DNA of 64,000 nt from Brevibacillus humidisoli. GTDB taxonomy: Bacteria > Bacillota > Bacilli > Brevibacillales > Brevibacillaceae. This document shows positions 1 through 64,000 of this stretch, in pieces (position 1 is the stretch's first letter; every line of letters starts with the position of its first letter). The notes beneath the pieces were generated by a model. It was given only the letters and a program-made list of their open reading frames with translations. It was not told where the DNA came from and did no database searches. The stretch covers positions 1,817,970 to 1,881,969 of the forward strand of contig NZ_CP087263.1 in assembly GCF_020923435.1 (NCBI RefSeq), read 5' to 3'. The position numbers were made by a program, and so were the translations under genes.

Positions 1-332
1 TGGAAATTCTCGGACAGGAATACATCCGCACAGCGCGCAGCAAAGGTCTGCGAGAAGCGATTGTGATCAATAAACACGCCTTTCGCAACGCGTTGATCCC
101 GGTCGTCACCATCATGGCCCTGCAGACCTCCACTTTGATCGGTGGCACCTTGATCACCGAAACGATCTTTTCTTGGCCGGGCATGGGGCAGTTGGTGATT
201 CAGGCAGTCAACACACGCGATATGGCCATTGTACAGGCGGCTGTATTTGTGATTGCCCTATTAGTGATCGCAAGCAATCTAATGGCTGATCTGGTATATC
301 GCTATCTCGATCCGCGCATCAAATACGACTGA
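1..332 (+). CDS. dppB: Dipeptide/oligopeptide ABC transporter permease, DppB type (C-terminal part)
   Basis: The gene enters from outside the window; frame 3 is open from the first base to the TGA at 330-332. The visible residues contain the cytoplasmic EAA-loop signature of ABC importers (EYIRTARSKGLREA, encoded upstream of base 63) followed by NALIPVVT and the typical ending DPRIKYD. The product is a membrane subunit that, with DppC, forms the channel through which peptides bound by an extracellular binding protein are taken up. A GTG at 63 is internal and is not the start. The next permease gene begins 18 bases downstream, so these are one operon. The substrate-binding protein is not in the window. 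The family is certain; the exact substrate (dipeptide, oligopeptide or nickel) is not. Confidence 0.9.
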   Translation, partial: EILGQEYIRTARSKGLREAIVINKHAFRNALIPVVTIMALQTSTLIGGTLITETIFSWPGMGQLVIQAVNTRDMAIVQAAVFVIALLVIASNLMADLVYRYLDPRIKYD

Positions 333-350
333 GCGAGGGGGGAGCAAACA

Positions 351-1279
351 ATGTCGGCAACGACGGAAACGCAAACGGGTGTGACCGATTGCCAACCGGC
401 CGCAGCGCCGCATCGCGGTTGGCGGGTGCCGGTTCGCCAACTCTGGAAAAGCAAAACGGGCAGCTTAGGATTGCTGATTATCATCGGGGCCATGTTGATG
501 TCGCTTTCTGCCGATTGGCTTGCCCCATATGACCCGGTCCAAACAAATGCGGCCAAACGACTTACGCCGCCGATGTGGCTGGAGGGGGGGCGGCTCAGTT
601 TCCCTTAGGGACGGACAATCTGGGCAGAGACGTACTGAGCAGGATCATCTACGGGTCGCAGGTCTCTTTGCTGGTTGGCATTTGTGCTGTTGTCGTTGCG
701 GGTATCATCGGTGTGATTCTCGGGCTTGTTTCCGGTTATTACGGGGGATGGATCGACCATCTGATCATGCGGATCGTCGATGCCTTTCTAGCTATTCCCA
801 ACATCCTGTTTATGCTGGTAGTCCTGACGATAATGGGGCCTAGCTTGCCAACATTGATCCTCGTGTTGGGGATCACCAACTGGGTGACCTATGCGCGGAT
901 CGTGCGTTCAGAAGTGTTAAGCATCAAGGAACGTGACTATGTCAGGGCCGCCCGTTCGGTTGGCGCAAAAGATGTGCGGATTATTTTCACTCATATTCTG
1001 CCCAATGTTGCCGCTTCCTTTATCGTCGTCTCTACACTTAGCGTGGCTACGACAATTATCTTGGAAGCCTCCCTGAGTTTCTTAGGTTTGGGGATTCAGC
1101 CGCCGACTGTTTCGTGGGGCGGGATGCTGAGCGATGGCAGGCAGTATTTGGCTACCAGTTGGTGGGTAGCCACTTTCCCCGGCATTGCCATCACCGTCAC
1201 GGTACTCGGTATCATCTTCTTGGGGGACTGGCTGCGCGACATTCTGGACCCACGCCTGAAATCAGGAATGTCCAGATAG
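351..1279 (+). pseudogene. dppC: Dipeptide ABC transporter permease DppC, frameshifted
   Basis: The second membrane subunit of the peptide importer, read in two frames. The first piece (351-608) carries the N-terminal cytoplasmic segment, TM1 and the periplasmic entry ending in LAPYDPVQTNAAKRLTPP. The second piece (from about 590 to 1279) carries FPLGTDNLGRDVLSRIIYG, the remaining helices, the EAA loop RDYVRAARSVGAKD and the ending ILDPRLKSGMSR. Both ends are those of a normal DppC of about 300 residues. The frames would join if the G7 run at 584-590 were G8. Start ATG 351 follows a GGGGGGAG ribosome binding site. Either a real slippage mutation or a homopolymer sequencing error; since the downstream part is fully conserved, error or very recent inactivation is likely. 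Confidence 0.85.
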
Positions 1280-1301
1280 ACCGAACAGAGAGGAGGGACA
1301 T

Positions 1302-2279
1302 GTGGTGGGAGCAATCCTACTGCAGGTTTCAAACCTGCGAACCATTTTCAAAACGGAGGCGGGGATTGTACCATCTGTAAATGATGTCACCTTTTCGATC
1401 GCAAAAGGAGAGATATTGGCGATCGTAGGCGAATCGGGCTGCGGGAAAAGCGTCACCTCGCTATCCATCATGGGACTCGTCTCTTCTCCTGGAGAGGTGA
1501 CGGAGGGAGAAATCCTGTTTGACGGCACTAATCTGCTTCGTCTGCGCAAGCGAGAGATGCGCAAACTACGGGGCAGGAGACTCTCGATGATCTTCCAGGA
1601 GCCGATGAGCTCTTTAAACCCGGTCTTTTCGATTGGCAGCCAGTTGGGGGAAGTGTTTCGCCTTCATCAGAGGCTGGATAAACGACAAGCACGGCTGCGC
1701 AGTATTGAGATGTTGGCTCAGGTGGGTATTGCCCATCCGGAATCGGTCGTCGATTCGTTTCCTCATCAACTCTCCGGAGGCATGCGGCAGCGGGTCATGA
1801 TCGCCATGGCACTGGCTTGCAACCCTGATTTACTGATTGCTGACGAGCCGACGACCGCTCTTGATGTTACGATCCAGGCCCAGATCCTCCACCTGTTGAA
1901 ACAGCAAAACAGCCAGACTGCCACCAGCATGATCCTGATCACTCACGACCTAGGTGTCGTGGCAGAGATGGCGCACCGCGTCCTCGTCATGTATGCCGGA
2001 GAAGTGGTGGAGGAAGCTTCCGTGTACCAGCTGTTTGCGAATCCTCGTCATCCGTATACAAAAGGACTGCTGTCCTCTCTGCCCAGACTAGATGAACAGC
2101 GGGATCAATTGGACGCGATTCCTGGCACCGTCCCTCATCCACTGGCGATGCCGCAGGGCTGCACTTTTCACCCACGCTGCCCGCTGGCTGCCAAGTCATG
2201 CAGAGAGCAGAAGCCGGAGCTGACCGATGCTGCGCCAGCTCATCGGGTGCGTTGCTTTTTTGCCGGAGGAGGGGTGTAA
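1302..2279 (+). CDS. dppD: Peptide ABC transporter ATP-binding protein, DppD type
   Basis: A 325-residue cytoplasmic ATPase that energises peptide import. It shows Walker [10 protein letters not shown]-loop [13 protein letters not shown] signature LSGGMRQRV, Walker [13 protein letters not shown] and the H-loop THDLGVV, all intact. The C-terminal oligopeptide/dipeptide extension with HPRCP and a Cys pair ([14 protein letters not shown]) is characteristic of DppD/OppD and distinguishes it from sugar or amino-acid ATPases. The GTG start at 1302 lies five bases after AGGAGG (1291-1296); a second GTG follows at 1305. It lies 22 bases after dppC and abuts dppF. Confidence 0.92.
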
Positions 2280-3266
2280 GTGAATCGGCAACAAGAGTTT
2301 GTGGAACCACTGCTCGAAGTAAAAGGGTTAGCAAAACACTTTCCCGTCAAACGGGGGATATTCTCGCGAAAGATGGGCTATGTGCGGGCAGTGGACGGTG
2401 TCGATTTTGCCGTTCGTCGAGGAGAAACGCTGGGAATTGTGGGGGAATCAGGGTGCGGCAAGTCGACAACTGGACAAATGGTACTGCAGTTATTGGAACC
2501 GACAGCAGGGGAGATTTGGTTCGAAGGGAACAATCTGCGAACGCTGGGCAAGGAACAGCTTCGTCAGGTACGGCGCAACTTGCAGATGATCTTCCAAGAC
2601 CCGTTCTCGTCGCTAAATCCGCGGATGAGGGTGGAAAATATTGTTGCCGAGCCCTTAAAGGTGCACGGTTTGTACAAGGGAAGAGAACTGCGGGAGCAGG
2701 TGGCCGAATTGCTTCGATTGGTCGGACTGGGTGAACATCACATGAGTCGTCACCCACATGAATTTAGTGGCGGGCAGCGGCAGCGGGTCGGCATAGCCAG
2801 AGCATTGGCACTCAGACCAAAATTGATCGTCTGTGACGAGCCGGTATCAGCGCTAGATGTCTCGATTCAGTCGCAAATCCTCAATCTGCTAAAAACATTG
2901 CAAAGAGAACGACAGCTTACGTATCTATTTATCGCCCATGGGCTCCCAGCGGTCAAGCACATTAGTGACCGAATCGCGGTGATGTATCTGGGGAAAATAG
3001 TCGAATTGGCAGATCGCGACAAACTGTTTGCCACCCCTAAACATCCTTATACCCAAGCATTGCTCTCGGCGGTTCCGATCCCGGACCCTACCCAGCGAGG
3101 AGAACGAATCATCCTGCAGGGAGACCTGCCTCATCCGGCCAATCCGCCGCAAGGCTGCTCCTTTCATACCCGCTGCCCATATGTACAGGCTATATGTCGG
3201 GAACAGGCTCCTACTCTTCAACAGCAGGGAGAGGGGCAGATGGCAGCTTGCCACTTTCCGTTGTAG
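2280..3266 (+). CDS. dppF: Peptide ABC transporter ATP-binding protein, DppF type
   Basis: A 328-residue ATPase, partner of DppD. It shows Walker [11 protein letters not shown]-loop [12 protein letters not shown], signature [15 protein letters not shown], Walker [15 protein letters not shown] and the C-terminal peptide-transporter extension with [11 protein letters not shown] start at 2280 directly abuts the dppD stop, with GGAGGAGGGG just upstream inside dppD. One oddity: the H-loop reads FIAHGLPAV where the family almost always has AHDL(S/A)VV. The switch histidine is kept but the following aspartate has become glycine and the next Ser/Ala a proline. Function may be impaired, in line with the frameshift in dppC, or this is tolerated variation. 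Confidence 0.9.
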
Positions 3267-3713
3267 ATGAGTTTGCGGACTTCGGCAAGTTCGCGGCCTA
3301 CTCTGACAGCTAGGGGAGCAGCGCCTTTACGTATGCCCTTGGGGCTGGATGCAGTCGCACTTATGCTGTCCCTGCTTTCAAACGAAACAAGTCCGTCCAA
3401 AGAAGAGTTTAAAGACCCTTATCCCTTCTCAATTATAAGCCTCGTCAATGCTGCGATTATAAGAAGTGAACAATTCTGCCACAGCATCCTTCCGCGGAAG
3501 GATGCTGTTTTGGTTGTTGTGAGTCCAGCATGGGCGGATAATCGTCGCTTATTCAGCATCATTCATTCTGCCTTTGCTATACTTGACTTTAATATAGCTT
3601 ATCAGGTCCGAATGCCTTGCCGCTTGGTGACGAGGCAGAGCGGCAACATCGCGTGGGAAGCGATCCCATGTTTGGCGTACGCGAATGATTCAAGACCCTT
3701 CGGGAGGTAACGA
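3267..3713. other. Intergenic region after the dpp operon
   Basis: A 447-base stretch without a convincing gene. A reading frame of 147 codons runs through it on the plus strand, but it lacks a good ribosome binding site at its start, has no recognisable domain and is interrupted by a perfect palindrome, so I do not call it. The only clear element is the palindrome at 3481-3508. The last 15 bases hold the GGGAGG ribosome binding site of the next gene. Confidence 0.6.
3481..3513 (+). terminator. Probable terminator of the dpp operon
   Basis: A perfect 28-base palindrome (two 13-base arms, centre CG) spans 3481-3508 and is followed by TTTGGTTGTTG. The stem is GC-rich (CATCCTTCC/GGAAGGATG). The T-run is interrupted, so termination may be partial. 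Confidence 0.55.
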
Positions 3714-4040
3714 ATGAACCCTTTTACAGAAAAAGTGGTAGAGATCATCAAACAGATACCCGCGGGACGAGTGATGACGTATGGGCAAATCGCAGCACTA
3801 GCCGGAAGTCCGAGAGGGGCGAGACAAGTGGTCAGAATTTTGCATGCCATGAGCCGAAAGCACCGTCTTCCCTGGCATCGAGTGATCAATGCCAAGGGGC
3901 AGATCGCTCTGCAAGACCCTGACATGCACTCGCTGCAAAAGCTGCTTTTACTCGGAGAAGGGATCGAATTGATGGATGATCGCACTGTTAGCTTAGAACA
4001 TTATCAATACCATCCGATGGCCGGCAACATGGCAGAATGA
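3714..4040 (+). CDS. Alkyltransferase-like (ATL) DNA repair protein
   Basis: A 108-residue protein of the O6-methylguanine-DNA methyltransferase C-terminal family, with the helix-turn-helix segment YGQIAALAGSPRGARQVVRIL and the active-site region LPWHRVINAKG. The catalytic cysteine of the methyltransferase motif PCHRV is replaced by tryptophan (W54). This is the hallmark of ATL proteins, which bind O6-alkylguanine lesions without repairing them and hand them to nucleotide excision repair. Length fits the ATL group (about 100-110 residues). ATG start at 3714 follows GGGAGG at 3702-3707. It stands alone between two unrelated units. Confident family call; the repair role is inferred from characterised ATLs. 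Confidence 0.88.
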   Translation: MNPFTEKVVEIIKQIPAGRVMTYGQIAALAGSPRGARQVVRILHAMSRKHRLPWHRVINAKGQIALQDPDMHSLQKLLLLGEGIELMDDRTVSLEHYQYHPMAGNMAE

Positions 4041-4207
4041 CTCATGACTACCCTGCAGTGAAATGTTGATTCAACCGCTGCTGCACGTAACCACAGCCCG
4101 GAGTTTCAACACATTTAGATCGCACCGCCTCTTTACATGAAAGGGAATTCAGGATACCGTTGAAAAGGATAGACTAGATCCGGATCACCGAAAAAAGGAG
4201 TTTTACT

Positions 4208-4909
4208 GTGAAAAATGATGCAACCCGGAAAACGAGCGGGGCTCCGCTTGATCACCTGACGGCAATCAAGCGAGCGCTTATCGTGACTTCGGTGTCCGCC
4301 GAAGCAGATGCGGTCAGACGAGGATTGGGTGACTCTCAGCGGTTTGACGTTCTGGTAGGGGGCGTCGGCCTTGCCGCTGCTGCAGCCAGCACGGCAACTG
4401 CGTTGACGTCCGCCCCATATGACTTGGTCGTATGTGCTGGGATCGGCGGCGCTTTTGCGGGCAAGGCGGAAGTCGGCTCGCTTGTTGTCGCTAGCGAAAT
4501 CGTCGCGGCCGACCTGGGAGCGGAGACCCCGGAAGGCTTCTGCAGTCTGGACAAGCTGGGTTTTGGTTCGACCCGGATTCCCGTCGATGCAAAGCTGGCC
4601 AGCAGAGTGACTGAGGAACTGATTAGAGCGGGACTGCCGGTTAGCTTGGGGCCGGTACTAAGTGTCTCCACTGTAACCGGAACCGCTGCAACGGCTGATC
4701 AATTAAGCACGCGAATACCCGGTGCGACTGCAGAGGCGATGGAAGGCTATGGCGTAGCAGTGGCGGCGCAAGCACAAGGCGTACCGGTTTTGGAAATAAG
4801 AGCGATCTCCAACCCCGTTGGCCCACGCGATCGGACTTCCTGGCGAATAAAAGAAGCGCTTTCCATGTTGGAAGCAGCAAGTTCAGTATTACTGGAGGAA
4901 TTACCATGA
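4208..4909 (+). CDS. mqnB: Futalosine hydrolase
   Basis: A 233-residue nucleoside phosphorylase-fold enzyme that cleaves futalosine to dehypoxanthine futalosine and hypoxanthine in the alternative (futalosine) menaquinone pathway. Visible family features are GGVGLAAAAAS near residue 50, VVCAGIGGAF near 80, and AEAMEGYGVAVAA with the substrate-binding Met-Glu followed by EIRAISNPVGPRDR. GTG start at 4208 is supported by AAAAAAGGAG at 4191-4200. Its stop overlaps the start of mqnD (ATGA), so they are translationally coupled. The pairing with mqnD makes the assignment firm; mqnA, mqnC and mqnE are not in the window. Confidence 0.92.
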   Translation: MKNDATRKTSGAPLDHLTAIKRALIVTSVSAEADAVRRGLGDSQRFDVLVGGVGLAAAAASTATALTSAPYDLVVCAGIGGAFAGKAEVGSLVVASEIVAADLGAETPEGFCSLDKLGFGSTRIPVDAKLASRVTEELIRAGLPVSLGPVLSVSTVTGTAATADQLSTRIPGATAEAMEGYGVAVAAQAQGVPVLEIRAISNPVGPRDRTSWRIKEALSMLEAASSVLLEELP

Positions 4910-5751
4910 ATATCGCTTTTTCTCCCTGTCCCAATGACACCTTTGTCTTCCATGCCTGGGTGCACGGGTTGGTCCCTGGAGCGCCGGCACTGGACGTCAC
5001 CTACGCAGACATCGATATCACCAACGGTATGGCGACAAGCGGCACCGGCCCGGACGTTCTCAAGATATCATATGCAGCACTGCCATGGGTTCTGTCGGAG
5101 TACGCCTTGCTCCCTTGCGGAGGTGCGCTGGGCAGAGGATGCGGCCCACTCGTTTTGACAAATGGTACGACGATCCGCGATCCGAGGGATTTGTCCGGCC
5201 GACGGGTCGCTGTTCCCAGTGAACGATCGACAGCTTATTTGCTGTTCCGGCTGTGGGCGGCTCAACACGTGCCGGGAGGCGTCGGTGAGATCGTGATCAT
5301 GCCGTTTCATCAAATCATGCCAGCCGTGCGGGATGGAGAGATCGACGCTGGGCTTGTCATCCACGAGGCGCGGTTTACCTATCCCTCTTACGGTCTTTAC
5401 ATGCTGACTGACTTGGGCAGTTGGTGGGAAACAGACACCGGACTGCCAATCCCGCTGGGAGCCATCATCGCTCGCCGTTCACTCGACCTGGATGCGATTG
5501 CCGGCTGGGTTCGTACCTCTGTCGAGTACGCATGGGCCAACCCGGATGCGTCCAGATCATACGTATTGAACCATGCCCAGGAGATGGACCCAGAAGTGGC
5601 ACAAGCGCATATCGACTTATACGTCAACTCGTTTACCGCCAACCTGGGTGAAGAAGGGTATGGAGCAGTTGCCGCGCTGCTAGGCAGAGCGGCAGCAGCA
5701 GGGCTTGTACCAAGTATAAACCTACCGGAGGCACTATACGCCAAACGATGA
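4906..5751 (+). CDS. mqnD: 1,4-dihydroxy-6-naphthoate synthase
   Basis: A 281-residue periplasmic-binding-protein-like enzyme that converts cyclic dehypoxanthine futalosine to 1,4-dihydroxy-6-naphthoate. The N-terminus IAFSPCPNDTFVFHAW is diagnostic of MqnD. Other family segments are DVLKISYAALPWVL, GCGPLVLT, GRRVAVPSERSTAYLLFRLW and the segment around DAGLVIHEARFTY, whose histidine is the proposed catalytic base. The ATG at 4906 overlaps the mqnB stop by four bases. It ends 82 bases before the nitroreductase gene with no obvious terminator between. Confidence 0.93.
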   Translation: MNIAFSPCPNDTFVFHAWVHGLVPGAPALDVTYADIDITNGMATSGTGPDVLKISYAALPWVLSEYALLPCGGALGRGCGPLVLTNGTTIRDPRDLSGRRVAVPSERSTAYLLFRLWAAQHVPGGVGEIVIMPFHQIMPAVRDGEIDAGLVIHEARFTYPSYGLYMLTDLGSWWETDTGLPIPLGAIIARRSLDLDAIAGWVRTSVEYAWANPDASRSYVLNHAQEMDPEVAQAHIDLYVNSFTANLGEEGYGAVAALLGRAAAAGLVPSINLPEALYAKR

Positions 5752-5833
5752 CCTGGATTATGCCAGATCATTTGTATCCTTTGTCCAATCAGTCGATAAT
5801 AGTCAGGGATGGATAGAGAAGAGGTGATCGAAG

Positions 5834-6571
5834 ATGAATTCCGTTATCCAATTGATGCAGCAGCACCGCTCCATCAGACGATTTAAACCGGATCAGATTC
5901 CTCCTGATCAGGTAGATTTGATCTTGCGCAGTGCACAGTCTGCTTCTACCTCCAGCAATGTACAGGCCTATAGCATCATTGGCGTTACCGATCCGGCGAT
6001 GAAAAAGGAGTTGGCAATCCTGGTCGGCAACCAACCGTACGTCGAACAGTGCCCGCTGTTTCTGGTCTGGTGTGCCGATCTGCTGAGGCTGCGTCATTCT
6101 TGCGAGAGGGAGCAGGTGGAGATGGTTCACGGCACGATGGAAAACTTCATCGTCGCTACTGTCGATGTGGCGCTGGCAGCACAAAATGCGGCCATCGCCG
6201 CAGAGTCTTTGGGCCTAGGCATCGTCTATATCGGCGGTATCCGCAACCACCCCCGCGAAGTGTCTCGCTTGCTGCAGATCCCGGAACTGGTTTATCCGGT
6301 ATTTGGGATGTGTCTCGGCTATCCCGATCAAGACCCGGATCGGAGACCGCGGCTTCCTCTCGAAGCGGTGTACCATCAAAACGTCTATTCCACTCAGCGC
6401 TTTGATCAGGCGATTGAGGAGTATAATACAGTGATGCGAGAATATTACCGCCACCGCACGGGAGGAAAGCGGGATACGACATGGTCTCAGGAGATGAGCG
6501 AAAAGTTTAGACAAGCAACACGGCAGCATATGCGCTCCTTTTTAGAGGAACAAGGATATGGGTTCGAGTGA
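5834..6571 (+). CDS. NAD(P)H-dependent flavin oxidoreductase, NfrA-type nitroreductase
   Basis: A 245-residue member of the nitroreductase family. The FMN-phosphate binding segment HRSIRRFKPDQIP sits at the N-terminus, SASTSSNVQAYSIIGV contains the second flavin-contact region, and the long middle helix with VDVALAAQNAAIAAESLGLG followed by YIGGIRNHP and GMCLGYPDQ is typical of NfrA/oxygen-insensitive NADPH nitroreductases. ATG 5834 follows AAGAGGTGATCG. Likely a cytoplasmic FMN enzyme acting on quinones, nitro compounds or flavins; the physiological substrate cannot be told from sequence. Confidence 0.88.
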   Translation: MNSVIQLMQQHRSIRRFKPDQIPPDQVDLILRSAQSASTSSNVQAYSIIGVTDPAMKKELAILVGNQPYVEQCPLFLVWCADLLRLRHSCEREQVEMVHGTMENFIVATVDVALAAQNAAIAAESLGLGIVYIGGIRNHPREVSRLLQIPELVYPVFGMCLGYPDQDPDRRPRLPLEAVYHQNVYSTQRFDQAIEEYNTVMREYYRHRTGGKRDTTWSQEMSEKFRQATRQHMRSFLEEQGYGFE

Positions 6572-6696
6572 GCCCACATCCCTGTTCTTTTTTAATGCCT
6601 ACCAATACCACGCCTGCTTTGGTCCAACCGTCATTTCAAGAAAAAAAGGGATCAGCAGCAACAAAAGGAAAAAACAATTCAGTCATCGAACAGAAC

Positions 6697-6748
6697 TTGA
6701 CACGCAACCGATTGGTTTCGTATAATGCAAAACGAAACTGATCGGTTT
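6697..6748 (+). promoter_or_regulatory. Sigma-A promoter with twin palindromic operators
   Basis: TTGACA (6697-6702), an 18-base spacer and TATAAT (6721-6726) form an almost perfect housekeeping promoter. AACCGATTGGTTTCG at 6706-6720 in the spacer and its near mirror image CGAAACTGATCGGTTT at 6733-6748 flank the -10 box; each is itself a palindrome of the AACCGATNGGTT kind used by many TetR-family repressors. The arrangement predicts tight repression of the gene at 6775, but no TetR gene is visible nearby. Confidence 0.75.
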
Positions 6749-6774
6749 CATTACAGCAAGAAGGGAATGATCCC

Positions 6775-7167
6775 ATGTCAGCAGAGTTGTTGAAAAAAAT
6801 GCATTATAAGTCAGGTCGAGCTGTTGTTCTGAATGCACCTGACGGATATCGATTAGGTATTGAAACCGATGAGGTATTCGGTGATGAAACAGACGGGAAG
6901 TATGATTTTGTCCAACTTTTTGTAAACAACGCGGCGGAAGTTGAGAAATGGCTGCCCAAGGTGATTGGGATGCTAAACGAGGATGCCGTATTCTGGATCA
7001 CATATCCAAAGCAAAGTACCAAGATCAAGACCGATATCAACCGGGACAGTCTTGCTCAGATGGTGCAGAATCAATCACCATACAGAGCCGTCAGTAATGT
7101 AGCGGTTAACGAAAAGTGGTCAGCCTTGCGCTTCCGTCCCCAGGACAAAGCGAAAGCAAGAAAGTAA
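6775..7167 (+). CDS. Conserved hypothetical protein, DUF3052-like
   Basis: A 130-residue soluble protein. It resembles the family found beside SRPBCC/ArsR genes in Bacilli, with the recognisable elements SGRAVVLNAPDGY, a central VEKWLPKVIGML...AVFWITYPKQSTKIKTDINRD and a final WSALRFRP. I do not know a biochemical function. ATG 6775 follows AAGAAGGGAATGATCCC. Its transcription starts from the promoter with twin operators just upstream, and the SRPBCC and ArsR genes follow at 28 and 1 bases, so the three genes probably form one unit. Confidence 0.65.
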   Translation: MSAELLKKMHYKSGRAVVLNAPDGYRLGIETDEVFGDETDGKYDFVQLFVNNAAEVEKWLPKVIGMLNEDAVFWITYPKQSTKIKTDINRDSLAQMVQNQSPYRAVSNVAVNEKWSALRFRPQDKAKARK

Positions 7168-7195
7168 ATCGATTACGGACTGCGAGGGATGAAAG

Positions 7196-7621
7196 ATGGA
7201 AAACAAAAACCAACATACACTGCCGGACATCCGGCAAACCACTGTATTCAATGCTCCCATCGAGAAAGTATGGGCGGCTGTTGCCACATCGGAAGGCATC
7301 GCTGCTTGGTTCATGCCGAATGACTTTCAACCTGTACTCGGCCATGAATTCCACCTTAACGCGGGTCCATATGGCAAGTCACCCTGCAAAGTGACCGAAA
7401 TCGATCCGCCCAATCGCCTCTCCTTTAACTGGGATAAAGATTGGACCATTACCTTTGAATTAAAGGATCTTGATGGAAAAACGGAATTTACCCTGATTCA
7501 CTCAGGTTGGGATCCGGACAAGGTGACGGAATTCGGGGAGACTCACCAGATTGTACGTGACCGGATGGACCAGGGCTGGGTTGGTCTTGTCAAGAAGTTG
7601 GGCGCCTACGTAGAGGCTTGA
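7196..7621 (+). CDS. SRPBCC/AHSA1-domain protein
   Basis: A 141-residue START-like helix-grip protein of the Aha1 homology (AHSA1) family. It starts RQTTVFNAPIEKVWAAVATSEGIAAWFMPNDF, the usual opening of these proteins, and contains PCKVTEIDPPNRLSFNWD and ELKDLDGKTEFTLIHSGW. These domains bind hydrophobic ligands. ATG 7196 is preceded by GCGAGGGATGAAAG. One base separates it from the ArsR regulator; this SRPBCC-ArsR pairing is very common and usually co-regulated. Confidence 0.85.
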   Translation: MENKNQHTLPDIRQTTVFNAPIEKVWAAVATSEGIAAWFMPNDFQPVLGHEFHLNAGPYGKSPCKVTEIDPPNRLSFNWDKDWTITFELKDLDGKTEFTLIHSGWDPDKVTEFGETHQIVRDRMDQGWVGLVKKLGAYVEA

Positions 7622-7622
7622 G

Positions 7623-7994
7623 ATGGCTGCTGCACTGAAACATGACGTTTTCCAAGCGATCGCCGATCCTACCCGCCGCAAGCTGCTGAGATTGCTGGGA
7701 GATCAGGAGATGCCTGTCACAGTGATCAGCAACCACTTCCCGATGAGCCGGACGGCTGTGTCCAAGCACCTCCGCATTCTGTCAGAGGCCGGGCTCGTCA
7801 AACAACGGAAAGTGGGGCGGGAGACACGGTACCGGCTTGAACCGGAACCGCTGCAGGAGTTAAAGCGATGGCTCGCTTACTATGAACGGTTTTGGGAAAA
7901 TAAAATTACTGCACTTAGGCGCTATGTGGAGACCGACGACCTGGAGGAATCATCAGGACCTTTGCAAGTAGTTGAACAGAAGCAAGAGGACTAA
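7623..7994 (+). CDS. ArsR-family transcriptional regulator
   Basis: A 123-residue winged helix-turn-helix repressor. IADPTRRKLLRLLGDQEMPVTVI, MSRTAVSKHLRILSEAGLVKQRKVGRETRYRLEPEPL is the classic ArsR DNA-binding unit with recognition helix TAVSKHLRIL and wing RKVGRETRYRL. No metal-binding cysteine cluster is present, as in the SdpR/AHSA1-linked subgroup. It follows the SRPBCC gene by one base and probably senses the same compound. The terminator at 8041 ends the unit. Confidence 0.88.
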   Translation: MAAALKHDVFQAIADPTRRKLLRLLGDQEMPVTVISNHFPMSRTAVSKHLRILSEAGLVKQRKVGRETRYRLEPEPLQELKRWLAYYERFWENKITALRRYVETDDLEESSGPLQVVEQKQED

Positions 7995-8037
7995 TATCCG
8001 GAACACAGGTATACAAGAGCAAGCAACAATTGAGTTG

Positions 8038-8089
8038 AAAAGACCAGATTATGACTTGTACATCCAAGTCATAATCTGGTCTTTTTTTG
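8038..8089 (+). terminator. Rho-independent terminator
   Basis: A perfect 18-base-pair stem (8041-8058 with 8065-8082), loop TACATC, followed by seven T. It closes the 6775-7994 unit. The stem is unusually long and AT-containing but unambiguous. Confidence 0.93.
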
Positions 8090-8192
8090 TTGGACAGCGT
8101 CTCAACACACTCGGCAAGGGAAGCTCCTTTTTCATTTGGTTGTGACTAAAAATACCTTCTCAGGTGAAAATAAGGGTACTGGTTGAGAAGGG

Positions 8193-8379
8193 TTGTTTGT
8201 ATACGGTCAAGATATTCCCTTGCAGGACGTTGTAACAGCAGAGACCTCTGTTGTCTCACGCAATGATGCGGGAGGTCACGAAAAGAAAGAGTTTATGTAC
8301 ATGCATGGGAAAGAAATCCCTCTTGAGAATATCACAGATTGACAAAGATGCGGACGCAGCTGTGAGCGAAGCGGAATAA
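8193..8379 (+). pseudogene. Small unknown reading frame, apparently frameshifted
   Basis: From a TTG at 8193 a 49-codon frame runs to a TGA at 8340-8342. It has an internal near-repeat: YGQDIPLQDVVT early and HGKEIPLENITD at the end. If one frame is skipped at about 8339, translation continues as [12 protein letters not shown] to a TAA at 8377-8379, just before the azoreductase ribosome binding site. Composition looks protein-like in both pieces. No good ribosome binding site precedes the TTG and the 5' end may be missing. I do not recognise the family. Confidence 0.35.
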
Positions 8380-8404
8380 CTACTTAGAGAGGGATGGGAT
8401 AGCA

Positions 8405-9061
8405 ATGGCGAAGGTTTTGTATATTACAGCGAATCCAAAATCGGAGGAACAGTCCTATAGTCTTTCGGTAGGAAGAGCGTTCCTCGAAGCTTACCGTGCA
8501 GAAAGCCCAAACGATCAACTGATTGAACTGGATCTGTATCAGACAGAGATTCCCGATATCGATACCGATGTATTTAGCGGCTGGGGAAAACTGCAGCAGG
8601 GTAAAGCTTTTGAGGAACTGTCAGCAGACGAAAAGTCCAAAGTAGCGAGAATTAACGAACTGACAGAGCAGTTCATCTCTGCGGACAAATATGTTTTTGT
8701 AACCCCGATGTGGAACTTCAGTGTACCACCCAGGATGAAGAAGTATATTGATACCATCTGTATTGCAGGAAAAACGTTCAAGTATACCGCTGAAGGCTCA
8801 GTTGGTCTTTTGACTGATAAAAAGGCTGTTCACATCCAAGCGCGTGGCGGTGTGTATTCGGAAGGTCCTGCGATAGAGTTCGAGTTTGGCGATCGCTACA
8901 TTCGTGCCATTTTTTCGTTTATCGGGATAACGGACGCTGAATCGATTATCGTGGAAGGTATGGCCCAAATGCCGGATAAAGCGGAAACGATTAAGCAAAA
9001 TGCCATTGCACAAGCCAAAGAGGTAGCCAAGCGTTTTGCTCGAGAGAAGGCAAAAGTGTAG
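8405..9061 (+). CDS. azoR: FMN-dependent NADH:quinone oxidoreductase/azoreductase
   Basis: A 218-residue flavodoxin-fold enzyme. The N-terminus [28 protein letters not shown] has the phosphate-binding loop of Azo[30 protein letters not shown] is the FMN-contact signature, and [10 protein letters not shown] corresponds to the substrate pocket. Such enzymes reduce quinones and azo compounds by two-electron transfer, protecting against electrophile stress. ATG 8405 follows AGAGAGGGATGGGATAGCA. Single gene; convergent with the sigma-54 regulator. Confidence 0.92.
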
Positions 9062-9146
9062 CGGTTGATCACGTCCATCGCAAGGTTGTTGCCATACATG
9101 GCGATCGCCGAATTCCACAGTCCCCTTTGGTGCTACAATCGAGTGG

Positions 9147-9169
9147 GGGCTGCCGGTAACCGACAGCCT
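9147..9169. repeat. Near-perfect inverted repeat between convergent genes
   Basis: GGCTGCCGGT and ACCGACAGCC arms abut around 9158 with one mismatch. It lies just after the stop region of the convergent azoreductase and sigma-54 regulator genes and may act as a weak bidirectional terminator, although no T-run follows. Confidence 0.4.
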
Positions 9170-9170
9170 C

Positions 9171-10577
9171 CTATAACCCGAGCTTTTGTTTTTTGCGAAC
9201 CAAAGTGGATATATCGATATTTAGCTTGTCAGCGCATTCTTTCATTGTCCTTGATTTGGCTAGTGCTTGTCTGATGTAATCCCGCTCAAACTGCAAGACT
9301 GCCTGCTTGAGGGCAAGCGGCTGATCAAACAAGTGCTGAAACTGTGAGGAAAAGGATGTATCCCTGTTTTGTCGCGCAGAGTAATGCAGGACATCACTTT
9401 GAATGCGGGAATGGTCGCTCATATGATACGCTCGTTCAACCATGTTCTTCAATTCTCGAATATTCCCAGGCCAGTTGTACGCAATCCACTTTTCCAGTTC
9501 ATGCGCACCCATACTTTTTTTCTCTCCGTATTTCTGCTCTAATTTATCGAGGAAATAAAAGATCAGCGCAGCAATATCATCCTTTCGTTGCCTCAGCGGG
9601 GGGATAGTCAAAGATAACACATTTAATCGGTAATACAAATCATGCCGAAATCTCTTCTTTTCGACACGTTGTTCCAAATCGACATTGGTCGCCGCGATAA
9701 TCCTCATATCAACCTCAATCGTCTCAACACCGCCCAACCTGCGAATCTTCTGTTCCTGCAAAACATTTAATAACTTCACCTGCAGTGCATAAGGTAGATC
9801 ACCGATTTCATCCAAAAAAATGGTCCCTTTATCGGCCAATTCAAAGAGACCCTCTTTCGGTCGGTTGGCACCGGTAAACGCTCCTTTTTCGTAGCCGAAC
9901 AGTTCAGACTCCAAGAGATGATCGGGAATAGCTCCACAGTTTATTTTGACAAAGGAACCAACTCGTCCGCTTTGCTGATGGATATAATGAGCAAGCACGT
10001 CTTTTCCTACCCCAGACTCCCCAAGGAGGAGGATAGGCGAATCGTTTTTGGCAAATCGAGCAGCTAGAGACGTAATCGTGTGCATTTCCTTGCTGCGGTA
10101 AACGAATTGCTGGGAGGACTGATAGTCTCCCTGTATCTGCAGCAAAACCTCCTGAAACTTGGAGTTCATCTGTCTTGTCTGCTCTAATTCCCGTTGAAGG
10201 CGGTTCAGTTCGGTAATGTCTCGGACATTGGAAACGACGCACACCAGTTTTTGATCCTCAAAAATCGGAGATGAAGTGAGAATCGCCTTTTTTCCGTTGT
10301 AGTAATCAATAATTGTGTCATGTGGCTTTAAGGTGCGGATCGTCACCGCTGCGCAGGAGTTTGGCACGGCATCCATCTCGACTAGCTCGAACACACTGTA
10401 TTTCCACAGCAGCTCTTCAGGAATGCCGGAGATTTCGAGAAAGGAATGGTTAAACAGCAGTGTATGCCCCTGATCATCACAAATATAGAGCCCGTCGGAG
10501 GAGATATTAAAGATGGAATGAAAGAAAGCGGCGATCTCTTCCGTTGATTTGCTTTGAAAATAATGAGAGGTTTTCAT
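9171..10577 (-). CDS. Sigma-54-dependent transcriptional activator with PAS domain
   Basis: A 468-residue enhancer-binding protein. Residues 15-120 form a PAS domain (SSDGLYICDDQGHTLLFNHS...VVSNVRDITELNRLQREL), then a short coiled linker, an AAA+ domain with Walker A GESGVGKD (186-193), the sigma-54 contact loop GAFTGA (232-237), Walker B TIFLDEIGD (252-260) and the arginine-finger region, and a C-terminal Fis-type helix-turn-helix (MKECADKLNIDISTLVRKKQKLGL). It needs RNA polymerase with sigma-54 (RpoN/SigL). The gene is divergent from a fatty-acid permease and acyl-CoA ligase whose promoter has a -24/-12 element, so it almost certainly activates those genes, sensing its signal through the PAS domain. 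Confidence 0.93.
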   Translation of the reverse strand: MKTSHYFQSKSTEEIAAFFHSIFNISSDGLYICDDQGHTLLFNHSFLEISGIPEELLWKYSVFELVEMDAVPNSCAAVTIRTLKPHDTIIDYYNGKKAILTSSPIFEDQKLVCVVSNVRDITELNRLQRELEQTRQMNSKFQEVLLQIQGDYQSSQQFVYRSKEMHTITSLAARFAKNDSPILLLGESGVGKDVLAHYIHQQSGRVGSFVKINCGAIPDHLLESELFGYEKGAFTGANRPKEGLFELADKGTIFLDEIGDLPYALQVKLLNVLQEQKIRRLGGVETIEVDMRIIAATNVDLEQRVEKKRFRHDLYYRLNVLSLTIPPLRQRKDDIAALIFYFLDKLEQKYGEKKSMGAHELEKWIAYNWPGNIRELKNMVERAYHMSDHSRIQSDVLHYSARQNRDTSFSSQFQHLFDQPLALKQAVLQFERDYIRQALAKSRTMKECADKLNIDISTLVRKKQKLGL

Positions 10578-10600
10578 CAGTAGCTACACCTCATCTTTTT

Positions 10601-10653
10601 TATGCATTTTTGCAAATATTATTTGTATTCTAACATATGCATAAATACATATA
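10601..10653. promoter_or_regulatory. Putative upstream activator sites (two repeats)
   Basis: Two related 18-base sequences, TATGCATTTTTGCAAATA (10601-10618) and TATGCATAAATACATATA (10636-10653), match at 13 of 18 positions and lie about 75-125 bases before the predicted sigma-54 start site. This is the normal distance for binding sites of an enhancer-binding protein. Confidence 0.55.
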
Positions 10654-10701
10654 AACCTACTGTTTCCTGCTGCATGCCTTTGAATATGACAGACGTCGGT
10701 T

Positions 10702-10717
10702 TGGCATCAATCTTGCT
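10702..10717 (+). promoter_or_regulatory. Sigma-54 (-24/-12) promoter
   Basis: TGGCATCAATCTTGCT matches the consensus TGGCAC-N5-TTGCW, with the invariant GG (10703-10704) and GC (10715-10716) separated by exactly ten bases. The predicted transcription start is near 10728, which rules out the ATG at 10727 as the translation start of the next gene. Confidence 0.85.
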
Positions 10718-10762
10718 GATAGCATTATGAAAGCGTTTTCTAAAACTGCAAGGAGTGATGGT

Positions 10763-12097
10763 ATGCTTCATCGAGTGGTCAACCGGTTTAAGTTCGGGGT
10801 AGAGAAGTATCTGCCTGATGCCTTTGTTTTCGCTATCGTCCTCACTCTTATTGTTTATTTAGTGGGCATCTTAGTAGCAGGGAAGGGTCCTTTTGAAATG
10901 ATTGAATACTGGTATGGTGGATTTTGGAGTTTTCTTTCCTTCTCGATGCAGATGGTGGTCATACTGGTAGCAGGTTACTGTCTAGCGCTGGCTCCTGCCG
11001 TTCAGAAGCTCGTCCAACGACTGGCCCAGATTCCCAGAAGTCCAACCGCAGCTGTCTTGAGTACCGTTATCGTCAGTGCAGTGGCTGCTTATCTAAGTTG
11101 GGGCCTTGGACTGGTGCTGGGACCCATTTTTGCGCGTGAGTTGTCCAGAAATCTTCGCACGGTTGATTATCGGGTACTGATCGCCAGCGCTTTTTGCGGG
11201 GCGATGGCGATGCTGCCCGCATCCTTGTCGATCACGGCTCCCTTGTTGGTCAACACGCCTGGACACTTCCTGGAAGAACAGATCGGATTGATCTCGCTAG
11301 AGCAGACGATCTTCAGTCCGATGCTTTTGGTTCCTTCCATCTTGGTTACGCTTTTCTTTGCTTTCCTTTTTCCAGCGATGCACCCGAAGCCGGAAGAGAC
11401 GATTCCATTCGTCCAAAACGAGGAGAAGCGCAAAGAGACTTCTGTCGATGAGTCCGCTGCGGCGGCAGCGCCCACTTTTGCCGATAGAATGGATAATAAC
11501 TCCATTCTTAGCTATCTCATCGTAGCCGGCGGGCTCGCTTGGATCATCTATCACTTCGCCACCAAAGGTTTGGATCTCAACATCAATTTTATGAACTTTC
11601 TCCTGATCATCGTAGGTTTGGCGCTTCATGGCAGTCCCCGAAACTATATCAAAGCAATCGAAAAGGCGATTCCTGCCTCTGCTGGCGTTGTGCTGCAATT
11701 CCCGTTTTACGCCGGGATCATGGGGATGATGGCAAGCGCGGGCTTAATTACGATGATTTCCAACTGGTTTAGCTCCATCTCGACCACCGGTACACTTCCC
11801 TTGTTTACGTACTGGTCGGCTTGTCTCGTCAATCTCTTCGTCCCTTCCGCTGGTGGTCAATGGGCCGTTCAAGGACCCGTTATGGTGGAAGCAGCCAAGA
11901 CGATTGGCGTGGACCCAGCAACCGTGGTCAATGCGGTAACGATGGGGGATGTGACGACGAACCTGTTCCAGCCGTTTTGGGCCCTTCCCGCATTAGGAGT
12001 GGCCGGGCTGGGCATTCGCGATATCTGGGGGTACTGTTTGCTGGCCGGGATCATCTATATTCTGATTGGATCGTTGGGCTTTTGGTTACTGGTTTAA
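10763..12097 (+). CDS. atoE: Short-chain fatty acid transporter, AtoE family
   Basis: A permease of about 444 residues with roughly 11-12 membrane segments. LPDAFVFAIVLTLIVYLVGILVAGKGPFEMIEYWYGGFWSFLSFSMQMVVILVAGYCLA and the later NLFVPSAGGQWAVQGPVMVEAAK are signatures of the AtoE short-chain fatty-acid transporter family. I place the start at ATG 10763: AGGAG at 10751-10755 is seven bases upstream, and the sigma-54 promoter puts the mRNA 5' end near 10728. An upstream in-frame ATG at 10727 would have no leader. The gene is followed by an acyl-CoA ligase at 21 bases, giving an uptake-plus-activation unit for a short-chain carboxylic acid. Confidence 0.9.
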   Translation: MLHRVVNRFKFGVEKYLPDAFVFAIVLTLIVYLVGILVAGKGPFEMIEYWYGGFWSFLSFSMQMVVILVAGYCLALAPAVQKLVQRLAQIPRSPTAAVLSTVIVSAVAAYLSWGLGLVLGPIFARELSRNLRTVDYRVLIASAFCGAMAMLPASLSITAPLLVNTPGHFLEEQIGLISLEQTIFSPMLLVPSILVTLFFAFLFPAMHPKPEETIPFVQNEEKRKETSVDESAAAAAPTFADRMDNNSILSYLIVAGGLAWIIYHFATKGLDLNINFMNFLLIIVGLALHGSPRNYIKAIEKAIPASAGVVLQFPFYAGIMGMMASAGLITMISNWFSSISTTGTLPLFTYWSACLVNLFVPSAGGQWAVQGPVMVEAAKTIGVDPATVVNAVTMGDVTTNLFQPFWALPALGVAGLGIRDIWGYCLLAGIIYILIGSLGFWLLV

Positions 12098-12118
12098 TGT
12101 ACGCGGGGAGGAGAGAAT

Positions 12119-13678
12119 ATGAACAGACAGACTTCTCATCTGGTTGAACTGATCGGGGAGCAAGCAAAGAGGATTCCCGATGATACCTTCCTGGTATATC
12201 AAAACGAGTGCTTCACTTACGCCGATGCAGAGAAAAAATCAAATCAAGTGGCCAATCTCTTAGCTGCGCGAGGAATCCGGAAAGGTGATCATATCGCCTT
12301 GATGCTGAAGAATCATCCAGATTATCTGTGGATCTGGTTTGGCATCGCCAAGCTTGGGGCTGTGATGATACCGCTCAATGTGCATGCGAAAGGCGAGAGT
12401 CTCTGTTACACGATGAATCATTCGGACGCGGTGATGTTGATCGTTGACCAGGAGTATAGCGAAGAAATAGTGAAAATTAAGACGGATTTGACACAGCTGC
12501 AACAAATATTGCATCGCGATGAGTTGATGAGGCAGGCCCATAAAGAAAGCGGGCGGCATCGTCCGTATACAGCGATCCGGAAGGAGGACCCCCTCTCCAT
12601 TATCTATACCTCGGGTACGACAGGACGTCCAAAAGGAGTCGTACTCTCCCACTATTCTTATATCAATACGGGGCTCATGTTTCGTGATGTGATGATGAGG
12701 ATCCGGAAAGACGATATTTTGTATACCTGCTTGCCATTGTTTCATTGCAACGCACAGCAGTTGTCGGTGATGTCTACGTTGCTGTCGGGGGCGAAGCTCG
12801 TCCTCTCCGAACGATTCAGTGCAAGCCGCTTTTGGGAGGAGATCCGTCAGTCGCAAGCGACGATCTTTAATTACATTGGATCGATGCTGACGATTTTGAT
12901 GAAGCAGCCTCCACAATTGACAGATCAAGACAATACGATAACCCGCGTGTTCGGAGGAGGAGCACCAAAGGAAATCTGGAGGGAGTTCGAGCAGCGATTT
13001 GGCCTGACGATAGTCGAGGGATACGGTTTAACCGAGTCAGCCACTGTATGCCTTTGCAATTCCTTGGAGGAGATTCGTGTCGGTTCTATTGGGAAGCCGC
13101 TGCCCCATATCTCGATCAGAGTGGTCAATGAACAAGACCAGGAAACGGCCCCAAATGAAGTGGGGGAAATCGCGATCCGGGAAGATGTCCCTCATACGCA
13201 GTTTAGTGGTTATTACAAGATGCCTGACAAGACCGAAGAAGCGATCAAGGATGGTTGGTTCCATACAGGAGACCGAGGATACCGGGATGAGGACGGCTAC
13301 TTCTATTTTAAAGACCGATTAAAAGACTGCATACGGTATCGCGGAGAGAATATTTCTTCGTACGAGATCGAACAAGTGGTGAACAAGTACCCTAGTGTTC
13401 GGGAATCTGCTGCGATTGGCGTTCCATCTGAAGTAGGAGAGGAGGACGTCAAGGTGGTGCTCACGCTTCAGCCCAACCATTCCCTGGACTATCAAGACTT
13501 CCTTTCTTTTTGCCAGGAACGCATGGCCTATTACATGGTGCCACGCTATGTTGAGGTGGTCGAGGAATTGCCGAAGACAGCCACACAGCGCATCCAAAAG
13601 TACGCGCTGCGTCAACAAGGGAGCGGTTTAGCATTTGATTGCGCGGAGTTAAAAAAAGCACTAAGAGGCAAATCGTAA
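12119..13678 (+). CDS. AMP-forming acyl-CoA synthetase (CaiC/medium-short chain type)
   Basis: A 519-residue adenylate-forming enzyme. P-loop YTSGTTGRPKG near residue 163, A5 motif GYGLTES near 300, and A7-A8 GWFHTGDRGYRDEDGYFYFKDRLKDCIRYRGENISSYEIE are intact. The A10 region reads LPKTATQRIQKYALR: the lysine that usually assists adenylation (PKTxxGK) is arginine here, with another lysine two residues on. Similar Q/ER-V-QK variants occur in the crotonobetaine/carnitine-CoA ligase-like subgroup. It probably activates the acid imported by the neighbouring AtoE. GGGGAGGAGAG precedes ATG 12119. The substrate is unknown. Confidence 0.88.
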   Translation: MNRQTSHLVELIGEQAKRIPDDTFLVYQNECFTYADAEKKSNQVANLLAARGIRKGDHIALMLKNHPDYLWIWFGIAKLGAVMIPLNVHAKGESLCYTMNHSDAVMLIVDQEYSEEIVKIKTDLTQLQQILHRDELMRQAHKESGRHRPYTAIRKEDPLSIIYTSGTTGRPKGVVLSHYSYINTGLMFRDVMMRIRKDDILYTCLPLFHCNAQQLSVMSTLLSGAKLVLSERFSASRFWEEIRQSQATIFNYIGSMLTILMKQPPQLTDQDNTITRVFGGGAPKEIWREFEQRFGLTIVEGYGLTESATVCLCNSLEEIRVGSIGKPLPHISIRVVNEQDQETAPNEVGEIAIREDVPHTQFSGYYKMPDKTEEAIKDGWFHTGDRGYRDEDGYFYFKDRLKDCIRYRGENISSYEIEQVVNKYPSVRESAAIGVPSEVGEEDVKVVLTLQPNHSLDYQDFLSFCQERMAYYMVPRYVEVVEELPKTATQRIQKYALRQQGSGLAFDCAELKKALRGKS

Positions 13679-13700
13679 CGATCAGACAAATGGGCTGTAA

Positions 13701-13726
13701 AAAGAGGGGGAGAAAGCCCCCTCTTT
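13701..13726. terminator. Bidirectional terminator
   Basis: AAAGAGGGGG (13701-13710) and CCCCCTCTTT (13717-13726) form a perfect ten-base-pair stem with a six-base loop between the convergent acyl-CoA ligase and gerC genes. Both flanks offer short T-runs. Confidence 0.85.
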
Positions 13727-13750
13727 ATCGTATACATGAGCGTTAGACGG

Positions 13751-14908
13751 TTAATCGGACTCTATCTTAAACTCTTCCAGCTTTGTCTTTCTGGCGGAAT
13801 AAATATCGGCTTTCACCTTTACCGTCCTCAGGGAATCTTTTCGCAGCGGAAAGTGGCCTCGGCTGTCTAACCTTTTCCATTCTGCTGTTTTCTTTCTATA
13901 GAGAGAATGGGTAACTTGATACAAATCGGCACCTATCTCGACTCCCTTTGCGAAGGTTGATTCGATTTCCCGCTTGATTGCTTGTTCTGACAGTCTGGTT
14001 ACTTCTTTCTCAGAGGCATTTCTCATTAGTTGAATAATCTCTCCGGTTACCTCTACAGACAGAGAAAAATAAATCGTATCCCCTTTTACGGTTGGGATAA
14101 TGGCAGGGCGTGCATCGCCAAGCAAGATGACCGCAACCGGCTCTGATCGTTCGGTCGCAACCAGGCTGGCTCGATTAGTTGCCCTGGTCATCCAACGAAG
14201 TCCTGGAATCTTTTCAGAAGGCAGCCAGCCAACCAACCGTCCGTCTCTGAGGATGCTTATTCCTTCCATTTTTAAGACGGACATCGCTTTGTCCCGGGTG
14301 TACCATTTTTCCTTTGCCACTGTCAGATACGGGAGCAGCGATGTTTTACCCGGTTCTTGCAAGTCTGCGATGAAGCGGTGCATGCGAATCGGTTCAATGA
14401 AGGATCGCTGATCGTAAATATCTTCAGGGTTGCCTAGTTGCGAAAAGACGGGGGATTCATTCAAGATCGGCGATGCGGACAGGATCTCTTGCACGGATGA
14501 CCGAGTAGCAAACATCCAAATCGTGTACCTGGTTTCATGAAAGCGTGTAAAAATATCCAAAACCTGCTTTAGCCCCTGCTCCAGAGTTGATTCGTGAAGT
14601 ACAATTGCCGTTAGATGGCCCCAGTAGATTTCTTCTTGTGATGTCGCATAGAGATCGTGAATCGCCGTGTCCAAGGTTTTTCCCACGCCTTTTCCTACCC
14701 ATGCTGTCTGTTCCGCGGATTGACCGGCAATATCTTGCTTGGCCAATGAGGCAAAGTTGAGGATCTGTGCATAGACCTCAAAGCGTCCATGGTTATACTC
14801 GACACCGATTGCATGAACGTAGTAGACCCGATCCAACTCTTTTGCATCCCAACAACCTCCAAGGGCGACGGGAAGTAGCAAGCATAACACCTGCAGCATT
14901 TTACTCAT
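13751..14908 (-). CDS. gerC: Spore germination receptor lipoprotein, Ger(x)C family
   Basis: A 385-residue lipoprotein. The signal sequence MSKMLQVLCLLLPVALGGC ends with a lipobox whose Cys19 would be diacylglycerylated, followed by WDAKELDRVYYVHAIGVEY, the standard GerC N-terminus (CWDxREL). The C-terminal part VTRLSEQAIKREIESTFAKGVEIGADLYQVTHSLYRKKTAEW belongs to the conserved domain III. It forms the C subunit of a nutrient germinant receptor in the inner spore membrane. The start overlaps the gerA end by eight bases. Order in the operon is gerB-gerA-gerC. Confidence 0.94.
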   Translation of the reverse strand: MSKMLQVLCLLLPVALGGCWDAKELDRVYYVHAIGVEYNHGRFEVYAQILNFASLAKQDIAGQSAEQTAWVGKGVGKTLDTAIHDLYATSQEEIYWGHLTAIVLHESTLEQGLKQVLDIFTRFHETRYTIWMFATRSSVQEILSASPILNESPVFSQLGNPEDIYDQRSFIEPIRMHRFIADLQEPGKTSLLPYLTVAKEKWYTRDKAMSVLKMEGISILRDGRLVGWLPSEKIPGLRWMTRATNRASLVATERSEPVAVILLGDARPAIIPTVKGDTIYFSLSVEVTGEIIQLMRNASEKEVTRLSEQAIKREIESTFAKGVEIGADLYQVTHSLYRKKTAEWKRLDSRGHFPLRKDSLRTVKVKADIYSARKTKLEEFKIESD

Positions 14909-16424
14909 CGGATGACCTCTGGGGTTGTCGATCCTGATCCCTCACCATCAACAGGTTAGGGCGTCGATTCATTTTTTTCGTGGGTACGTTCAGTACGCTT
15001 TTGATCAGATCGGTCCAACTAATCGGAGAGAGTGGTGCCAGATAAGGGATGCCAAAGGAACGGAGCGCAGCCAGGTAGAGCAGGATGGCAAATGACGAGA
15101 TGAGAAAGCCGAACAGACCCAAGACAGATGAAGCCAGCAGGACAACCAATCGGAGCAGTGTGATGGTACCGTTCAATGATTGATTGACCAAGGTAAAGGA
15201 AGAAACGGCTGTGACGGCTGAGATCACCACCATAGCGGGGCTGGTCAAACCTGAGCGAATCGCAGCATCGCCGATGATCAGACCACCTACCACAGATAGA
15301 GTAGGGCCGACAGGAGCAGGCAATCTCAGTCCTGCCTCCCGAAACAGTTCAAATAATGCCAGCATCAAGAACGCCTCCAGTGGCGTAGGAAATGGTACCC
15401 CTTTGCGCGCTTCCACGATCGTCGCCAGCAGACTGAGCGGGATCTGATCCTGATGGTACGTAGCCAGCGCGATCCAAAAACCGGGCAAAAGTAGAGAGAT
15501 CAACAGACCGATCACTCGAATCAGCCGCTCAGCCGCCGGAATGAAAAACAGCATTTGTTTATCAGCTGCGCTATCCAGCAGAAAGAGCAGATTGACCGGA
15601 CCAATAATCGCCGTTGGGGCGCCGTCCATCACGATCGCAAATCGGCCGCGGAGCAGGCTGCTTGCCGCAAAATCAGGTCGGCCGGTGTAGTTAAACATCG
15701 GAAAGAGCACATAGCTGCTGGGCAGCAACAGCTCTTCTAACTGAACAATGCTGGTAAGGGCATCGGTTTGGATCTGGGAGAGCCGATCACGCACTTTTTG
15801 CAATATGTCCCGATTGACGATGTCATCGATGTAGAGCAGCCCCACCTTGGTGTTGCTGCGGGCGCCGATCACATATTGTTCGTATTTAAAAGATTCGGTA
15901 CGCAATCGTTTGCGGATAAGGGCAACATTTACCCCGATTTCTTCGATCAGACCGTCCCGCGGTCCTCTGACAGAGATCTCTGTTTTGGTTTCTTCAGGGT
16001 CTCGCTGCGGGATTTTGGCGATGTTGATAGCATAATAAGTCGCAATCCCATCCACAAACAAAACCAATTCCCCGCTAAACACCCGCAGCACAATGTCATC
16101 CAGCAGCGTCCCCTGGTTGACCTCCCAGTTTTCCATAAACACAGGTATGGGGTGAGTGGAGGTGGACGTCTCAATTGCAATTTCTTTCAGCAACCAGGCA
16201 TCCAACTTCGGGAGAACATCGGTTTCCAGTTTCTCGTAATTAATCATTCCGCTGCAGTAGATGAGCAAAGCGGAATGCTCGGGCGCTCTGCCGGGAGGGT
16301 GCTGCTTGATTTTGACATCTTCACACCGGGTAAAAGCTTGCTTGATCCAGTGTTCGTTTTCGTGTATGTCGGGGGATACCTCTCTGTTTTTTGCCTGGGC
16401 AGTAGTCCGTGCGTGATGATTCAT
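14901..16424 (-). CDS. gerA: Spore germination receptor A subunit, GerA family
   Basis: A 507-residue A subunit of a germinant receptor. A soluble N-terminal domain of about 270 residues precedes a membrane part with about five helices (RVIGLLISLLLPGFWIALATYHQDQIPLSLLATIVEARKGVPFPTPLEAFLMLALFELFREAGLRLP is the most conserved family block) and a short basic tail. PVGPTLSVVGGLIIGDAAI is likewise typical. It acts with the B and C subunits in germinant sensing and ion release. Start and stop overlap gerB (four bases) and gerC (eight bases). Probably expressed in the forespore, although I did not identify a sigma-G promoter with confidence. Confidence 0.95.
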   Translation of the reverse strand: MNHHARTTAQAKNREVSPDIHENEHWIKQAFTRCEDVKIKQHPPGRAPEHSALLIYCSGMINYEKLETDVLPKLDAWLLKEIAIETSTSTHPIPVFMENWEVNQGTLLDDIVLRVFSGELVLFVDGIATYYAINIAKIPQRDPEETKTEISVRGPRDGLIEEIGVNVALIRKRLRTESFKYEQYVIGARSNTKVGLLYIDDIVNRDILQKVRDRLSQIQTDALTSIVQLEELLLPSSYVLFPMFNYTGRPDFAASSLLRGRFAIVMDGAPTAIIGPVNLLFLLDSAADKQMLFFIPAAERLIRVIGLLISLLLPGFWIALATYHQDQIPLSLLATIVEARKGVPFPTPLEAFLMLALFELFREAGLRLPAPVGPTLSVVGGLIIGDAAIRSGLTSPAMVVISAVTAVSSFTLVNQSLNGTITLLRLVVLLASSVLGLFGFLISSFAILLYLAALRSFGIPYLAPLSPISWTDLIKSVLNVPTKKMNRRPNLLMVRDQDRQPQRSSDE

Positions 16425-17521
16425 TTAACATCGCCCTTTCTTGATGTTCGGAGTCTAACCAGGGCAAAGAGAACCAGGGAAATCGTAATGTAATAGGCAA
16501 AGGAAAAGGGTAGTATTCCTTCATTCAACAACCGTAAAAACTGAATATCACTACCTACTCCATACATCGCAAACAGCATAAGAGCGGTCAGTGACAGGAG
16601 CAGGATCCAGCTCCCTTTCGTCCGCGTGGGACGCACCGCCAGTATCTCGAGAACTAGGAACAGATAGAGCGAGATGCGGACAAATGCTCCGGACATCCAC
16701 TGATAGATCACGAGGAAATCGACATGCTCCACGTAGTGGCCAATCGTCACCAGGCGCCACTCTTCGAATGCCGGGTATCGCTGTCGGGCAGCTTCCGTGG
16801 GTCCAAACTCGGCAATGGCACCCGTTATGGGACCAAACGTCATGTAGAGCAGAAACAGAGCCGTCAGTGCAATGGACCGAAAGCGTATAGGCGATTTCGA
16901 TCGATGTTGCAGGTTGAGCAGGATCACGATCTCAAACAACCCCGCTCCAGCGTAGAGCATACCGTTCATTACCGGAACGATACCGTTTTCAAACACAGGA
17001 AAAAGCAGGCTGTAATCTTTGTTGGGCAGATTGGAGCTCGCAACAAAGAACCCTAACAAGACCACGAATGGAAGCAATATACCGTTTACAATAGCCAGTG
17101 AGCGAATACCTGTCATCGCAGCAAGGATGCACAACAGCCAAAAGACGAGGCTGATCAGCAGAACAGGGGTTTTGGGCAGATAGGAGGCATGGGTCCAATC
17201 GGCCAAGTCCTTCAGGGTGACCAGAGCCAGCAGCAAAAACTGGCCTGCAAACATGACAGATGCGATACGAGCAACCATTCTGCCATAGTGATCCTGGAGC
17301 CATCTGATAATCGGCTTCTGTTTGGTCCTCTTGACGATTGACAAAAGCAGTCCGATCCAAAGGAGGTATGGGATGACGATGAGCAAGACAGATACCCACG
17401 CATCTCTTCCGGCCACGTTCAACAGAACGGGAATGATGATCACATGGTTGATCAGTCCAACAGCCGTGATGATCAACATAGCAATGTGCAGGATGGTGAG
17501 ATTACCCTGATTGGGATTCAT
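16421..17521 (-). CDS. gerB: Spore germination receptor B subunit, GerB family (endospore permease)
   Basis: A membrane protein of about 366 residues with ten predicted helices, belonging to the amino acid-polyamine-organocation superfamily, as other GerB proteins. The usual opening is NQGNLTILHIAMLIITAVGLINHVIIIPVLL. I choose ATG at 17521 (MNPNQGNL), preceded by GATAGGTGTCTAATC; a longer frame back to 17617 adds 32 residues without family support. It likely binds the nutrient germinant. First gene of the gerB-gerA-gerC operon, divergent from the molybdopterin oxidoreductase with about 190 bases between. Confidence 0.92.
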   Translation of the reverse strand: MNPNQGNLTILHIAMLIITAVGLINHVIIIPVLLNVAGRDAWVSVLLIVIPYLLWIGLLLSIVKRTKQKPIIRWLQDHYGRMVARIASVMFAGQFLLLALVTLKDLADWTHASYLPKTPVLLISLVFWLLCILAAMTGIRSLAIVNGILLPFVVLLGFFVASSNLPNKDYSLLFPVFENGIVPVMNGMLYAGAGLFEIVILLNLQHRSKSPIRFRSIALTALFLLYMTFGPITGAIAEFGPTEAARQRYPAFEEWRLVTIGHYVEHVDFLVIYQWMSGAFVRISLYLFLVLEILAVRPTRTKGSWILLLSLTALMLFAMYGVGSDIQFLRLLNEGILPFSFAYYITISLVLFALVRLRTSRKGDVK

Positions 17522-17711
17522 GATTAGACACCTATCGGTTAAATGGATTCCCTTGGTAGTATGTCCAATCGGATCCAGAGGAAACCAGAAAGTGATCATG
17601 AATGTTCCAACTATCAAAAAGCAACAACAGATTACTCAATGATCTTGCTACCCATCTGTGGTATCATGACAGAATATGACAGAATCGTTTGAAGAGGAAG
17701 GAAGGAGAAGC

Positions 17712-19760
17712 ATGAACCGGGATTTTACCAATCGTCCGTCCGGAGTCTTTCCGTCTGTCTGTTCACTGGACTGCCCCGACCAGTGCGGACTGCTTATCCA
17801 TAAAGAAGCGGGCAACATTGTCAAAATTGAAGGGGACCCTGCTCATCCTGTCACACAGGGGAAGATTTGCAACAAAGTCCGCCAGATGGCGCACCGCCTC
17901 TATGATCCAAAGCGACTCCAGTATCCGTTGAAGCGGATCGGCAGGAAAGGCGAAGGCCGCTTCAAGCAGATCACCTGGCAAGAAGCAATCGATACGATAG
18001 CAACCACCTGGAAACGATTGATCGATGAGGCGGGAGCGGAGTCGATCCTTCCCTACAGCTTTTATGGCAACATGGGGTTGATTAGTGCTGAAGGGATGGG
18101 ACGTCGTTTTTTCCATCGGCTTGGCGCAAGCCGGCTGATGTATACGATTTGTTCGTCTGCCGGAACAGAAGGCTACAGGTATACGATGGGCGGCAGCTTT
18201 GGGATCGATCCGGAAGATAGCGTGCAGGCAAAGCTGATTATCATGTGGGGCATCAACGCGGCGAGTACCAATATGCATCAGGTCATGCTGGCAGAGAAAG
18301 CGCGGAAGAACGGTGCACAAATCATCGTAATCGACGCCCACCGGAATCAAACTGGCCGCTGGTCGGATTGGTTCATTCCGATCGTCCCGGGGACGGATGC
18401 GGCGCTGGCGCTAGGGATCATGCATATCTTATTTGCCGAGCAGATGGTGGATGAAGTATTCCTGCGGGAGTATACGGTCGGGGCGGAGGAACTGCGCGAA
18501 CATGTCCGGCAGTACGACCCTGAGGCGGTTTCTGCGATCACGCACGTACCGGTAGAAGATATCTACCGCCTTGCACGGTTGTATGGAACGACAAGCCCAT
18601 CGTTTATCCGGATCGGCAACGGACCGCAGCATCACGATAACGGCGGTATGTTCGTGCGGACGATCTCCTGTCTACCGGCGCTGACCGGCCAGTGGCTGAA
18701 GCAGGGAGGTGGCGCAATCAAAGGAAACAGCGGATATTTGGCCCATAATGCCGCTGCGCTTCAACGCCCGGACCTGCTTGAGAAGCAAACCAGGCAGATT
18801 AATATGAACCTCATCGGCAGCGCCCTGCTTGAGCTAGACCCGCCGATTCGCTCGCTATATGTATACAACTCCAATCCAGCACTCGTCGCACCAGAAGCCA
18901 ACAAGGTACGGCGGGGGCTGGCGCGGGAGGATCTCTTTACGGTCGTGCACGAGTTGTTCTTGACCGAAACAGCCTTGTACGCCGATCTTGTGCTGCCGGC
19001 AACATCATCGTTAGAAAATACGGACTTGTACCGTTCCTATTGGCATCATTATGTGCAGCTTCAACAGCCCGTTATCGAGCCTTTTGGGCAAAGCAAGTCG
19101 AATACGGAAGTGTTCCGCCTGCTTGCTAAAGCATTGGGATACGAAGAGCAAGCGCTGCAGGATAGCGACGAGGAACTGATCCGGCAGGCGCTCGACTATC
19201 CGGCCAATCCGGCACTTGAAAGCATCACTTTTGAAGCTCTACAGGAGAAAAAATTTATGAAAGGGAGAGTAAAGCCTCTATTTCCAGGTCGGCTGCGTAC
19301 ACCAAGCGGGAAGATTGAGCTTTACTCCAAAAAGATGGCGGACAAAGGCTATCCACCATTGCCCACCTATGTGCCGCTTCCGACAGACGGGGAGAGCGAA
19401 TTGCCGTTTCAGTTTCTTCCGGCACCCAACCATAACTTCCTGAACTCGACGTTTGCCCACAACGAAAAGCATGTGAGCATGGAGAAAACACCAACGCTGT
19501 ACATGAACGAAGTGGATGCGGCTCCTCTTGGTATTGTAAGCGGAGACAAGGTAAAAGTTTGGAATCAACGGGGCCAGTGTGAGTTTACGGCCGCAGTGGG
19601 GACAGACGTTCTCCCAGGCGTCGTCGTGTGCCAAGGTTTGCGGTCAGACGCGGAGACCAACGGTCAACCGGTCAACACCTTGACACCCGACCGGATTGCG
19701 GACATGGGTGGCGGAGCCGTGTTTTTCTCCGGGCGGGTACAAGTGGAGAAGTGCGGATGA
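17712..19760 (+). CDS. Molybdopterin-dependent oxidoreductase (YyaE-like)
   Basis: A 682-residue enzyme of the DMSO reductase family. The N-terminal Fe4S4 motif is C17-x3-C21-x3-C25-x27-C53. Next come the molybdopterin domains, with PYSFYGNMGLISAEGMGRRFFHRLGAS, CSSAGTEGYRYTMGG and WGINAASTNMHQ, and a C-terminal MopB-binding domain (FLPAPNHNFLNSTFAHN...GDKVKVWNQRGQCEFTAAVG). No Tat signal is visible, so it is probably cytoplasmic. ATG 17712 has GGAAGGAG eight bases upstream; an in-frame ATG 36 bases earlier lacks one. No electron-transfer partner lies beside it. The substrate is unknown; B. subtilis YyaE is the nearest relative I can name. Confidence 0.88.
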   Translation: MNRDFTNRPSGVFPSVCSLDCPDQCGLLIHKEAGNIVKIEGDPAHPVTQGKICNKVRQMAHRLYDPKRLQYPLKRIGRKGEGRFKQITWQEAIDTIATTWKRLIDEAGAESILPYSFYGNMGLISAEGMGRRFFHRLGASRLMYTICSSAGTEGYRYTMGGSFGIDPEDSVQAKLIIMWGINAASTNMHQVMLAEKARKNGAQIIVIDAHRNQTGRWSDWFIPIVPGTDAALALGIMHILFAEQMVDEVFLREYTVGAEELREHVRQYDPEAVSAITHVPVEDIYRLARLYGTTSPSFIRIGNGPQHHDNGGMFVRTISCLPALTGQWLKQGGGAIKGNSGYLAHNAAALQRPDLLEKQTRQINMNLIGSALLELDPPIRSLYVYNSNPALVAPEANKVRRGLAREDLFTVVHELFLTETALYADLVLPATSSLENTDLYRSYWHHYVQLQQPVIEPFGQSKSNTEVFRLLAKALGYEEQALQDSDEELIRQALDYPANPALESITFEALQEKKFMKGRVKPLFPGRLRTPSGKIELYSKKMADKGYPPLPTYVPLPTDGESELPFQFLPAPNHNFLNSTFAHNEKHVSMEKTPTLYMNEVDAAPLGIVSGDKVKVWNQRGQCEFTAAVGTDVLPGVVVCQGLRSDAETNGQPVNTLTPDRIADMGGGAVFFSGRVQVEKCG

Positions 19761-19796
19761 GCGGGTCCACCGGTGATCGCACAGGTGAAATGTCCG

Positions 19797-20150
19797 TCAT
19801 CGTTGATCCATTCTTTGACTCAGTGATGGGGCGGAGACCCATTGTAAAAGCAATCGAAACGCTTTCGGCAGCCATTTGTTTTGTAAATAAATGACCTGAG
19901 TAGCAAAGTCTGATGTGGGATGGTGAAAAGGAATCGCTATCACGCTGCCATTTGCTGATTCTGCCTCCACGGCAAACCGCGGCAGCAGAGCGATTCCCCA
20001 GCCATGCATCACGCATTGTTTGATTGCGTCGAGGCTCCCGAATTCAAACGTGATCTGAAAAGGAATCCTGTTTTCGCTCAGCGTTCTCAACAGAAACGCT
20101 CGGTAGGTGCAACCTTGTTCCGTTAGAATCAGCGATTCATGTACCAGATC
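19797..20150 (-). pseudogene. LysR-type regulator, C-terminal fragment
   Basis: About 118 codons on the minus strand match the second half of a LysR effector-binding domain: ESLILTEQGCTYRAFLLRTL, FEFGSLDAIKQCVMHGWGIALLPRFAVEAE and TQVIYLQNKWLPKAFRLLLQWV. The N-terminal helix-turn-helix and the first half of the effector domain are missing. Homology stops at about 20150, exactly where the UvrA-like fragment begins on the other strand, although the frame stays open further by chance. The fragment cannot bind DNA. See the finding on the deletion junction. Confidence 0.8.
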
Positions 20151-21387
20151 ATGTACGCAGACATGAGACAGGGAGCCGATGCGATGTCCGCTGCGCCGGT
20201 CGTCAAGTCGCTCGCGGAGCGGTTGCAGCATCTGGTGGATATCGGACTTGACTACTTGACGCTGGACCGCGAGACGGATACATTGTCCGGCGGCGAGTCG
20301 CAGTGCGTCAAGATGGTGAAACACCTGAGCGGCAGTCTGGTGGATGTCACTTACATATTCGATGAGCCCAGCGTTGGCTTGCACCCCCGGGATGTACACC
20401 GGTTAAATGGCTTGCTTCAGAAGCTGCGCGACAAGGGCAATACCGTGATTGTCGTCGAGCATGATCCCGATGTGATCAAGGTGGCGGATCATATCGTCGA
20501 CGTCGGGCCTTACGCCGACAGCCGCGGCGGTACCATCGTGTATGAAGGAAGCTTCCAAGGCCTGCTGGAGTCAGGTACGCTGACAGTAGTTACGGGTGTC
20601 GCCGGCTCGGGCAAGAGTACGCTGATTAACGAAGTATTCCTCAGTCAGCATCCGGATGCGATCGTCATCGACCAATCGGCAGTAGCGTGTCAACACGCTC
20701 GAATCCCGCGACCTACACGGGCATTATGGATGATGTGCGCAAGGCGTTTGCTTCCGCGAACAAGGTCAACCAAGGCTTGTTCAGCTTCAACTCCAAGGGA
20801 GCTTGCGAGAACTGCCAAGGGCTGGGGGTTGTGTATACAGACCTTGCATTCCTCGACAGCGTGAAGCTGCCATGCGAAGTATGCGGAGGTAGAAGGTTCA
20901 AGGAAGAGGTGCTCGCGTACAAGCTGAACGGCAAGTCAATTGCAGAAGTGCTGGAGATGACTGTGGAGCAGGCATTGGATTTTTTCAGCTAAAAGAGGTT
21001 GTGCGCAAGCTCCAGGCGATGAGTGATGTGGGGCTGAACTATATTACACTCGGCCAGCCGCTCAGCACGCTCTCGGGCGGGGAATGCCAACGCATCAAGT
21101 TGGCAAGCGAGCTGCACAAGAAGGGCAGCATCTACGTGATGGACGAGCCAACGACCGGCCTGCACATGTCAGATATCGGTCATCTACTGGGGATCATGAA
21201 CCGCCTCGTGGATGCCGGCAATACGGTGATCGTCATCGAGCACAACCTCGATGTGATCAGCCAAGCGGATTGGATCATCGATATGGGACCCGATGGAGGC
21301 AGCAAGGGTGGCCAGGTGGTGTTCGAGGGTATACCTCCGCAGATCATCCATGCGGAGCAGTCGATCACAGGAAGATACTTGTTGTAA
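20150..21387 (+). pseudogene. UvrA-like ABC ATPase, 5'-truncated and twice frameshifted
   Basis: A remnant of a UvrA paralogue (the shorter UvrA2/drug-resistance type). Piece one contains ERLQHLVDIGLDYLTLDRE, signature TLSGGESQ, Walker B IFDEPSVGLHPRDV and the second Walker A GVAGSGKST. Near 20685 a missing base shifts the frame; piece two holds NPATYTGIMDDVRKAFA and the zinc-binding cysteines ACENCQGLG...PCEVCGGRR. At 20980-20985 a six-T run needs one more T to continue into piece three: LGQPLSTLSGGECQRIKLASEL, MDEPTTGLHMSD and the C-terminus. The N-terminal third, including the first Walker A, is absent. The rest is well conserved, so inactivation is recent or one of the shifts is a sequence error. 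Confidence 0.85.
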
Positions 21388-21533
21388 TGCATCAAATCCA
21401 CTTTCTTAATATAATCCTATTAGGGTTAATAGCGCTCATTATCACAGACGTACATCAATCCTGAAATACGGAGTTGCTAACCGATCATAAATATGATAAT
21501 CTATATCTACTTATGGCAATGGAGGGGTTACCC

Positions 21534-21578
21534 GTGGCATTTTTTCGAGTCCGATTGAACCTTGGAGCTGCTAATTAA
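21534..21578 (+). CDS. Leader peptide with Arg-X-Arg stalling motif
   Basis: GTG 21534 lies seven bases after GGAGGGG (21521-21527) and opens a 14-codon frame, MAFFRVRLNLGAAN, ending with TAA at 21576-21578. The RVR triplet fits the +X+ motif at which macrolide-bound ribosomes stall, as in the ErmD leader (MRLRF). The leader is followed by competing hairpins and a drug efflux gene, so it most likely senses a ribosome-targeting antibiotic. Drug specificity is inference. Confidence 0.6.
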   Translation: MAFFRVRLNLGAAN

Positions 21579-21593
21579 ATAGTGCTTAATGGG

Positions 21594-21691
21594 CTCTGCC
21601 TGCGTGTGCAGAGTAATCGGGATCGGAATGCCTTTTTTTGATGCAACTCATTCGGAGCGTTCAAAAAAGAGGGGATTTCAACCTCTTTTTT
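21594..21691 (+). promoter_or_regulatory. Transcription attenuator upstream of the MFS exporter
   Basis: Hairpin 1: CTCTGC (21594-21599) with GCAGAG (21608-21613). Terminator: AAAAAAGAGG (21663-21672) with CCTCTTTTTT (21682-21691), loop of nine, ending in a T-run. An alternative pairing of the T-rich stretch CTTTTTTTGA (about 21632-21641) with TCAAAAAAG (21661-21669) would use the left arm of the terminator and act as antiterminator. The order leader peptide, hairpin 1, antiterminator, terminator, exporter is that of ribosome-mediated attenuation. Confidence 0.6.
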
Positions 21692-21823
21692 CTATGCCAA
21701 AAAACAATCCATACCAGATCCATGCGTTAAGCAAGCTATTTTATGGTCCTCTCCGTCTGATAACAGGCCATGGGTGAACAAGCTTGGAGTTTCTGCTTAT
21801 ATGCGATCTGTTTCCGATTACCT

Positions 21824-21852
21824 AACCGCAGGCTATCCCTGCGGTTTATTTG
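21824..21852 (+). terminator. Second leader terminator
   Basis: AACCGCAGG (21824-21832) pairs with CCTGCGGTT (21838-21846) around loop CTATC and is followed by TATTTGTT. It lies 105 bases before the MFS gene and could be a second termination point in the leader. Confidence 0.65.
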
Positions 21853-21955
21853 TTATCCGTTCTCCACAAGCGTTCACGACAAGATTTATGTACTAAAAAC
21901 GACAAGTAATCTCGAAGAAAACCTAGTAGTGATCTTTAGAAGGTGAGGATGCAAA

Positions 21956-23173
21956 ATGTCAGCAGAACAACGAAAAAAGATGATCATCTTGATGATCAAT
22001 ATGTTTATTGCAATTGGTAGCTTTGGGATCATTATCCCGATCTTACCGGCATATTTGGAGTCAATCAATCAGGGAGGGACTGCTGCAGGCTTGATGATCG
22101 CCATTTTTGCAGGCTCTCAGTTCATCTTTTCTCCGATTGCCGGCAAATGGGCGGATCAATATGGCCGGAGAAAGATGATCATATACGGACTTGCCGGCTT
22201 AACGCTTTCCATGTTCGTTTTTTATGCTTTTGATTCCATTTGGTGGCTCTATGCCTCACGTGTCATCGGAGGGATTGGAGCAGCTCTCTTGATTCCGGCT
22301 ATATTTGCCTATATTGCTGATATTACTACGTTGGATCAGCGGGCAAAAGGCAATAGCTGGGTATCCGCCGCTATGTCTCTTGGGATCGTCATAGGGCCCG
22401 GTATTGGAGGATTTTTGGCTGACTTTGGATTGAAAACGCCATTTTTGATCTCCGCCGTCGTATCGCTTCTTGCGGTTGTATTTTCTGTTGCCGTGCTTAA
22501 AGAGAGTGGAAATAAGCAGACTTCAACAGACATGTATGCGCAAGATGATGAATCAATGGCCAAGAAATTGGTTCGGTCTGTGAAGATGCCGTTCTTCGTT
22601 CCGCTCATTATTACACTCGTAATGAGCTTTGGTTTGATGGCGTATGAATCTGTCCTGGGTCTGTTCGTCGATCAACAATTCGGTGCCAGCCCTCAGGAAA
22701 TTGCCTTTATGGTTACGGCAACTGGCATCGTTAGTGTGATTGTGCAGCTCTTTATTGTGGACCGCTTGGTTCGTCGTTATGGAGAAGGAGCCGTTCTGAA
22801 CATCTTTTTAGGTGTAGCAGCGATTGGTTTCCTCCTGTCGTTGTTTGCTTCCAGTTACACATTGTTCTTTGGTATTACCTTATTAATATTTCTGGCGACC
22901 TCGATACTTCGTCCTGTATTAAATACGCTTATCTCCAAGATGGCTGGAGACGAACAAGGGTTTGCCATGGGGATGAATAATGCTTATATGAGTATCGGAA
23001 ACGTATTAGGCCCCACATTTGCTGGTGCGTTATATGACATTGAGATCACGTATCCTTTCGTTTTAGGGCTTGTCCTTTTGGTAGTAACGTTGGTAACCAC
23101 CCTGGTTTGGCAGAAACGTTACCTAAAGCAAGACGCCGGGTCGAGAGGACGCATAGACCGACGTCATGCATAG
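21956..23173 (+). CDS. MFS multidrug efflux transporter (NorA/Bmr-like, 12 TM)
   Basis: A 405-residue exporter of the DHA1 drug:H+ antiporter family. Motif A between TM2 and TM3 reads GKWADQYGRRKMI, motif B in TM4 is ASRVIGGIGAALLIPA, and motif C in TM5 is SLGIVIGPGIGGFLA, the last being specific for exporters. ATG 21956 follows GAAGGTGAGGATGCAAA. Transcription probably passes through the attenuator upstream, which ties its expression to translation inhibition. The substrate cannot be read from sequence; the leader suggests a ribosome-targeting drug. A hairpin terminator follows at 23268. Confidence 0.9.
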   Translation: MSAEQRKKMIILMINMFIAIGSFGIIIPILPAYLESINQGGTAAGLMIAIFAGSQFIFSPIAGKWADQYGRRKMIIYGLAGLTLSMFVFYAFDSIWWLYASRVIGGIGAALLIPAIFAYIADITTLDQRAKGNSWVSAAMSLGIVIGPGIGGFLADFGLKTPFLISAVVSLLAVVFSVAVLKESGNKQTSTDMYAQDDESMAKKLVRSVKMPFFVPLIITLVMSFGLMAYESVLGLFVDQQFGASPQEIAFMVTATGIVSVIVQLFIVDRLVRRYGEGAVLNIFLGVAAIGFLLSLFASSYTLFFGITLLIFLATSILRPVLNTLISKMAGDEQGFAMGMNNAYMSIGNVLGPTFAGALYDIEITYPFVLGLVLLVVTLVTTLVWQKRYLKQDAGSRGRIDRRHA

Positions 23174-23267
23174 CGGACTAACATTCACAACGTAAAGGTA
23201 TAGGCAACGGACTATGCGGCAGTTGCCACACGATCAACCAAACCTATTCTTAGAAGTAGGTTTGCTC

Positions 23268-23314
23268 AACGTGTAGACAGCGTACTACAAAGTACGAGGT
23301 TTACACGTTTTTTT
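23268..23314 (+). terminator. Terminator of the MFS exporter
   Basis: AACGTGTA (23268-23275) pairs with TACACGTT (23302-23309), with an inner GTACT/AGTAC stem, followed by TTTTT. Confidence 0.75.
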
Positions 23315-23347
23315 GTGGTATGTGATATGGGGGAACTATTTCTTTAC

Positions 23348-23361
23348 CGAAACCGGTTTCG
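23348..23361. promoter_or_regulatory. LacI-family operator, distal copy
   Basis: CGAAACCGGTTTCG is a perfect 14-base palindrome with the central CCGG typical of LacI/GalR operators. An almost identical site lies at 23568-23581 over the promoter, so the two could support repressor looping. Confidence 0.7.
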
Positions 23362-23530
23362 CAAAAATGACGATCGAAACGCGATCGCATCGGCTAAAAG
23401 GTACACGCATCAATCTCTTTATCTGCCAGATGAGAATTGCAGGAACGTGCAGCGAAACCTCATCAAATCGGTGAAAACATAGAATTTTCATGCGTTTCTC
23501 GTTATTTCTGAATTTTTTAAACAAAAAGTA

Positions 23531-23582
23531 TTTACAACAACAGGAAAATGTTGAATAATGATATTACCTAAACCGGTTTCGA
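23531..23582 (+). promoter_or_regulatory. Promoter and proximal LacI operator of the beta-glucoside operon
   Basis: TTTACA (23531-23536), a 17-base spacer and AATAAT (23554-23559) form a sigma-A promoter. The palindrome TAAACCGGTTTCGA (23569-23582) covers the expected start of transcription, where a bound LacI-type repressor would block initiation. The cognate repressor is probably the gene at 26947. Confidence 0.7.
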
Positions 23583-23652
23583 ATAATGTATGCGCTTGCA
23601 TTTTCCGCAGTGGGAGAACATGAAAAATTTTGGGCGATGGGGGTAGTAAAAA

Positions 23653-25020
23653 ATGAAAAGGCTTTCCATTATGTTGTGCATTGTGCTGATGTTTGCGATG
23701 TCTGCTTGCTCCAGCAGCAACACGAACGGCCAAGCGACACCGGAACCGAAAACGGAAACGGATAAGAATGAACCGTCCGGTGAGAAAAAAGTGATCAAGA
23801 TGCTCCACTGGAAACAGGACAACATCAACAAGGTTATCGAGTCCATCAACAAGCAGTTCGAGGAAAAATATCCGGAGTATAAAGTGGAGTATACGACGAC
23901 AGCGCCGGATGAGGAATACAAGCAGGCGATGCGGTCAAGGATTACCGCTGGCGATCTGGATATCTTTCCCGATCTGTCGGGTATGAGACTGTCACCGAAA
24001 GACTGGACGCCAGGCGCCAAGGTACCGGATTGGCAGCAATGGATTGATGCCGGGCTGATCGCCGACCTTTCTAATGAGGCATTCGTCAAAAACTGGAATG
24101 CCAACGATATCGCACAGGCAGGTACATATAAGGGCAAAGTGTATGCAATTCCCGCGGGCAAGGTAGCCATGTCTGGACTGTTCTACAACAAGGAAATTTT
24201 CGCAAAGTATAACCTCCAGGTACCCAAAACATGGACAGAGTTCGTCAACGTCTCCGAAACGCTCAAGAAGAATGGCGTTATCCCGATTGCCATGGCGGGC
24301 AAAGATATTTGGCCGCTTAAGCTCCCCGTATTCAGTTTGCAGGCGCAAATCCTGGCGGGCGGGGATCAAAGCAAGTGGATTGAAGGCGTCTGGAAAGGCA
24401 CGGCGAAATTTAATGACCCGGACGCGGTAGAGGTTCTGGAAAAAATGAAAACCATCCAGGACAACTATACCATCGACGGCTTTATGGGAATCAGCTACAA
24501 CACACTCCCTTCCTACTTCGCCTCCGGAAAGGTAGCCATGATGCCAAACGGCGTCTGGGAAGCCCCTACTGTGGCTGCTGCGAATCCCAACCTGAAGTTC
24601 GGCTACTTCCCGCTGCCAGGCACCGAAGATCCTGCTAAAAACAACTTCCTGGTTGGAAAGTACGACATGACCTGGTATGTGGCAGAGAAAGGGCCGAACA
24701 AAGAGGGAGCGCTCAAGTGGCTCGTCTTCTTCTCGCAGCCGGAGATTTATCAGCAATTCGTGCAAGCTGCAGGGTTCCTGCCGACGATGGATAACGTAAA
24801 AACGAACAGCGCCTTCCTAGACAACGAAGTGATGCCCTATATGGATCGATTCCAGTTGGCGTATGAGATTCTCATGATCAATCGCGAAAATGTCGGCGAG
24901 CATCTGGCGGCAGAAGGTGTGCATACCGAATTCCTTGCGCCAGGAGGTCCATTCCGATCGGCAAAAGAACTTGCGGATGTGCAGCAGAAGGAATGGGAAG
25001 CGGCAGCCCCCGAGAAGTAG
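23653..25020 (+). CDS. Carbohydrate ABC transporter substrate-binding lipoprotein
   Basis: A 455-residue family 1 extracellular solute-binding protein. Signal peptide MKRLSIMLCIVLMFAMSAC ends at lipidated Cys19, followed by a Ser/Thr/Pro linker and the mature domain starting VIKMLHWKQDNINKVIESINKQFEEKYPEYKVEYTT. YAIPAGKVAMSGLFYNKEIFAKYNLQVPKTWTEF and the region around MMPNGVWEAPTVAAANP are family hallmarks. Anchored outside the membrane, it delivers sugar to the permeases at 25120 and 26010. The downstream ROK kinase and GH1 enzyme suggest an oligo-beta-glucoside such as cellobiose. No ATPase gene lies in the operon; a shared MsmX-type ATPase elsewhere is likely. Confidence 0.92.
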   Translation: MKRLSIMLCIVLMFAMSACSSSNTNGQATPEPKTETDKNEPSGEKKVIKMLHWKQDNINKVIESINKQFEEKYPEYKVEYTTTAPDEEYKQAMRSRITAGDLDIFPDLSGMRLSPKDWTPGAKVPDWQQWIDAGLIADLSNEAFVKNWNANDIAQAGTYKGKVYAIPAGKVAMSGLFYNKEIFAKYNLQVPKTWTEFVNVSETLKKNGVIPIAMAGKDIWPLKLPVFSLQAQILAGGDQSKWIEGVWKGTAKFNDPDAVEVLEKMKTIQDNYTIDGFMGISYNTLPSYFASGKVAMMPNGVWEAPTVAAANPNLKFGYFPLPGTEDPAKNNFLVGKYDMTWYVAEKGPNKEGALKWLVFFSQPEIYQQFVQAAGFLPTMDNVKTNSAFLDNEVMPYMDRFQLAYEILMINRENVGEHLAAEGVHTEFLAPGGPFRSAKELADVQQKEWEAAAPEK

Positions 25021-25073
25021 TTTATGACAACAAAGCATGGAGAACCAGGGTCTGAAAGACAGGCCCTTTCCAT

Positions 25074-25103
25074 GTCCTGACTTGCTCGGTCCTGACTTGC
25101 TCG
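25074..25103. repeat. 15-base tandem duplication before a permease gene
   Basis: GTCCTGACTTGCTCG occurs twice without a gap (25074-25088, 25089-25103) immediately before the ribosome binding site of the permease. It looks like a recent slippage duplication. Confidence 0.9.
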
Positions 25104-25119
25104 AATGGAGGTAGATCGC

Positions 25120-26010
25120 TTGTATCCTTTTGGCCAAGGACCTGCTCGATATTTGCCCTATTTGCTGCTGCTGCTTCCCCTTGCGCAATACGTCATATTT
25201 TATGCTGGGCCATCGCTCTTTACAGTCATTTATTCGTTTACCGATATAACCAATGTTCCCGGCAAGGATTACCATTTCGTCGGCTTGGACAACTATCGGG
25301 ACTTGTTTTTCTCTGGCAATGCGAGCGAGCGGTGGGACTCGATTGGCCGGACGCTCTATTTTACGCTGGTTGTAACCGTCGTGCAAAACGGGGTGGCGCT
25401 GCTCGTTGCCGTCTTGATCAACAAAAGGCTGAGGGGCGATACATTTTTCCGCGCGGTTTTTTTCCTTCCGGTGGTCCTTGGGGTAGCGGTCGTCTCTCTG
25501 ATTTGGACCATGATGTTTGATCCGGTAGGCGGTCCTGTCAATCAAATCTATCAGCTATTCGGATATTCCGATACCTTTTTTGGCAGCTTCGAGCATGCGT
25601 TTGAATATATCATCTTCGTCCAGATCTGGATGTATATGGGCTATTCCATGCTGATCTTTCTTGCTGGCCTCCAATCGGTACCCAAGGAACTGTATGAGGC
25701 CGGGTATATTGATGGGACGACAAGTTGGAAAGCCTTTCGCCATATCACCTTTCCGATGATTGCCCCAGCGTTTACGGTCAATATGCTGCTGTCCATCATC
25801 GGCGCGATGCAAACCTTCGATATCATTGTGGCGACGACAGATGGAGGATTCAATACAAGGACCATGGCCTACGATGTATACAAAGAAACGTTCCGCGGGT
25901 CTTTGGAAATGGGGCTGCCATCAGCGCTTTCGGTTATCCAGTTTTTGTTTATTCTCGTTTTTGTGGTGCTCGCCGTACATTTCCTGCGCAAGAGAGAGGT
26001 GGAACATTGA
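25120..26010 (+). CDS. Carbohydrate ABC transporter permease, MalF/UgpA type
   Basis: About 296 residues, six membrane segments. YLLLLLPLAQYVIFYAGPSLFTVIYSFTD is TM1; the EAA loop is ELYEAGYIDGTTSWKAFRHITFPMIAP, as in sugar importers. I favour the TTG at 25120: GGAGG (25107-25111) is eight bases upstream. An in-frame ATG at 25105 overlaps that ribosome binding site and has none of its own. The stop TGA shares a base with the next gene's ATG (TGATG). Forms a heterodimeric channel with the following permease. Confidence 0.9.
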   Translation: MYPFGQGPARYLPYLLLLLPLAQYVIFYAGPSLFTVIYSFTDITNVPGKDYHFVGLDNYRDLFFSGNASERWDSIGRTLYFTLVVTVVQNGVALLVAVLINKRLRGDTFFRAVFFLPVVLGVAVVSLIWTMMFDPVGGPVNQIYQLFGYSDTFFGSFEHAFEYIIFVQIWMYMGYSMLIFLAGLQSVPKELYEAGYIDGTTSWKAFRHITFPMIAPAFTVNMLLSIIGAMQTFDIIVATTDGGFNTRTMAYDVYKETFRGSLEMGLPSALSVIQFLFILVFVVLAVHFLRKREVEH

Positions 26011-26846
26011 TGCAGGATTCTAAAATATCCCAATTCCTGTCCTACACATTGATTCTGCTTCTGGTCGTCGTGTACGTTCTTCCCTTGCTGATTGTGTTCA
26101 ATGTCTCGTTCAAATCGTTTGAAGAGTATCTGCTCAACCCGATGGGCATCGTCACCGATATCCAGCTGTCCAACTACGTCGAGGCTTGGAATCAGGGGAA
26201 GTTTTCCCGCTATTTTTGGAACAGCATTCTGTATACCTCGGCATCCACGATCATTACGGTCATCATTTCGCTCTTAGCCGCTTTTCCGGTTGCACGAGGA
26301 TACGTGAAGTGGGCGGGGTTTCTCTATCTCTTTTTCATCATGGCTCAATTCTTGCCCAATCCATTGGTGGCACAGTTTAAACTGATGCTAAGCCTCAAGG
26401 AGCATATGCCTCTGATCGGCTATGATTCAAAGCTGGGTTACATTCTGTTGAAAGCGACGGGAACGGGCGTCGTCTTCATGATGTTTGTCGGCCACATCAA
26501 ATCGATCAGTCGGGAGTTGGACGAGGCGGCAAGTATCGACGGATGCGGCTATGTCCGGTACCTTTTCCAAATCCTGTTCCCGTTGATGAAGCCTGTCATC
26601 GCCACGGGTGTGATTCTGACCGCGATCGGGACATGGAATGATTTCGTCGGACCGCTGCTTTATCTGACCAGTCCTGAGAATTTCCCCATCACGACCGGCC
26701 TCAAGGAGTTCCGCGGTCAATACGGCAACAACTGGCCGCTTCTCGCTTGCGGCATCTCGATCGTGGCAGCGCCGCTCATCGGGCTGTATGTGCTCATCCA
26801 ACGATATATTATCAGCGGAGCGATGGCCGGAGCCGTGAAGTCGTGA
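26010..26846 (+). CDS. Carbohydrate ABC transporter permease, MalG/UgpE type
   Basis: A 278-residue permease. MQDSKISQFLSYTLILLLVVVYVLPLLIVFNVSFKS is the N-terminal cytoplasmic tail plus TM1, and the EAA loop reads ISRELDEAASIDGCGYVRYLFQILFPLMKP. ATG 26010 overlaps the stop of the upstream permease and has AGAGAGGTGG nearby; the same frame is open further upstream inside the preceding gene but that part is not homologous to anything. Together with the upstream permease it forms the sugar channel. Confidence 0.92.
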   Translation: MQDSKISQFLSYTLILLLVVVYVLPLLIVFNVSFKSFEEYLLNPMGIVTDIQLSNYVEAWNQGKFSRYFWNSILYTSASTIITVIISLLAAFPVARGYVKWAGFLYLFFIMAQFLPNPLVAQFKLMLSLKEHMPLIGYDSKLGYILLKATGTGVVFMMFVGHIKSISRELDEAASIDGCGYVRYLFQILFPLMKPVIATGVILTAIGTWNDFVGPLLYLTSPENFPITTGLKEFRGQYGNNWPLLACGISIVAAPLIGLYVLIQRYIISGAMAGAVKS

Positions 26847-26946
26847 ACCACTTCGCGAAGCTAATTGCATGGATGTCGAACTACCACCGTTCTCCCAGGG
26901 AAGGTTACAATAGTAGTACGAAGTTAATGACGGCAGGTGGCGAAGT

Positions 26947-30321
<3,375 letters not shown>

Positions 30322-30360
30322 TTTCACTTTTTTATTAGTTAACATAATATATATTATCGG

Positions 30361-30436
30361 ACTCAATAAAATCTCAAAAGATGACCAGGTCCAAAACGCG
30401 AAGCTTCGTTCGGGTTCTTTGACCTGGTCATTGAGT
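30361..30436. repeat. Large inverted repeat between convergent operons
   Basis: ATGACCAGGTC (30381-30391) pairs with GACCTGGTCAT (30421-30431), with ACTCAA/TTGAGT outside (30361-30366, 30431-30436) and an inner AACG-GAAGCTTCGTT fold. It lies between the ROK kinase and the convergent DUF4358 gene and may be a bidirectional terminator, though without a clear T-run. Confidence 0.55.
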
Positions 30437-30468
30437 ACGGTCAGACGACCATTTTTACTGCAGATTTA

Positions 30469-30984
30469 TCACTTAAAAGCCTCGTCAAACGCCAAATCCA
30501 ATTGATCAGCTTCTTTTGAGACCGCAAAAAATATAAATGGGCCATTCGATTTTAAAACATGTTTTTTGATCAGATAATATTCGTCCGGGCGATAGTCTTT
30601 AAACTTTGCCGTTTGCGCATCGATTCTCTGCACTATTTTCTCTAATATTTTTATTTTCTCTTTGACGCTTTCCGACTGTTTCGCATTTTTTACTTTGATC
30701 ACAGCCAATTCGTCTGCTTTTACATTTGACGAAGCCGTATAAAGAATAAAATCTTCAACTTCCCCGACATCGATATGATATAACTTTTGCAGCTTGTCGC
30801 TACCTCCTTGTTTCATATCATCCAGGCTTACCGCTTGTTGGATTCGTTCCCCTATTTGGGCGGCCGAAAGATTTTCTGTGGCCCTGTCTTCCTGGCTAGA
30901 ACATCCGGCTAAGAAGCCGATCGCCATGGCAACCGCGGCGAAAGTGGATAAAAACGCCCCTTTTCCACCTCTGCATTGTTTCAT
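30469..30984 (-). CDS. DUF4358-type lipoprotein
   Basis: A 171-residue lipoprotein. A signal peptide ends in GFLAGC, with Cys28 as lipid anchor. The mature part resembles DUF4358 proteins: HIDVGEVEDFILYTASSNVKADELAVIKVKN followed by an amphipathic helix and YRPDEYYLIKKHVLKSNGPFIFFAVSKEAD. These are commonly the last gene of MBOAT/DHHW acylation clusters; the function is unknown. The start overlaps the DHHW gene by four bases. Confidence 0.78.
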   Translation of the reverse strand: MKQCRGGKGAFLSTFAAVAMAIGFLAGCSSQEDRATENLSAAQIGERIQQAVSLDDMKQGGSDKLQKLYHIDVGEVEDFILYTASSNVKADELAVIKVKNAKQSESVKEKIKILEKIVQRIDAQTAKFKDYRPDEYYLIKKHVLKSNGPFIFFAVSKEADQLDLAFDEAFK

Positions 30985-32147
30985 TTGGACACCTCCGATA
31001 TGTTCTTGATATAGGAATCTTCAAAGAAGGTATTGGCATTGTAAAGCAGCAGCACGTCAGGGATTCGGTGTTCTTGCACGAAACTTATTAGATTTTCCTC
31101 GCAATACCGAAGGTCGACGACATACACTTCACTAAAGTGCTCTGCTAGAAAGGGAATCAAGCTATTGGCATACGAATCTTTCACTACTAGCAGTTTTTTT
31201 CCCTCCGGATGGTTCGTTGTGATTTTGACAAGTCCATGATTGCCGTTAAGAAACACAGCATACTTATCCTTCTTGTCCAGGTGTTCCATCTCGTACAATG
31301 AATTCGAGGTTTGCCGTTCGTCAACGTACTCCACTCTATATTTCTTTTTATCCTTCGGTAGGTACAGTTCAATCCTGTCAGGTTCAATATGTTTGAATCC
31401 ACTCTTCGAATAGAGAGAACCATAGAATTCATTTGTGGCAAGACGAATGTTGAAATCCTCTGCGTCTTTCGGAGCGATCCCCATACTCTTGCATAACTCC
31501 CGATAGGCATAGAAGGCCCCTTTGGTCGTCCAATGATGATCGGTTTTATAAAAAATAGACTGCTCCCGTTCGACATTCAGTGCGGGATACACATCGACAA
31601 AGCGAATCGTCGGACGAAGTGCTTGCCGAACTTGATCCAGGTACATAAGTTGATCGGCGACCGGGGCAAATGCCGGAAGTTTATCTTTATACAGCGACGC
31701 GGCCGTCGGCACAAGCATCATATGCTTGCGAACACTCGGGGTGGCGCTGTCAAACGAATGGATGGCTGCAATCTTCTCCTCCATATCCCCGTCTGTCGGC
31801 GGAGTAAACGATTGAATCAGGTATCCGTCCTTACCTAGGTAGACGCCGTTGCTCTCCCTTCTCCCCATCGCCCGATCTGCATCGGTTTTCATACCGATCC
31901 AAACGTCTCTGAAGGGAATTTGATCGGACACGTATTTCTCATAGTTGGACGTAAACTTCCCTGAGAGCAGCGATTGCAGCGAAAATGTCGGCAGCACCTC
32001 TAGCACCCGATTCTCCGGTTCCGAAAATGCCCTATCAGGCATCACCAAATGCAGAATGGCCATTGTACTTATAAACAGCAGCAGCAATAAAGCCATGATT
32101 CTTCTGTAGAGGTTGTCATATCTATTCAGAGTGTCCTCCTCCTTCAA
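30981..32147 (-). CDS. DHHW-family protein (AlgJ/AlgX-like, acyl transfer cluster)
   Basis: A 388-residue protein with one N-terminal membrane anchor (IMALLLLLFISTMAILHLVM) and an extracytoplasmic SGNH-like domain. The DHHW signature is at KTDHHWTTKGAF, with FVDVYPALNVEREQSIFY before it and LLVVKDSYANSLIPFLAEHFSEVYVVDLRY after it. Family members work with MBOAT O-acyltransferases to acetylate cell-surface polysaccharide. It overlaps the (truncated) MBOAT gene by four bases upstream and the DUF4358 gene downstream. The protein itself appears complete. Confidence 0.85.
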   Translation of the reverse strand: MKEEDTLNRYDNLYRRIMALLLLLFISTMAILHLVMPDRAFSEPENRVLEVLPTFSLQSLLSGKFTSNYEKYVSDQIPFRDVWIGMKTDADRAMGRRESNGVYLGKDGYLIQSFTPPTDGDMEEKIAAIHSFDSATPSVRKHMMLVPTAASLYKDKLPAFAPVADQLMYLDQVRQALRPTIRFVDVYPALNVEREQSIFYKTDHHWTTKGAFYAYRELCKSMGIAPKDAEDFNIRLATNEFYGSLYSKSGFKHIEPDRIELYLPKDKKKYRVEYVDERQTSNSLYEMEHLDKKDKYAVFLNGNHGLVKITTNHPEGKKLLVVKDSYANSLIPFLAEHFSEVYVVDLRYCEENLISFVQEHRIPDVLLLYNANTFFEDSYIKNISEVSK

Positions 32148-32653
32148 AAACGAAAGTATAGGAAGGGATTATAGGTTTCCGTAACCATATAAGCCGTGGA
32201 CAGCACCATCATCACAAAATAAACAGCCGGAACGGCGATAACGCCTGCCCTCCCCCCTCTTTCCTGAAGCAATGAGAAAACTCTCCGGGGAAGTGGAGTC
32301 GCCCACAATGCCAGCGCAATCAGCAAGACCAGGTTCGCGGACAGGATATTGTCCACGACGAACCCGACATATTTGAAGAAACACAAAATGGCTGCATTGC
32401 CGGCGATCGAACCGATGAGGACCGCTCTGGCGACCGGCTTGCGATGCCTGTAGGTATCGATCAACAACCCGTTGACGTAGTTGAATAAGGTTGAACAGAT
32501 CATAATGAAAATATAGAAAGGTTCTCCCCAGGCATAAAATATGAGACTTGCGACGAGCAATACGGCATTGCGAAGCCCTTGGGGACACACTAAATAAGCG
32601 AAAAGGGTAGTTGGCAAAAAATGAAACAGGAAGAGAAGACTGCTGAAAACCAA
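32144..32653 (-). pseudogene. MBOAT O-acyltransferase with internal in-frame deletion
   Basis: Only 169 residues remain of a family whose members have about 460-480. The first 110 residues are a normal AlgI/DltB-like N-terminus (MVFSSLLFLFHFLPTTLFAY, LLVASLIFYAWGEPFYIFIM, FKYVGFVVDNI). They are followed directly by the last helices and C-terminus (VIAVPAVYFVMMVLSTAYMVTETYNPFLYFRF). About 300 residues, including the region with the catalytic histidine, are missing, yet the frame is kept. It cannot be an active acyltransferase. The neighbours overlap or abut as in an intact operon. Confidence 0.82.
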
Positions 32654-32692
32654 TGCTCGTCACCTCCCGAGTAGTCTTTTGCAGGGCCGATC

Positions 32693-33356
32693 TCAGTTCA
32701 CCTGATCCTTTAATTCATCCAGCATGAGCGGATAAAACGCCTCTTTAAAATGGATGCCGTCCGTGTCATACAGATCGGGGTTGTTTGCAAGGATCGGGGA
32801 TAGATCGACAAATCCGACCTGTTCCTGGGTCGCTAATTCTTGCAGCCCCTGATTGTAAGCTTCAATATTGCCATAGCGCGGTTCTTTTTTCTCCACTTCT
32901 GCTGTCACCGGAGTAACCGCCAGCAGCGTTATACTTGCCTCCGGAAGCTTCTCCTTGATCGTGCCGATCAATGTAGCATAGTGTTTCAATGAATATTCCT
33001 TGGGATCGTCCGTCGGCCACAAGATATCATCCGACCCCAAATGGATAAAAATATGCTTCGGGCTGCGCTTGATCAACTCATCAATATCTTCCAGCGCGAA
33101 TTCGGCCGTTTTTCCCGCGCCAGCAAGCACATTGGCTTCATCCAGCACATCGTGATACGACAGCCCTTCCGTAATCGAATCCCCGAGAAATACGCTTGTT
33201 TGAAATATAAGCTTGTGACGATGCTGCCGTATCCTTCTCGTGTCCATGGGGCGCGGAAGCCGGCTCCTGAAAGCTCTCTTGATTCCCGCATGCCGCGAAC
33301 GATAGTGCAGCGATCCCGATTAGCAACATTCCGGCGATTTTTTTCATCATTTTCAT
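32693..33356 (-). pseudogene. SGNH/GDSL-hydrolase lipoprotein, frameshifted
   Basis: The N-terminal part has a lipoprotein signal (MKMMKKIAGMLLIGIAALSFAAC) and a short linker. The rest continues in another frame: SVFLGDSITEGLSYHDVL (nucleophile Ser in GDSI), HIFIHLGSDDILWP, AVTPVTAEVEKK, YDTDGIHFKEAFYPLML (catalytic Asp/His in DGIH). Removing one base from the ATAT at about 33205-33208 restores a single frame of about 220 residues. All catalytic blocks are kept, so the shift is recent or a sequence error. The intact product would be a surface esterase or acetyl-transfer partner in the MBOAT cluster. Confidence 0.78.
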
Positions 33357-33513
33357 AATCCCTCTCTTTTTATGAATAAAATCAGTGTGCCGAGCCTTAG
33401 TGACGCTAGCTCTTCACCGTCGGCCCTCCCCACTCAAGAAGAATAAAAGAGCGAGATAAAGATAATGTGCAGATGACATCCAAAGTAAATAAAAAAAGTG
33501 CAGAACCGAAGTC

Positions 33514-35351
33514 CTACACTTCCCCTTTTTTATTCAGATAGAAATAGAAGATCACGCCATCGTCGGTATTGGCCGCGCCATACGGCACCCTATGCAGCTC
33601 TAGAATCTGCTTGCAGATGGCCAGTCCCAGGCCGGTTCCTCCTTCTGCACGATGGCGGGAACTTTCGCCGCGATAGAAACGATCCCATATTTTCTCCATT
33701 TGTTCGACCGGTACATGGGCTCCTTTGTTCTCAATACATACTTTGACCACATTTCGCTCCTCAACAGTCCATACATGTATTGATTCCTGTTCTGGCGTGT
33801 AGCGAATCGCATTGGTGAGGAAATTAACGATGACTTGCTCGATGCGGTGCTGATTGGCTACGACTTCGACTGGGTCGAGGCGAGTCTGCAGATGCAATCG
33901 CTTGTCCGCGATGTCCGAATCGAATGTTGCACATAGTCGCTCAATGACTGTATCGATCCAGAACGAGGTCAGATTCATCTGATACGTGCCGGACTCATAT
34001 TTCGCGAGCTCCAGCATATCCGCTATCAGCAGGTCCATCTTCTTCACTTCATCTTCCATGGCCGCAAAATAATAATCCCGCTTATGACTCGCAACCCCGT
34101 CCTTCAGAATGGAAAGGCAGCTCTGAATGACGCTTAGTGGTGTCTTTAATTCATGCGACACGCCGGATATAAATTGCTTTCGCGTCTGCTCAAGTTGCTT
34201 TTCTTTCTCCATATCCTGCTCCAGTCGGGTGATATGGGAATGCAGCCGATCCGACATCGCGTTAATGTTGCGGGACAAGTCCCCGATCTCATCCTGCGTC
34301 AAGATCGGAATTTTCTCTGAGAAGTCCAACCCGGCCATTTTTTGCGTCGTATCGTTGATTCTGAGTAGAGGACGGGCAATTTGGCGGGAATAATAGAACG
34401 ATGCCAACAGCGCGAGCAGCAGTGTGGCGATAATCAAATCAGATAGACATAGTAATCTTGCATCACCCCAGCAGCTTCACTCACAGGCTGTAGGGATGTC
34501 AAGGCGACAATGTAGATAACATTGCCTGACTGATCCTGGGTGCGGTTGACGAACATTTTATAATTGACATGATTTTCTTCATAATTGATGATTTGGTTTG
34601 AATTCCCGTCGTAGTCTCCGTATAGAAGATCTGCTTGAAATGCTTTGATCCGGTCTAAAAATAACCGGTTCGTATAGCGCGCAACATGCGCCCCTTCTGG
34701 TGTCTGGACTTTCGTAATGGTCCCGTACACGAGCACATTGGGGTATTCTTCATGATACTGGGTAGGACTTTCATATCTTGGGACAACTTCGTACTCTTTG
34801 CTCTCCAACTGCAGGTTAATCAGGCGGTTTTCCTCTCTCAGGTTGGATACATTCCTTCCCATCCGCAGGGGAATCAGCTGATCCTGCATCATGAGTCCTT
34901 CAATCGCGATCCGTTGCCCCACTTGGATCAACGTATTTTGGAGAAACGGATTGTCTGTGTGGAAGTCCTCCACATTCGTTACTGTATACAGCGGGACGAA
35001 TATCGTTTGATCAGAAAGAGCCGGGTTGTTGTCCGTATGCTCCAAGCGGATCTCCATGTAATAATCATCTGCATTTCGCAAATAGCCCATACCATCTAAT
35101 GCCGTGACCCAGGTGTTGTGCTTTTGATAAAAATCTTGTTCCAGCTTGGCCACGGCCTGTGCATCGCCAGCCATGTTTACATAGTCTTGTTGAAAGGATT
35201 GGAGGGCTTCCTTCACATCCTCTACTTTCTGATACACATAAAAATGCTTAAAGAACATGGTTTGTCCTAAAAAAATGATCGCCACAATGAACAGGCATAA
35301 GGCGGTGGTGAACAGAAACAGCTTCGGTACAATGCCTATTTTCATGTTCAT
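33514..35351 (-). pseudogene. Sensor histidine kinase, split by a frameshift in TM2
   Basis: The upstream half (34434-35351) is TM1 plus a large extracellular sensor domain, ending at DYYVYLI with TGA. The downstream half (33514-34437) resumes IIATLLLALLASFYYS (TM2), then HAMP, HisKA (SGVSHELKTPLSV), N-box (VIVNFLTNAIRY), and G-boxes (GGTGLGLAICKQIL). One extra T would join them into a normal kinase of about 612 residues. The halves overlap as TTGA, so re-initiation at TTG 34437 could make a separate kinase piece; that would be unusual because TM2 is cut. It is translationally coupled to the response regulator upstream (ATGA overlap). Confidence 0.82.
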
Positions 35352-36025
35352 GGCTGATCCTCAAATTTATAACCGGAACGTACGACGGTGACGATCTGCT
35401 TCGCATGTGTTCCCAGTTTGGAACGCAGATTGCGAATATGACTATTGACTGTTCGATCATCGCCCACGAAATCGTATCCCCATATTTTCGATAGCAATTG
35501 CTCTCTAGTGATGATGATCCCCTTGTTTTTCATCAGATAAGCCAAGATTTCAAATTCCGTATACGTCAGGCTGCAGCTGGCCCCTCCTGCCGAAACAGCG
35601 CGGGATGGGAAATGGATCGTAATACCCCCGCCAGACAGGGTATCCCCCTCCCGTTCACGGTGATACCGACTCTCCAGCAGTCGTTTGGCCCGCGCCAACA
35701 ATATTGGAGGACTATAGGGCTTCGTCACATAGTCATCCGCACCCAGTTCAAATCCTAGCAGCGTATCGTCCTCGTCCGAGCGGGCTGTTAATATGATGAT
35801 TGGAACGTCCGACGCTTTGCGAATACGCTGGCACACAGCCCACCCGTCCAACTCCGGCAGCATGATGTCCAGAATAATCAAGTGTACCTCGCGTTCTTGA
35901 AATAACGACAACGCCTGTTTCCCGTCGCTCGCTTCAAGCACTGCATAGCCTTCGTCGAGCAAATAATCCTTCATGACCTCTCGTAAAATAGGCTCATCTT
36001 CCACAATTAGTATTGTTTTTGACAT
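35348..36025 (-). CDS. OmpR/PhoB-family response regulator
   Basis: A 225-residue regulator. Receiver domain with acidic pocket E9/D10, phospho-acceptor Asp53 in LIILDIMLPELDGW, Thr in IILTARSDEDD and Lys in VTKPYSP; then a winged-helix DNA-binding domain (SLTYTEFEILAYLMKNKGIIITREQLLSKIWGYDFVGDDRTVNSHIRNLRSKLG). I set the start at ATG 36025 (MSKTILIVEDE), preceded by GAGAGGTCGTAAC; a frame ten codons longer lacks this. It shares four bases with the histidine kinase. It may control the acyl-transfer cluster 157 bases downstream of the kinase. Confidence 0.92.
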   Translation of the reverse strand: MSKTILIVEDEPILREVMKDYLLDEGYAVLEASDGKQALSLFQEREVHLIILDIMLPELDGWAVCQRIRKASDVPIIILTARSDEDDTLLGFELGADDYVTKPYSPPILLARAKRLLESRYHREREGDTLSGGGITIHFPSRAVSAGGASCSLTYTEFEILAYLMKNKGIIITREQLLSKIWGYDFVGDDRTVNSHIRNLRSKLGTHAKQIVTVVRSGYKFEDQP

Positions 36026-36104
36026 GTTACGACCTCTCAACGTTTTTTTGTGCAATATCGACGGTGGCCTTTCTTTACATCATTTTTTTAACACATATCG
36101 TTAT

Positions 36105-36779
36105 GTTTATAAAGTTTCGAATGATACTCCATTATCCGGGTATTTTCTGGTTTCTGGTCATCATTGCAGCCATGCTGCTTCTGACAAACGGGATGTATTT
36201 CCCCAAGGATCAGGTGGATAGGAAAAAGTCATGGAACATAAGCGAGTTATTGATCCATTACCAAGCTGTTTTTACAAATAGAACAGGAAATTGACGGATC
36301 AGTATCATGTAAGCCTGGAAATTGTAGGTCTGCTTTATTTGCCCATGGCTGTAAGCACGATCATCGGCAGCATGATCTACAAATATTTGCAGCGGAGAAT
36401 CCAACTCAGAATCCTATACACCTATGGAAATCTTGTAGCAGCTTGCGGCATTCTGTTGTTTGCCGTGACCAATGCGGTTTCTTTGATCGGCATGTCGTTC
36501 GCCTTAGTGCTCTATGGGATGATGATCGGCGTCATCACCCCCTTGTACTCCACTATGCTGACCAATGAGTTTGAGTACAATAGAGGCAGTGCAATCGGAA
36601 TGTTTAACTTTGTCCGCTATATCGGGATGGCGATGGGCCCCGTCATATCCGGACTGTTCTTAGCTCATCTAAAAGCGATCGTCGTCTTTGGCGTACTCGG
36701 GGGAGTATTCGTGTTGGTAAGCTTGCTCGTGCTGCCAGGGATTTACGCTAGGACAGGTGCTGTACGCGAAAAGAACTAG
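36105..36779 (+). pseudogene. MFS transporter remnant (C-terminal half)
   Basis: Pieces of a 14-TM-like drug exporter. A short stretch with HYPGIFWFLVIIAAMLLLTNGMYFPKD (TM6 and following loop) runs in one frame to 36294. From 36291 another frame carries VSLEIVGLLYLPMAVSTIIGSMIYKYLQRR, helices with SLIGMSFALVLYGMMIGVITPLYSTMLTNEFEYNRGSAIGMFNFVRYIGMAMGPVISGLF, and a C-terminus. The first five helices and the segment between the two pieces are missing. It is degenerate rather than merely frameshifted. Confidence 0.72.
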
Positions 36780-36817
36780 CAGCAGAGGCCGGACGATTTC
36801 GTCGTCTTGAGATGATA

Positions 36818-36856
36818 AGAAGTCCTTCTCCGCTATCGTGCAGAAGAAGGACTTCT
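36818..36856. terminator. Inverted repeat between convergent MFS genes
   Basis: AGAAGTCCTTCT (36818-36829) and AGAAGGACTTCT (36845-36856) form a perfect 12-base-pair stem with a 15-base loop. There is no T-run on either side, so terminator function is only likely from its position. Confidence 0.5.
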
Positions 36857-36900
36857 ATGGAACTGCCCATGACAAGCGGGATCAACTGACGTAGGTGTGG

Positions 36901-38304
36901 TCAGATCGGATCCTGAGCCGGCTGTGGCGCCTTTTTGCCGAAAGTAAAGAAATACAGGAGCGCGCTGGTGACAACAACCAAGCTTAAGATCAAAATCAGG
37001 TTGCCGTACAAGTAAGCACGTGCATCCGAGATAAAAGGATGGAATGGGAATGCGAACAATTCTTGCTCCATCACTTTGGCAACAAGGGCCGTCACGACTG
37101 CCCCGGAAAGAGTCGAAGTCATATTAAAAAACCCCATGCCGACGCCGATTTGGTGGACGGGCAGTATTTGCGTTATGCTTTCGGCCAAAGCCGTCTGCAA
37201 GAATGAAAATCCAATGTACATCATGATAAGGGCTGCTCCTATGTACCACACCCAAAACCCGATCGAGGAAGATTGCAGCAGCAGGCTGATCGCGATTAGC
37301 AACAGCCCTAGGTAGACGACAAAATGGCTTCCTCTTTTCACCGTCATGTTGCCGGCCACTCTTCCAAAGATCACCGCGCTGATCGCACCCGGAAACAAAA
37401 TAAGCCCGATTGTTTCTGTGTTCAGATGATACATATGATGCAGCATCAGCGGGATCACGAACATCACGGACATCACCGTACCAAAGATGAGAAAGCCGAT
37501 GAGAATTCCACTTCTGTAGAGCGAATTGGCAAACAGCGCGGGATCAACAAAAGGTTCCTTCGCTTTGCGGATGCGAATCACAAATAGGACCAGTGCAATC
37601 ACAGCTGCGAGTAAATAGAGGGTTTCTGATTTTGTGGTAAACAAGATCAGCGCCGTCACGACAACACCCAGCAGCACCGCCCCCATTATATCCAGTGTTC
37701 CCGGTTTGCGCGCCTCCTCCGGCAAATAGCTGCGGAAAAAAGGAATGGCGACAAGTACCGGGAGCGGAATGAGAAATAAATAGGACCAGTGTAATGAGCC
37801 GGCTACGTATCCGCCAAGCACCGGACCAATACCGATCGCGAAAGAGACTGTCGAGGTGATGATGCCAAACATCTTCCCACGTTCTGCCTGTGTAAAAAAC
37901 CGGGCAACCATGACAAAGACCAATGCCGGGATGGCGGATCCACCTGCCCCTTGGATCGCTCTGGATAAGATGACAGCGGGGTACCAAGATTGCAATACAA
38001 AGCCGAGTACAGACCCCAGGCTGTAGAGAACAATGCCCATTGTAATCAGCTTTTTGACGCTGTGCATATCGGACAGTTTGCCAAAAATCACCATACCCAT
38101 GCCGAAGACGATAAAGAAGATCGTAACGACCCAGCTGACGCCGGCAGCATCCAGCTGAAACTGCTCCGCAATGCTTGGAGTGGATACATTAAATACCGAT
38201 TCATTGAGTACAGCAAAAAAGATCACGTAATAAATCCACGGCACACTTTTCTTCAAGGTAGAAGAGTCGGCCTCAGATATGGTTCTGCTCTCCGTCGTTT
38301 TCAT
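36901..38304 (-). CDS. MFS drug exporter, Tet(L)/Tet(K)-like 14-TM family
   Basis: A 467-residue DHA2 exporter. Key blocks are FFAVLNESVFNVSTPSIAEQF, KLSDMHSVKKLITMGI (motif A), SRAIQGAGGSAIPALVFVMVARFF (motif B), SFAIGIGPVLGGYVAG (motif C), and FVDPALFANSLYRSGILIGFLIFG. They line up well with Tet(L)/Tet(K), tetracycline-metal/H+ antiporters that also exchange Na+/K+. Whether it gives resistance cannot be decided by eye; housekeeping relatives exist. ATG 38304 has GAAAGGAAGCAGACAGAA upstream. A palindrome at 38361-38380 lies in its leader. Confidence 0.85.
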   Translation of the reverse strand: MKTTESRTISEADSSTLKKSVPWIYYVIFFAVLNESVFNVSTPSIAEQFQLDAAGVSWVVTIFFIVFGMGMVIFGKLSDMHSVKKLITMGIVLYSLGSVLGFVLQSWYPAVILSRAIQGAGGSAIPALVFVMVARFFTQAERGKMFGIITSTVSFAIGIGPVLGGYVAGSLHWSYLFLIPLPVLVAIPFFRSYLPEEARKPGTLDIMGAVLLGVVVTALILFTTKSETLYLLAAVIALVLFVIRIRKAKEPFVDPALFANSLYRSGILIGFLIFGTVMSVMFVIPLMLHHMYHLNTETIGLILFPGAISAVIFGRVAGNMTVKRGSHFVVYLGLLLIAISLLLQSSSIGFWVWYIGAALIMMYIGFSFLQTALAESITQILPVHQIGVGMGFFNMTSTLSGAVVTALVAKVMEQELFAFPFHPFISDARAYLYGNLILILSLVVVTSALLYFFTFGKKAPQPAQDPI

Positions 38305-38360
38305 TTCTGTCTGCTTCCTTTCTTCACCCTATCGATTTTTTATCTAACTTCTTTACATGG

Positions 38361-38380
38361 TGCGTATGTGCTCACACGCA
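38361..38380. promoter_or_regulatory. Palindrome in the exporter leader, possible operator
   Basis: TGCGTATG and CACACGCA flank TGCT, matching at seven of eight positions. It lies about 57 bases before the exporter start and just after the possible -10 box, where a repressor would act. Confidence 0.45.
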
Positions 38381-38451
38381 AGCTACTCCCCCATTCTATC
38401 AGGGAACAATTCGTATAGTTTCTTATCGATTGCTGTTTTCCGCGAGGACCC

Positions 38452-38487
38452 AAAAAACAAAACCGGGTGTGATCGATGCACCCGGTT
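38452..38487 (-). terminator. Terminator on the minus strand
   Basis: AACCGGGTG (38461-38469) pairs with CACCCGGTT (38479-38487); on the minus strand the stem is followed by TTTTGTTTTTTG. It ends the transcript of the gene at 38614-39408. Confidence 0.85.
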
Positions 38488-38613
38488 CCCATCAAAGTAT
38501 CTTCTCCATGTTTGCCACTAAGCTCCTAGCCGATACAAGGCCTGATCCATATTGCGCCAAGGCGCTGGCATGGGTTATCAATAGCTGCAGGAACGAATGG
38601 AAGATCAGCATAC

Positions 38614-39408
38614 CTAGGACTCAGATGACTCAGGCCCTGTTTCCTCCTCTACCAATATGTACTGATCACGATCAAGTCTTCGGACGCGATCGTCCAGGCT
38701 GATGACCTTGTTCATCGTAAGCGTGTAATTAAGATAAACCAATTGGTGCTTCTGTTCAAGGGTTTGAAAAATTTCCTTGCCGGTCACTGGCTGGTTTCTC
38801 TCGCGCATGATCTCAATGATCAGGGGGAGAACATCTGTTTTAAATGAATTGTTCTTTTTCTGTTTTTCCATTCGAAGATACTGTGGTTCTTTTTGTTCGG
38901 AATATTTGTACAGGGCTCTGCCGATTTTTTCTACATGATCGCTCACCTGTTCGCATTTTTTTAAAATGATAAAGGGATTCTTATAGGCGATGTTGTGATC
39001 TTTCTTTAGGTACTCAACGATTTCATTTTTCGTAGCAGGTCGCCCCAACTGCTTTAAAAAATGCTCCACTTTGGGAACGATATCTTTTTCTACATTAAAG
39101 TACGGACGTTGATACTTAACATGCAGATCGGGTCTAGCCCGCCTAAAAGGCTCCTCATCGACTGTCACTGTCCTGTCTGCCGAGGCAACGGAGAGACTGG
39201 GATGATCGTTAGTCCGTGCCTGATTGGCGGATGAGTGGCTAGGGTAGACAACGCCAGTCATCAGTCGATAATACTCATCAAATTTTTGATTTAATTCTTC
39301 ATCTACTGCTGCCAATTCTGTAGCAAATCGTACTGTCATATTTCGTTTCTTTTCCTTTAGTGAATCGATTTGTTCTTTTAATCGTGTGAGGTAATCCTGC
39401 TTCTGCAT
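38614..39408 (-). CDS. Unknown protein with coiled coil and two winged-helix-like repeats
   Basis: A 264-residue soluble protein I do not recognise. The N-terminal 55 residues (QKQDYLTRLKEQIDSLKEKKRNMTVRF...) are a likely coiled coil. After a low-complexity linker come two related units of about 65 residues: DIVPKVEHFLKQLGRPATKNEIVEYLKKDHNI...ILKKCEQVSDHVEKIGRALYKY and DVLPLIIEIMRERNQPVTGKEIFQTLEQKHQL...TMNKVISLDDRVRRLDRDQYILVEE. Both look like winged helix-turn-helix folds (HARE-HTH-like). ATG 39408 follows GTTGGAGGGGGAAATGTC; a longer frame to 39585 is not supported. A DNA-binding role is inference. Confidence 0.65.
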   Translation of the reverse strand: MQKQDYLTRLKEQIDSLKEKKRNMTVRFATELAAVDEELNQKFDEYYRLMTGVVYPSHSSANQARTNDHPSLSVASADRTVTVDEEPFRRARPDLHVKYQRPYFNVEKDIVPKVEHFLKQLGRPATKNEIVEYLKKDHNIAYKNPFIILKKCEQVSDHVEKIGRALYKYSEQKEPQYLRMEKQKKNNSFKTDVLPLIIEIMRERNQPVTGKEIFQTLEQKHQLVYLNYTLTMNKVISLDDRVRRLDRDQYILVEEETGPESSES

Positions 39409-39576
39409 GACATTTCCCCCTCCAACAAAACAATATTGGGTAGTAGCATCAAGTCGGTAAGTAAGCATTCGGAAACATACCAGCTTCGCTGCTCCTATAG
39501 AAAAAAAATTACACTTCCAATTTACCCTTAAAATGGATACATTTCTACTACAAAATAGAGAAATAATCCAATAAAT

Positions 39577-39605
39577 GAAAAACAACCGGATTCGTTCCGG
39601 TTGTT
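39577..39605 (-). terminator. Terminator of the carboxypeptidase gene
   Basis: AACAACCGGA (39581-39590) and TCCGGTTGTT (39596-39605) form a ten-base-pair stem; on the minus strand TTTTTC follows (as AAAAA at 39577-39582). Confidence 0.85.
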
Positions 39606-39649
39606 TTGTGAAAAGGCACCCTCTTCGATCTGTGGGTGCCCTATCCGTG

Positions 39650-40897
39650 TTAATTTTTACCTAAAAATGAGTGGTTGTACCATTTTTTCATCATCTTTCT
39701 CTTTCTGTTCCGCCTTGCATAAAGGTAGAAAACGAGAAAGAGATTGAGGAGAAACCAGGTGACAAAAATCGCGTACTTGGCTGCTTGTTGGCCGGCTGAT
39801 GGTGCCGACTGCTTGTCCGTTTGTTTCGATGCGGCTGGCTGGACAGGAGGCAGCTGCTTTGGCTTCAATGATCGTCGGTACTCCGTTCCTCCTGAAAACT
39901 GGAGAAGCAGTTGACCGTCTGCCGTCACCTTTTTCCGATATGTCTCACCGATTGGAGCTGCGACGTACAGATCGTGTTCCGCAAAATACTGCAGGTGGCG
40001 TCCCTGCTGGTCCACTGTGGTCGAAGCAAACGTTTCGCCTGCTTTGGCTACCTGCTTCGTTTCATAGTGAGCAAAACCGAAATCAAGCAGTTTGGTTACA
40101 TCGCTGTATGCCAATTCACTTGATGGAGCTTTCATGGTGACGGCAATCAGTTCTGTCTCTCCTCGCTTGGCCGAAACGACCAGTGTGTTACGGGCCTGAT
40201 CGGTAAAACCGTTTTTCACACCAGTTGCTCCTTCGTAACGCCAAAGCATCTTGTTGTGGTTGACAATTACCGTATTCCATTCCTCACCCTCCCAAGGGAG
40301 TGTCTTGGTCCCCACAATCTCACGGAATGTTGGATTTTTCATCGCGTATTGGGTAATCTTGGCCATATCAGATGCGGTAGTATAGTGGTCTGGATCGTGC
40401 AATCCGTGAGCGTTGGTGAAATGAGTATCCTCCACTCCGGTTTTCTCCTGCAAATATTCATTCAACTGCTCACTGAATCGCTCAACACTGCCCGCCAAGT
40501 GTTCCGCGATGGCGGTCGCTGCATCATTACCGGAGTTCATCAACAGCCCGTATTCCAGTTTGCGCAGCGTCACCTCTTCGCCTTCTGCCAGGTAGACACG
40601 TGTCCCCTCTTCGTATCTGGCCCGTTTCGATACAGTAACAATATCGTCGGGATTTCCGTTTTCAATCGCATAAATGCCGGTGGCAATTTTGGTGATACTA
40701 GCCGGGTACAGTCGTTGGTCAGGATTTTTTTCAAACAGCGGATCACCCGATGTAGCATCGATCAGAATCGCCGCTTCTCCGTTTATCTCTTCAGGTGCGA
40801 GGGTATCATTCCCTGCGGCACCGGCAGTTCCTGCATGAAAAAAGGGTAAGATCAGTACGTTTATACACAGAATAAGCTTTAGTAAATGTTGGAGCAT
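39650..40897 (-). CDS. dacF: D-alanyl-D-alanine carboxypeptidase (DacF/PBP5 family)
   Basis: A 415-residue low-molecular-weight penicillin-binding protein. Signal peptide LLKLILCINVLILPFFHAGTAGAA, then the active-site triad of motifs: S67-I-T-K70, SGN in LMNSGNDAATAIAEHLAG, and KNG in GVKNGFTDQARNTLV. The PBP5 C-terminal beta domain follows, and then an unusual C-terminal transmembrane anchor (YAIFVTWFLLNLFLVFYLYARRNRKRK) with a basic tail in place of the usual amphipathic helix. It trims the terminal D-Ala from peptidoglycan stem peptides, in vegetative or spore-cortex wall. Start ATG 40897 (MLQHLL) has AGAAAGGACAAGTCACC; a GTG 42 bases upstream is less likely. Confidence 0.9.
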   Translation of the reverse strand: MLQHLLKLILCINVLILPFFHAGTAGAAGNDTLAPEEINGEAAILIDATSGDPLFEKNPDQRLYPASITKIATGIYAIENGNPDDIVTVSKRARYEEGTRVYLAEGEEVTLRKLEYGLLMNSGNDAATAIAEHLAGSVERFSEQLNEYLQEKTGVEDTHFTNAHGLHDPDHYTTASDMAKITQYAMKNPTFREIVGTKTLPWEGEEWNTVIVNHNKMLWRYEGATGVKNGFTDQARNTLVVSAKRGETELIAVTMKAPSSELAYSDVTKLLDFGFAHYETKQVAKAGETFASTTVDQQGRHLQYFAEHDLYVAAPIGETYRKKVTADGQLLLQFSGGTEYRRSLKPKQLPPVQPAASKQTDKQSAPSAGQQAAKYAIFVTWFLLNLFLVFYLYARRNRKRKMMKKWYNHSFLGKN

Positions 40898-41013
40898 GGT
40901 GACTTGTCCTTTCTGATTCGTAAAACGTTTCTTTATCACCTTACCAATATACCGGGTGAGGGGACAAGTGACAACCTTTCAACAAAACGAGTTCGAGTCA
41001 GGAGGACGAGGAA

Positions 41014-42426
41014 ATGAAAATGAGAACGAATCAGGAGGATCAGGCTGTGGAAATGAGGATAAGTCGGGATACGTTGGGAGAAGTGCAAATTCCCCAGGAT
41101 GTTTATTACGACGCGCAAACTCAGAGGGCTGTGGAGAATTTTCCAATCAGTGGGCTGCGCCTACCGCGTGCATTCATCCGTGCACAAGGGATCATCAAAG
41201 CTTCAGCAGCCGCAGCCAATATGGCTGTGGGCAGCCTGCCGCGTGAGATTGGTGAAGTGATTCAGCAGGTCGCCGAAGAAGTAGCCGAGGGAAAATGGGA
41301 CGATCAATTCGTGGTTGATGTGTTTCAGGCAGGGGCAGGCACATCACAAAATATGAACGCCAATGAAGTCATCGCCAACCTGGCCAATGAACGCCTGGGT
41401 GGAAAAAAAGGAGAATTTATACGAGTACACCCGAATGACCATGTGAACATGGCACAGTCGACAAACGATACGATCCATGTCGCCATAAACATTAGTGCCT
41501 ATACGGAACTGACTGAACGATTACTCCCCACCCTGCGTGAGTTGGTTGACAGTCTGCGCCAAAAACAACAGGAGTTCCAACCGATCTTCAAATCGGGGCG
41601 TACTCATCTACAGGATGCTGTTCCGATCCGGTTGGGTCAGGAGTTCGGCGGCTATGCACAGACGCTCGCTAACTGTGAGCAGAGTCTTCACCGCAGCTCT
41701 AAGGCACTGCTCGAGATCGGGATCGGTGGAAATGCTGTCGGTACAGGCATTAACGCCCATCCTGATTACCCCCAACGGGCTGTACAGGAGATTGCACGCC
41801 GCACCGGTCATCCGTTTCGCCAGCCCGTCGATCGGTTTGCTTTTATGCAAAATACGTCTGCTGCTATCCAGAGCAGCCACGCACTGAAAGAGTTGGCGAT
41901 TCATCTGATCAAGATCACCAGCGACTTGCGCTTGCTAAGTTCAGGCCCGCGCACCGGCCTTGCCGAACTACAGCTTCCGGCCGTGCAACCAGGCTCCTCC
42001 ATCATGCCTGGAAAGGTAAATCCGGTTATGTTGGAAATGGTCTACATGGTGGCCAGCCAGGTGATTGGCAATGATGCGACCATTACTGCAGCAGGAATGG
42101 GCAGCCAACTGGAGATTAATGTGATGATGCCGGTCATTGCTTTTAATATGTTGTTTTCGATTGACATTCTCACTCAGGCGCTCCGTGTACTGCGCGAACG
42201 CTGTATCGAGGGAATTGCAGCAGACGAGCAGCGCTGCTCATCTTATGTGGAGCAAAGTTTGGCGCTGGCGACATCGCTCAACCCCTTGATCGGCTATGAA
42301 AAAGCTGCGGAGATCGCCAAACAAGCGTATCGTGAAGGGAAGACGATCCGCGAGATTGCCGGCAGAGAGACCGGGTTGAGTCTTGAGCAGTTGGCGGAAC
42401 ATCTCGATCCGCAACGCCATGTGTAG
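41014..42426 (+). CDS. aspA: Aspartate ammonia-lyase
   Basis: A 470-residue member of the aspartase/fumarase superfamily. THLQDAVPIRLGQEFGGY, GGNAVGTGINAHPDYP and the signature loop GSSIMPGKVNPVMLEMV, with the catalytic serine, are intact. After the signature, aspartases have PV(M/I)xE where class II fumarases have PTQ(C/S)EA; this favours aspartase, although fumarase activity is not excluded. ATG 41014 lies eight bases after AGGAGG. The first 13 codons duplicate part of the leader, including a second GGAGG before a GTG-GAA-ATG at 41047-41055, so an alternative start around there is possible. It stands alone, convergent with relQ. Confidence 0.85.
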   Translation: MKMRTNQEDQAVEMRISRDTLGEVQIPQDVYYDAQTQRAVENFPISGLRLPRAFIRAQGIIKASAAAANMAVGSLPREIGEVIQQVAEEVAEGKWDDQFVVDVFQAGAGTSQNMNANEVIANLANERLGGKKGEFIRVHPNDHVNMAQSTNDTIHVAINISAYTELTERLLPTLRELVDSLRQKQQEFQPIFKSGRTHLQDAVPIRLGQEFGGYAQTLANCEQSLHRSSKALLEIGIGGNAVGTGINAHPDYPQRAVQEIARRTGHPFRQPVDRFAFMQNTSAAIQSSHALKELAIHLIKITSDLRLLSSGPRTGLAELQLPAVQPGSSIMPGKVNPVMLEMVYMVASQVIGNDATITAAGMGSQLEINVMMPVIAFNMLFSIDILTQALRVLRERCIEGIAADEQRCSSYVEQSLALATSLNPLIGYEKAAEIAKQAYREGKTIREIAGRETGLSLEQLAEHLDPQRHV

Positions 42427-42456
42427 GATCCTTGTGTATACGTCGGGACCAGTCTC

Positions 42457-43272
42457 CTAACCGCCTAAACGCTTGCCGATCAAGTCGTAAATCATTTTAA
42501 ACTTGGGATTGTCGACAAAGGCCCCTTCATACCCGCTGAGGTGATCGCGGTACAAGGCTGCGGCCGACTCGTAATCCTGCTTGACGAACAGAGAGAAAAT
42601 CTCTTCCAGCTTTTCTTCCAACGAATGATCGAAGGGAGTTGGTTTTAGGATTTCCTGGCGCAGGTTGTTCATCTGCACATCCAGCTCGTGGGCGATCATC
42701 GCCGCTTCGTTAAGCTGCAGCAGCACATTTTCCGGGATGTTTCCGGCGTATTTGTAGCGAAGCTCATGTTCGTTGGTCGCCCAAAAGTTCATCCCCAGGG
42801 TGCGGATTTGAATCTCGCAGAACAGTTTCTTTTTATCGCTTCCAAGGTAGACGGTGTAAGTGGCAATCATGTGAATGCTGCGATAGCCCGATTCCTTGGG
42901 GTGGGTGATGTAATCTTTAACATCGATCACTTGGATATCCTCTCGCTCCTGCAGCAATTGCTGCACTTCCCGAACGTCATCAATGTATCGACAGACCACG
43001 CGCAATCCGGCTATATCGGCAATCTCACGGCTCAGTTCTTCCTGCCAGGTATCGCGTGTAAAGTCGATCCCCTTTTCCTGTGCTTTTTGAAACAAACTGT
43101 CCGCTTTTTTGACACGGCCAACGACGAATTCAATCGGGGAGTACCGGCCGCTCTTTTGAAATCCGTATTTGATGCCTTTTAGCTTCAACTTTAATTCTTC
43201 TACCGCTTGCTCATACGGAGCCAGAAAATGGACAAGGGTGTTTAGCACTTTTCTCGGTACCTGAAGATTCAT
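42457..43272 (-). CDS. relQ: Small alarmone synthetase, RelQ (YjbM) type
   Basis: A 271-residue (p)ppGpp synthetase lacking hydrolase and regulatory domains. FLAPYEQAVEELKLKLKGIK, PIEFVVGRVKKADS, IADIAGLRVVCRYIDDV, HPKESGYRSIHMIATYTV and EIQIRTLGMNFWATNEHELRYKYAGNIPENV follow the RelQ sequence closely; the synthetase residues (the Arg/Lys of GRVK, Asp of DIAGLR, Glu-x-His) are present. RelQ enzymes are about 210-220 residues, so the final 50 residues (FVKQDYESAAALYRDHLSGYEGAFVDNPKFKMIYDLIGKRL) are an extension. Makes pppGpp from GTP/GDP and ATP under wall or starvation stress. Single gene. Confidence 0.9.
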   Translation of the reverse strand: MNLQVPRKVLNTLVHFLAPYEQAVEELKLKLKGIKYGFQKSGRYSPIEFVVGRVKKADSLFQKAQEKGIDFTRDTWQEELSREIADIAGLRVVCRYIDDVREVQQLLQEREDIQVIDVKDYITHPKESGYRSIHMIATYTVYLGSDKKKLFCEIQIRTLGMNFWATNEHELRYKYAGNIPENVLLQLNEAAMIAHELDVQMNNLRQEILKPTPFDHSLEEKLEEIFSLFVKQDYESAAALYRDHLSGYEGAFVDNPKFKMIYDLIGKRLGG

Positions 43273-43380
43273 TTTTTCGTTTCCCCTCCATCTCTTGACA
43301 GGAACAACTCATCGACATAAAAACATTCTACGCACACTTGTTCTCTCCTGCCTGTGTTCCATATCAAACAGAAAAAACAT

Positions 43381-44376
43381 TCAGGATAACAGGTAGGAGA
43401 GCAGCCAACACAGCAGCAGACCGATCCCGCAATACAGCGCCGTCGAGAGGTACAGCAAGTGGATCGTGTGCAAGATATGAACGGGGTGGAGAACTACTGC
43501 GGGGTCACCGAGCAGCGCGCGATGCGAGGGTACCCCTTGATAATAGTTGGTTCCGCCCAACTGGACCCGGAGCGCACCGGCGACGGCTGCTTCCGCCCAG
43601 CCGCTGTTGGGACTGGGATGCTTGCTGGCGTCCCTTCTCCCGATCTTCCATACACCGCGCGCATCGTGTCCCAACACCCAGGCAGCTATCAGGATGGTCA
43701 GATAAGTAAGTCGTGCGGGAAGCCAATTGCAGAGATCGTCCAAACGCGCGGAGGCCCAGCCGAGATCACGGTAACGTTCGTTCTTGTAGCCAACCATCGA
43801 ATCAAGCGTATTGACAGCACGATAGAGAAAGGCAAGCGGAGCGCCGCCGATCAGGGCGAATAACAGGGGAGCCGTCACCGCATCAACGATGTTTTCGGCA
43901 ATTGTCTCAACCGCCCCGCGTGTCACCTCCCGCTCGTCCAGGTGCTTCGTATCACGTCCCACCACCTGGGACAGCTGCTGCCGAGCACCTGGCAGATCAC
44001 GCTCAACCAGCTTGCGGTAAATCGCTCTCCCGGCGTCCGCCAACCCTTTGGTAGCTATCGTTGTAGAGATCAAAAGAATCTCGACGACATCGGCTAGAAG
44101 CCAATGAAGTTTAGCAGCCGTTTGCACCAGCAGCCAAGCGAAAAGAAAGGAAGCGCCTCCAACCAGGAGGGGAAACAGCAGGCCAAGCCATCTGCCGGCA
44201 CGCTGCCGTGAGCGACTGTCACAGGAAAACGCATCGTACAATGGACGGACGATTCGCTCTACCCAGACGATCAGCTTTCCCATACCGATCACGGGATGCG
44301 GAAGCCAGCGAGGATCGCCGACGAGCCAATCGAGCACGAAAGCAACGGCAACCTGGTAAGGGAACAGCGGGCTCAT
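43381..44376 (-). CDS. cbiB: Adenosylcobinamide-phosphate synthase
   Basis: A 331-residue membrane protein of the CbiB/CobD family. It condenses adenosylcobyric acid with (R)-1-amino-2-propanol phosphate (or the free amine). DWLVGDPRWLPHPVIGMGKLI at the N-terminus, GRDTKHLDEREVTRGAVETIAENIVDAVTAPLLFALIGGAPLAFLYRAVNTLDSMVGYKN in the middle, and SPNSGWAEAAVAGALRVQLGGTNYYQG are diagnostic. Several membrane helices. The ATG overlaps the cbiZ stop by four bases. Last gene of the cob operon. Confidence 0.95.
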   Translation of the reverse strand: MSPLFPYQVAVAFVLDWLVGDPRWLPHPVIGMGKLIVWVERIVRPLYDAFSCDSRSRQRAGRWLGLLFPLLVGGASFLFAWLLVQTAAKLHWLLADVVEILLISTTIATKGLADAGRAIYRKLVERDLPGARQQLSQVVGRDTKHLDEREVTRGAVETIAENIVDAVTAPLLFALIGGAPLAFLYRAVNTLDSMVGYKNERYRDLGWASARLDDLCNWLPARLTYLTILIAAWVLGHDARGVWKIGRRDASKHPSPNSGWAEAAVAGALRVQLGGTNYYQGVPSHRALLGDPAVVLHPVHILHTIHLLYLSTALYCGIGLLLCWLLSYLLS

Positions 44377-45083
44377 CGATGCGTCTCCCTCCGACGGCCG
44401 CGAATCCTCTCCTGTTCCACTGCCGTTACAGTGGCGGTATAGACTGATTTAGCCAACGAATCCCCCAGTGACGTCGCTGTTCCAGCGTACTGATGAGTAG
44501 GCAGATTGCCATCTATGCGTCTTGCGGCAATCACCACGACATCTGTTGAGGTACCAGTGGCAGTTCTGCCCAAGGCGTCCATTACACCTGCATCCTGCAA
44601 CGCTGCTGTTTTCGCCTCTGTCGCAGTGACCAGTGCATTCACTACTGCAGAATCGGTTAGGTTTGCATCCAACATCACAATTGTATTGATGGTGTCAGCC
44701 CGATATGCCGAATACGTCTTCTGTGCCTGTCCGGCTCTCACAGCATTGCCTACACCGGCAGTGACAACGGCACACAGCCGGAACTGATCCCCCTGCAGGC
44801 AAGCTGTTCCGGCTGCGGATACTTGGGCAGCGGTCAACATGCCGATGAACTTCTCTGGTTCTTCTCCCAACTCCTCGATTCTTCGCTGTATATCCGCCAG
44901 GGGATCGGAAGAGTGATAGTCATGGTCGACGCGCTGATTCAAAATGCCATAACCCTGATAAAAGCCGCCGTTCCATAAAGCGTTGGAACAGGCCCGAAAC
45001 GGTTCTTCACAGCGGATGAGCAAGCGTTCTTCGCTGGTTGAGATGCTCCACTTTGGCAGCAGCCACTGATTAAGAGGTTGCAT
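44373..45083 (-). CDS. cbiZ: Adenosylcobinamide amidohydrolase
   Basis: A 236-residue enzyme that removes the aminopropanol side chain from adenosylcobinamide, giving adenosylcobyric acid for reprocessing by CbiB. Recognisable CbiZ blocks are ALWNGGFYQGYGILNQRVDHDY, MLTAAQVSAAG, VVTAGVGNAVRAG, TINTIVMLDANLTDSAVVNALVTATEAKTAALQDAGV and ATGTSTDVVVIAA. Start ATG 45083 (MQPLNQWLL) sits 14 bases inside the end of cobC and follows GGGGAAGTGGACTT. Its presence marks the operon as salvage rather than purely de novo synthesis. Confidence 0.92.
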   Translation of the reverse strand: MQPLNQWLLPKWSISTSEERLLIRCEEPFRACSNALWNGGFYQGYGILNQRVDHDYHSSDPLADIQRRIEELGEEPEKFIGMLTAAQVSAAGTACLQGDQFRLCAVVTAGVGNAVRAGQAQKTYSAYRADTINTIVMLDANLTDSAVVNALVTATEAKTAALQDAGVMDALGRTATGTSTDVVVIAARRIDGNLPTHQYAGTATSLGDSLAKSVYTATVTAVEQERIRGRRRETHR

Positions 45084-45666
45084 AAGTCCACTTCCCCAGT
45101 TGATAGTCAAAAGCGCAGTGCAACCCTTCACAAGGGTCAATTTGCAGTGAAAACAACGCATCTCGACGCTGTTCCAGATAGAGCGCGTAGAACAATCCTA
45201 TCACCCCTCTGTGGCTGACGATCAGTATCGTCTCGTCAGTACTGTGGGCGCAGAGCACCTGCTCCACAAAGCGTTGCAGCCGAAACGCCAGTGTTTCGAC
45301 TGTCTCGCCGCCTGGTGGAGCATTCCGCCAGGGGTCCTCGTAAAAGCGCGTAATCACTTGTTCTTCCTCTGCAGCGATTTGCTCGTATGTCTTTCCTTCC
45401 CATCTGCCGAATGCCAGTTCACGCAGATCAGCAGATGGATGGATATCTAGATGAGGATGAAAACGACAGATCTCGGAGGCCGTCTCCATACAGCGCTGCA
45501 GATTGCTGCTGTAGACCGCGTTGATCGGCAGGTGTCTCAACCGCTCGGCCAACTGTTCCGCTTGTATTCTGCCCTGTGCGCTGAGCGGCACATCAAGCTG
45601 TCCCAGATACTGTTTGTTATGGTTCTCTGCCGTCACACCATGGCGCACCCAAAGCAACCTGGACAT
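45070..45666 (-). CDS. cobC: Histidine phosphatase family protein, probable alpha-ribazole phosphatase
   Basis: A 198-residue phosphoglycerate mutase-like phosphatase. LLWVRHGVTAENHNKQYLGQLDVPLSAQGRIQAEQLAERL has the RHG catalytic motif; SSNLQRCMETA, ELAFGRWEGKTYEQI and VSHRGVIGLFYA complete the site (second catalytic His in SHRG). Position between cobU and cbiZ supports alpha-ribazole-5'-phosphate or cobalamin-5'-phosphate as substrate. It directly follows the cobU stop (TAA-ATG). Confidence 0.88.
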   Translation of the reverse strand: MSRLLWVRHGVTAENHNKQYLGQLDVPLSAQGRIQAEQLAERLRHLPINAVYSSNLQRCMETASEICRFHPHLDIHPSADLRELAFGRWEGKTYEQIAAEEEQVITRFYEDPWRNAPPGGETVETLAFRLQRFVEQVLCAHSTDETILIVSHRGVIGLFYALYLEQRRDALFSLQIDPCEGLHCAFDYQLGKWTYATS

Positions 45667-46221
45667 TTACCTGTCTCCCTCTTTTAACAAGATTGGCTGC
45701 CCCGCGACAATCAGGTATGCTTCATCAGCCATCTCTGCTGCAGCCTGGTTGGCTAGTCCTACCGTATCCTGAAAAGCTCTGCCCAGCGGAGTAGGTGCGA
45801 CCCCTCCCCACCCTACTTCGTCACTGACCAGAATCCAGCACTGTTCGGACTGCTCCTGGCAGTATCCCAGCAGGTCTCTCACCTGCTGCATGATCTCTTG
45901 CTGTACATGAGGCACTCGCCATTGTTGTTCAGGATAGGACAGCAGCAGATTGGCAATCCAGCCTGAGTAGCTGTCCAAGAGCACAACCTTACATTTGGAA
46001 TAAACCTTCAGGGCTGCTGGCAGCACCATCGACTCCTCACACGACTCCCATGATGCGGGGCGACGTTTTTGATGTTGTTCGATACGCTGTGCCATCTCCT
46101 CGTCAACCGCTCGCCCTGTCGCGACGTAGAGAACAGAATCGCGTCCCCGTTCTCTGGCCAGTGCTTCGGCATAGACACTTTTGCCGGATCGAACTCCACC
46201 CATGACCAATACGATACTCAC
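45667..46221 (-). CDS. cobU: Adenosylcobinamide kinase/guanylyltransferase
   Basis: A 184-residue bifunctional enzyme that phosphorylates adenosylcobinamide and attaches GMP. P-loop VMGGVRSGKSVYAE, YVATGRAVDEEMAQRIEQHQKRRP with the catalytic His, VLLDSYSGWIANLL and VSDEVGWGGVAPTPLGRAFQDTVGLANQAAAEMADEAYLIVAGQPI are all typical; the usual VSNEVG is VSDEVG. GTG 46221 lies seven bases after AAAGGAGG; a GTG nine codons upstream is less likely. It overlaps nothing upstream, and the next gene begins immediately. Confidence 0.92.
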   Translation of the reverse strand: MSIVLVMGGVRSGKSVYAEALARERGRDSVLYVATGRAVDEEMAQRIEQHQKRRPASWESCEESMVLPAALKVYSKCKVVLLDSYSGWIANLLLSYPEQQWRVPHVQQEIMQQVRDLLGYCQEQSEQCWILVSDEVGWGGVAPTPLGRAFQDTVGLANQAAAEMADEAYLIVAGQPILLKEGDR

Positions 46222-46238
46222 CTGTTCTCCTCCTTTCT

Positions 46239-47357
46239 CTACCGACACTCGGCGATCGCCGCCTGCAGGTTGGCAAGCATCCGCTGATTCTGGTCCGTCT
46301 GCTTGACCGCAAGGCGGATATAACCGTCGTCGAGTCCGGGGTACATCCCGCAGTTGCGTATTAGATAGCCCTTTTCCGCCATCCGCTGTTGCAAGCGGCG
46401 GCCGGATATCCCTTTTATATAGAGCAGAAGGTAGTTCACCTCACTGGGGAAGAGAAAGACGCCGGGCCATGCCGCAATCGTAGCAGCCATCCTCTCCCTC
46501 TCTTGCTGCACATAGCGCTGCGACTCACTGACGAAAGCCTCTTGTTCCAGCAGCCACTCCCCTGCAGACTGAGCCAATCCGTTTACGCTCCACGGGGTTT
46601 GACGGGAGTGGAGCTGGTCTATCAAGCCTGCATCAGCAATCACGTACCCCAGCCTGAGTCCGGGAATGGCGAATATTTTTGTCATGGAGCGAAACAGCAT
46701 CAAGTGCGGCAAGCGCTGCAGCTGCGGCAGCAGGGAACGTTTATGAGCGTCCGGCAAGAAATCGAGAAAAGCCTCATCCACACCGAAATACACGTCCTTT
46801 TGCTCGCATAATTGCGCCATCTCCAGCAGCACATCCCGTTCCACCAGGTTGCCACTTGGATTATTGGGATAGCCAAGGAATAACAGATCTATCTGTTCGA
46901 TAAACGGGAGAAGATCCGATACAGTGGGGAGAAATAACTGATCGGGTGATGTAATGTGTGAAAAGACATGGCATCCTGCTTTGCGGGCCGCCGATTCGTA
47001 CTCGGAGAAGCAGGGCTGGATGACGCCAACCCTCTTCACCCCCAGACTGTCCACCGCTAGTTGGATACACTCAGCAGCGCCATTCCCGACCAGGATCTGC
47101 TCCGATCTCACTCCCAGCTTGTCCGCCAATCTGGCGCGAAGACGCCGACAGGTTGGATCTGGATAGCGAACGATCTCCGACAACTGCTGCCGGAGATGGT
47201 CATACAGGCCGGGAGGCGGTCCGAGCGGATTGATATTGGCGCTATAATCAAGCAAGTCGCTGGTATTTGTTCCAAATACCTCTGCGGCCGTCCAGACGTC
47301 ACCCCCGTGACCGTACCGTTCTATCCACTGCATGGGATTGTCAGTCTTGTTGTTCAT
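46239..47357 (-). CDS. cobD: Threonine-phosphate decarboxylase
   Basis: A 372-residue PLP enzyme of aminotransferase fold class I that makes (R)-1-amino-2-propanol phosphate from L-threonine phosphate. HGGDVWTAAEVFG and LDYSANINPLGPP at the N-terminus, NPSGN, DEAFLDF, and the PLP lysine in RSMTKIFAIPGLRLGY are diagnostic. First gene of the cob operon, preceded by a structured leader and terminator (47447-47594). GGCGGTGTGATCGC is a modest ribosome binding site before ATG 47357. Confidence 0.93.
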   Translation of the reverse strand: MNNKTDNPMQWIERYGHGGDVWTAAEVFGTNTSDLLDYSANINPLGPPPGLYDHLRQQLSEIVRYPDPTCRRLRARLADKLGVRSEQILVGNGAAECIQLAVDSLGVKRVGVIQPCFSEYESAARKAGCHVFSHITSPDQLFLPTVSDLLPFIEQIDLLFLGYPNNPSGNLVERDVLLEMAQLCEQKDVYFGVDEAFLDFLPDAHKRSLLPQLQRLPHLMLFRSMTKIFAIPGLRLGYVIADAGLIDQLHSRQTPWSVNGLAQSAGEWLLEQEAFVSESQRYVQQERERMAATIAAWPGVFLFPSEVNYLLLYIKGISGRRLQQRMAEKGYLIRNCGMYPGLDDGYIRLAVKQTDQNQRMLANLQAAIAECR

Positions 47358-47594
47358 GCGATCACACCGCCTCGCCCTGTTTATGCTTCCGTTGCTTGAT
47401 CGGGCAGTCCTAGATCAGCCCCAGGTCGCCATTTTTTTCTTCTACATAAAAAAAGCTCCATGGCACGTGGGCATGGAGCGAAGGGTCTCACATTTTCCAC
47501 GAACTGTGGCACCTACAGCAAGGATCCTATTGCAGACTATTTTTTGCGCACTGCTTCCTGTACCTAACAGTAGCACAGACAGCCAATATTGAGA
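47358..47594 (-). promoter_or_regulatory. Structured leader of the cob operon, class unknown
   Basis: About 115 bases (47480-47594) of the minus strand, with several short self-complementary segments (GCAAT-AGGATCC-TTGC, CCAC-GTGG, CTGT-ACAG), precede an intrinsic terminator at 47447-47479 that lies before the first gene. This is the layout of a transcription-terminating riboswitch. I looked for a cobalamin B12 box (GCCACTG context) and could not find one, so either it is a diverged aptamer, another regulatory RNA, or a small non-coding RNA. Confidence 0.4.
47447..47479 (-). terminator. Terminator between leader and cobD
   Basis: On the minus strand GCTCCATG (47479-47472) pairs with CATGGAGC (47462-47455), loop CCCACGTGC, followed by seven T (47454-47448). 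A strong hairpin located 90 bases before cobD. Confidence 0.88.
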
Positions 47595-47629
47595 AGAAAA
47601 AAACTGGCTGCAATTACACATGCAGCCAG
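47595..47629 (-). terminator. Terminator of the fructose PTS operon
   Basis: On the minus strand CTGGCTGCA pairs with TGCAGCCAG (47604-47612 with 47621-47629) and is followed by seven T, 12 bases after the ptsH-like gene. Confidence 0.92.
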
Positions 47630-47641
47630 CAAATGTACAAT

Positions 47642-47911
47642 TTATTCTTCACCAAACTTGCTTTCGATCAACTGAACCAGCGCGTCAACTGCTTGTTGTT
47701 CATCGGCACCTTCAGCTTCAATCGTAATAACTGTTCCCTTGGATAAGGCCATCGTCATCAATCCAAGAATACTTTTGCCATCGGCTACTGTCTTCTCATC
47801 TTTTCTGATCTTAATCGCTGATTGGAATCGATTGGCCGCCTTGACAAACTCGGAAGCCGGACGGGCATGGAGCCCGGTTTCGTTTTGAATCGTAACCTGT
47901 CTTGCTACCAT
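47642..47911 (-). CDS. ptsH: HPr-like phosphocarrier protein
   Basis: An 89-residue HPr. Phosphorylatable His15 in ETGLHARPA and the regulatory serine in GKSILGLM (Ser47, equivalent to Ser46 of B. subtilis HPr, target of HPr kinase) are both present, so it can act in transport and in catabolite repression. It is the last gene of the fructose operon, 17 bases after the EIIA gene. Bacilli normally encode HPr next to ptsI; here it is either a second, fructose-linked HPr (functionally like FPr) or the relocated main copy. Confidence 0.92.
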   Translation of the reverse strand: MVARQVTIQNETGLHARPASEFVKAANRFQSAIKIRKDEKTVADGKSILGLMTMALSKGTVITIEAEGADEQQAVDALVQLIESKFGEE

Positions 47912-47928
47912 GATGTATCCTCCTGATT

Positions 47929-48378
47929 CTATGCCTGCAATAGTTGGATGATCTCCGCTGATGATGCGGCACTGCTCAACTGCTCGCGAAACGGTTCGTG
48001 CATCAGTTTTCGGGAGAGAGCAGCCAGGATTTGCAAATGTTCATTGCCAGCTTGGTTTTCCGGGACAGCGATCATAAACACCAGTGTTACCGGTTTGCCG
48101 TCGAGCGAATCCCAATCAATCGGCTTGGTGAGACGAGCAAAAGCAAGTCCGGCTCGCCCTACACCAGCAGACTTTCCATGCGGAATCGCGACGCCAAAGC
48201 CGATCCCCGTTGACCCCGTTTCTTCACGTGCTTCCACTGCTTCCACATAAGCAGTCAAATCCGCCACAAATCCTGTCTGCTGAAGCTGACCAGCCATCTG
48301 GCGTATACAATCCGCCTTATCGTTTGCCTCCAGGGACAAAAGAATGGTCTCATCTGTTATCAATGATGTGATGTCCAT
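47929..48378 (-). CDS. Fructose PTS EIIA component
   Basis: A 149-residue EIIA of the fructose/mannitol family. The active-site histidine is His67 in GVAIPHGKS. TLVFMIAVPENQAGNEHLQILAALSRKLM is the conserved second half. It takes phosphate from HPr and passes it to the EIIB domain of the neighbouring EIIBC. A free-standing EIIA gene differs from B. subtilis fruA, where all domains are fused (EIIABC). Confidence 0.92.
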   Translation of the reverse strand: MDITSLITDETILLSLEANDKADCIRQMAGQLQQTGFVADLTAYVEAVEAREETGSTGIGFGVAIPHGKSAGVGRAGLAFARLTKPIDWDSLDGKPVTLVFMIAVPENQAGNEHLQILAALSRKLMHEPFREQLSSAASSAEIIQLLQA

Positions 48379-48396
48379 CTGTTGCTACCTCCTGTT

Positions 48397-49776
48397 TTAC
48401 GCATCTGCTGCTTCTTGTCGTTTCTTAAATAGATTGACCAGAATCGCTGTGATGACCGTCCCTACCACAATCGACAGGGCATATAGCAGTACATTGGTGA
48501 CGGCATGCGGGATGGCCAGAACGAAGATTCCGCCATGCGGCGCTCGCAGGGCAGCACCGAACACCATCGATAAAGCACCGGTGACAGCAGAACCGATCAC
48601 CAGGGAAGGAATCACCCGCAGCGGATCAGCCGCAGCAAAGGGGATCGCTCCTTCTGTGATAAACGAGATGCCCAGTACACCGGCAGCCTTGCCAGCTTCT
48701 CTTTCTTCCAACGTATATTTTTTAGGCGCCATCAGCGTGGCCAACCACAATCCCAGCGGCGGGGTCATCCCGGCGGCCATTACCGCCGCCATCGGAGCAA
48801 AAACATCGCTGGCCAACAGTCCTGTCGCAAATGTGTAGGCCGCTTTATTCAGCGGTCCACCCATGTCGACCGCCATCATGCCACCCAGCAAAAGCCCCAG
48901 CAACACTGCATTCGTGCCACTCAAGCCGGTCAGCCATGCAGTCAAGCCGTTCATCAAGGCGCTGACTGGAGTACCCACCACGTAGATCATCAACAGACCA
49001 ACGATTAGGGTTGCCAGAAATGGAATGATGAGTACCGGTTTCAATCCTTCCAGATTACGCGGCAACCGAATCGCATCCCGTAGGAACCGGGCGATGTATC
49101 CGGCGAGAAAACCTGCGATGATTCCTCCTAGAAAGCCAGCATTCGTACTGGACGCAAGCATCCCTCCCACCAGGCCAGGAGCCAATCCAGGTTTGTCCGC
49201 TATGGAATACGAGATATAGCCAGCCAAAATGGGTATCATCAGGGCAAAAGCAGATGAGCCACCGATTTGCATGAGGGCTGCAGCCAGTGTTCCTTCTTCT
49301 TGAAACGCTTCAATTCCGAAAGCAAAGGAAAGAGCAATGATCAAACCGCCTGCGACGACGAGCGGGATCATAAACGATACCCCGTTCATCAGGTGCTGAT
49401 ATGGTCCTGTTCGCTTTGCGCTGCGCTCTGACTTTGTTTGTTTCACTTGATCGACGAATGCGTCAGCCGTCGCTTGTTGGGCCAGCGCTTCTTCGATCAA
49501 CTGATCCGCGTTTTTGATCGCGTCCCCAGGTGAGGCTTTAATCACAGGTTTCCCTTTAAATCTCGCTTCATCCACGTCTGTGGCAGCGGCGATAATAATC
49601 GCGTGCGCCTCACGGATTTCATCATCCGTCAAGCCGTTTTCCACACCAACTGCACCCCGTGTTTCTACCTTGATCTCCACTTGTTTTTCTTTTGCTGCAT
49701 TCTGCAGGGCTTCCGCAGCCATATAGGTGTGAGCAATCCCTGTTGGACATGCGGTCACCGCCAGCAACTTTTTCAT
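48397..49776 (-). CDS. fruA: Fructose PTS EIIBC component
   Basis: A 459-residue permease. The EIIB domain (residues 1-100) begins [23 protein letters not shown] with phospho-Cys10; the EIIC domain (about 130-450) has roughly nine to ten helices, with [31 protein letters not shown] and [23 protein letters not shown] as family blocks. It imports fructose while phosphorylating it to fructose-1-phosphate. Start ATG 49776 follows AAAGGAGGGGATTCTGAC and overlaps the fruK stop (ATGA); the frame is open 24 codons further upstream but inside fruK. Confidence 0.94.
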
Positions 49777-50732
49777 GTCAGAATCCCCTCCTTTAGATTT
49801 TTGATTTCTACTCGATTCAGACTCTGCTGTACCTCTGCCAATGTGCACACTTGAGTGCCGGATTTAGCCGCCGTTACGGTGCCTGCCGCTGTAGCCCATC
49901 GAATGGTTTCGCTTACAGTCCAACCTGCCTGCAACGAATATGCCAATGCTGCAACCATGGAGTCACCCGCACCAACTGTCGACTGGGGGGTAATCGGAAA
50001 CGGTTTAGCATAATACCCCTCCGCTTGCGTGATAGCTATCGCGCCGTTGCCACCCATCGACACCACGACCAGTTTGACACCACTTCGTTCCAGCAAGTCT
50101 CGTGCGGCCAAAACAGTGTCATGCAACGAGTGCAGCTGCTTGCCGACTGCTTGCTCCAATTCGTACTGGTTGGGTTTGACGACATCTGGTTGGGCCTTGA
50201 TTCCTTCGAGGAAAGCTGCGCCGTCCGCATCCAGAATCGTTTTGACTCCCTGCTCGTTTGCCATATCGATATACTCTCGATATAACGATTCAGGAGCACC
50301 TTGCGGCAAACTTCCGCCGATCACCAGAACCTCCGCATCAGCCAGCAGAGTGAACAGTTTTTCTTTGATCCGTTGCAGATCTGCTGAAGTTACCTGAAAA
50401 CCTGGCTCATTGATTTCGGTCGTTACTTTGGCAGCCTCGTCGTACACTTTCATGTTGATCCGCATTTCGCCTGGCAGCGTGCAGAAGTCTGCCACAATCC
50501 CCTGCTCCGTGATTTGATCGAGCAGCTGTCGTCCCGGCAACCCGGCGATGAAGCCAGTTGCCGTAACTGGGGTGTTGAATTGCCTCAGTACTCGTGCCAC
50601 ATTAATCCCTTTTCCGCCCGGATCGATGCGGGCGTCCTTAACCCGGTTCAATCCGCCTTGTTGAAAGTGCTCCACTGTCACCGTCTTATCCAATGCAGGA
50701 TTGAGAGTGATCGTCACGATCGACGAAACCAT
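49773..50732 (-). CDS. fruK: 1-phosphofructokinase
   Basis: A 319-residue PfkB-family kinase converting fructose-1-phosphate to fructose-1,6-bisphosphate. [36 protein letters not shown] and the catalytic-base motif [14 protein letters not shown] are intact. Start ATG 50732 follows AGAGGAGGAGTAGCAGC, whose ribosome binding site lies in the end of fruR; the frame is open further upstream but not homologous. Middle of the fruR-fruK-fruA operon. Confidence 0.94.
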
Positions 50733-50736
50733 GCTG

Positions 50737-51522
50737 CTACTCCTCCTCTGGTTGTACAACATGCACATCGATCCCGGAACGCTCCAGCTCCCTGATCGTA
50801 CTGAGCGGTGCGTTATTGTCGATGATGCACCTATCGATATCGGCGAGTTCAGCCACTTTTGCAAACGCGACCTTCCCTAGTTTGCTGTGATCTGTTACTA
50901 GAATGACCTCCTTGGCTATTTTTATCATTTGTTTTTTAGTTGCGGCCTCCACGAGATTGGGGGTTGTCAACCCTTCCTCCAGATCCAACCCGTTGGTAGC
51001 GATAAATGCCTTGTCGACGCGAACCATCTGCAAGGCTTGTTCGGTGAGAGGACCGACTAGTGCCAGCGTCTCTTTTCGCAGCGATCCACCTGCCAGCAGC
51101 AATTCGATGCCCGGTTGGTTCTGCAGTTCCTGGGCAAACATCACAGAATTGGTCACAACGGTTAAACGTGTGAACGCTTTCAGTTCTTTCACGATGAAAA
51201 AGGTAGTCGTCCCCGAGTCCAAGAGGATGGTATCTCCTTCTTCTATAAAAGAAACCGCTTTACGGGCAATTGCCTCTTTTTCCTTGCGATAGGCTTCTTC
51301 CTTTTCACCAAAAGTCGGCTCAAATGTGACACTTTGCAACGATACCGCTCCGCCATGCGTCCTGCGCAGCAGTTTTGCGTCTTCCAACTCCTGCAAGTCG
51401 CGGCGGATGGTCGACTCCGAGACTCCAAAGGAACTGGTCAGTTCCTGAACGGAAGCACGTGAATGCCGGTTCACGTACTCAAGGATTTGGGCCTTTCGCT
51501 CTTCTCCATAAATCACGCTCAT
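50737..51522 (-). CDS. fruR: DeoR-family repressor of the fructose operon
   Basis: A 261-residue regulator. DeoR helix-turn-helix RKAQILEYVNRHSRASVQELTSSFGVSESTIRRDLQELEDAKLLRRTHGGAV at the N-terminus, then the sugar-phosphate isomerase-like sensor domain with LLDSGTTTFFIVKEL, VTNSVMFAQEL, LLAGGSLRKETLALVGP and DHSKLGKVAF. First gene of the operon; fructose-1-phosphate is the usual inducer in this family. TGATTGTTT repeats over its own promoter are the likely operators. Confidence 0.93.
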   Translation of the reverse strand: MSVIYGEERKAQILEYVNRHSRASVQELTSSFGVSESTIRRDLQELEDAKLLRRTHGGAVSLQSVTFEPTFGEKEEAYRKEKEAIARKAVSFIEEGDTILLDSGTTTFFIVKELKAFTRLTVVTNSVMFAQELQNQPGIELLLAGGSLRKETLALVGPLTEQALQMVRVDKAFIATNGLDLEEGLTTPNLVEAATKKQMIKIAKEVILVTDHSKLGKVAFAKVAELADIDRCIIDNNAPLSTIRELERSGIDVHVVQPEEE

Positions 51523-51536
51523 CCCTCACCACGTCA

Positions 51537-51639
51537 TGATTGTTATTGATCACTTTCTGTCGTTATATGATTTTTTGTGACTGTTTTTGATTGTTTCTTG
51601 ATTGTTTATGATTATATTCCTTATTCTTTCAAAAATCAA
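51537..51639 (-). promoter_or_regulatory. Promoter and FruR operator repeats of the fructose operon
   Basis: On the minus strand TTGATT (51639-51634), a 17-base spacer and TATAAT (51616-51611) form a sigma-A promoter. Three copies of AACAATCA lie downstream of the -10 box (complement TGATTGTT at 51599-51606, 51588-51595 and 51537-51544), two of them 11 bases apart, i.e. on one face of the helix. Typical direct-repeat arrangement for a DeoR repressor. Confidence 0.72.
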
Positions 51640-51664
51640 TGAAAAAATTAACTTGTCCGATTGA

Positions 51665-51702
51665 CAAAAATAAAAAGCACCGTCTCATTCTGTGGACGGT
51701 AC
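51665..51702 (-). terminator. Terminator of the 93-residue protein gene
   Basis: ACCGTC (51679-51684) pairs with GACGGT (51695-51700); on the minus strand the stem is followed by GCTTTTTATTTTTG. Confidence 0.75.
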
Positions 51703-51722
51703 CTTCCCCTAAACAGATGGTT

Positions 51723-52004
51723 TCATTTGTTCGAATCCTGCTCTTTTGCGTAATCGGCAATCGAATTCATAAAGTTTTGCACCTTGCCCAGCACGTCGGA
51801 TGCCCGTTTTGTTTTGCGTGATATCTCTTCAAAGTCAAGCGCGGAGGAGCGGCGCCCGGACGTCGATTGCTTCCATTTGTTGATCATATTTGTGATTTCT
51901 TCTGGTTTGGTGCGAACCTCCTTCACTCGGTTTGCGTCCTGCCTGAGCCAAGCCGCAAACTGAGGGTTTTCCCTCAATACTCTTTTTAGATCTCTCCTCT
52001 TCAT
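51723..52004 (-). CDS. Hypothetical small basic protein
   Basis: A 93-residue, lysine- and arginine-rich, helical protein (RRDLKRVLRENPQFAAWLRQDANRVKEVRTKPEEITNMINKW...). No membrane segment, signal or known motif; I do not recognise it. AGAGGAGAGATC-like sequence sits before ATG 52004 (GGAGCAGACGGTAC also nearby). It has its own terminator. Its basic composition resembles the other genes of this sporulation-flavoured region, but a spore role is a guess. Confidence 0.6.
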   Translation of the reverse strand: MKRRDLKRVLRENPQFAAWLRQDANRVKEVRTKPEEITNMINKWKQSTSGRRSSALDFEEISRKTKRASDVLGKVQNFMNSIADYAKEQDSNK

Positions 52005-52109
52005 GTACCGTCTGCTCCCTTCGGTTTGAGATCAGCAAGGTATTTGCATGGTCATTACTACCTTATGATCGTCCGCTCCAGCCGCTTGTGCGTTTGCACC
52101 CTCCTACCC

Positions 52110-52143
52110 GAAAAAAAAAAAGCTTCCAGTCAGGATTGGAAGC
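52110..52143 (-). terminator. Terminator of the Mur ligase-like gene
   Basis: On the minus strand GCTTCCA (52143-52137 strand complement) pairs with TGGAAGC (52128-52122), followed by eleven T. It begins two bases after the stop codon. Confidence 0.9.
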
Positions 52144-52144
52144 G

Positions 52145-53257
52145 TCAGTTACTCTTTTGTCTTGCAAAGCGTTTCCGCAAAAATGCGGCAGTCAGATTCA
52201 TCTTCACTTTATGAGAACCTTTGACGAGGATGGAGCTGTTAGCCTGGATCTTTTGCAACAGCTTGCGATGCAGCACCTCTCTCGTATTGCAGTGAATCAC
52301 TTTTGCGGCAGGAAACCCTGCCTCCACTGCGCCCTTCCCGATCAGAGCAGCATTCTTCCCAAAGGTAAACAGGTAATCGATTCCTTTTTTAGCAATGTAG
52401 CGACCAACGCCCTTATGCCCCCTCACATGGTACTTCCCCATCTCCAGCATGGCACCCAGCACGGCAATTTTTGGCCCCTTATTTTGCTGTAGTACGTCAA
52501 TGGCTGCTCTTACGGCATTGGGATTGGCGCTAAAGGTGTCATCAATGATCACGATTCCGTCTCTGCCGCGGAACGTGCTTAAGCGTCGCTGTGGCCGTGC
52601 AAATCTTCTTAATCCCCTCTGCATGGCGGAGACCGGGTAGCCCAGACAGTGGGCAATCGCAATCGCAAACAGTGCGTTATAGACATTGTGGCGGCCAGGA
52701 AGCGGAACGTGAAACGTATGAACCTGGCCCCTCAGCTTCAGATCAAAGGAGACCCCGTTACCCTCTTCACGAATATGAAACGCTTTGAACTGGGCGGGAT
52801 TGTTGATGCCGACTTTAAAGATTCTCCCTTTGAATCCCTTGGTTAACAGCATGCGCGAGTTGACATCATCTGCATTGAGGAACAACACTCCACGTGGTCT
52901 CATATGCTGGATTAACTCTGATTTGGCTCTCGCAATGCCGCGAATGCTGCCTCCAAAGTTCCCGATATGAGCCGTGCCAACGTTGGTAACCACGCCGATG
53001 TTGGGCTGAATCATCTGACAGTGTTTTTTAATCTGTCCGGCACGCAGCATCCCATACTCCAGTACAACAGCGCGATGGGAAGCGTTGATCTGTTTTTTGT
53101 AAGCGCGAGTATTGACCCAGGTGTTTTTGTTGCGGACGCTTTTAAATATTTTATTGCGTGCGCTCAGTATGGCAGCGACCATCTCTTTTGTCGTCGTTTT
53201 ACCGGCGCTCCCTGTGACCGCGATGATCGGTCTTTTATTCCCGAGTATCCCCGGCAT
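52145..53257 (-). CDS. Mur ligase-family enzyme lacking the N-terminal substrate domain (MurF-like)
   Basis: A 370-residue ATP-dependent amide ligase. It begins almost directly with the ATP-binding domain: P-loop VTGSAGKTTTKEMV at residues 14-27, then EYGMLRAGQI, VTNVGTAHIGNFGG (ligand/metal His), FLNADD, and in the C-terminal domain PLPGRHNVYNALFAIAIAHCLG, DDTFSANPNAVRAAIDVL and ILVKGSHKVKMN. MurF proper has about 450 residues with an N-terminal UDP-MurNAc domain, which is missing here, so the acceptor is likely not a UDP-MurNAc peptide. Cyanophycin/poly-gamma-glutamate ligases (CapB/PgsB) are other members of the superfamily. Divergent from a CapA-like gene, which supports a role in an amide-linked polymer. 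Confidence 0.85.
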   Translation of the reverse strand: MPGILGNKRPIIAVTGSAGKTTTKEMVAAILSARNKIFKSVRNKNTWVNTRAYKKQINASHRAVVLEYGMLRAGQIKKHCQMIQPNIGVVTNVGTAHIGNFGGSIRGIARAKSELIQHMRPRGVLFLNADDVNSRMLLTKGFKGRIFKVGINNPAQFKAFHIREEGNGVSFDLKLRGQVHTFHVPLPGRHNVYNALFAIAIAHCLGYPVSAMQRGLRRFARPQRRLSTFRGRDGIVIIDDTFSANPNAVRAAIDVLQQNKGPKIAVLGAMLEMGKYHVRGHKGVGRYIAKKGIDYLFTFGKNAALIGKGAVEAGFPAAKVIHCNTREVLHRKLLQKIQANSSILVKGSHKVKMNLTAAFLRKRFARQKSN

Positions 53258-53425
53258 ATGGGTTCCCCACCCTTCTGCTGTCTTTTCTAGTGCGCAGATC
53301 TAATAAACATTCTATGTATGCAGCTGACAGCTTGTTTGGACGAATGTCGACTTTTGCGATCACCCAAACCTTTTTTGGGACGGATGAATAGACTGCTGGA
53401 AAGAGGGTAGAGGGGTGGTTATCTG

Positions 53426-54481
53426 ATGACGACACGAGTAAAAATTGCTGCAGTTGGCGACATCTTGATGTGGAGAAGACAGATTGCCTCTGCGCGGGTG
53501 GGGAATAGCAATCGATACTCGTTTGACAACATGTTTGGAGCAGTAGCTCCTTATTTGCGGTCGGCTGATCTGACAATCGGCAACCTGGAGACGACCCTCT
53601 CCGGTCGAGAGTCGCAGTACGAGCGGCGCAATCCCAAGACAGGCTGGCCGATGTTCAACTGTCCGGATGAGTTGGCCGCTGCCTTAAAAAGAGTGGGTTT
53701 CAACGTTCTGACTACGGCCAACAACCACTGTATGGACCGAGGTGTGCGAGGGTTAGTCAGGACGCTTCATGTGCTGGACCGGCACCATTTGCCCCATACA
53801 GGAACGTTTCGCAACCGGCAGGCAGCCCAGACTCCTTTGATCAAAATAGTAAAAGGAATCAAATTTGGCATCCTTGCCTATACCTACGGCACCAACCGCA
53901 TCCCGGTCCCCCAATCAAAGCCATGGCTGGTAAATCGAATTCAAAAGCCCAAGATTCTCAGGGATCTAAAAGCGCTTCGCCCAAAGGTTGACGTGATTAT
54001 CGTTGCTTTGCACTTCGGGCAGGAGTTCAAAAGGTACCCCAATGCTTCGCAACGGTCGCTGGTGAAAACCATGTTTCAGCAGGGTGCGGACATTATCCTC
54101 GGTGCCCATCCTCACGTGCTGCAGCCAATGGCCTTCCAACACACAAGCGGAACCGGTCCAGGCTTGAAGAAGAAGTTCGTCATTTACTCGCTCGGCAACT
54201 TTATTTCCGATCGCATGCTAAACAACATCCATGCGGATAGCGGCGTCATTCTCAATATCAACATCCAGAAAAACGATCAGGGCGAGGTGTCCATCACACA
54301 TGTCAATTATATTCCAACATGGGTTCATCAACGGGTTGTAAAGGGAAAACCACGCTTTCGGGTATTGCCGATCCGGCGGTTTTTACGGAACTCTAACGCG
54401 TCGCTGAGCGCTGAAGCACGGCGGACGATGCGCCGAGTCTGGAAGAATACGACTTCCCATCTTCGAGGAAAGCCGTTGTAG
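53426..54481 (+). CDS. CapA/PgsA-family protein (PGA_cap metallophosphatase fold)
   Basis: A 351-residue protein of the poly-gamma-glutamate capsule biosynthesis CapA family. Its calcineurin-like motifs are in order: AAVGDILM (11-14), GNLETTLSGRE, TTANNHCMDRG, LHFGQEF, LGAHPHVLQPM and YSLGNFISD. CapA/PgsA usually has an N-terminal membrane anchor; none is visible here, so this copy is soluble. The C-terminal 100 residues are very basic (RFRVLPIRRFLRNSNASLSAEARRTMRRVWKN), unlike normal CapA, and suggest interaction with an acidic polymer or with the spore coat. Start ATG 53426 follows GAGGGGTGG. It is divergent from the Mur ligase-like gene. Confidence 0.85.
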   Translation: MTTRVKIAAVGDILMWRRQIASARVGNSNRYSFDNMFGAVAPYLRSADLTIGNLETTLSGRESQYERRNPKTGWPMFNCPDELAAALKRVGFNVLTTANNHCMDRGVRGLVRTLHVLDRHHLPHTGTFRNRQAAQTPLIKIVKGIKFGILAYTYGTNRIPVPQSKPWLVNRIQKPKILRDLKALRPKVDVIIVALHFGQEFKRYPNASQRSLVKTMFQQGADIILGAHPHVLQPMAFQHTSGTGPGLKKKFVIYSLGNFISDRMLNNIHADSGVILNINIQKNDQGEVSITHVNYIPTWVHQRVVKGKPRFRVLPIRRFLRNSNASLSAEARRTMRRVWKNTTSHLRGKPL

Positions 54482-54563
54482 CGGCAGGACCGCTCCTTTC
54501 CGCTAAAACAATTGTATTTAGAAGAAGGGCTTATGCGAAAGATCCTCCAAGTCAGTGGGACTC

Positions 54564-55229
54564 CTAAGGCAGATGCATGATGTTCAGATGTTGGAGATTC
54601 CAGTATGTGGTTGTACCATCACCTGCAACTACTCCGACCATATTCTGATCTGTTTTTTGCAGGAGCCCCACTTTGTTTGGATGATCGCCCAGATCAAACA
54701 CTACCATTTGTCCCTCTCGTTTTTTTACCTGTTCTTCAAATGTGCGGGGCAAAACGTAAGTGGTTGGGTGTACAGGCAGTCGATCCAGGCCCAGCGTGTA
54801 CGGTGTCTTATTGTGAGCGTAGGGGATCAACCACTTTAGATGTTGTAATGAGACAAACATTGTTTGGTATACCGGAGAGTAAAAGACAAAATAGTTGTTT
54901 AACATGCTGGTGATGTAGCCATGAATCGGTTGACCACCCGTCACGTAAATTTGAATAAATCTGCCCTTGGCATGATTGAGAATATTGCGAAGTGAGATTT
55001 TGTCGCTGTGCGTATCCAAGGGGGGCACCTGGGGGTGTTCCATCTGGACATCCGTGCGAGGACTTGGTCGAAAATGATGCAACTGGTGCACGGGAATGTA
55101 GAGGAACTGTTGGCCGTCGTAGATCACCAAAATGTCCAAGCCGTAATCCATCAAGACTCCTTCACACTGGTTTTTTCCCGGCAATGCCAAAATGATTGGC
55201 TTTCCCAAGTAATGCTTGAAATGGCTCAT
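54564..55229 (-). CDS. Three-repeat spore coat-type protein (CotB N-terminal repeat family)
   Basis: A 221-residue protein made of three related units of about 50 residues: 4-52 (HYLGKPIILALPGKNQCEGVLMDYGLDILVIY..YIPVHQLHHF), about 86-136 (HAKGRFIQIYVTGGQPIHGYITSMLNNYFVFY..FVSLQHLKWL) and about 172-219 (REGQMVVFDLGDHPNKVGLLQKTDQNMVGVV..YWNLQHLNIM). Each has the pattern of small beta-barrel repeats seen three times in CotB next door: a strand, a glycine turn, GxL, a strand, then YxxLxHL. It lacks the Ser/Lys-rich tail of CotB. Probably a coat component made in the mother cell. ATG 55229 follows AAAGGAGGACTGCT. Confidence 0.72.
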   Translation of the reverse strand: MSHFKHYLGKPIILALPGKNQCEGVLMDYGLDILVIYDGQQFLYIPVHQLHHFRPSPRTDVQMEHPQVPPLDTHSDKISLRNILNHAKGRFIQIYVTGGQPIHGYITSMLNNYFVFYSPVYQTMFVSLQHLKWLIPYAHNKTPYTLGLDRLPVHPTTYVLPRTFEEQVKKREGQMVVFDLGDHPNKVGLLQKTDQNMVGVVAGDGTTTYWNLQHLNIMHLP

Positions 55230-55406
55230 AGCAGTCCTCCTTTCAAAAGATGACCCACAGAGTCCATATTGGTCGGATTCTCGGAGTCGATTAGGTGCAC
55301 TGACACCAGCGACGAGCAGTGCACCATAAACGATCCATAACGATCAAGACATAGCGAGGGATGATACTGATGATTTCCAGTACGATCCTGCCAAACACCT
55401 CACCGC

Positions 55407-56483
55407 TTATGTGCTTCGTTGGATTGTTCTCACTACCTTCATGCCTTTAGCGTCCACTTTGATAACTTGAATCTGAGGATGAAGGAGCGAGTTCATACGA
55501 GAATTCATACGGGAATTCACACGAGAACTTACGCGAGAAGCTGCCATCCTCCTGTTTCTGATCACTGGCTTCGATTTCCGTACCACTGCTTTCGCCACTC
55601 TCGGTGACCATTTGCTGCTCTGCTTCAGGAACCGCTTTTCAGCGATTCGAACAACTTTTTTTGTACTGTACGCAGGGCGCTTGGGTACCCACACTTTTTT
55701 CTGCGGTTGAATCGCAACCGTTATTTTTTTAGAGGATCTCCTTCCTCGCAGCCGGTTCTCTTTCGCAGCCATCTCCTCGCCATCTTCTTCTCCCATCGAC
55801 TCCCCACTATTTTCTTTTTCGTCCACTGCCGCAATGTTGCGAATGTGCAGGATAGCGATCCGGAAGACTTTCTGGTTGTCCATCACTGTCACATGGTCGT
55901 CTTGTACCTCCATCAGCAACCCCTCGACCGCTTCCGATCCTCCCTGATTGATTGTTACCCAACAGTTCTGCAAGTTCTCAAGTAGTTCTACAAAAGTCTC
56001 CGCGTCAACAAACTCAGGGTCCTCGTCCATATGGAAGCTATAGGTTTTATCCTGGCTGAGACTCTTTACGTGAGCGGTCTTGTAATACACGACGCCATCC
56101 TCTCCGGTGTGCAGAGCGAAGAAATCTTCTCCAATTTTCAGAATACGACCGGATTGAGATTTCGGTCCTCCCTGATCAACTCGGACAGGTTGATGCTTTA
56201 GAATCACTAGTACCTCATTGAAACTAGGTGAATCGGGTAATCCATCGTCGTAACCTTCTCTCCTATCAGTAGGAGGATACGTCTCATTGAAATCTTCACA
56301 TACGAACTTGATGTGTTCCATGTTGTAATACATAAGGCCGTCTTGATCGGCGTCAACGACGATGCAACTACCTTTTACTGCGATTAGTCTGACATGTTTC
56401 GGCTCCAGGCCCGACTCGTATACGCGCAAAACCTTCCCTACCATAGACTCCAGATACGTAATCAATGTGCAATCTTCTTCCAT
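55407..56483 (-). CDS. cotB: Spore coat protein CotB
   Basis: A 358-residue protein. Residues 1-215 hold three repeats matching B. subtilis CotB: SMVGKVLRVYESGLEPKHVRLIAVKGSCIVV...YYNMEHIKFV, KHQPVRVDQGGPKSQSGRILKIGEDFFAL..EDGVVYYKTAHVKSL and NCWVTINQGGSEAVEGLLMEVQDDHVTVM..RIAILHIRNI. GGPxSxxGRL and EDGVVYY..HVKS(L/I) are shared almost word for word. An acidic linker (215-240) is followed by a basic Arg/Lys/Ser/Val tail of about 110 residues. In B. subtilis the serine-rich tail of CotB is phosphorylated by the kinase CotH. The gene at 56833, divergent from this one, encodes another type of kinase. Confidence 0.85.
   Translation of the reverse strand: MEEDCTLITYLESMVGKVLRVYESGLEPKHVRLIAVKGSCIVVDADQDGLMYYNMEHIKFVCEDFNETYPPTDRREGYDDGLPDSPSFNEVLVILKHQPVRVDQGGPKSQSGRILKIGEDFFALHTGEDGVVYYKTAHVKSLSQDKTYSFHMDEDPEFVDAETFVELLENLQNCWVTINQGGSEAVEGLLMEVQDDHVTVMDNQKVFRIAILHIRNIAAVDEKENSGESMGEEDGEEMAAKENRLRGRRSSKKITVAIQPQKKVWVPKRPAYSTKKVVRIAEKRFLKQSSKWSPRVAKAVVRKSKPVIRNRRMAASRVSSRVNSRMNSRMNSLLHPQIQVIKVDAKGMKVVRTIQRST
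55487..55534. repeat. 12-base tandem repeats in the cotB tail
   Basis: Four degenerate copies of a 12-base unit (consensus GAGAATTCATAC) encode the repeated SRVN/SRMN segments of the CotB tail on the minus strand. In-frame repeat number could vary between strains. Confidence 0.8.
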
Positions 56484-56832
56484 TTGCTCTTTCCCCTCTC
56501 TCCAAATGTCCTGTAGGAGCAGCTGTACTGCATGTATATGTGCCGATCAGCATCGCGCCATAAACGTTTGCACCAATTCTAAAAGAAATAGACTATTACT
56601 CGTAAGCTGGTGTCCTGTCTAGTCATCCGTTTACGAGATTGCAGCCCGGATATAGAGACAATGCACAAAAATTCCACGATAAGACTGGGTGATTCGCTCT
56701 AGCCGACAGCACACAAATGAATAGCATACTAGGGAATAGCAGTCCCGGAGCATCATTTGTCGGGGGATGGCAAACGTAGGTATGTTCCAGGTCCGACCTT
56801 AATCCGGAAGGTAAGGAGGAATCGAATACAGA
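56484..56832. other. Divergent intergenic region cotB / HipA-like kinase
   Basis: 349 bases that should contain both sporulation promoters. On the plus strand CATACTAG (56725-56732) resembles the -10 box of mother-cell sigma factors E/K, but I see no convincing -35. On the minus strand a CATATACAT lies near 56530. Shine-Dalgarno AAGGAGG (56813-56819) serves the kinase. Nothing else is clear. Confidence 0.4.
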
Positions 56833-57780
56833 ATGACTACCAAAAGCTGGAGACCGGTACGCAAGCTAGTTAGAAAACTGGGGCCTGTCTGGGTCGTACG
56901 CCGAACGCATCACAATCATAAACAGACTGGGTACTTCAAGTTTCCCACCCGCCGAAACAGAAAATACGTAGGAAACTTGATTGCCAATGAACTGATCTCC
57001 TATCGACTGGCCAAACTGATTGATCTGAACGTGGCAAATGTTGAGCTGGCAAAGATTCGTGGTCGCAGAGGAGTTGTTTCCATTGCCAGGCCTGCACGCC
57101 ATTTGTATAGCTGGAATCGACTGCATCGAATGAAAGGATCGGCGATCCATCATCTCGACCATCCTGAGCAGCTTTTACGTACGTTTGTGTTTGACGTCTG
57201 GATCTGTAATGTGGACCGACATGGCGGCAATCTGATTACATTCCCGCGTGGCAAGCGGTACGGGTTTTACCTGATCGATCACGGGTTGGCACTCGACGGT
57301 GCGTTAAAATGGCGGAAGCGACCCTGGAACTCGTCATACTGGACTAATGTATGGAGGTACAATCGTCACTACGTGCGAGGTCTCTTGTCCTATGTCCGCA
57401 ATTACCGGCAGCTGGTACCGTACATCAAGCAAATCCAGAGGATCCCCTCGCGTGACATTGAAGCCGCAATTGATGCGGTACCCGCGTCGATTTTGGACTA
57501 CGAGAACAGACAGAAGATCAAAAAAATGCTTTTGTACAGACAGCGAAATCTGGACTGGATCATCAAAAAATGGGCAAAGGAAGGAAACAAGTCTGTCCGG
57601 GATGTGCAAAAGCATGTGTCGGAGTCAAGCGAAACCGAAACGGTACAAAAGCAACAGCAAAGAGTCAAGCAGAATAAGCGCCACGGTAAGAAACATCAAG
57701 TCTTTTCCAAACCGCCCCGGCATAATAAACAAGATCATTCCACTTTTGGTGCGGATTATTTGTACTACTACTATTCTTAA
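56833..57780 (+). CDS. HipA-like kinase in the spore coat cluster
   Basis: A 315-residue protein with a HipA/PI3-4-kinase-like catalytic core. GYFKFPTRRNRKYVGNLIANELISYRLAKLIDLNVANVELA resembles the ATP-lysine region and the following helix; the catalytic loop is FDVWICNVDRHGGNLI (Asp128, Asn133) and the metal-binding DFG equivalent is YLIDHGLAL (Asp149). All expected catalytic residues are present. The C-terminal 70 residues are low-complexity and very rich in K, Q, S and E, ending in repeated tyrosines (YLYYYYS), as in coat proteins. ATG 56833 follows AAGGAGGAATCGAATACAG. No HipB-like antitoxin is adjacent, so it is not a toxin-antitoxin pair. Confidence 0.75.
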   Translation: MTTKSWRPVRKLVRKLGPVWVVRRTHHNHKQTGYFKFPTRRNRKYVGNLIANELISYRLAKLIDLNVANVELAKIRGRRGVVSIARPARHLYSWNRLHRMKGSAIHHLDHPEQLLRTFVFDVWICNVDRHGGNLITFPRGKRYGFYLIDHGLALDGALKWRKRPWNSSYWTNVWRYNRHYVRGLLSYVRNYRQLVPYIKQIQRIPSRDIEAAIDAVPASILDYENRQKIKKMLLYRQRNLDWIIKKWAKEGNKSVRDVQKHVSESSETETVQKQQQRVKQNKRHGKKHQVFSKPPRHNKQDHSTFGADYLYYYYS

Positions 57781-57860
57781 CGGTCTACTGCATGATACGG
57801 GTGAGCACGGCACAATTCCATGCAATGTCTTCACAGCCAGCAAATCCGGCTATAATGTGA

Positions 57861-57886
57861 AGGAAGGCACCCAATTGTGCCTTCCT
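57861..57886 (-). terminator. Hairpin after the SASP gene
   Basis: AGGAAGGCAC (57861-57870) and GTGCCTTCCT (57877-57886) form a perfect ten-base-pair stem with loop CCAATT. The T-run is weak. It lies 24 bases after the ssp stop. Confidence 0.7.
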
Positions 57887-57909
57887 CACGCATCCATTTA
57901 TTCAGTTGC

Positions 57910-58113
57910 TTACTGGCGGGCCAGTTGTTGTTCGGCGAAGCTCACCAGACGCTTGGTAATCTCTCCACCCACCGAACCGTTCTGACGCGAAGTCGTGTCA
58001 GCGCCAAGCTGAACACCGAACTCTTGGGCGATCTCATACTTCAGTTGGTCAAGAGCTTGGTTAGCCTGAGGAACTAACAGTTGGTTGTTGTTGCCGCCTC
58101 CGTTGTTAGCCAT
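57910..58113 (-). CDS. sspA: Alpha/beta-type small acid-soluble spore protein
   Basis: A 67-residue protein that coats and protects DNA in the dormant spore. [55 protein letters not shown] contains both conserved blocks of the family; the GPR protease cleavage site is at EFGV. ATG 58113 follows a GGAGGAATCGTA sequence. Normally transcribed by sigma-G in the forespore. The symbol refers to the family; several paralogues are usual. Confidence 0.96.
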
Positions 58114-58311
58114 TACGATTCCTCCTTCAGCGTTTTTTCTCCCGGGACGGAATTGAACCGTCAGCTATTTGCTTCTCACCGTCTGAGACCGAGAGTTGTT
58201 GGAGCCTTGATTGGCGGCTCCGTAATACTATCATCCCTCGTTTTGATGTTTCAATTCCCGATCGACTCAAGCAATTTTTGTTAAGGTTCCTGCAGGCTTT
58301 CCGTCGATCCA

Positions 58312-58320
58312 TGGTATAAT
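58312..58320 (+). promoter_or_regulatory. Extended -10 promoter of the exonuclease gene
   Basis: TGGTATAAT gives a perfect -10 (58315-58320) with an extended TG. No good -35 is present, as is common with extended -10 promoters. Confidence 0.6.
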
Positions 58321-58358
58321 GAACGCATTGTGCAATGGAACGAAAGGAGTACGTCGAA

Positions 58359-59234
58359 ATGAATCGTGATACGTTTTTGTTAATCGACGGGATGAGTCTA
58401 TTGTTTCGTGCTTTTTACGCCTCTTCCTGGACAGGCTCCGTACGTCAAACCTCAACTGGCCTCTACACCAACGCCGTTTATGGTTTTACCCGAATGATGC
58501 TGCAGTACGCTGACATGGTGCAGCCATCACATCTAGCCGTAGCTTGGGACGTAGCCTCAAGGGAGTCGCTTGTGCGCAGTCAATGGTTTCCCGGATACAA
58601 GGCAAACCGCGTTGATCCGCCTGCTGAACTATTGCCCCAGTTTGACCTGGTCAAAGAACTGACCGCTGCCTTTGATGTTCCCAACGTCGGTGTACCTGGT
58701 TATGAGGGAGACGACGTGCTGGGCACACTTGGCGAGCGTTTTGCACAGGAAGGGCATTCCATCACGATAGTCAGCGGTGACTACGACACCCTGCAGTTGG
58801 TAAGTGACCGGATCAGTGTAAAGATCCTGAAAAACGGAGGTAAGCACGAACATTTCACTCCCTTCAGTTTGCACGAAATGAGAGGAATTACTCCGGAACA
58901 GGTTGTCGATGTAAAGGCACTGCAGGGAGATCCTTCCGACTGCATCCCTGGATGTCCGGGGATTGGTGAAAAAACCGCTATCAAACTGATTCAAGAATAC
59001 GGGAATCTGGATGTCCTGTATGAACAGATTGATGCGGTCCCACCTCGCTGGCGCAGCAAACTGGAGGAGCATCGCGAACTCATATACACCAGCCGTCGAC
59101 TAGCAACCATTTTCCGGGACGCTCCGGTGGAACTGGACAGTGCGCAGGCCGTCTGGTCCTATGAGCGAGAACGTGTGTTGGAGAAGTTTGCTGAATTGGA
59201 GTTCGGTAAAACAGCCCTATCCTGGGTTGGATAA
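58359..59234 (+). CDS. 5'-3' exonuclease (PolI-N-like, YpcP family)
   Basis: A 291-residue FEN-type nuclease equivalent to the N-terminal domain of DNA polymerase I without the polymerase. Metal-binding acidic residues are in LLIDGMSLLFRAFYA, VAWDV, GYEGDDVLGTLGE and GDYDTLQLV; the helix-three-turn-helix is GDPSDCIPGCPGIGEKTAIKLIQEYG. It removes RNA primers or flaps. ATG 58359 lies nine bases after AAGGAG; an ATG 24 bases upstream overlaps that ribosome binding site. Confidence 0.93.
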   Translation: MNRDTFLLIDGMSLLFRAFYASSWTGSVRQTSTGLYTNAVYGFTRMMLQYADMVQPSHLAVAWDVASRESLVRSQWFPGYKANRVDPPAELLPQFDLVKELTAAFDVPNVGVPGYEGDDVLGTLGERFAQEGHSITIVSGDYDTLQLVSDRISVKILKNGGKHEHFTPFSLHEMRGITPEQVVDVKALQGDPSDCIPGCPGIGEKTAIKLIQEYGNLDVLYEQIDAVPPRWRSKLEEHRELIYTSRRLATIFRDAPVELDSAQAVWSYERERVLEKFAELEFGKTALSWVG

Positions 59235-59237
59235 ACA

Positions 59238-59270
59238 AAAGCTCGCCTTCTCAAGGGAAAGGCGAGCTTT
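59238..59270. terminator. Bidirectional terminator
   Basis: AAAGCTCGCCTT (59238-59249) and AAGGCGAGCTTT (59259-59270) form a perfect 12-base-pair stem with a nine-base loop, followed by TT on the plus strand; located between the exonuclease and the convergent VWA gene. Confidence 0.9.
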
Positions 59271-59281
59271 TTCGTACATCA

Positions 59282-60985
59282 TTATTGAAATACATCGAGC
59301 AGCAGCTGCGTATTGGGCTCCTCCTGCGTCTCCCAACTAGCGGCAAAACGAATCTGATGGGAAACACCCAGGATATCGTACGAATGGGCCAAATGTTGTC
59401 GCACAGAGCCAATCAACAGGGTAAATAGACGGATTTGTTTGTCTATAGCCAGCCCCGCCAATTCATCTTGCACTGATGGGGATATGCGGCCAATCCCGTC
59501 TGTGACCATGACAAAATCAGCGGCCTGAAAGCTGCGGTTCTCTCCAATCAGCTGGATCCCGCGCTTGATCGGGGCATCGAAATGAGTGCCGCCTCCGTAA
59601 GCCATCCGTGCCAGGTCATAAAACGCCTGCCAATCGGGCCGCTTGTAGTACAGCTGCTGTTCGCGCAGCTCCCCTTTTGCGCCGAACAGCAGCAGCAGAA
59701 AATCACGACGTTCCAACAGACAGATGGCGGCAAAGGTCATCACGAAGATTTGCGCTAATCGCAGCTTCCCGCCACGCATGGAATGAGAGGTATCAAGCAT
59801 GCAGATTACCGGCCCTTTAGGCGGTTGTTCGACCCAGCCCAGTGTATCGTAGGTCAGCAGCTTTTGTTCCAACCACTTTAATGCAAAGTAGTACTCGTAG
59901 TCCGGATCGGCCAACAGCACCGCTTCACTGGGCAGCAGATGGGAGATGTCGCCGGACTGGCGCAAATCGTAATACTCCTCAGGCAGCTCTCTGCTGCGCC
60001 GCTCTCTTCGTTTGAGACGGAAATGATGAACGTTGCGGCCCACCTCCTGCAAAAATTGCAAAAGCTCCGGGTGCTTTTTTAATTTGTTCACCCATTCCAG
60101 ATACTTTTCAAGCTGCTGCCGACGCAGCCGACCCAATTCGGTGCCCCACCGGGGGCTGGCAAAGCGCAGACTGGCCTCGATCAACTCCTGTACAAACAAG
60201 CTCTCCTCAGCTTCGTCTGACAGTGTCTGTCGCAGCGACTGTTCGAGCCACTGCCCTAATTCTGTCTCCAGTTCCTGCATCACCTGTTTTTCTTGTTTTA
60301 GCAGTCGTTCACGCTGCTTCTCCCGCTGTTCCAACTCGTCTTGCCATTTTTTGGCCTTCTGCTGCAGCTTTGCTCGTTTGGTATATTGGGTGCGCATTTC
60401 CATTTGCAGCGTTTCGATCTTCTCCTTGAGCGAGCGGATTTCCGCTTCTACGAGTGGCCTGGTATCTCTCGCCTCTTGCTTCTCTTCCACTACCCGTTTG
60501 CCGTGCTGCAGCGTGTAGCCAACCAACCGCAAGCGCTCGATCTGGTTTTCCGTCAAGTGTTGGCTTACCATTGTTCCCGTATCATCTGCTTGGCCTGTCT
60601 TTGACTGGATGCCAGTCAGCATGGGTGCCGCTTCCTGCTCACGTCGTTTCGTTTCCGCTGCATAAGTCTCTGACAGCCACATCAGTGCCTTGATCGCCGT
60701 TTTAAACGCGGCACTTTCATGGCCAATCGTTCGCGGGTGAATCATTTGGTAAAAGTACTGCTTCATGAGGCTGCGGACGATCCAGCGATGAAACGGTGTC
60801 GCCTCCGCTGTCTCATCGATCTGCGGCTTTTCCAGGTAGAAACAAAGAAAAAAATCAGCAAGCAATTCGCGCTCAAACCAGGCAGCCCGCAGCTTCGCTT
60901 CTTCCATCCATTCGCGGGCTACCCTGGACGAACGGAAGTAAGCGTCAAAGACGTACCGGTCGACACGATTGCAGCGGATCATCAT
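59282..60985 (-). CDS. viaA: VWA-domain protein, ViaA-like partner of the MoxR ATPase
   Basis: A 567-residue cytoplasmic protein. The N-terminal two thirds are helical, with a long coiled coil (about residues 165-245). The C-terminal von Willebrand A domain carries the MIDAS motif DTSHSM within GPVICMLDTSHSMRGGKLRLAQ, then a Thr/Gly site GGGTHFDAPIKRGI and VMVTDGIGRIS. ATG 60985 follows GGAGG at seven bases, 20 bases after the ATPase stop; the frame is open further upstream inside that gene. The RavA/ViaA pair of E. coli is the closest described system, where ViaA stimulates the AAA+ ATPase. The coiled coil makes this protein longer than E. coli ViaA (about 480). Confidence 0.85.
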   Translation of the reverse strand: MMIRCNRVDRYVFDAYFRSSRVAREWMEEAKLRAAWFERELLADFFLCFYLEKPQIDETAEATPFHRWIVRSLMKQYFYQMIHPRTIGHESAAFKTAIKALMWLSETYAAETKRREQEAAPMLTGIQSKTGQADDTGTMVSQHLTENQIERLRLVGYTLQHGKRVVEEKQEARDTRPLVEAEIRSLKEKIETLQMEMRTQYTKRAKLQQKAKKWQDELEQREKQRERLLKQEKQVMQELETELGQWLEQSLRQTLSDEAEESLFVQELIEASLRFASPRWGTELGRLRRQQLEKYLEWVNKLKKHPELLQFLQEVGRNVHHFRLKRRERRSRELPEEYYDLRQSGDISHLLPSEAVLLADPDYEYYFALKWLEQKLLTYDTLGWVEQPPKGPVICMLDTSHSMRGGKLRLAQIFVMTFAAICLLERRDFLLLLFGAKGELREQQLYYKRPDWQAFYDLARMAYGGGTHFDAPIKRGIQLIGENRSFQAADFVMVTDGIGRISPSVQDELAGLAIDKQIRLFTLLIGSVRQHLAHSYDILGVSHQIRFAASWETQEEPNTQLLLDVFQ

Positions 60986-61004
60986 CAATCTGCCTCCTGA
61001 TGTT

Positions 61005-62309
61005 TTACAGCGTGTAGTCGTACTCCACACCGGGAATCTCCCGATCGAAGATGGTACGGTAAATGCCCTGCAGCATCTGCAGCAATCGTTCCCCTTCGAT
61101 TCGCAGGTGACTGTATTTGACGGCATACTTCTGCAGGTTGTGGATCAGAAAGTTTTTGCCCAGGATATAGCCAGTGATATCTTGCTCCGCTTGCTGCCAT
61201 TGCTGCAGCTGGGTACGAAGGGCGCGCGCTGCTTCCTCTACTTCAGCGCGACACTGCTCCAGCATACTTCGGTACCGCTCCGTCGCCTCTTGGCCAAGTT
61301 TGGCGCCAACTTCCTTTTTAAACTGAAAGGCGTGCAGTTCACTTTCCTGCTCGATCCAGCGCTGGGTCACCTGCTCATATCGGTCAAGCGGCAATTCGTT
61401 CCTCACCTCAGCTTTTAATGCTTCCGTGAAGTGGCGGTCAAACAGCTCGTGCAGGATCGCCCCGTCTTCCGGATCGTCCCACAACATGTGGGGCGTATAT
61501 ACCGTATCCCAGATCGAGACGGTTTCGCGCCCATTTAATACAGCGGACGTCTTCCAGATCGAACCGATCTTGCGCCAGCGCCTATCGGAGAGATCGTATT
61601 CTTTTTCCTCCATGTCTTGCTTCAGACGATACAGCAGATAGATCAATGCTTCAGGAATGGTCACCTGTACTGTCCGTTGCTGAACATGTTTCAAGTCTTC
61701 AGGTGAGAACAGCACAGGGAGCGGTTCTGTCGGCAACTGAAACATCGACTCATAACTGGAAGCGTGCTTCAAGTAGGTCACTTGGTAGCGAATCAGAAAG
61801 CGGTCGTATAACGCCGCCAACTGCTCATTCTCATCCGGCAATTCATTGGAAGCAGCGATCAGAAAGAACAGCGGCACCGCTTCTTTTTCTCGTCCGTTAA
61901 AGAAAACACGCTCGTTGAGAATAGACAACAGCGAGTTTAAAATCGCACTGTTTGCTTTAAAAATCTCGTCCAGAAAGGCGAATTCGGCCGTGGGCAAGTA
62001 CCCTTCCGTTTTTCGCACATACTGATCCTGCTTCAACTGTGTCAACGACACGGGACCGAAGATCTCATCAGGTGTCGTAAATCGGGTCAACAGGTACTCG
62101 AACCAATGTTCCGTACCAAACATTTGGGACAAGGCGCGAGCCAACTGTGATTTGGCTGTTCCAGGCGGTCCGATCAGAAGGGCGTTTTCTCCGCCCATGA
62201 TCCCCAGAAAAAGCAAGCGGATCAATTCGCCACGCTCCAAAAAGCGTTGTTCCAACAATTGGATAGCTCTCTCAATGTTTCCCTGCAGCGTCGTAGGATT
62301 GGCATTCAT
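61005..62309 (-). CDS. ravA: MoxR-family AAA+ ATPase, RavA-like
   Basis: A 434-residue AAA+ protein. Walker A LIGPPGTAKSQLARAL, then FEYLLTRFTTPDEIFGPVSL, Walker B FAFLDEIFKANSAILNSLLSILNER, and sensor 1 FFLIAASNELP followed by the arginine finger region LAALYDRFLIRYQV; these match E. coli RavA block by block. The C-terminal part forms a long coiled coil (RYRSMLEQCRAEVEEAARALRTQLQQWQQ). I take ATG 62309 (MNANPTTLQGN) because homology begins there; GGGAGG lies 21 bases upstream with a GAAGCGCTTC hairpin between, so the true start could be different. Presumably a chaperone-like remodeler working with the VWA protein. Confidence 0.88.
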   Translation of the reverse strand: MNANPTTLQGNIERAIQLLEQRFLERGELIRLLFLGIMGGENALLIGPPGTAKSQLARALSQMFGTEHWFEYLLTRFTTPDEIFGPVSLTQLKQDQYVRKTEGYLPTAEFAFLDEIFKANSAILNSLLSILNERVFFNGREKEAVPLFFLIAASNELPDENEQLAALYDRFLIRYQVTYLKHASSYESMFQLPTEPLPVLFSPEDLKHVQQRTVQVTIPEALIYLLYRLKQDMEEKEYDLSDRRWRKIGSIWKTSAVLNGRETVSIWDTVYTPHMLWDDPEDGAILHELFDRHFTEALKAEVRNELPLDRYEQVTQRWIEQESELHAFQFKKEVGAKLGQEATERYRSMLEQCRAEVEEAARALRTQLQQWQQAEQDITGYILGKNFLIHNLQKYAVKYSHLRIEGERLLQMLQGIYRTIFDREIPGVEYDYTL

Positions 62310-62478
62310 CGAAGTGGCGCGAAGCGCTTCCCTCCCGTTCCGTAAAGATCGGTTGAATGGATGATTTCGCTTCCTATACTGACACAATCCAAGCAAAAAT
62401 GCCAGCTTGTCACTTATGCAGACTGCTTGATTCGTCCAGAATGATACCAAATGATGACAATCGAAAGGAGGTTGCCGC

Positions 62479-62655
62479 ATGCCCGATTTTCGATTATCTA
62501 CAGAAGAATACGATCGCTTGATGGAGCGAATCTACCAGATACTGAATCGGACCGAACAGTTGGATCATGTCACTCACCATATGATGTGGGATGTGTGGCG
62601 GTTGCTGTATTACAGCAATACAAACCGGTCGGACCCGTCGGCGTCCACCCAATAA
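62479..62655 (+). CDS. Small hypothetical protein, 58 residues
   Basis: ATG 62479 lies eight bases after AAAGGAGG (62464-62471), an excellent ribosome binding site, and opens a 58-codon frame to TAA 62653-62655. The product begins MPDFRLSTEEYDRLMERIYQ and is helical and acidic in the first half, with a WDVWRLLYY aromatic segment and a Ser/Thr-rich end. No membrane segment or known motif. It is divergent from the RavA-like gene, with the start codons 170 bases apart. It was probably missed by length filters. Confidence 0.65.
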   Translation: MPDFRLSTEEYDRLMERIYQILNRTEQLDHVTHHMMWDVWRLLYYSNTNRSDPSASTQ

Positions 62656-62736
62656 AAACGAATCACGATCCATGTGGACGGCAGTAGTTGGGCTGCTTTC
62701 ACTCTTGCTCTCTCCTCCGCATAGTCTTTAAGCAAA

Positions 62737-62753
62737 AGAGCAGTACCTGCTCT
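62737..62753. promoter_or_regulatory. Small palindrome upstream of the permease
   Basis: AGAGCAG and CTGCTCT flank TAC, a perfect seven-base inverted repeat just before the AAGGAGG ribosome binding site of the permease. It could be an operator or a translation-affecting hairpin. Confidence 0.4.
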
Positions 62754-62774
62754 ATGGACAAAGGAGGAATTCGC

Positions 62775-64000
62775 ATGGGTGTTGAGCTTGTCCTGCTGCA
62801 CGCCGTTTATGTGCTTTTTGTCCTCCTCATCATCGGTATGATGATTGCGAGACGAGACACGAGTCTGATCTGTGTAATCGGCATCGCCTTGCTCGGTCTT
62901 ACCGCGACCGGATCACTTGTTTCCTCTGTTGGCGGTATCTTTGGCAGTTTTATTTACGCGATTACCGAATTGCTGCCTACTATCTTGGTGATTTGCATCA
63001 TCGTGGCGATGAGTCACGTGCTGACGGAAACAGGAGTGAACCAAACGATGATCCAACCGATGACCCGGTTGATCCGCTCCCCTGGTCTCGCCTACTGGAT
63101 CATCGGACTCGTGATGATGGTCATCTCCTGGTTCTTCTGGCCGTCCCCTGCGGTCGCTCTGATCGGTGCCGTTATGCTGCCGGTCGCCCTTCGCGTCGGA
63201 CTGCCCGCACTCGGGGTGGCGATGGCGATGAACTTGTTCGGTCACGGAATTGCCCTCTCCGGAGACTACATGATTCAGGGCGCTCCTACGCTGACTGCCA
63301 AAGCAGCCGGAATTCCAGTCAGTGATGTGATGAGTGCCAGTGTACCCCTTGTCATCGTGATGGGTGTGGTAACGACGGTAACAGCGTTCTGGCTGCTTAC
63401 ACGAGACATGAAAAAAGGCAAACTAATCCCGGCAATCAACGATGAGTCCGTTTCTCTTTCCCCTCAACCTGTATCCGATGGCCCTGCCACTCCTCTCTCC
63501 TCTTCAGCACGCAGAGTATTGGCCCTGCTCGTCCCGATCCTGTTTTTGCTAGACGTCGCAGCCATGTTCGCACTGGACTTGCGGGGAGGAGATGCGACAG
63601 CACTGGTTGGAGGTACGGCTTTGATCATTCTTCTTGTGTCTGCGATGATGGCGCACAAGTCAGCCGGTTTGGAGAAAACGACCAGTTATCTCATTCAGGG
63701 ATTCCAGTTTGGTTTTAAAGTGTTTGGACCGGTCATTCCGATCGCTGCCTTTTTTTACATGGGTGACAGCGGCTTTGTCAAGGTATTTGGCGAAGTTCTG
63801 CCGGATGGATCGCAAGGAATTGTAAATGATCTTGGTATCGCGCTGGCTCACTCAATCCCGCTCAATCACGAAATCGCGGCGATTACATTGACGATCGTCG
63901 GTGTGATCACCGGTTTGGATGGCTCCGGATTTTCCGGTATTACCCTGGCAGGCTCAGTTGCCCAGTTGTTTGCTGCTGCATTAGGTACGGGGATTGACAC
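62775..64000 (+). CDS. Multi-pass membrane permease, partial (ion transporter-like)
   Basis: At least 408 residues, open at the window end. About 10 hydrophobic helices are visible. Notable segments are SSVGGIFGSFIYAITELLPTILVICIIVAMSHVLTETGVNQTMIQPM, SWFFWPSPAVALIGAVMLPVALRVGLPALGVAMAMNLFGHGIALSGDYMIQGAPTLTAKAAGI and ITGLDGSGFSGITLAGSVAQLFAAALG. Re-entrant-like glycine and proline-rich stretches suggest an ion transporter superfamily-type permease for an organic anion, but I do not recognise the subfamily. AAGGAGG lies seven bases before ATG 62775. A serine-proline-rich cytoplasmic loop lies near residue 215-240. Confidence 0.75.
   Translation, partial: MGVELVLLHAVYVLFVLLIIGMMIARRDTSLICVIGIALLGLTATGSLVSSVGGIFGSFIYAITELLPTILVICIIVAMSHVLTETGVNQTMIQPMTRLIRSPGLAYWIIGLVMMVISWFFWPSPAVALIGAVMLPVALRVGLPALGVAMAMNLFGHGIALSGDYMIQGAPTLTAKAAGIPVSDVMSASVPLVIVMGVVTTVTAFWLLTRDMKKGKLIPAINDESVSLSPQPVSDGPATPLSSSARRVLALLVPILFLLDVAAMFALDLRGGDATALVGGTALIILLVSAMMAHKSAGLEKTTSYLIQGFQFGFKVFGPVIPIAAFFYMGDSGFVKVFGEVLPDGSQGIVNDLGIALAHSIPLNHEIAAITLTIVGVITGLDGSGFSGITLAGSVAQLFAAALGTGID

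Follow-up and report, generated by a model that had tools for sequence, protein, structure and literature searches.

Related kinase systems

In B. subtilis, cotB, cotH and cotG form a cluster in which the tail of CotB is the target of CotH (PMC7821199). The locus described here resembles that system in that a CotB whose basic tail contains Ser neighbours an atypical kinase, but CotH belongs to another kinase family, CotG was not recognised in the window (the whole 64,000-nucleotide stretch of Brevibacillus humidisoli DNA analysed here), and the adjacency of kinase and CotB is not conserved. CotS/CotI and CotSA of B. subtilis offer a further parallel, as there too, in spore formers, a kinase has a GT4-type glycosyltransferase as its partner, and CotS-like genes often lie in the same operon as the HipA-like genes examined here. 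However, the CotS-like proteins are kinases of another family, with the APH fold, and the HipA-like gene comes in addition to them.

HipA-type kinases have been studied as persistence toxins. HipA of HipBA modules shares its kinase fold and catalytic residues with the window kinase, but the latter is shorter, has no HipB partner and is not found in a toxin-antitoxin arrangement. The HipA_2 (PF20613)/CtkA group is alike in catalytic pattern and Pfam score, yet identity to CtkA and the other nearest solved structures is about 16%, and we found no description of such kinases in operons of the spore coat or of glycans, where the window family occurs. Our literature search found no paper joining HipA to the spore coat, and a phylogeny of HipA makes no mention of spores (PMC8262856).

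Organization of the locus

The interval 54564-57780 comprises three genes in the list of open reading frames: two coat-type genes on the minus strand and one divergent kinase gene on the plus strand. The first-pass annotation had described this interval as a kinase and cotB; both are present, but a second coat-type gene at 54564-55229 (minus strand) went unmentioned. Its product is a tail-less CotB paralogue of 221 amino acids (61% mean column identity in the alignment). The CotB-family gene itself (P0002) occupies 55407-56483 on the minus strand and the HipA-like (HipA_2) kinase gene, encoding 315 amino acids, occupies 56833-57780 on the plus strand, with the two divergent starts 349 bp apart. 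The locus is bounded by genes for a CapA-like PGA_cap protein (53426-54481, plus strand; assigned by Pfam and syntenic in loci L022 and L127) and an alpha/beta-type small acid-soluble spore protein (SASP; 57910-58113, minus strand; Pfam SASP, 87.1 bits, and synteny). The SASP gene flanks the locus in the syntenic relatives examined.

The kinase has an intact HipA-like core

The window kinase, the only one of the HipA-like family in its genome, scored 30.3 bits against Pfam HipA_2, above the gathering cut-off of 27 and hence within the family. Its catalytic set (K36, E53, D128/R129/N133 and D149/H150) is intact. When aligned with 42 relatives, E53, D128, R129, N133 and D149 were invariant, and K36 and H150 were conserved in at least 90%, in agreement with the complete HipA-like core read from the sequence at first pass. 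The AlphaFold model (pLDDT 86.9, pTM 0.80) was confident save for the last 29 residues, and its top fold matches in the PDB were CtkA, which ranked first, HipA, HipT and PI4K. The kinase is very probably active. No match to CotH (PF08757) was obtained in the Pfam search at E values up to 1, nor did any NCBIfam model match, TIGR02906 (CotS family) included. A control search of B. subtilis with HipA_2 likewise gave no match.

The kinase had also been credited with a coat-like K/Q/S tail. The tail is indeed disordered and rich in K, Q and S, but its last residues, DYLYYYYS, form a tyrosine run. The kinase copy at L044 ends in DDYYYYY and that at L042 has several YY pairs; most relatives have no such tail. 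Tyrosine-rich stretches are frequent in coat proteins, and we counted the resemblance of these three tails to coat proteins in favour of a role at the spore surface.

CotB and its paralogue

CotB is predicted to consist of three small beta-barrel repeats (residues 1-221) and a disordered, K/R/S-rich tail (residues 222-358). A profile of the family found matches directly beside CotH in four Bacilli genomes (G174, G088, G296 and G314) and within about 4 kb of CotH in four others (G265, G048, G247 and G094). As this placement fits the B. subtilis cotB-cotH-cotG cluster, the earlier recognition of a clear cotB divergent from the kinase was right, and sequence comparison confirmed the product of 55407-56483 as a genuine CotB-family protein. 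The pairing of cotB with the tail-less paralogue is kept in L023, L128-L131, L133 and L134. A fold search with the CotB model returned tandem KOW/Tudor-like barrels at low TM, and we therefore describe the fold only as a general small barrel.

The tail contains 26% K+R and 12% Ser. Its description as basic with Ser residues was accurate, but the regular SRMN-type repeat amounts to just a 12-bp tandem unit present three times, at 55492-55527 (not assigned to a strand; Tandem Repeats Finder). Similar basic tails occur on the CotB proteins of relatives that have no adjacent HipA kinase.

Linkage of the kinase to cotB and to CotH

The kinase and cotB were directly adjacent in only two of about 47 kinase loci, the window and L044. 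The latter belongs to G010, the sole other genome seen with this adjacency, where the order is convergent rather than divergent. Two such arrangements exceed chance for unlinked genes but are still not a conserved module of the CotH-CotB-CotG kind, as elsewhere the genes are separated or one of them is missing. In the same genus, G001 has the order CapA-kinase-SASP with no cotB between, and its genome yielded neither a P0002 match nor a CotB-profile match; G002 has CapA-cotB-SASP, with a CotB of 232 amino acids that has no tail, and the kinase is absent. Most kinase-bearing Brevibacillus genomes contain no CotB match. B. laterosporus-type genomes hold kinase, cotB and CotH, none of them adjacent: the cotB pair is at the SASP locus, the kinase has a rhamnose-type sugar cluster as its neighbour, and the coat-type CotH is elsewhere. 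Kinase, CotB and CotH are found together, unlinked, in G005, G013 and G015. In G003, some 8 kb separate the cotB pair from a HipA copy that is linked to GT4.

The only CotH-family protein of the window genome sits between PelG and VTC genes (L001, 37-3556), and by this context looks like an exopolysaccharide-type lipoprotein rather than a coat CotH. Coat-type CotH was not found in the window genome, G010, G003 or G007. Among genomes with cotB, the kinase was present in 11 of 22 without a coat-type CotH versus 4 of 17 with one, a difference that is not significant (Fisher p = 0.11) in a comparison confounded by phylogeny. Overall, the kinase is only weakly tied to cotB. The first-pass annotation had proposed that a HipA-type enzyme takes the place of CotH as the CotB kinase, to be checked by co-occurrence of kinase and cotB where cotH is absent and by the cotB neighbourhood in relatives. 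Neither check bore the proposal out: each of the two closest genomes has only one of cotB and kinase, adjacency was confined to two loci, and all three genes, coat-type CotH included, are present in several genomes.

The family often lies in operons with GT4, CotS-like and YheC/D-type genes

One scan of 84,980 genomes yielded 78 kinase loci, and the strong loci were all from Bacillota. The prevailing setting of the family was not the one beside cotB: in 21 of 46 related Bacillota loci, a GT4 glycosyltransferase gene ended within about 110 bp of the start of the kinase match on the same strand. A YheC/D-type ATP-grasp gene was nearby in nine of the 46 and a CotS-like gene in seven; a representative of the latter scored 158.5 bits against TIGR02906, just below the cut-off of 172.7. 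The CotS-like, GT4 and YheC/D labels were assigned by homology, and a role in the spore is presumed for these species. More distant HipA-like kinases were found in CotS-like-GT-HipA (L038, L039, L165 and L167), GT-HipA (L176) and YheC/D-HipA (L178 and L179) arrangements. Within L179, positions 5733-10057 hold two tandem pairs of a YheC/D ATP-grasp gene and a HipA-like kinase gene.

On the kinase tree, only four changes separated GT4-linked from unlinked states. The GT4-linked loci L049 and L052 fall within the 13-row clade of the window kinase with a support of 100, and the window lineage most likely arose from a GT4-linked ancestor. The window kinase is most likely a GT4-free descendant that came to adjoin the cotB pair. 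A search of the window genome for a detached GT4 partner returned merely generic GT4 matches (best, 6e-11).

Many Brevibacillus members of the family occur in contexts without coat genes, such as heme-biosynthesis genes (L078, L079, L081 and L085) or 2-oxo acid dehydrogenase genes (L080). Kinase copies split into two frames or broken by stops were seen in some relatives (L036, L062 and L083/L031), a sign that some lineages have lost the gene and can do without it. A thiazole-peptide (TIGR03693-type) maturation cluster adjoins the HipA-like kinase in L043, L048 and L056 (Aneurinibacillus, Cohnella).

Association with sporulation

In a survey of 400 Bacilli genomes, all 41 with strong kinase hits carried SpoIVA, compared to 269 of the 400 overall (Fisher p = 3e-8, phylogeny ignored); tested by genus, the link gave a p value of only 0.03. 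Weaker, more distant hits included four SpoIVA-negative genomes. Neither sigma-E-type (p = 0.15) nor sigma-K-type promoters (p = 0.05) were significantly enriched, relative to control genes, in front of the kinase and the operon heads. An association of this HipA-class family with spore-surface genes is well supported by gene content and context. The earlier suggestion that a HipA-type kinase serves the spore is supported, mostly by evidence beyond that available at first pass: the conserved operons with GT4, CotS-like and YheC/D-like genes, and the restriction of the close family to SpoIVA-bearing genomes. Its specific form, a replacement of CotH at CotB, is not supported.

Assessment of possible functions

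With a modest degree of preference, we favour a kinase of a HipA-like family that acts in spore-surface assembly, on coat protein or on glycan. We counted the conserved catalytic residues, the HipA/PI4K fold, the GT4 linkage and the SpoIVA restriction for this reading, and the coat-gene-free Brevibacillus contexts, the broken copies and the genus-level p value against it. The family, which in this survey occurred only in genomes that have spore genes, would have had its ancestral setting in an operon with GT4, to which a YheC/D-type ATP-grasp protein or an APH-fold, CotS-like kinase is often added. During assembly of the spore surface the kinase would most likely work in the mother cell, where it may transfer phosphate from ATP to a coat protein, to a glycan of the coat or to a precursor of that glycan. 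The window sub-lineage would have lost its GT4 partner and come to adjoin the cotB pair, with the CotB tail as one possible substrate.

That the enzyme is instead a dedicated CotB kinase, which took over the job of CotH and phosphorylates Ser in the basic tail of its neighbour, seems unlikely. The neighbouring genes here and in G010, the missing coat-type CotH in these two genomes, G003 and G007, the tail-less CotB of the kinase-free G002, and the use of the CotB tail by CotH in B. subtilis (PMC7821199) all speak for it, but no CotB was found in G001, which retains the kinase, or in most kinase-bearing Brevibacillus genomes. Nor is it helped by basic CotB tails that have no HipA kinase next to them, by the unlinked coexistence of all three genes, or by the p value of 0.11 for CotH absence. 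An ordinary small-molecule or housekeeping kinase with no special spore role, its coat neighbours reflecting loose clustering, is less probable again. Many Brevibacillus paralogues in unrelated contexts are what such an enzyme would predict, and not all members of the PI4K/HipA fold class are protein kinases; however, a closely linked GT4, together with CotS-like and YheC/D-like genes, recurs across several families, and no SpoIVA-negative genome gave a strong hit. We consider a HipBA-type toxin or anti-phage kinase very improbable despite the HipA-class fold and a match of the PADLOC candidate-defence models PDC-M03A at 4e-14, as no HipB-like gene adjoins, the neighbours are CotB-type, SASP and CapA rather than defence genes, the protein has 315 amino acids versus 410-450 for HipA, the close family is found only in spore formers, and the syntenic position is common to G001. 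The PDC-M03A match probably reflects the common fold, and the PDC-M03A family may itself contain spore kinases.

A broader form of the spore-surface reading is doubtful at present: a previously undescribed, spore-specific branch of HipA-like phosphorylation in Bacilli that would modify coat proteins or glycans together with GT4, CotS-like and YheC/D enzymes, and that the window lineage would have redirected to CotB. If true, it would add a third class of atypical kinase to spore-surface assembly, beside CotH and the CotS group, and would provide an entry point to the biochemically little-characterised CotS-GT4-YheC/D loci.

Flanking genes

Upstream of the interval, a Mur ligase gene whose product has no MurF N-terminal domain (52145-53257, minus strand) is divergent from the CapA-like PGA_cap gene. 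This pair is kept at the same place within the genus (L022 and L127), adjoining spore genes.
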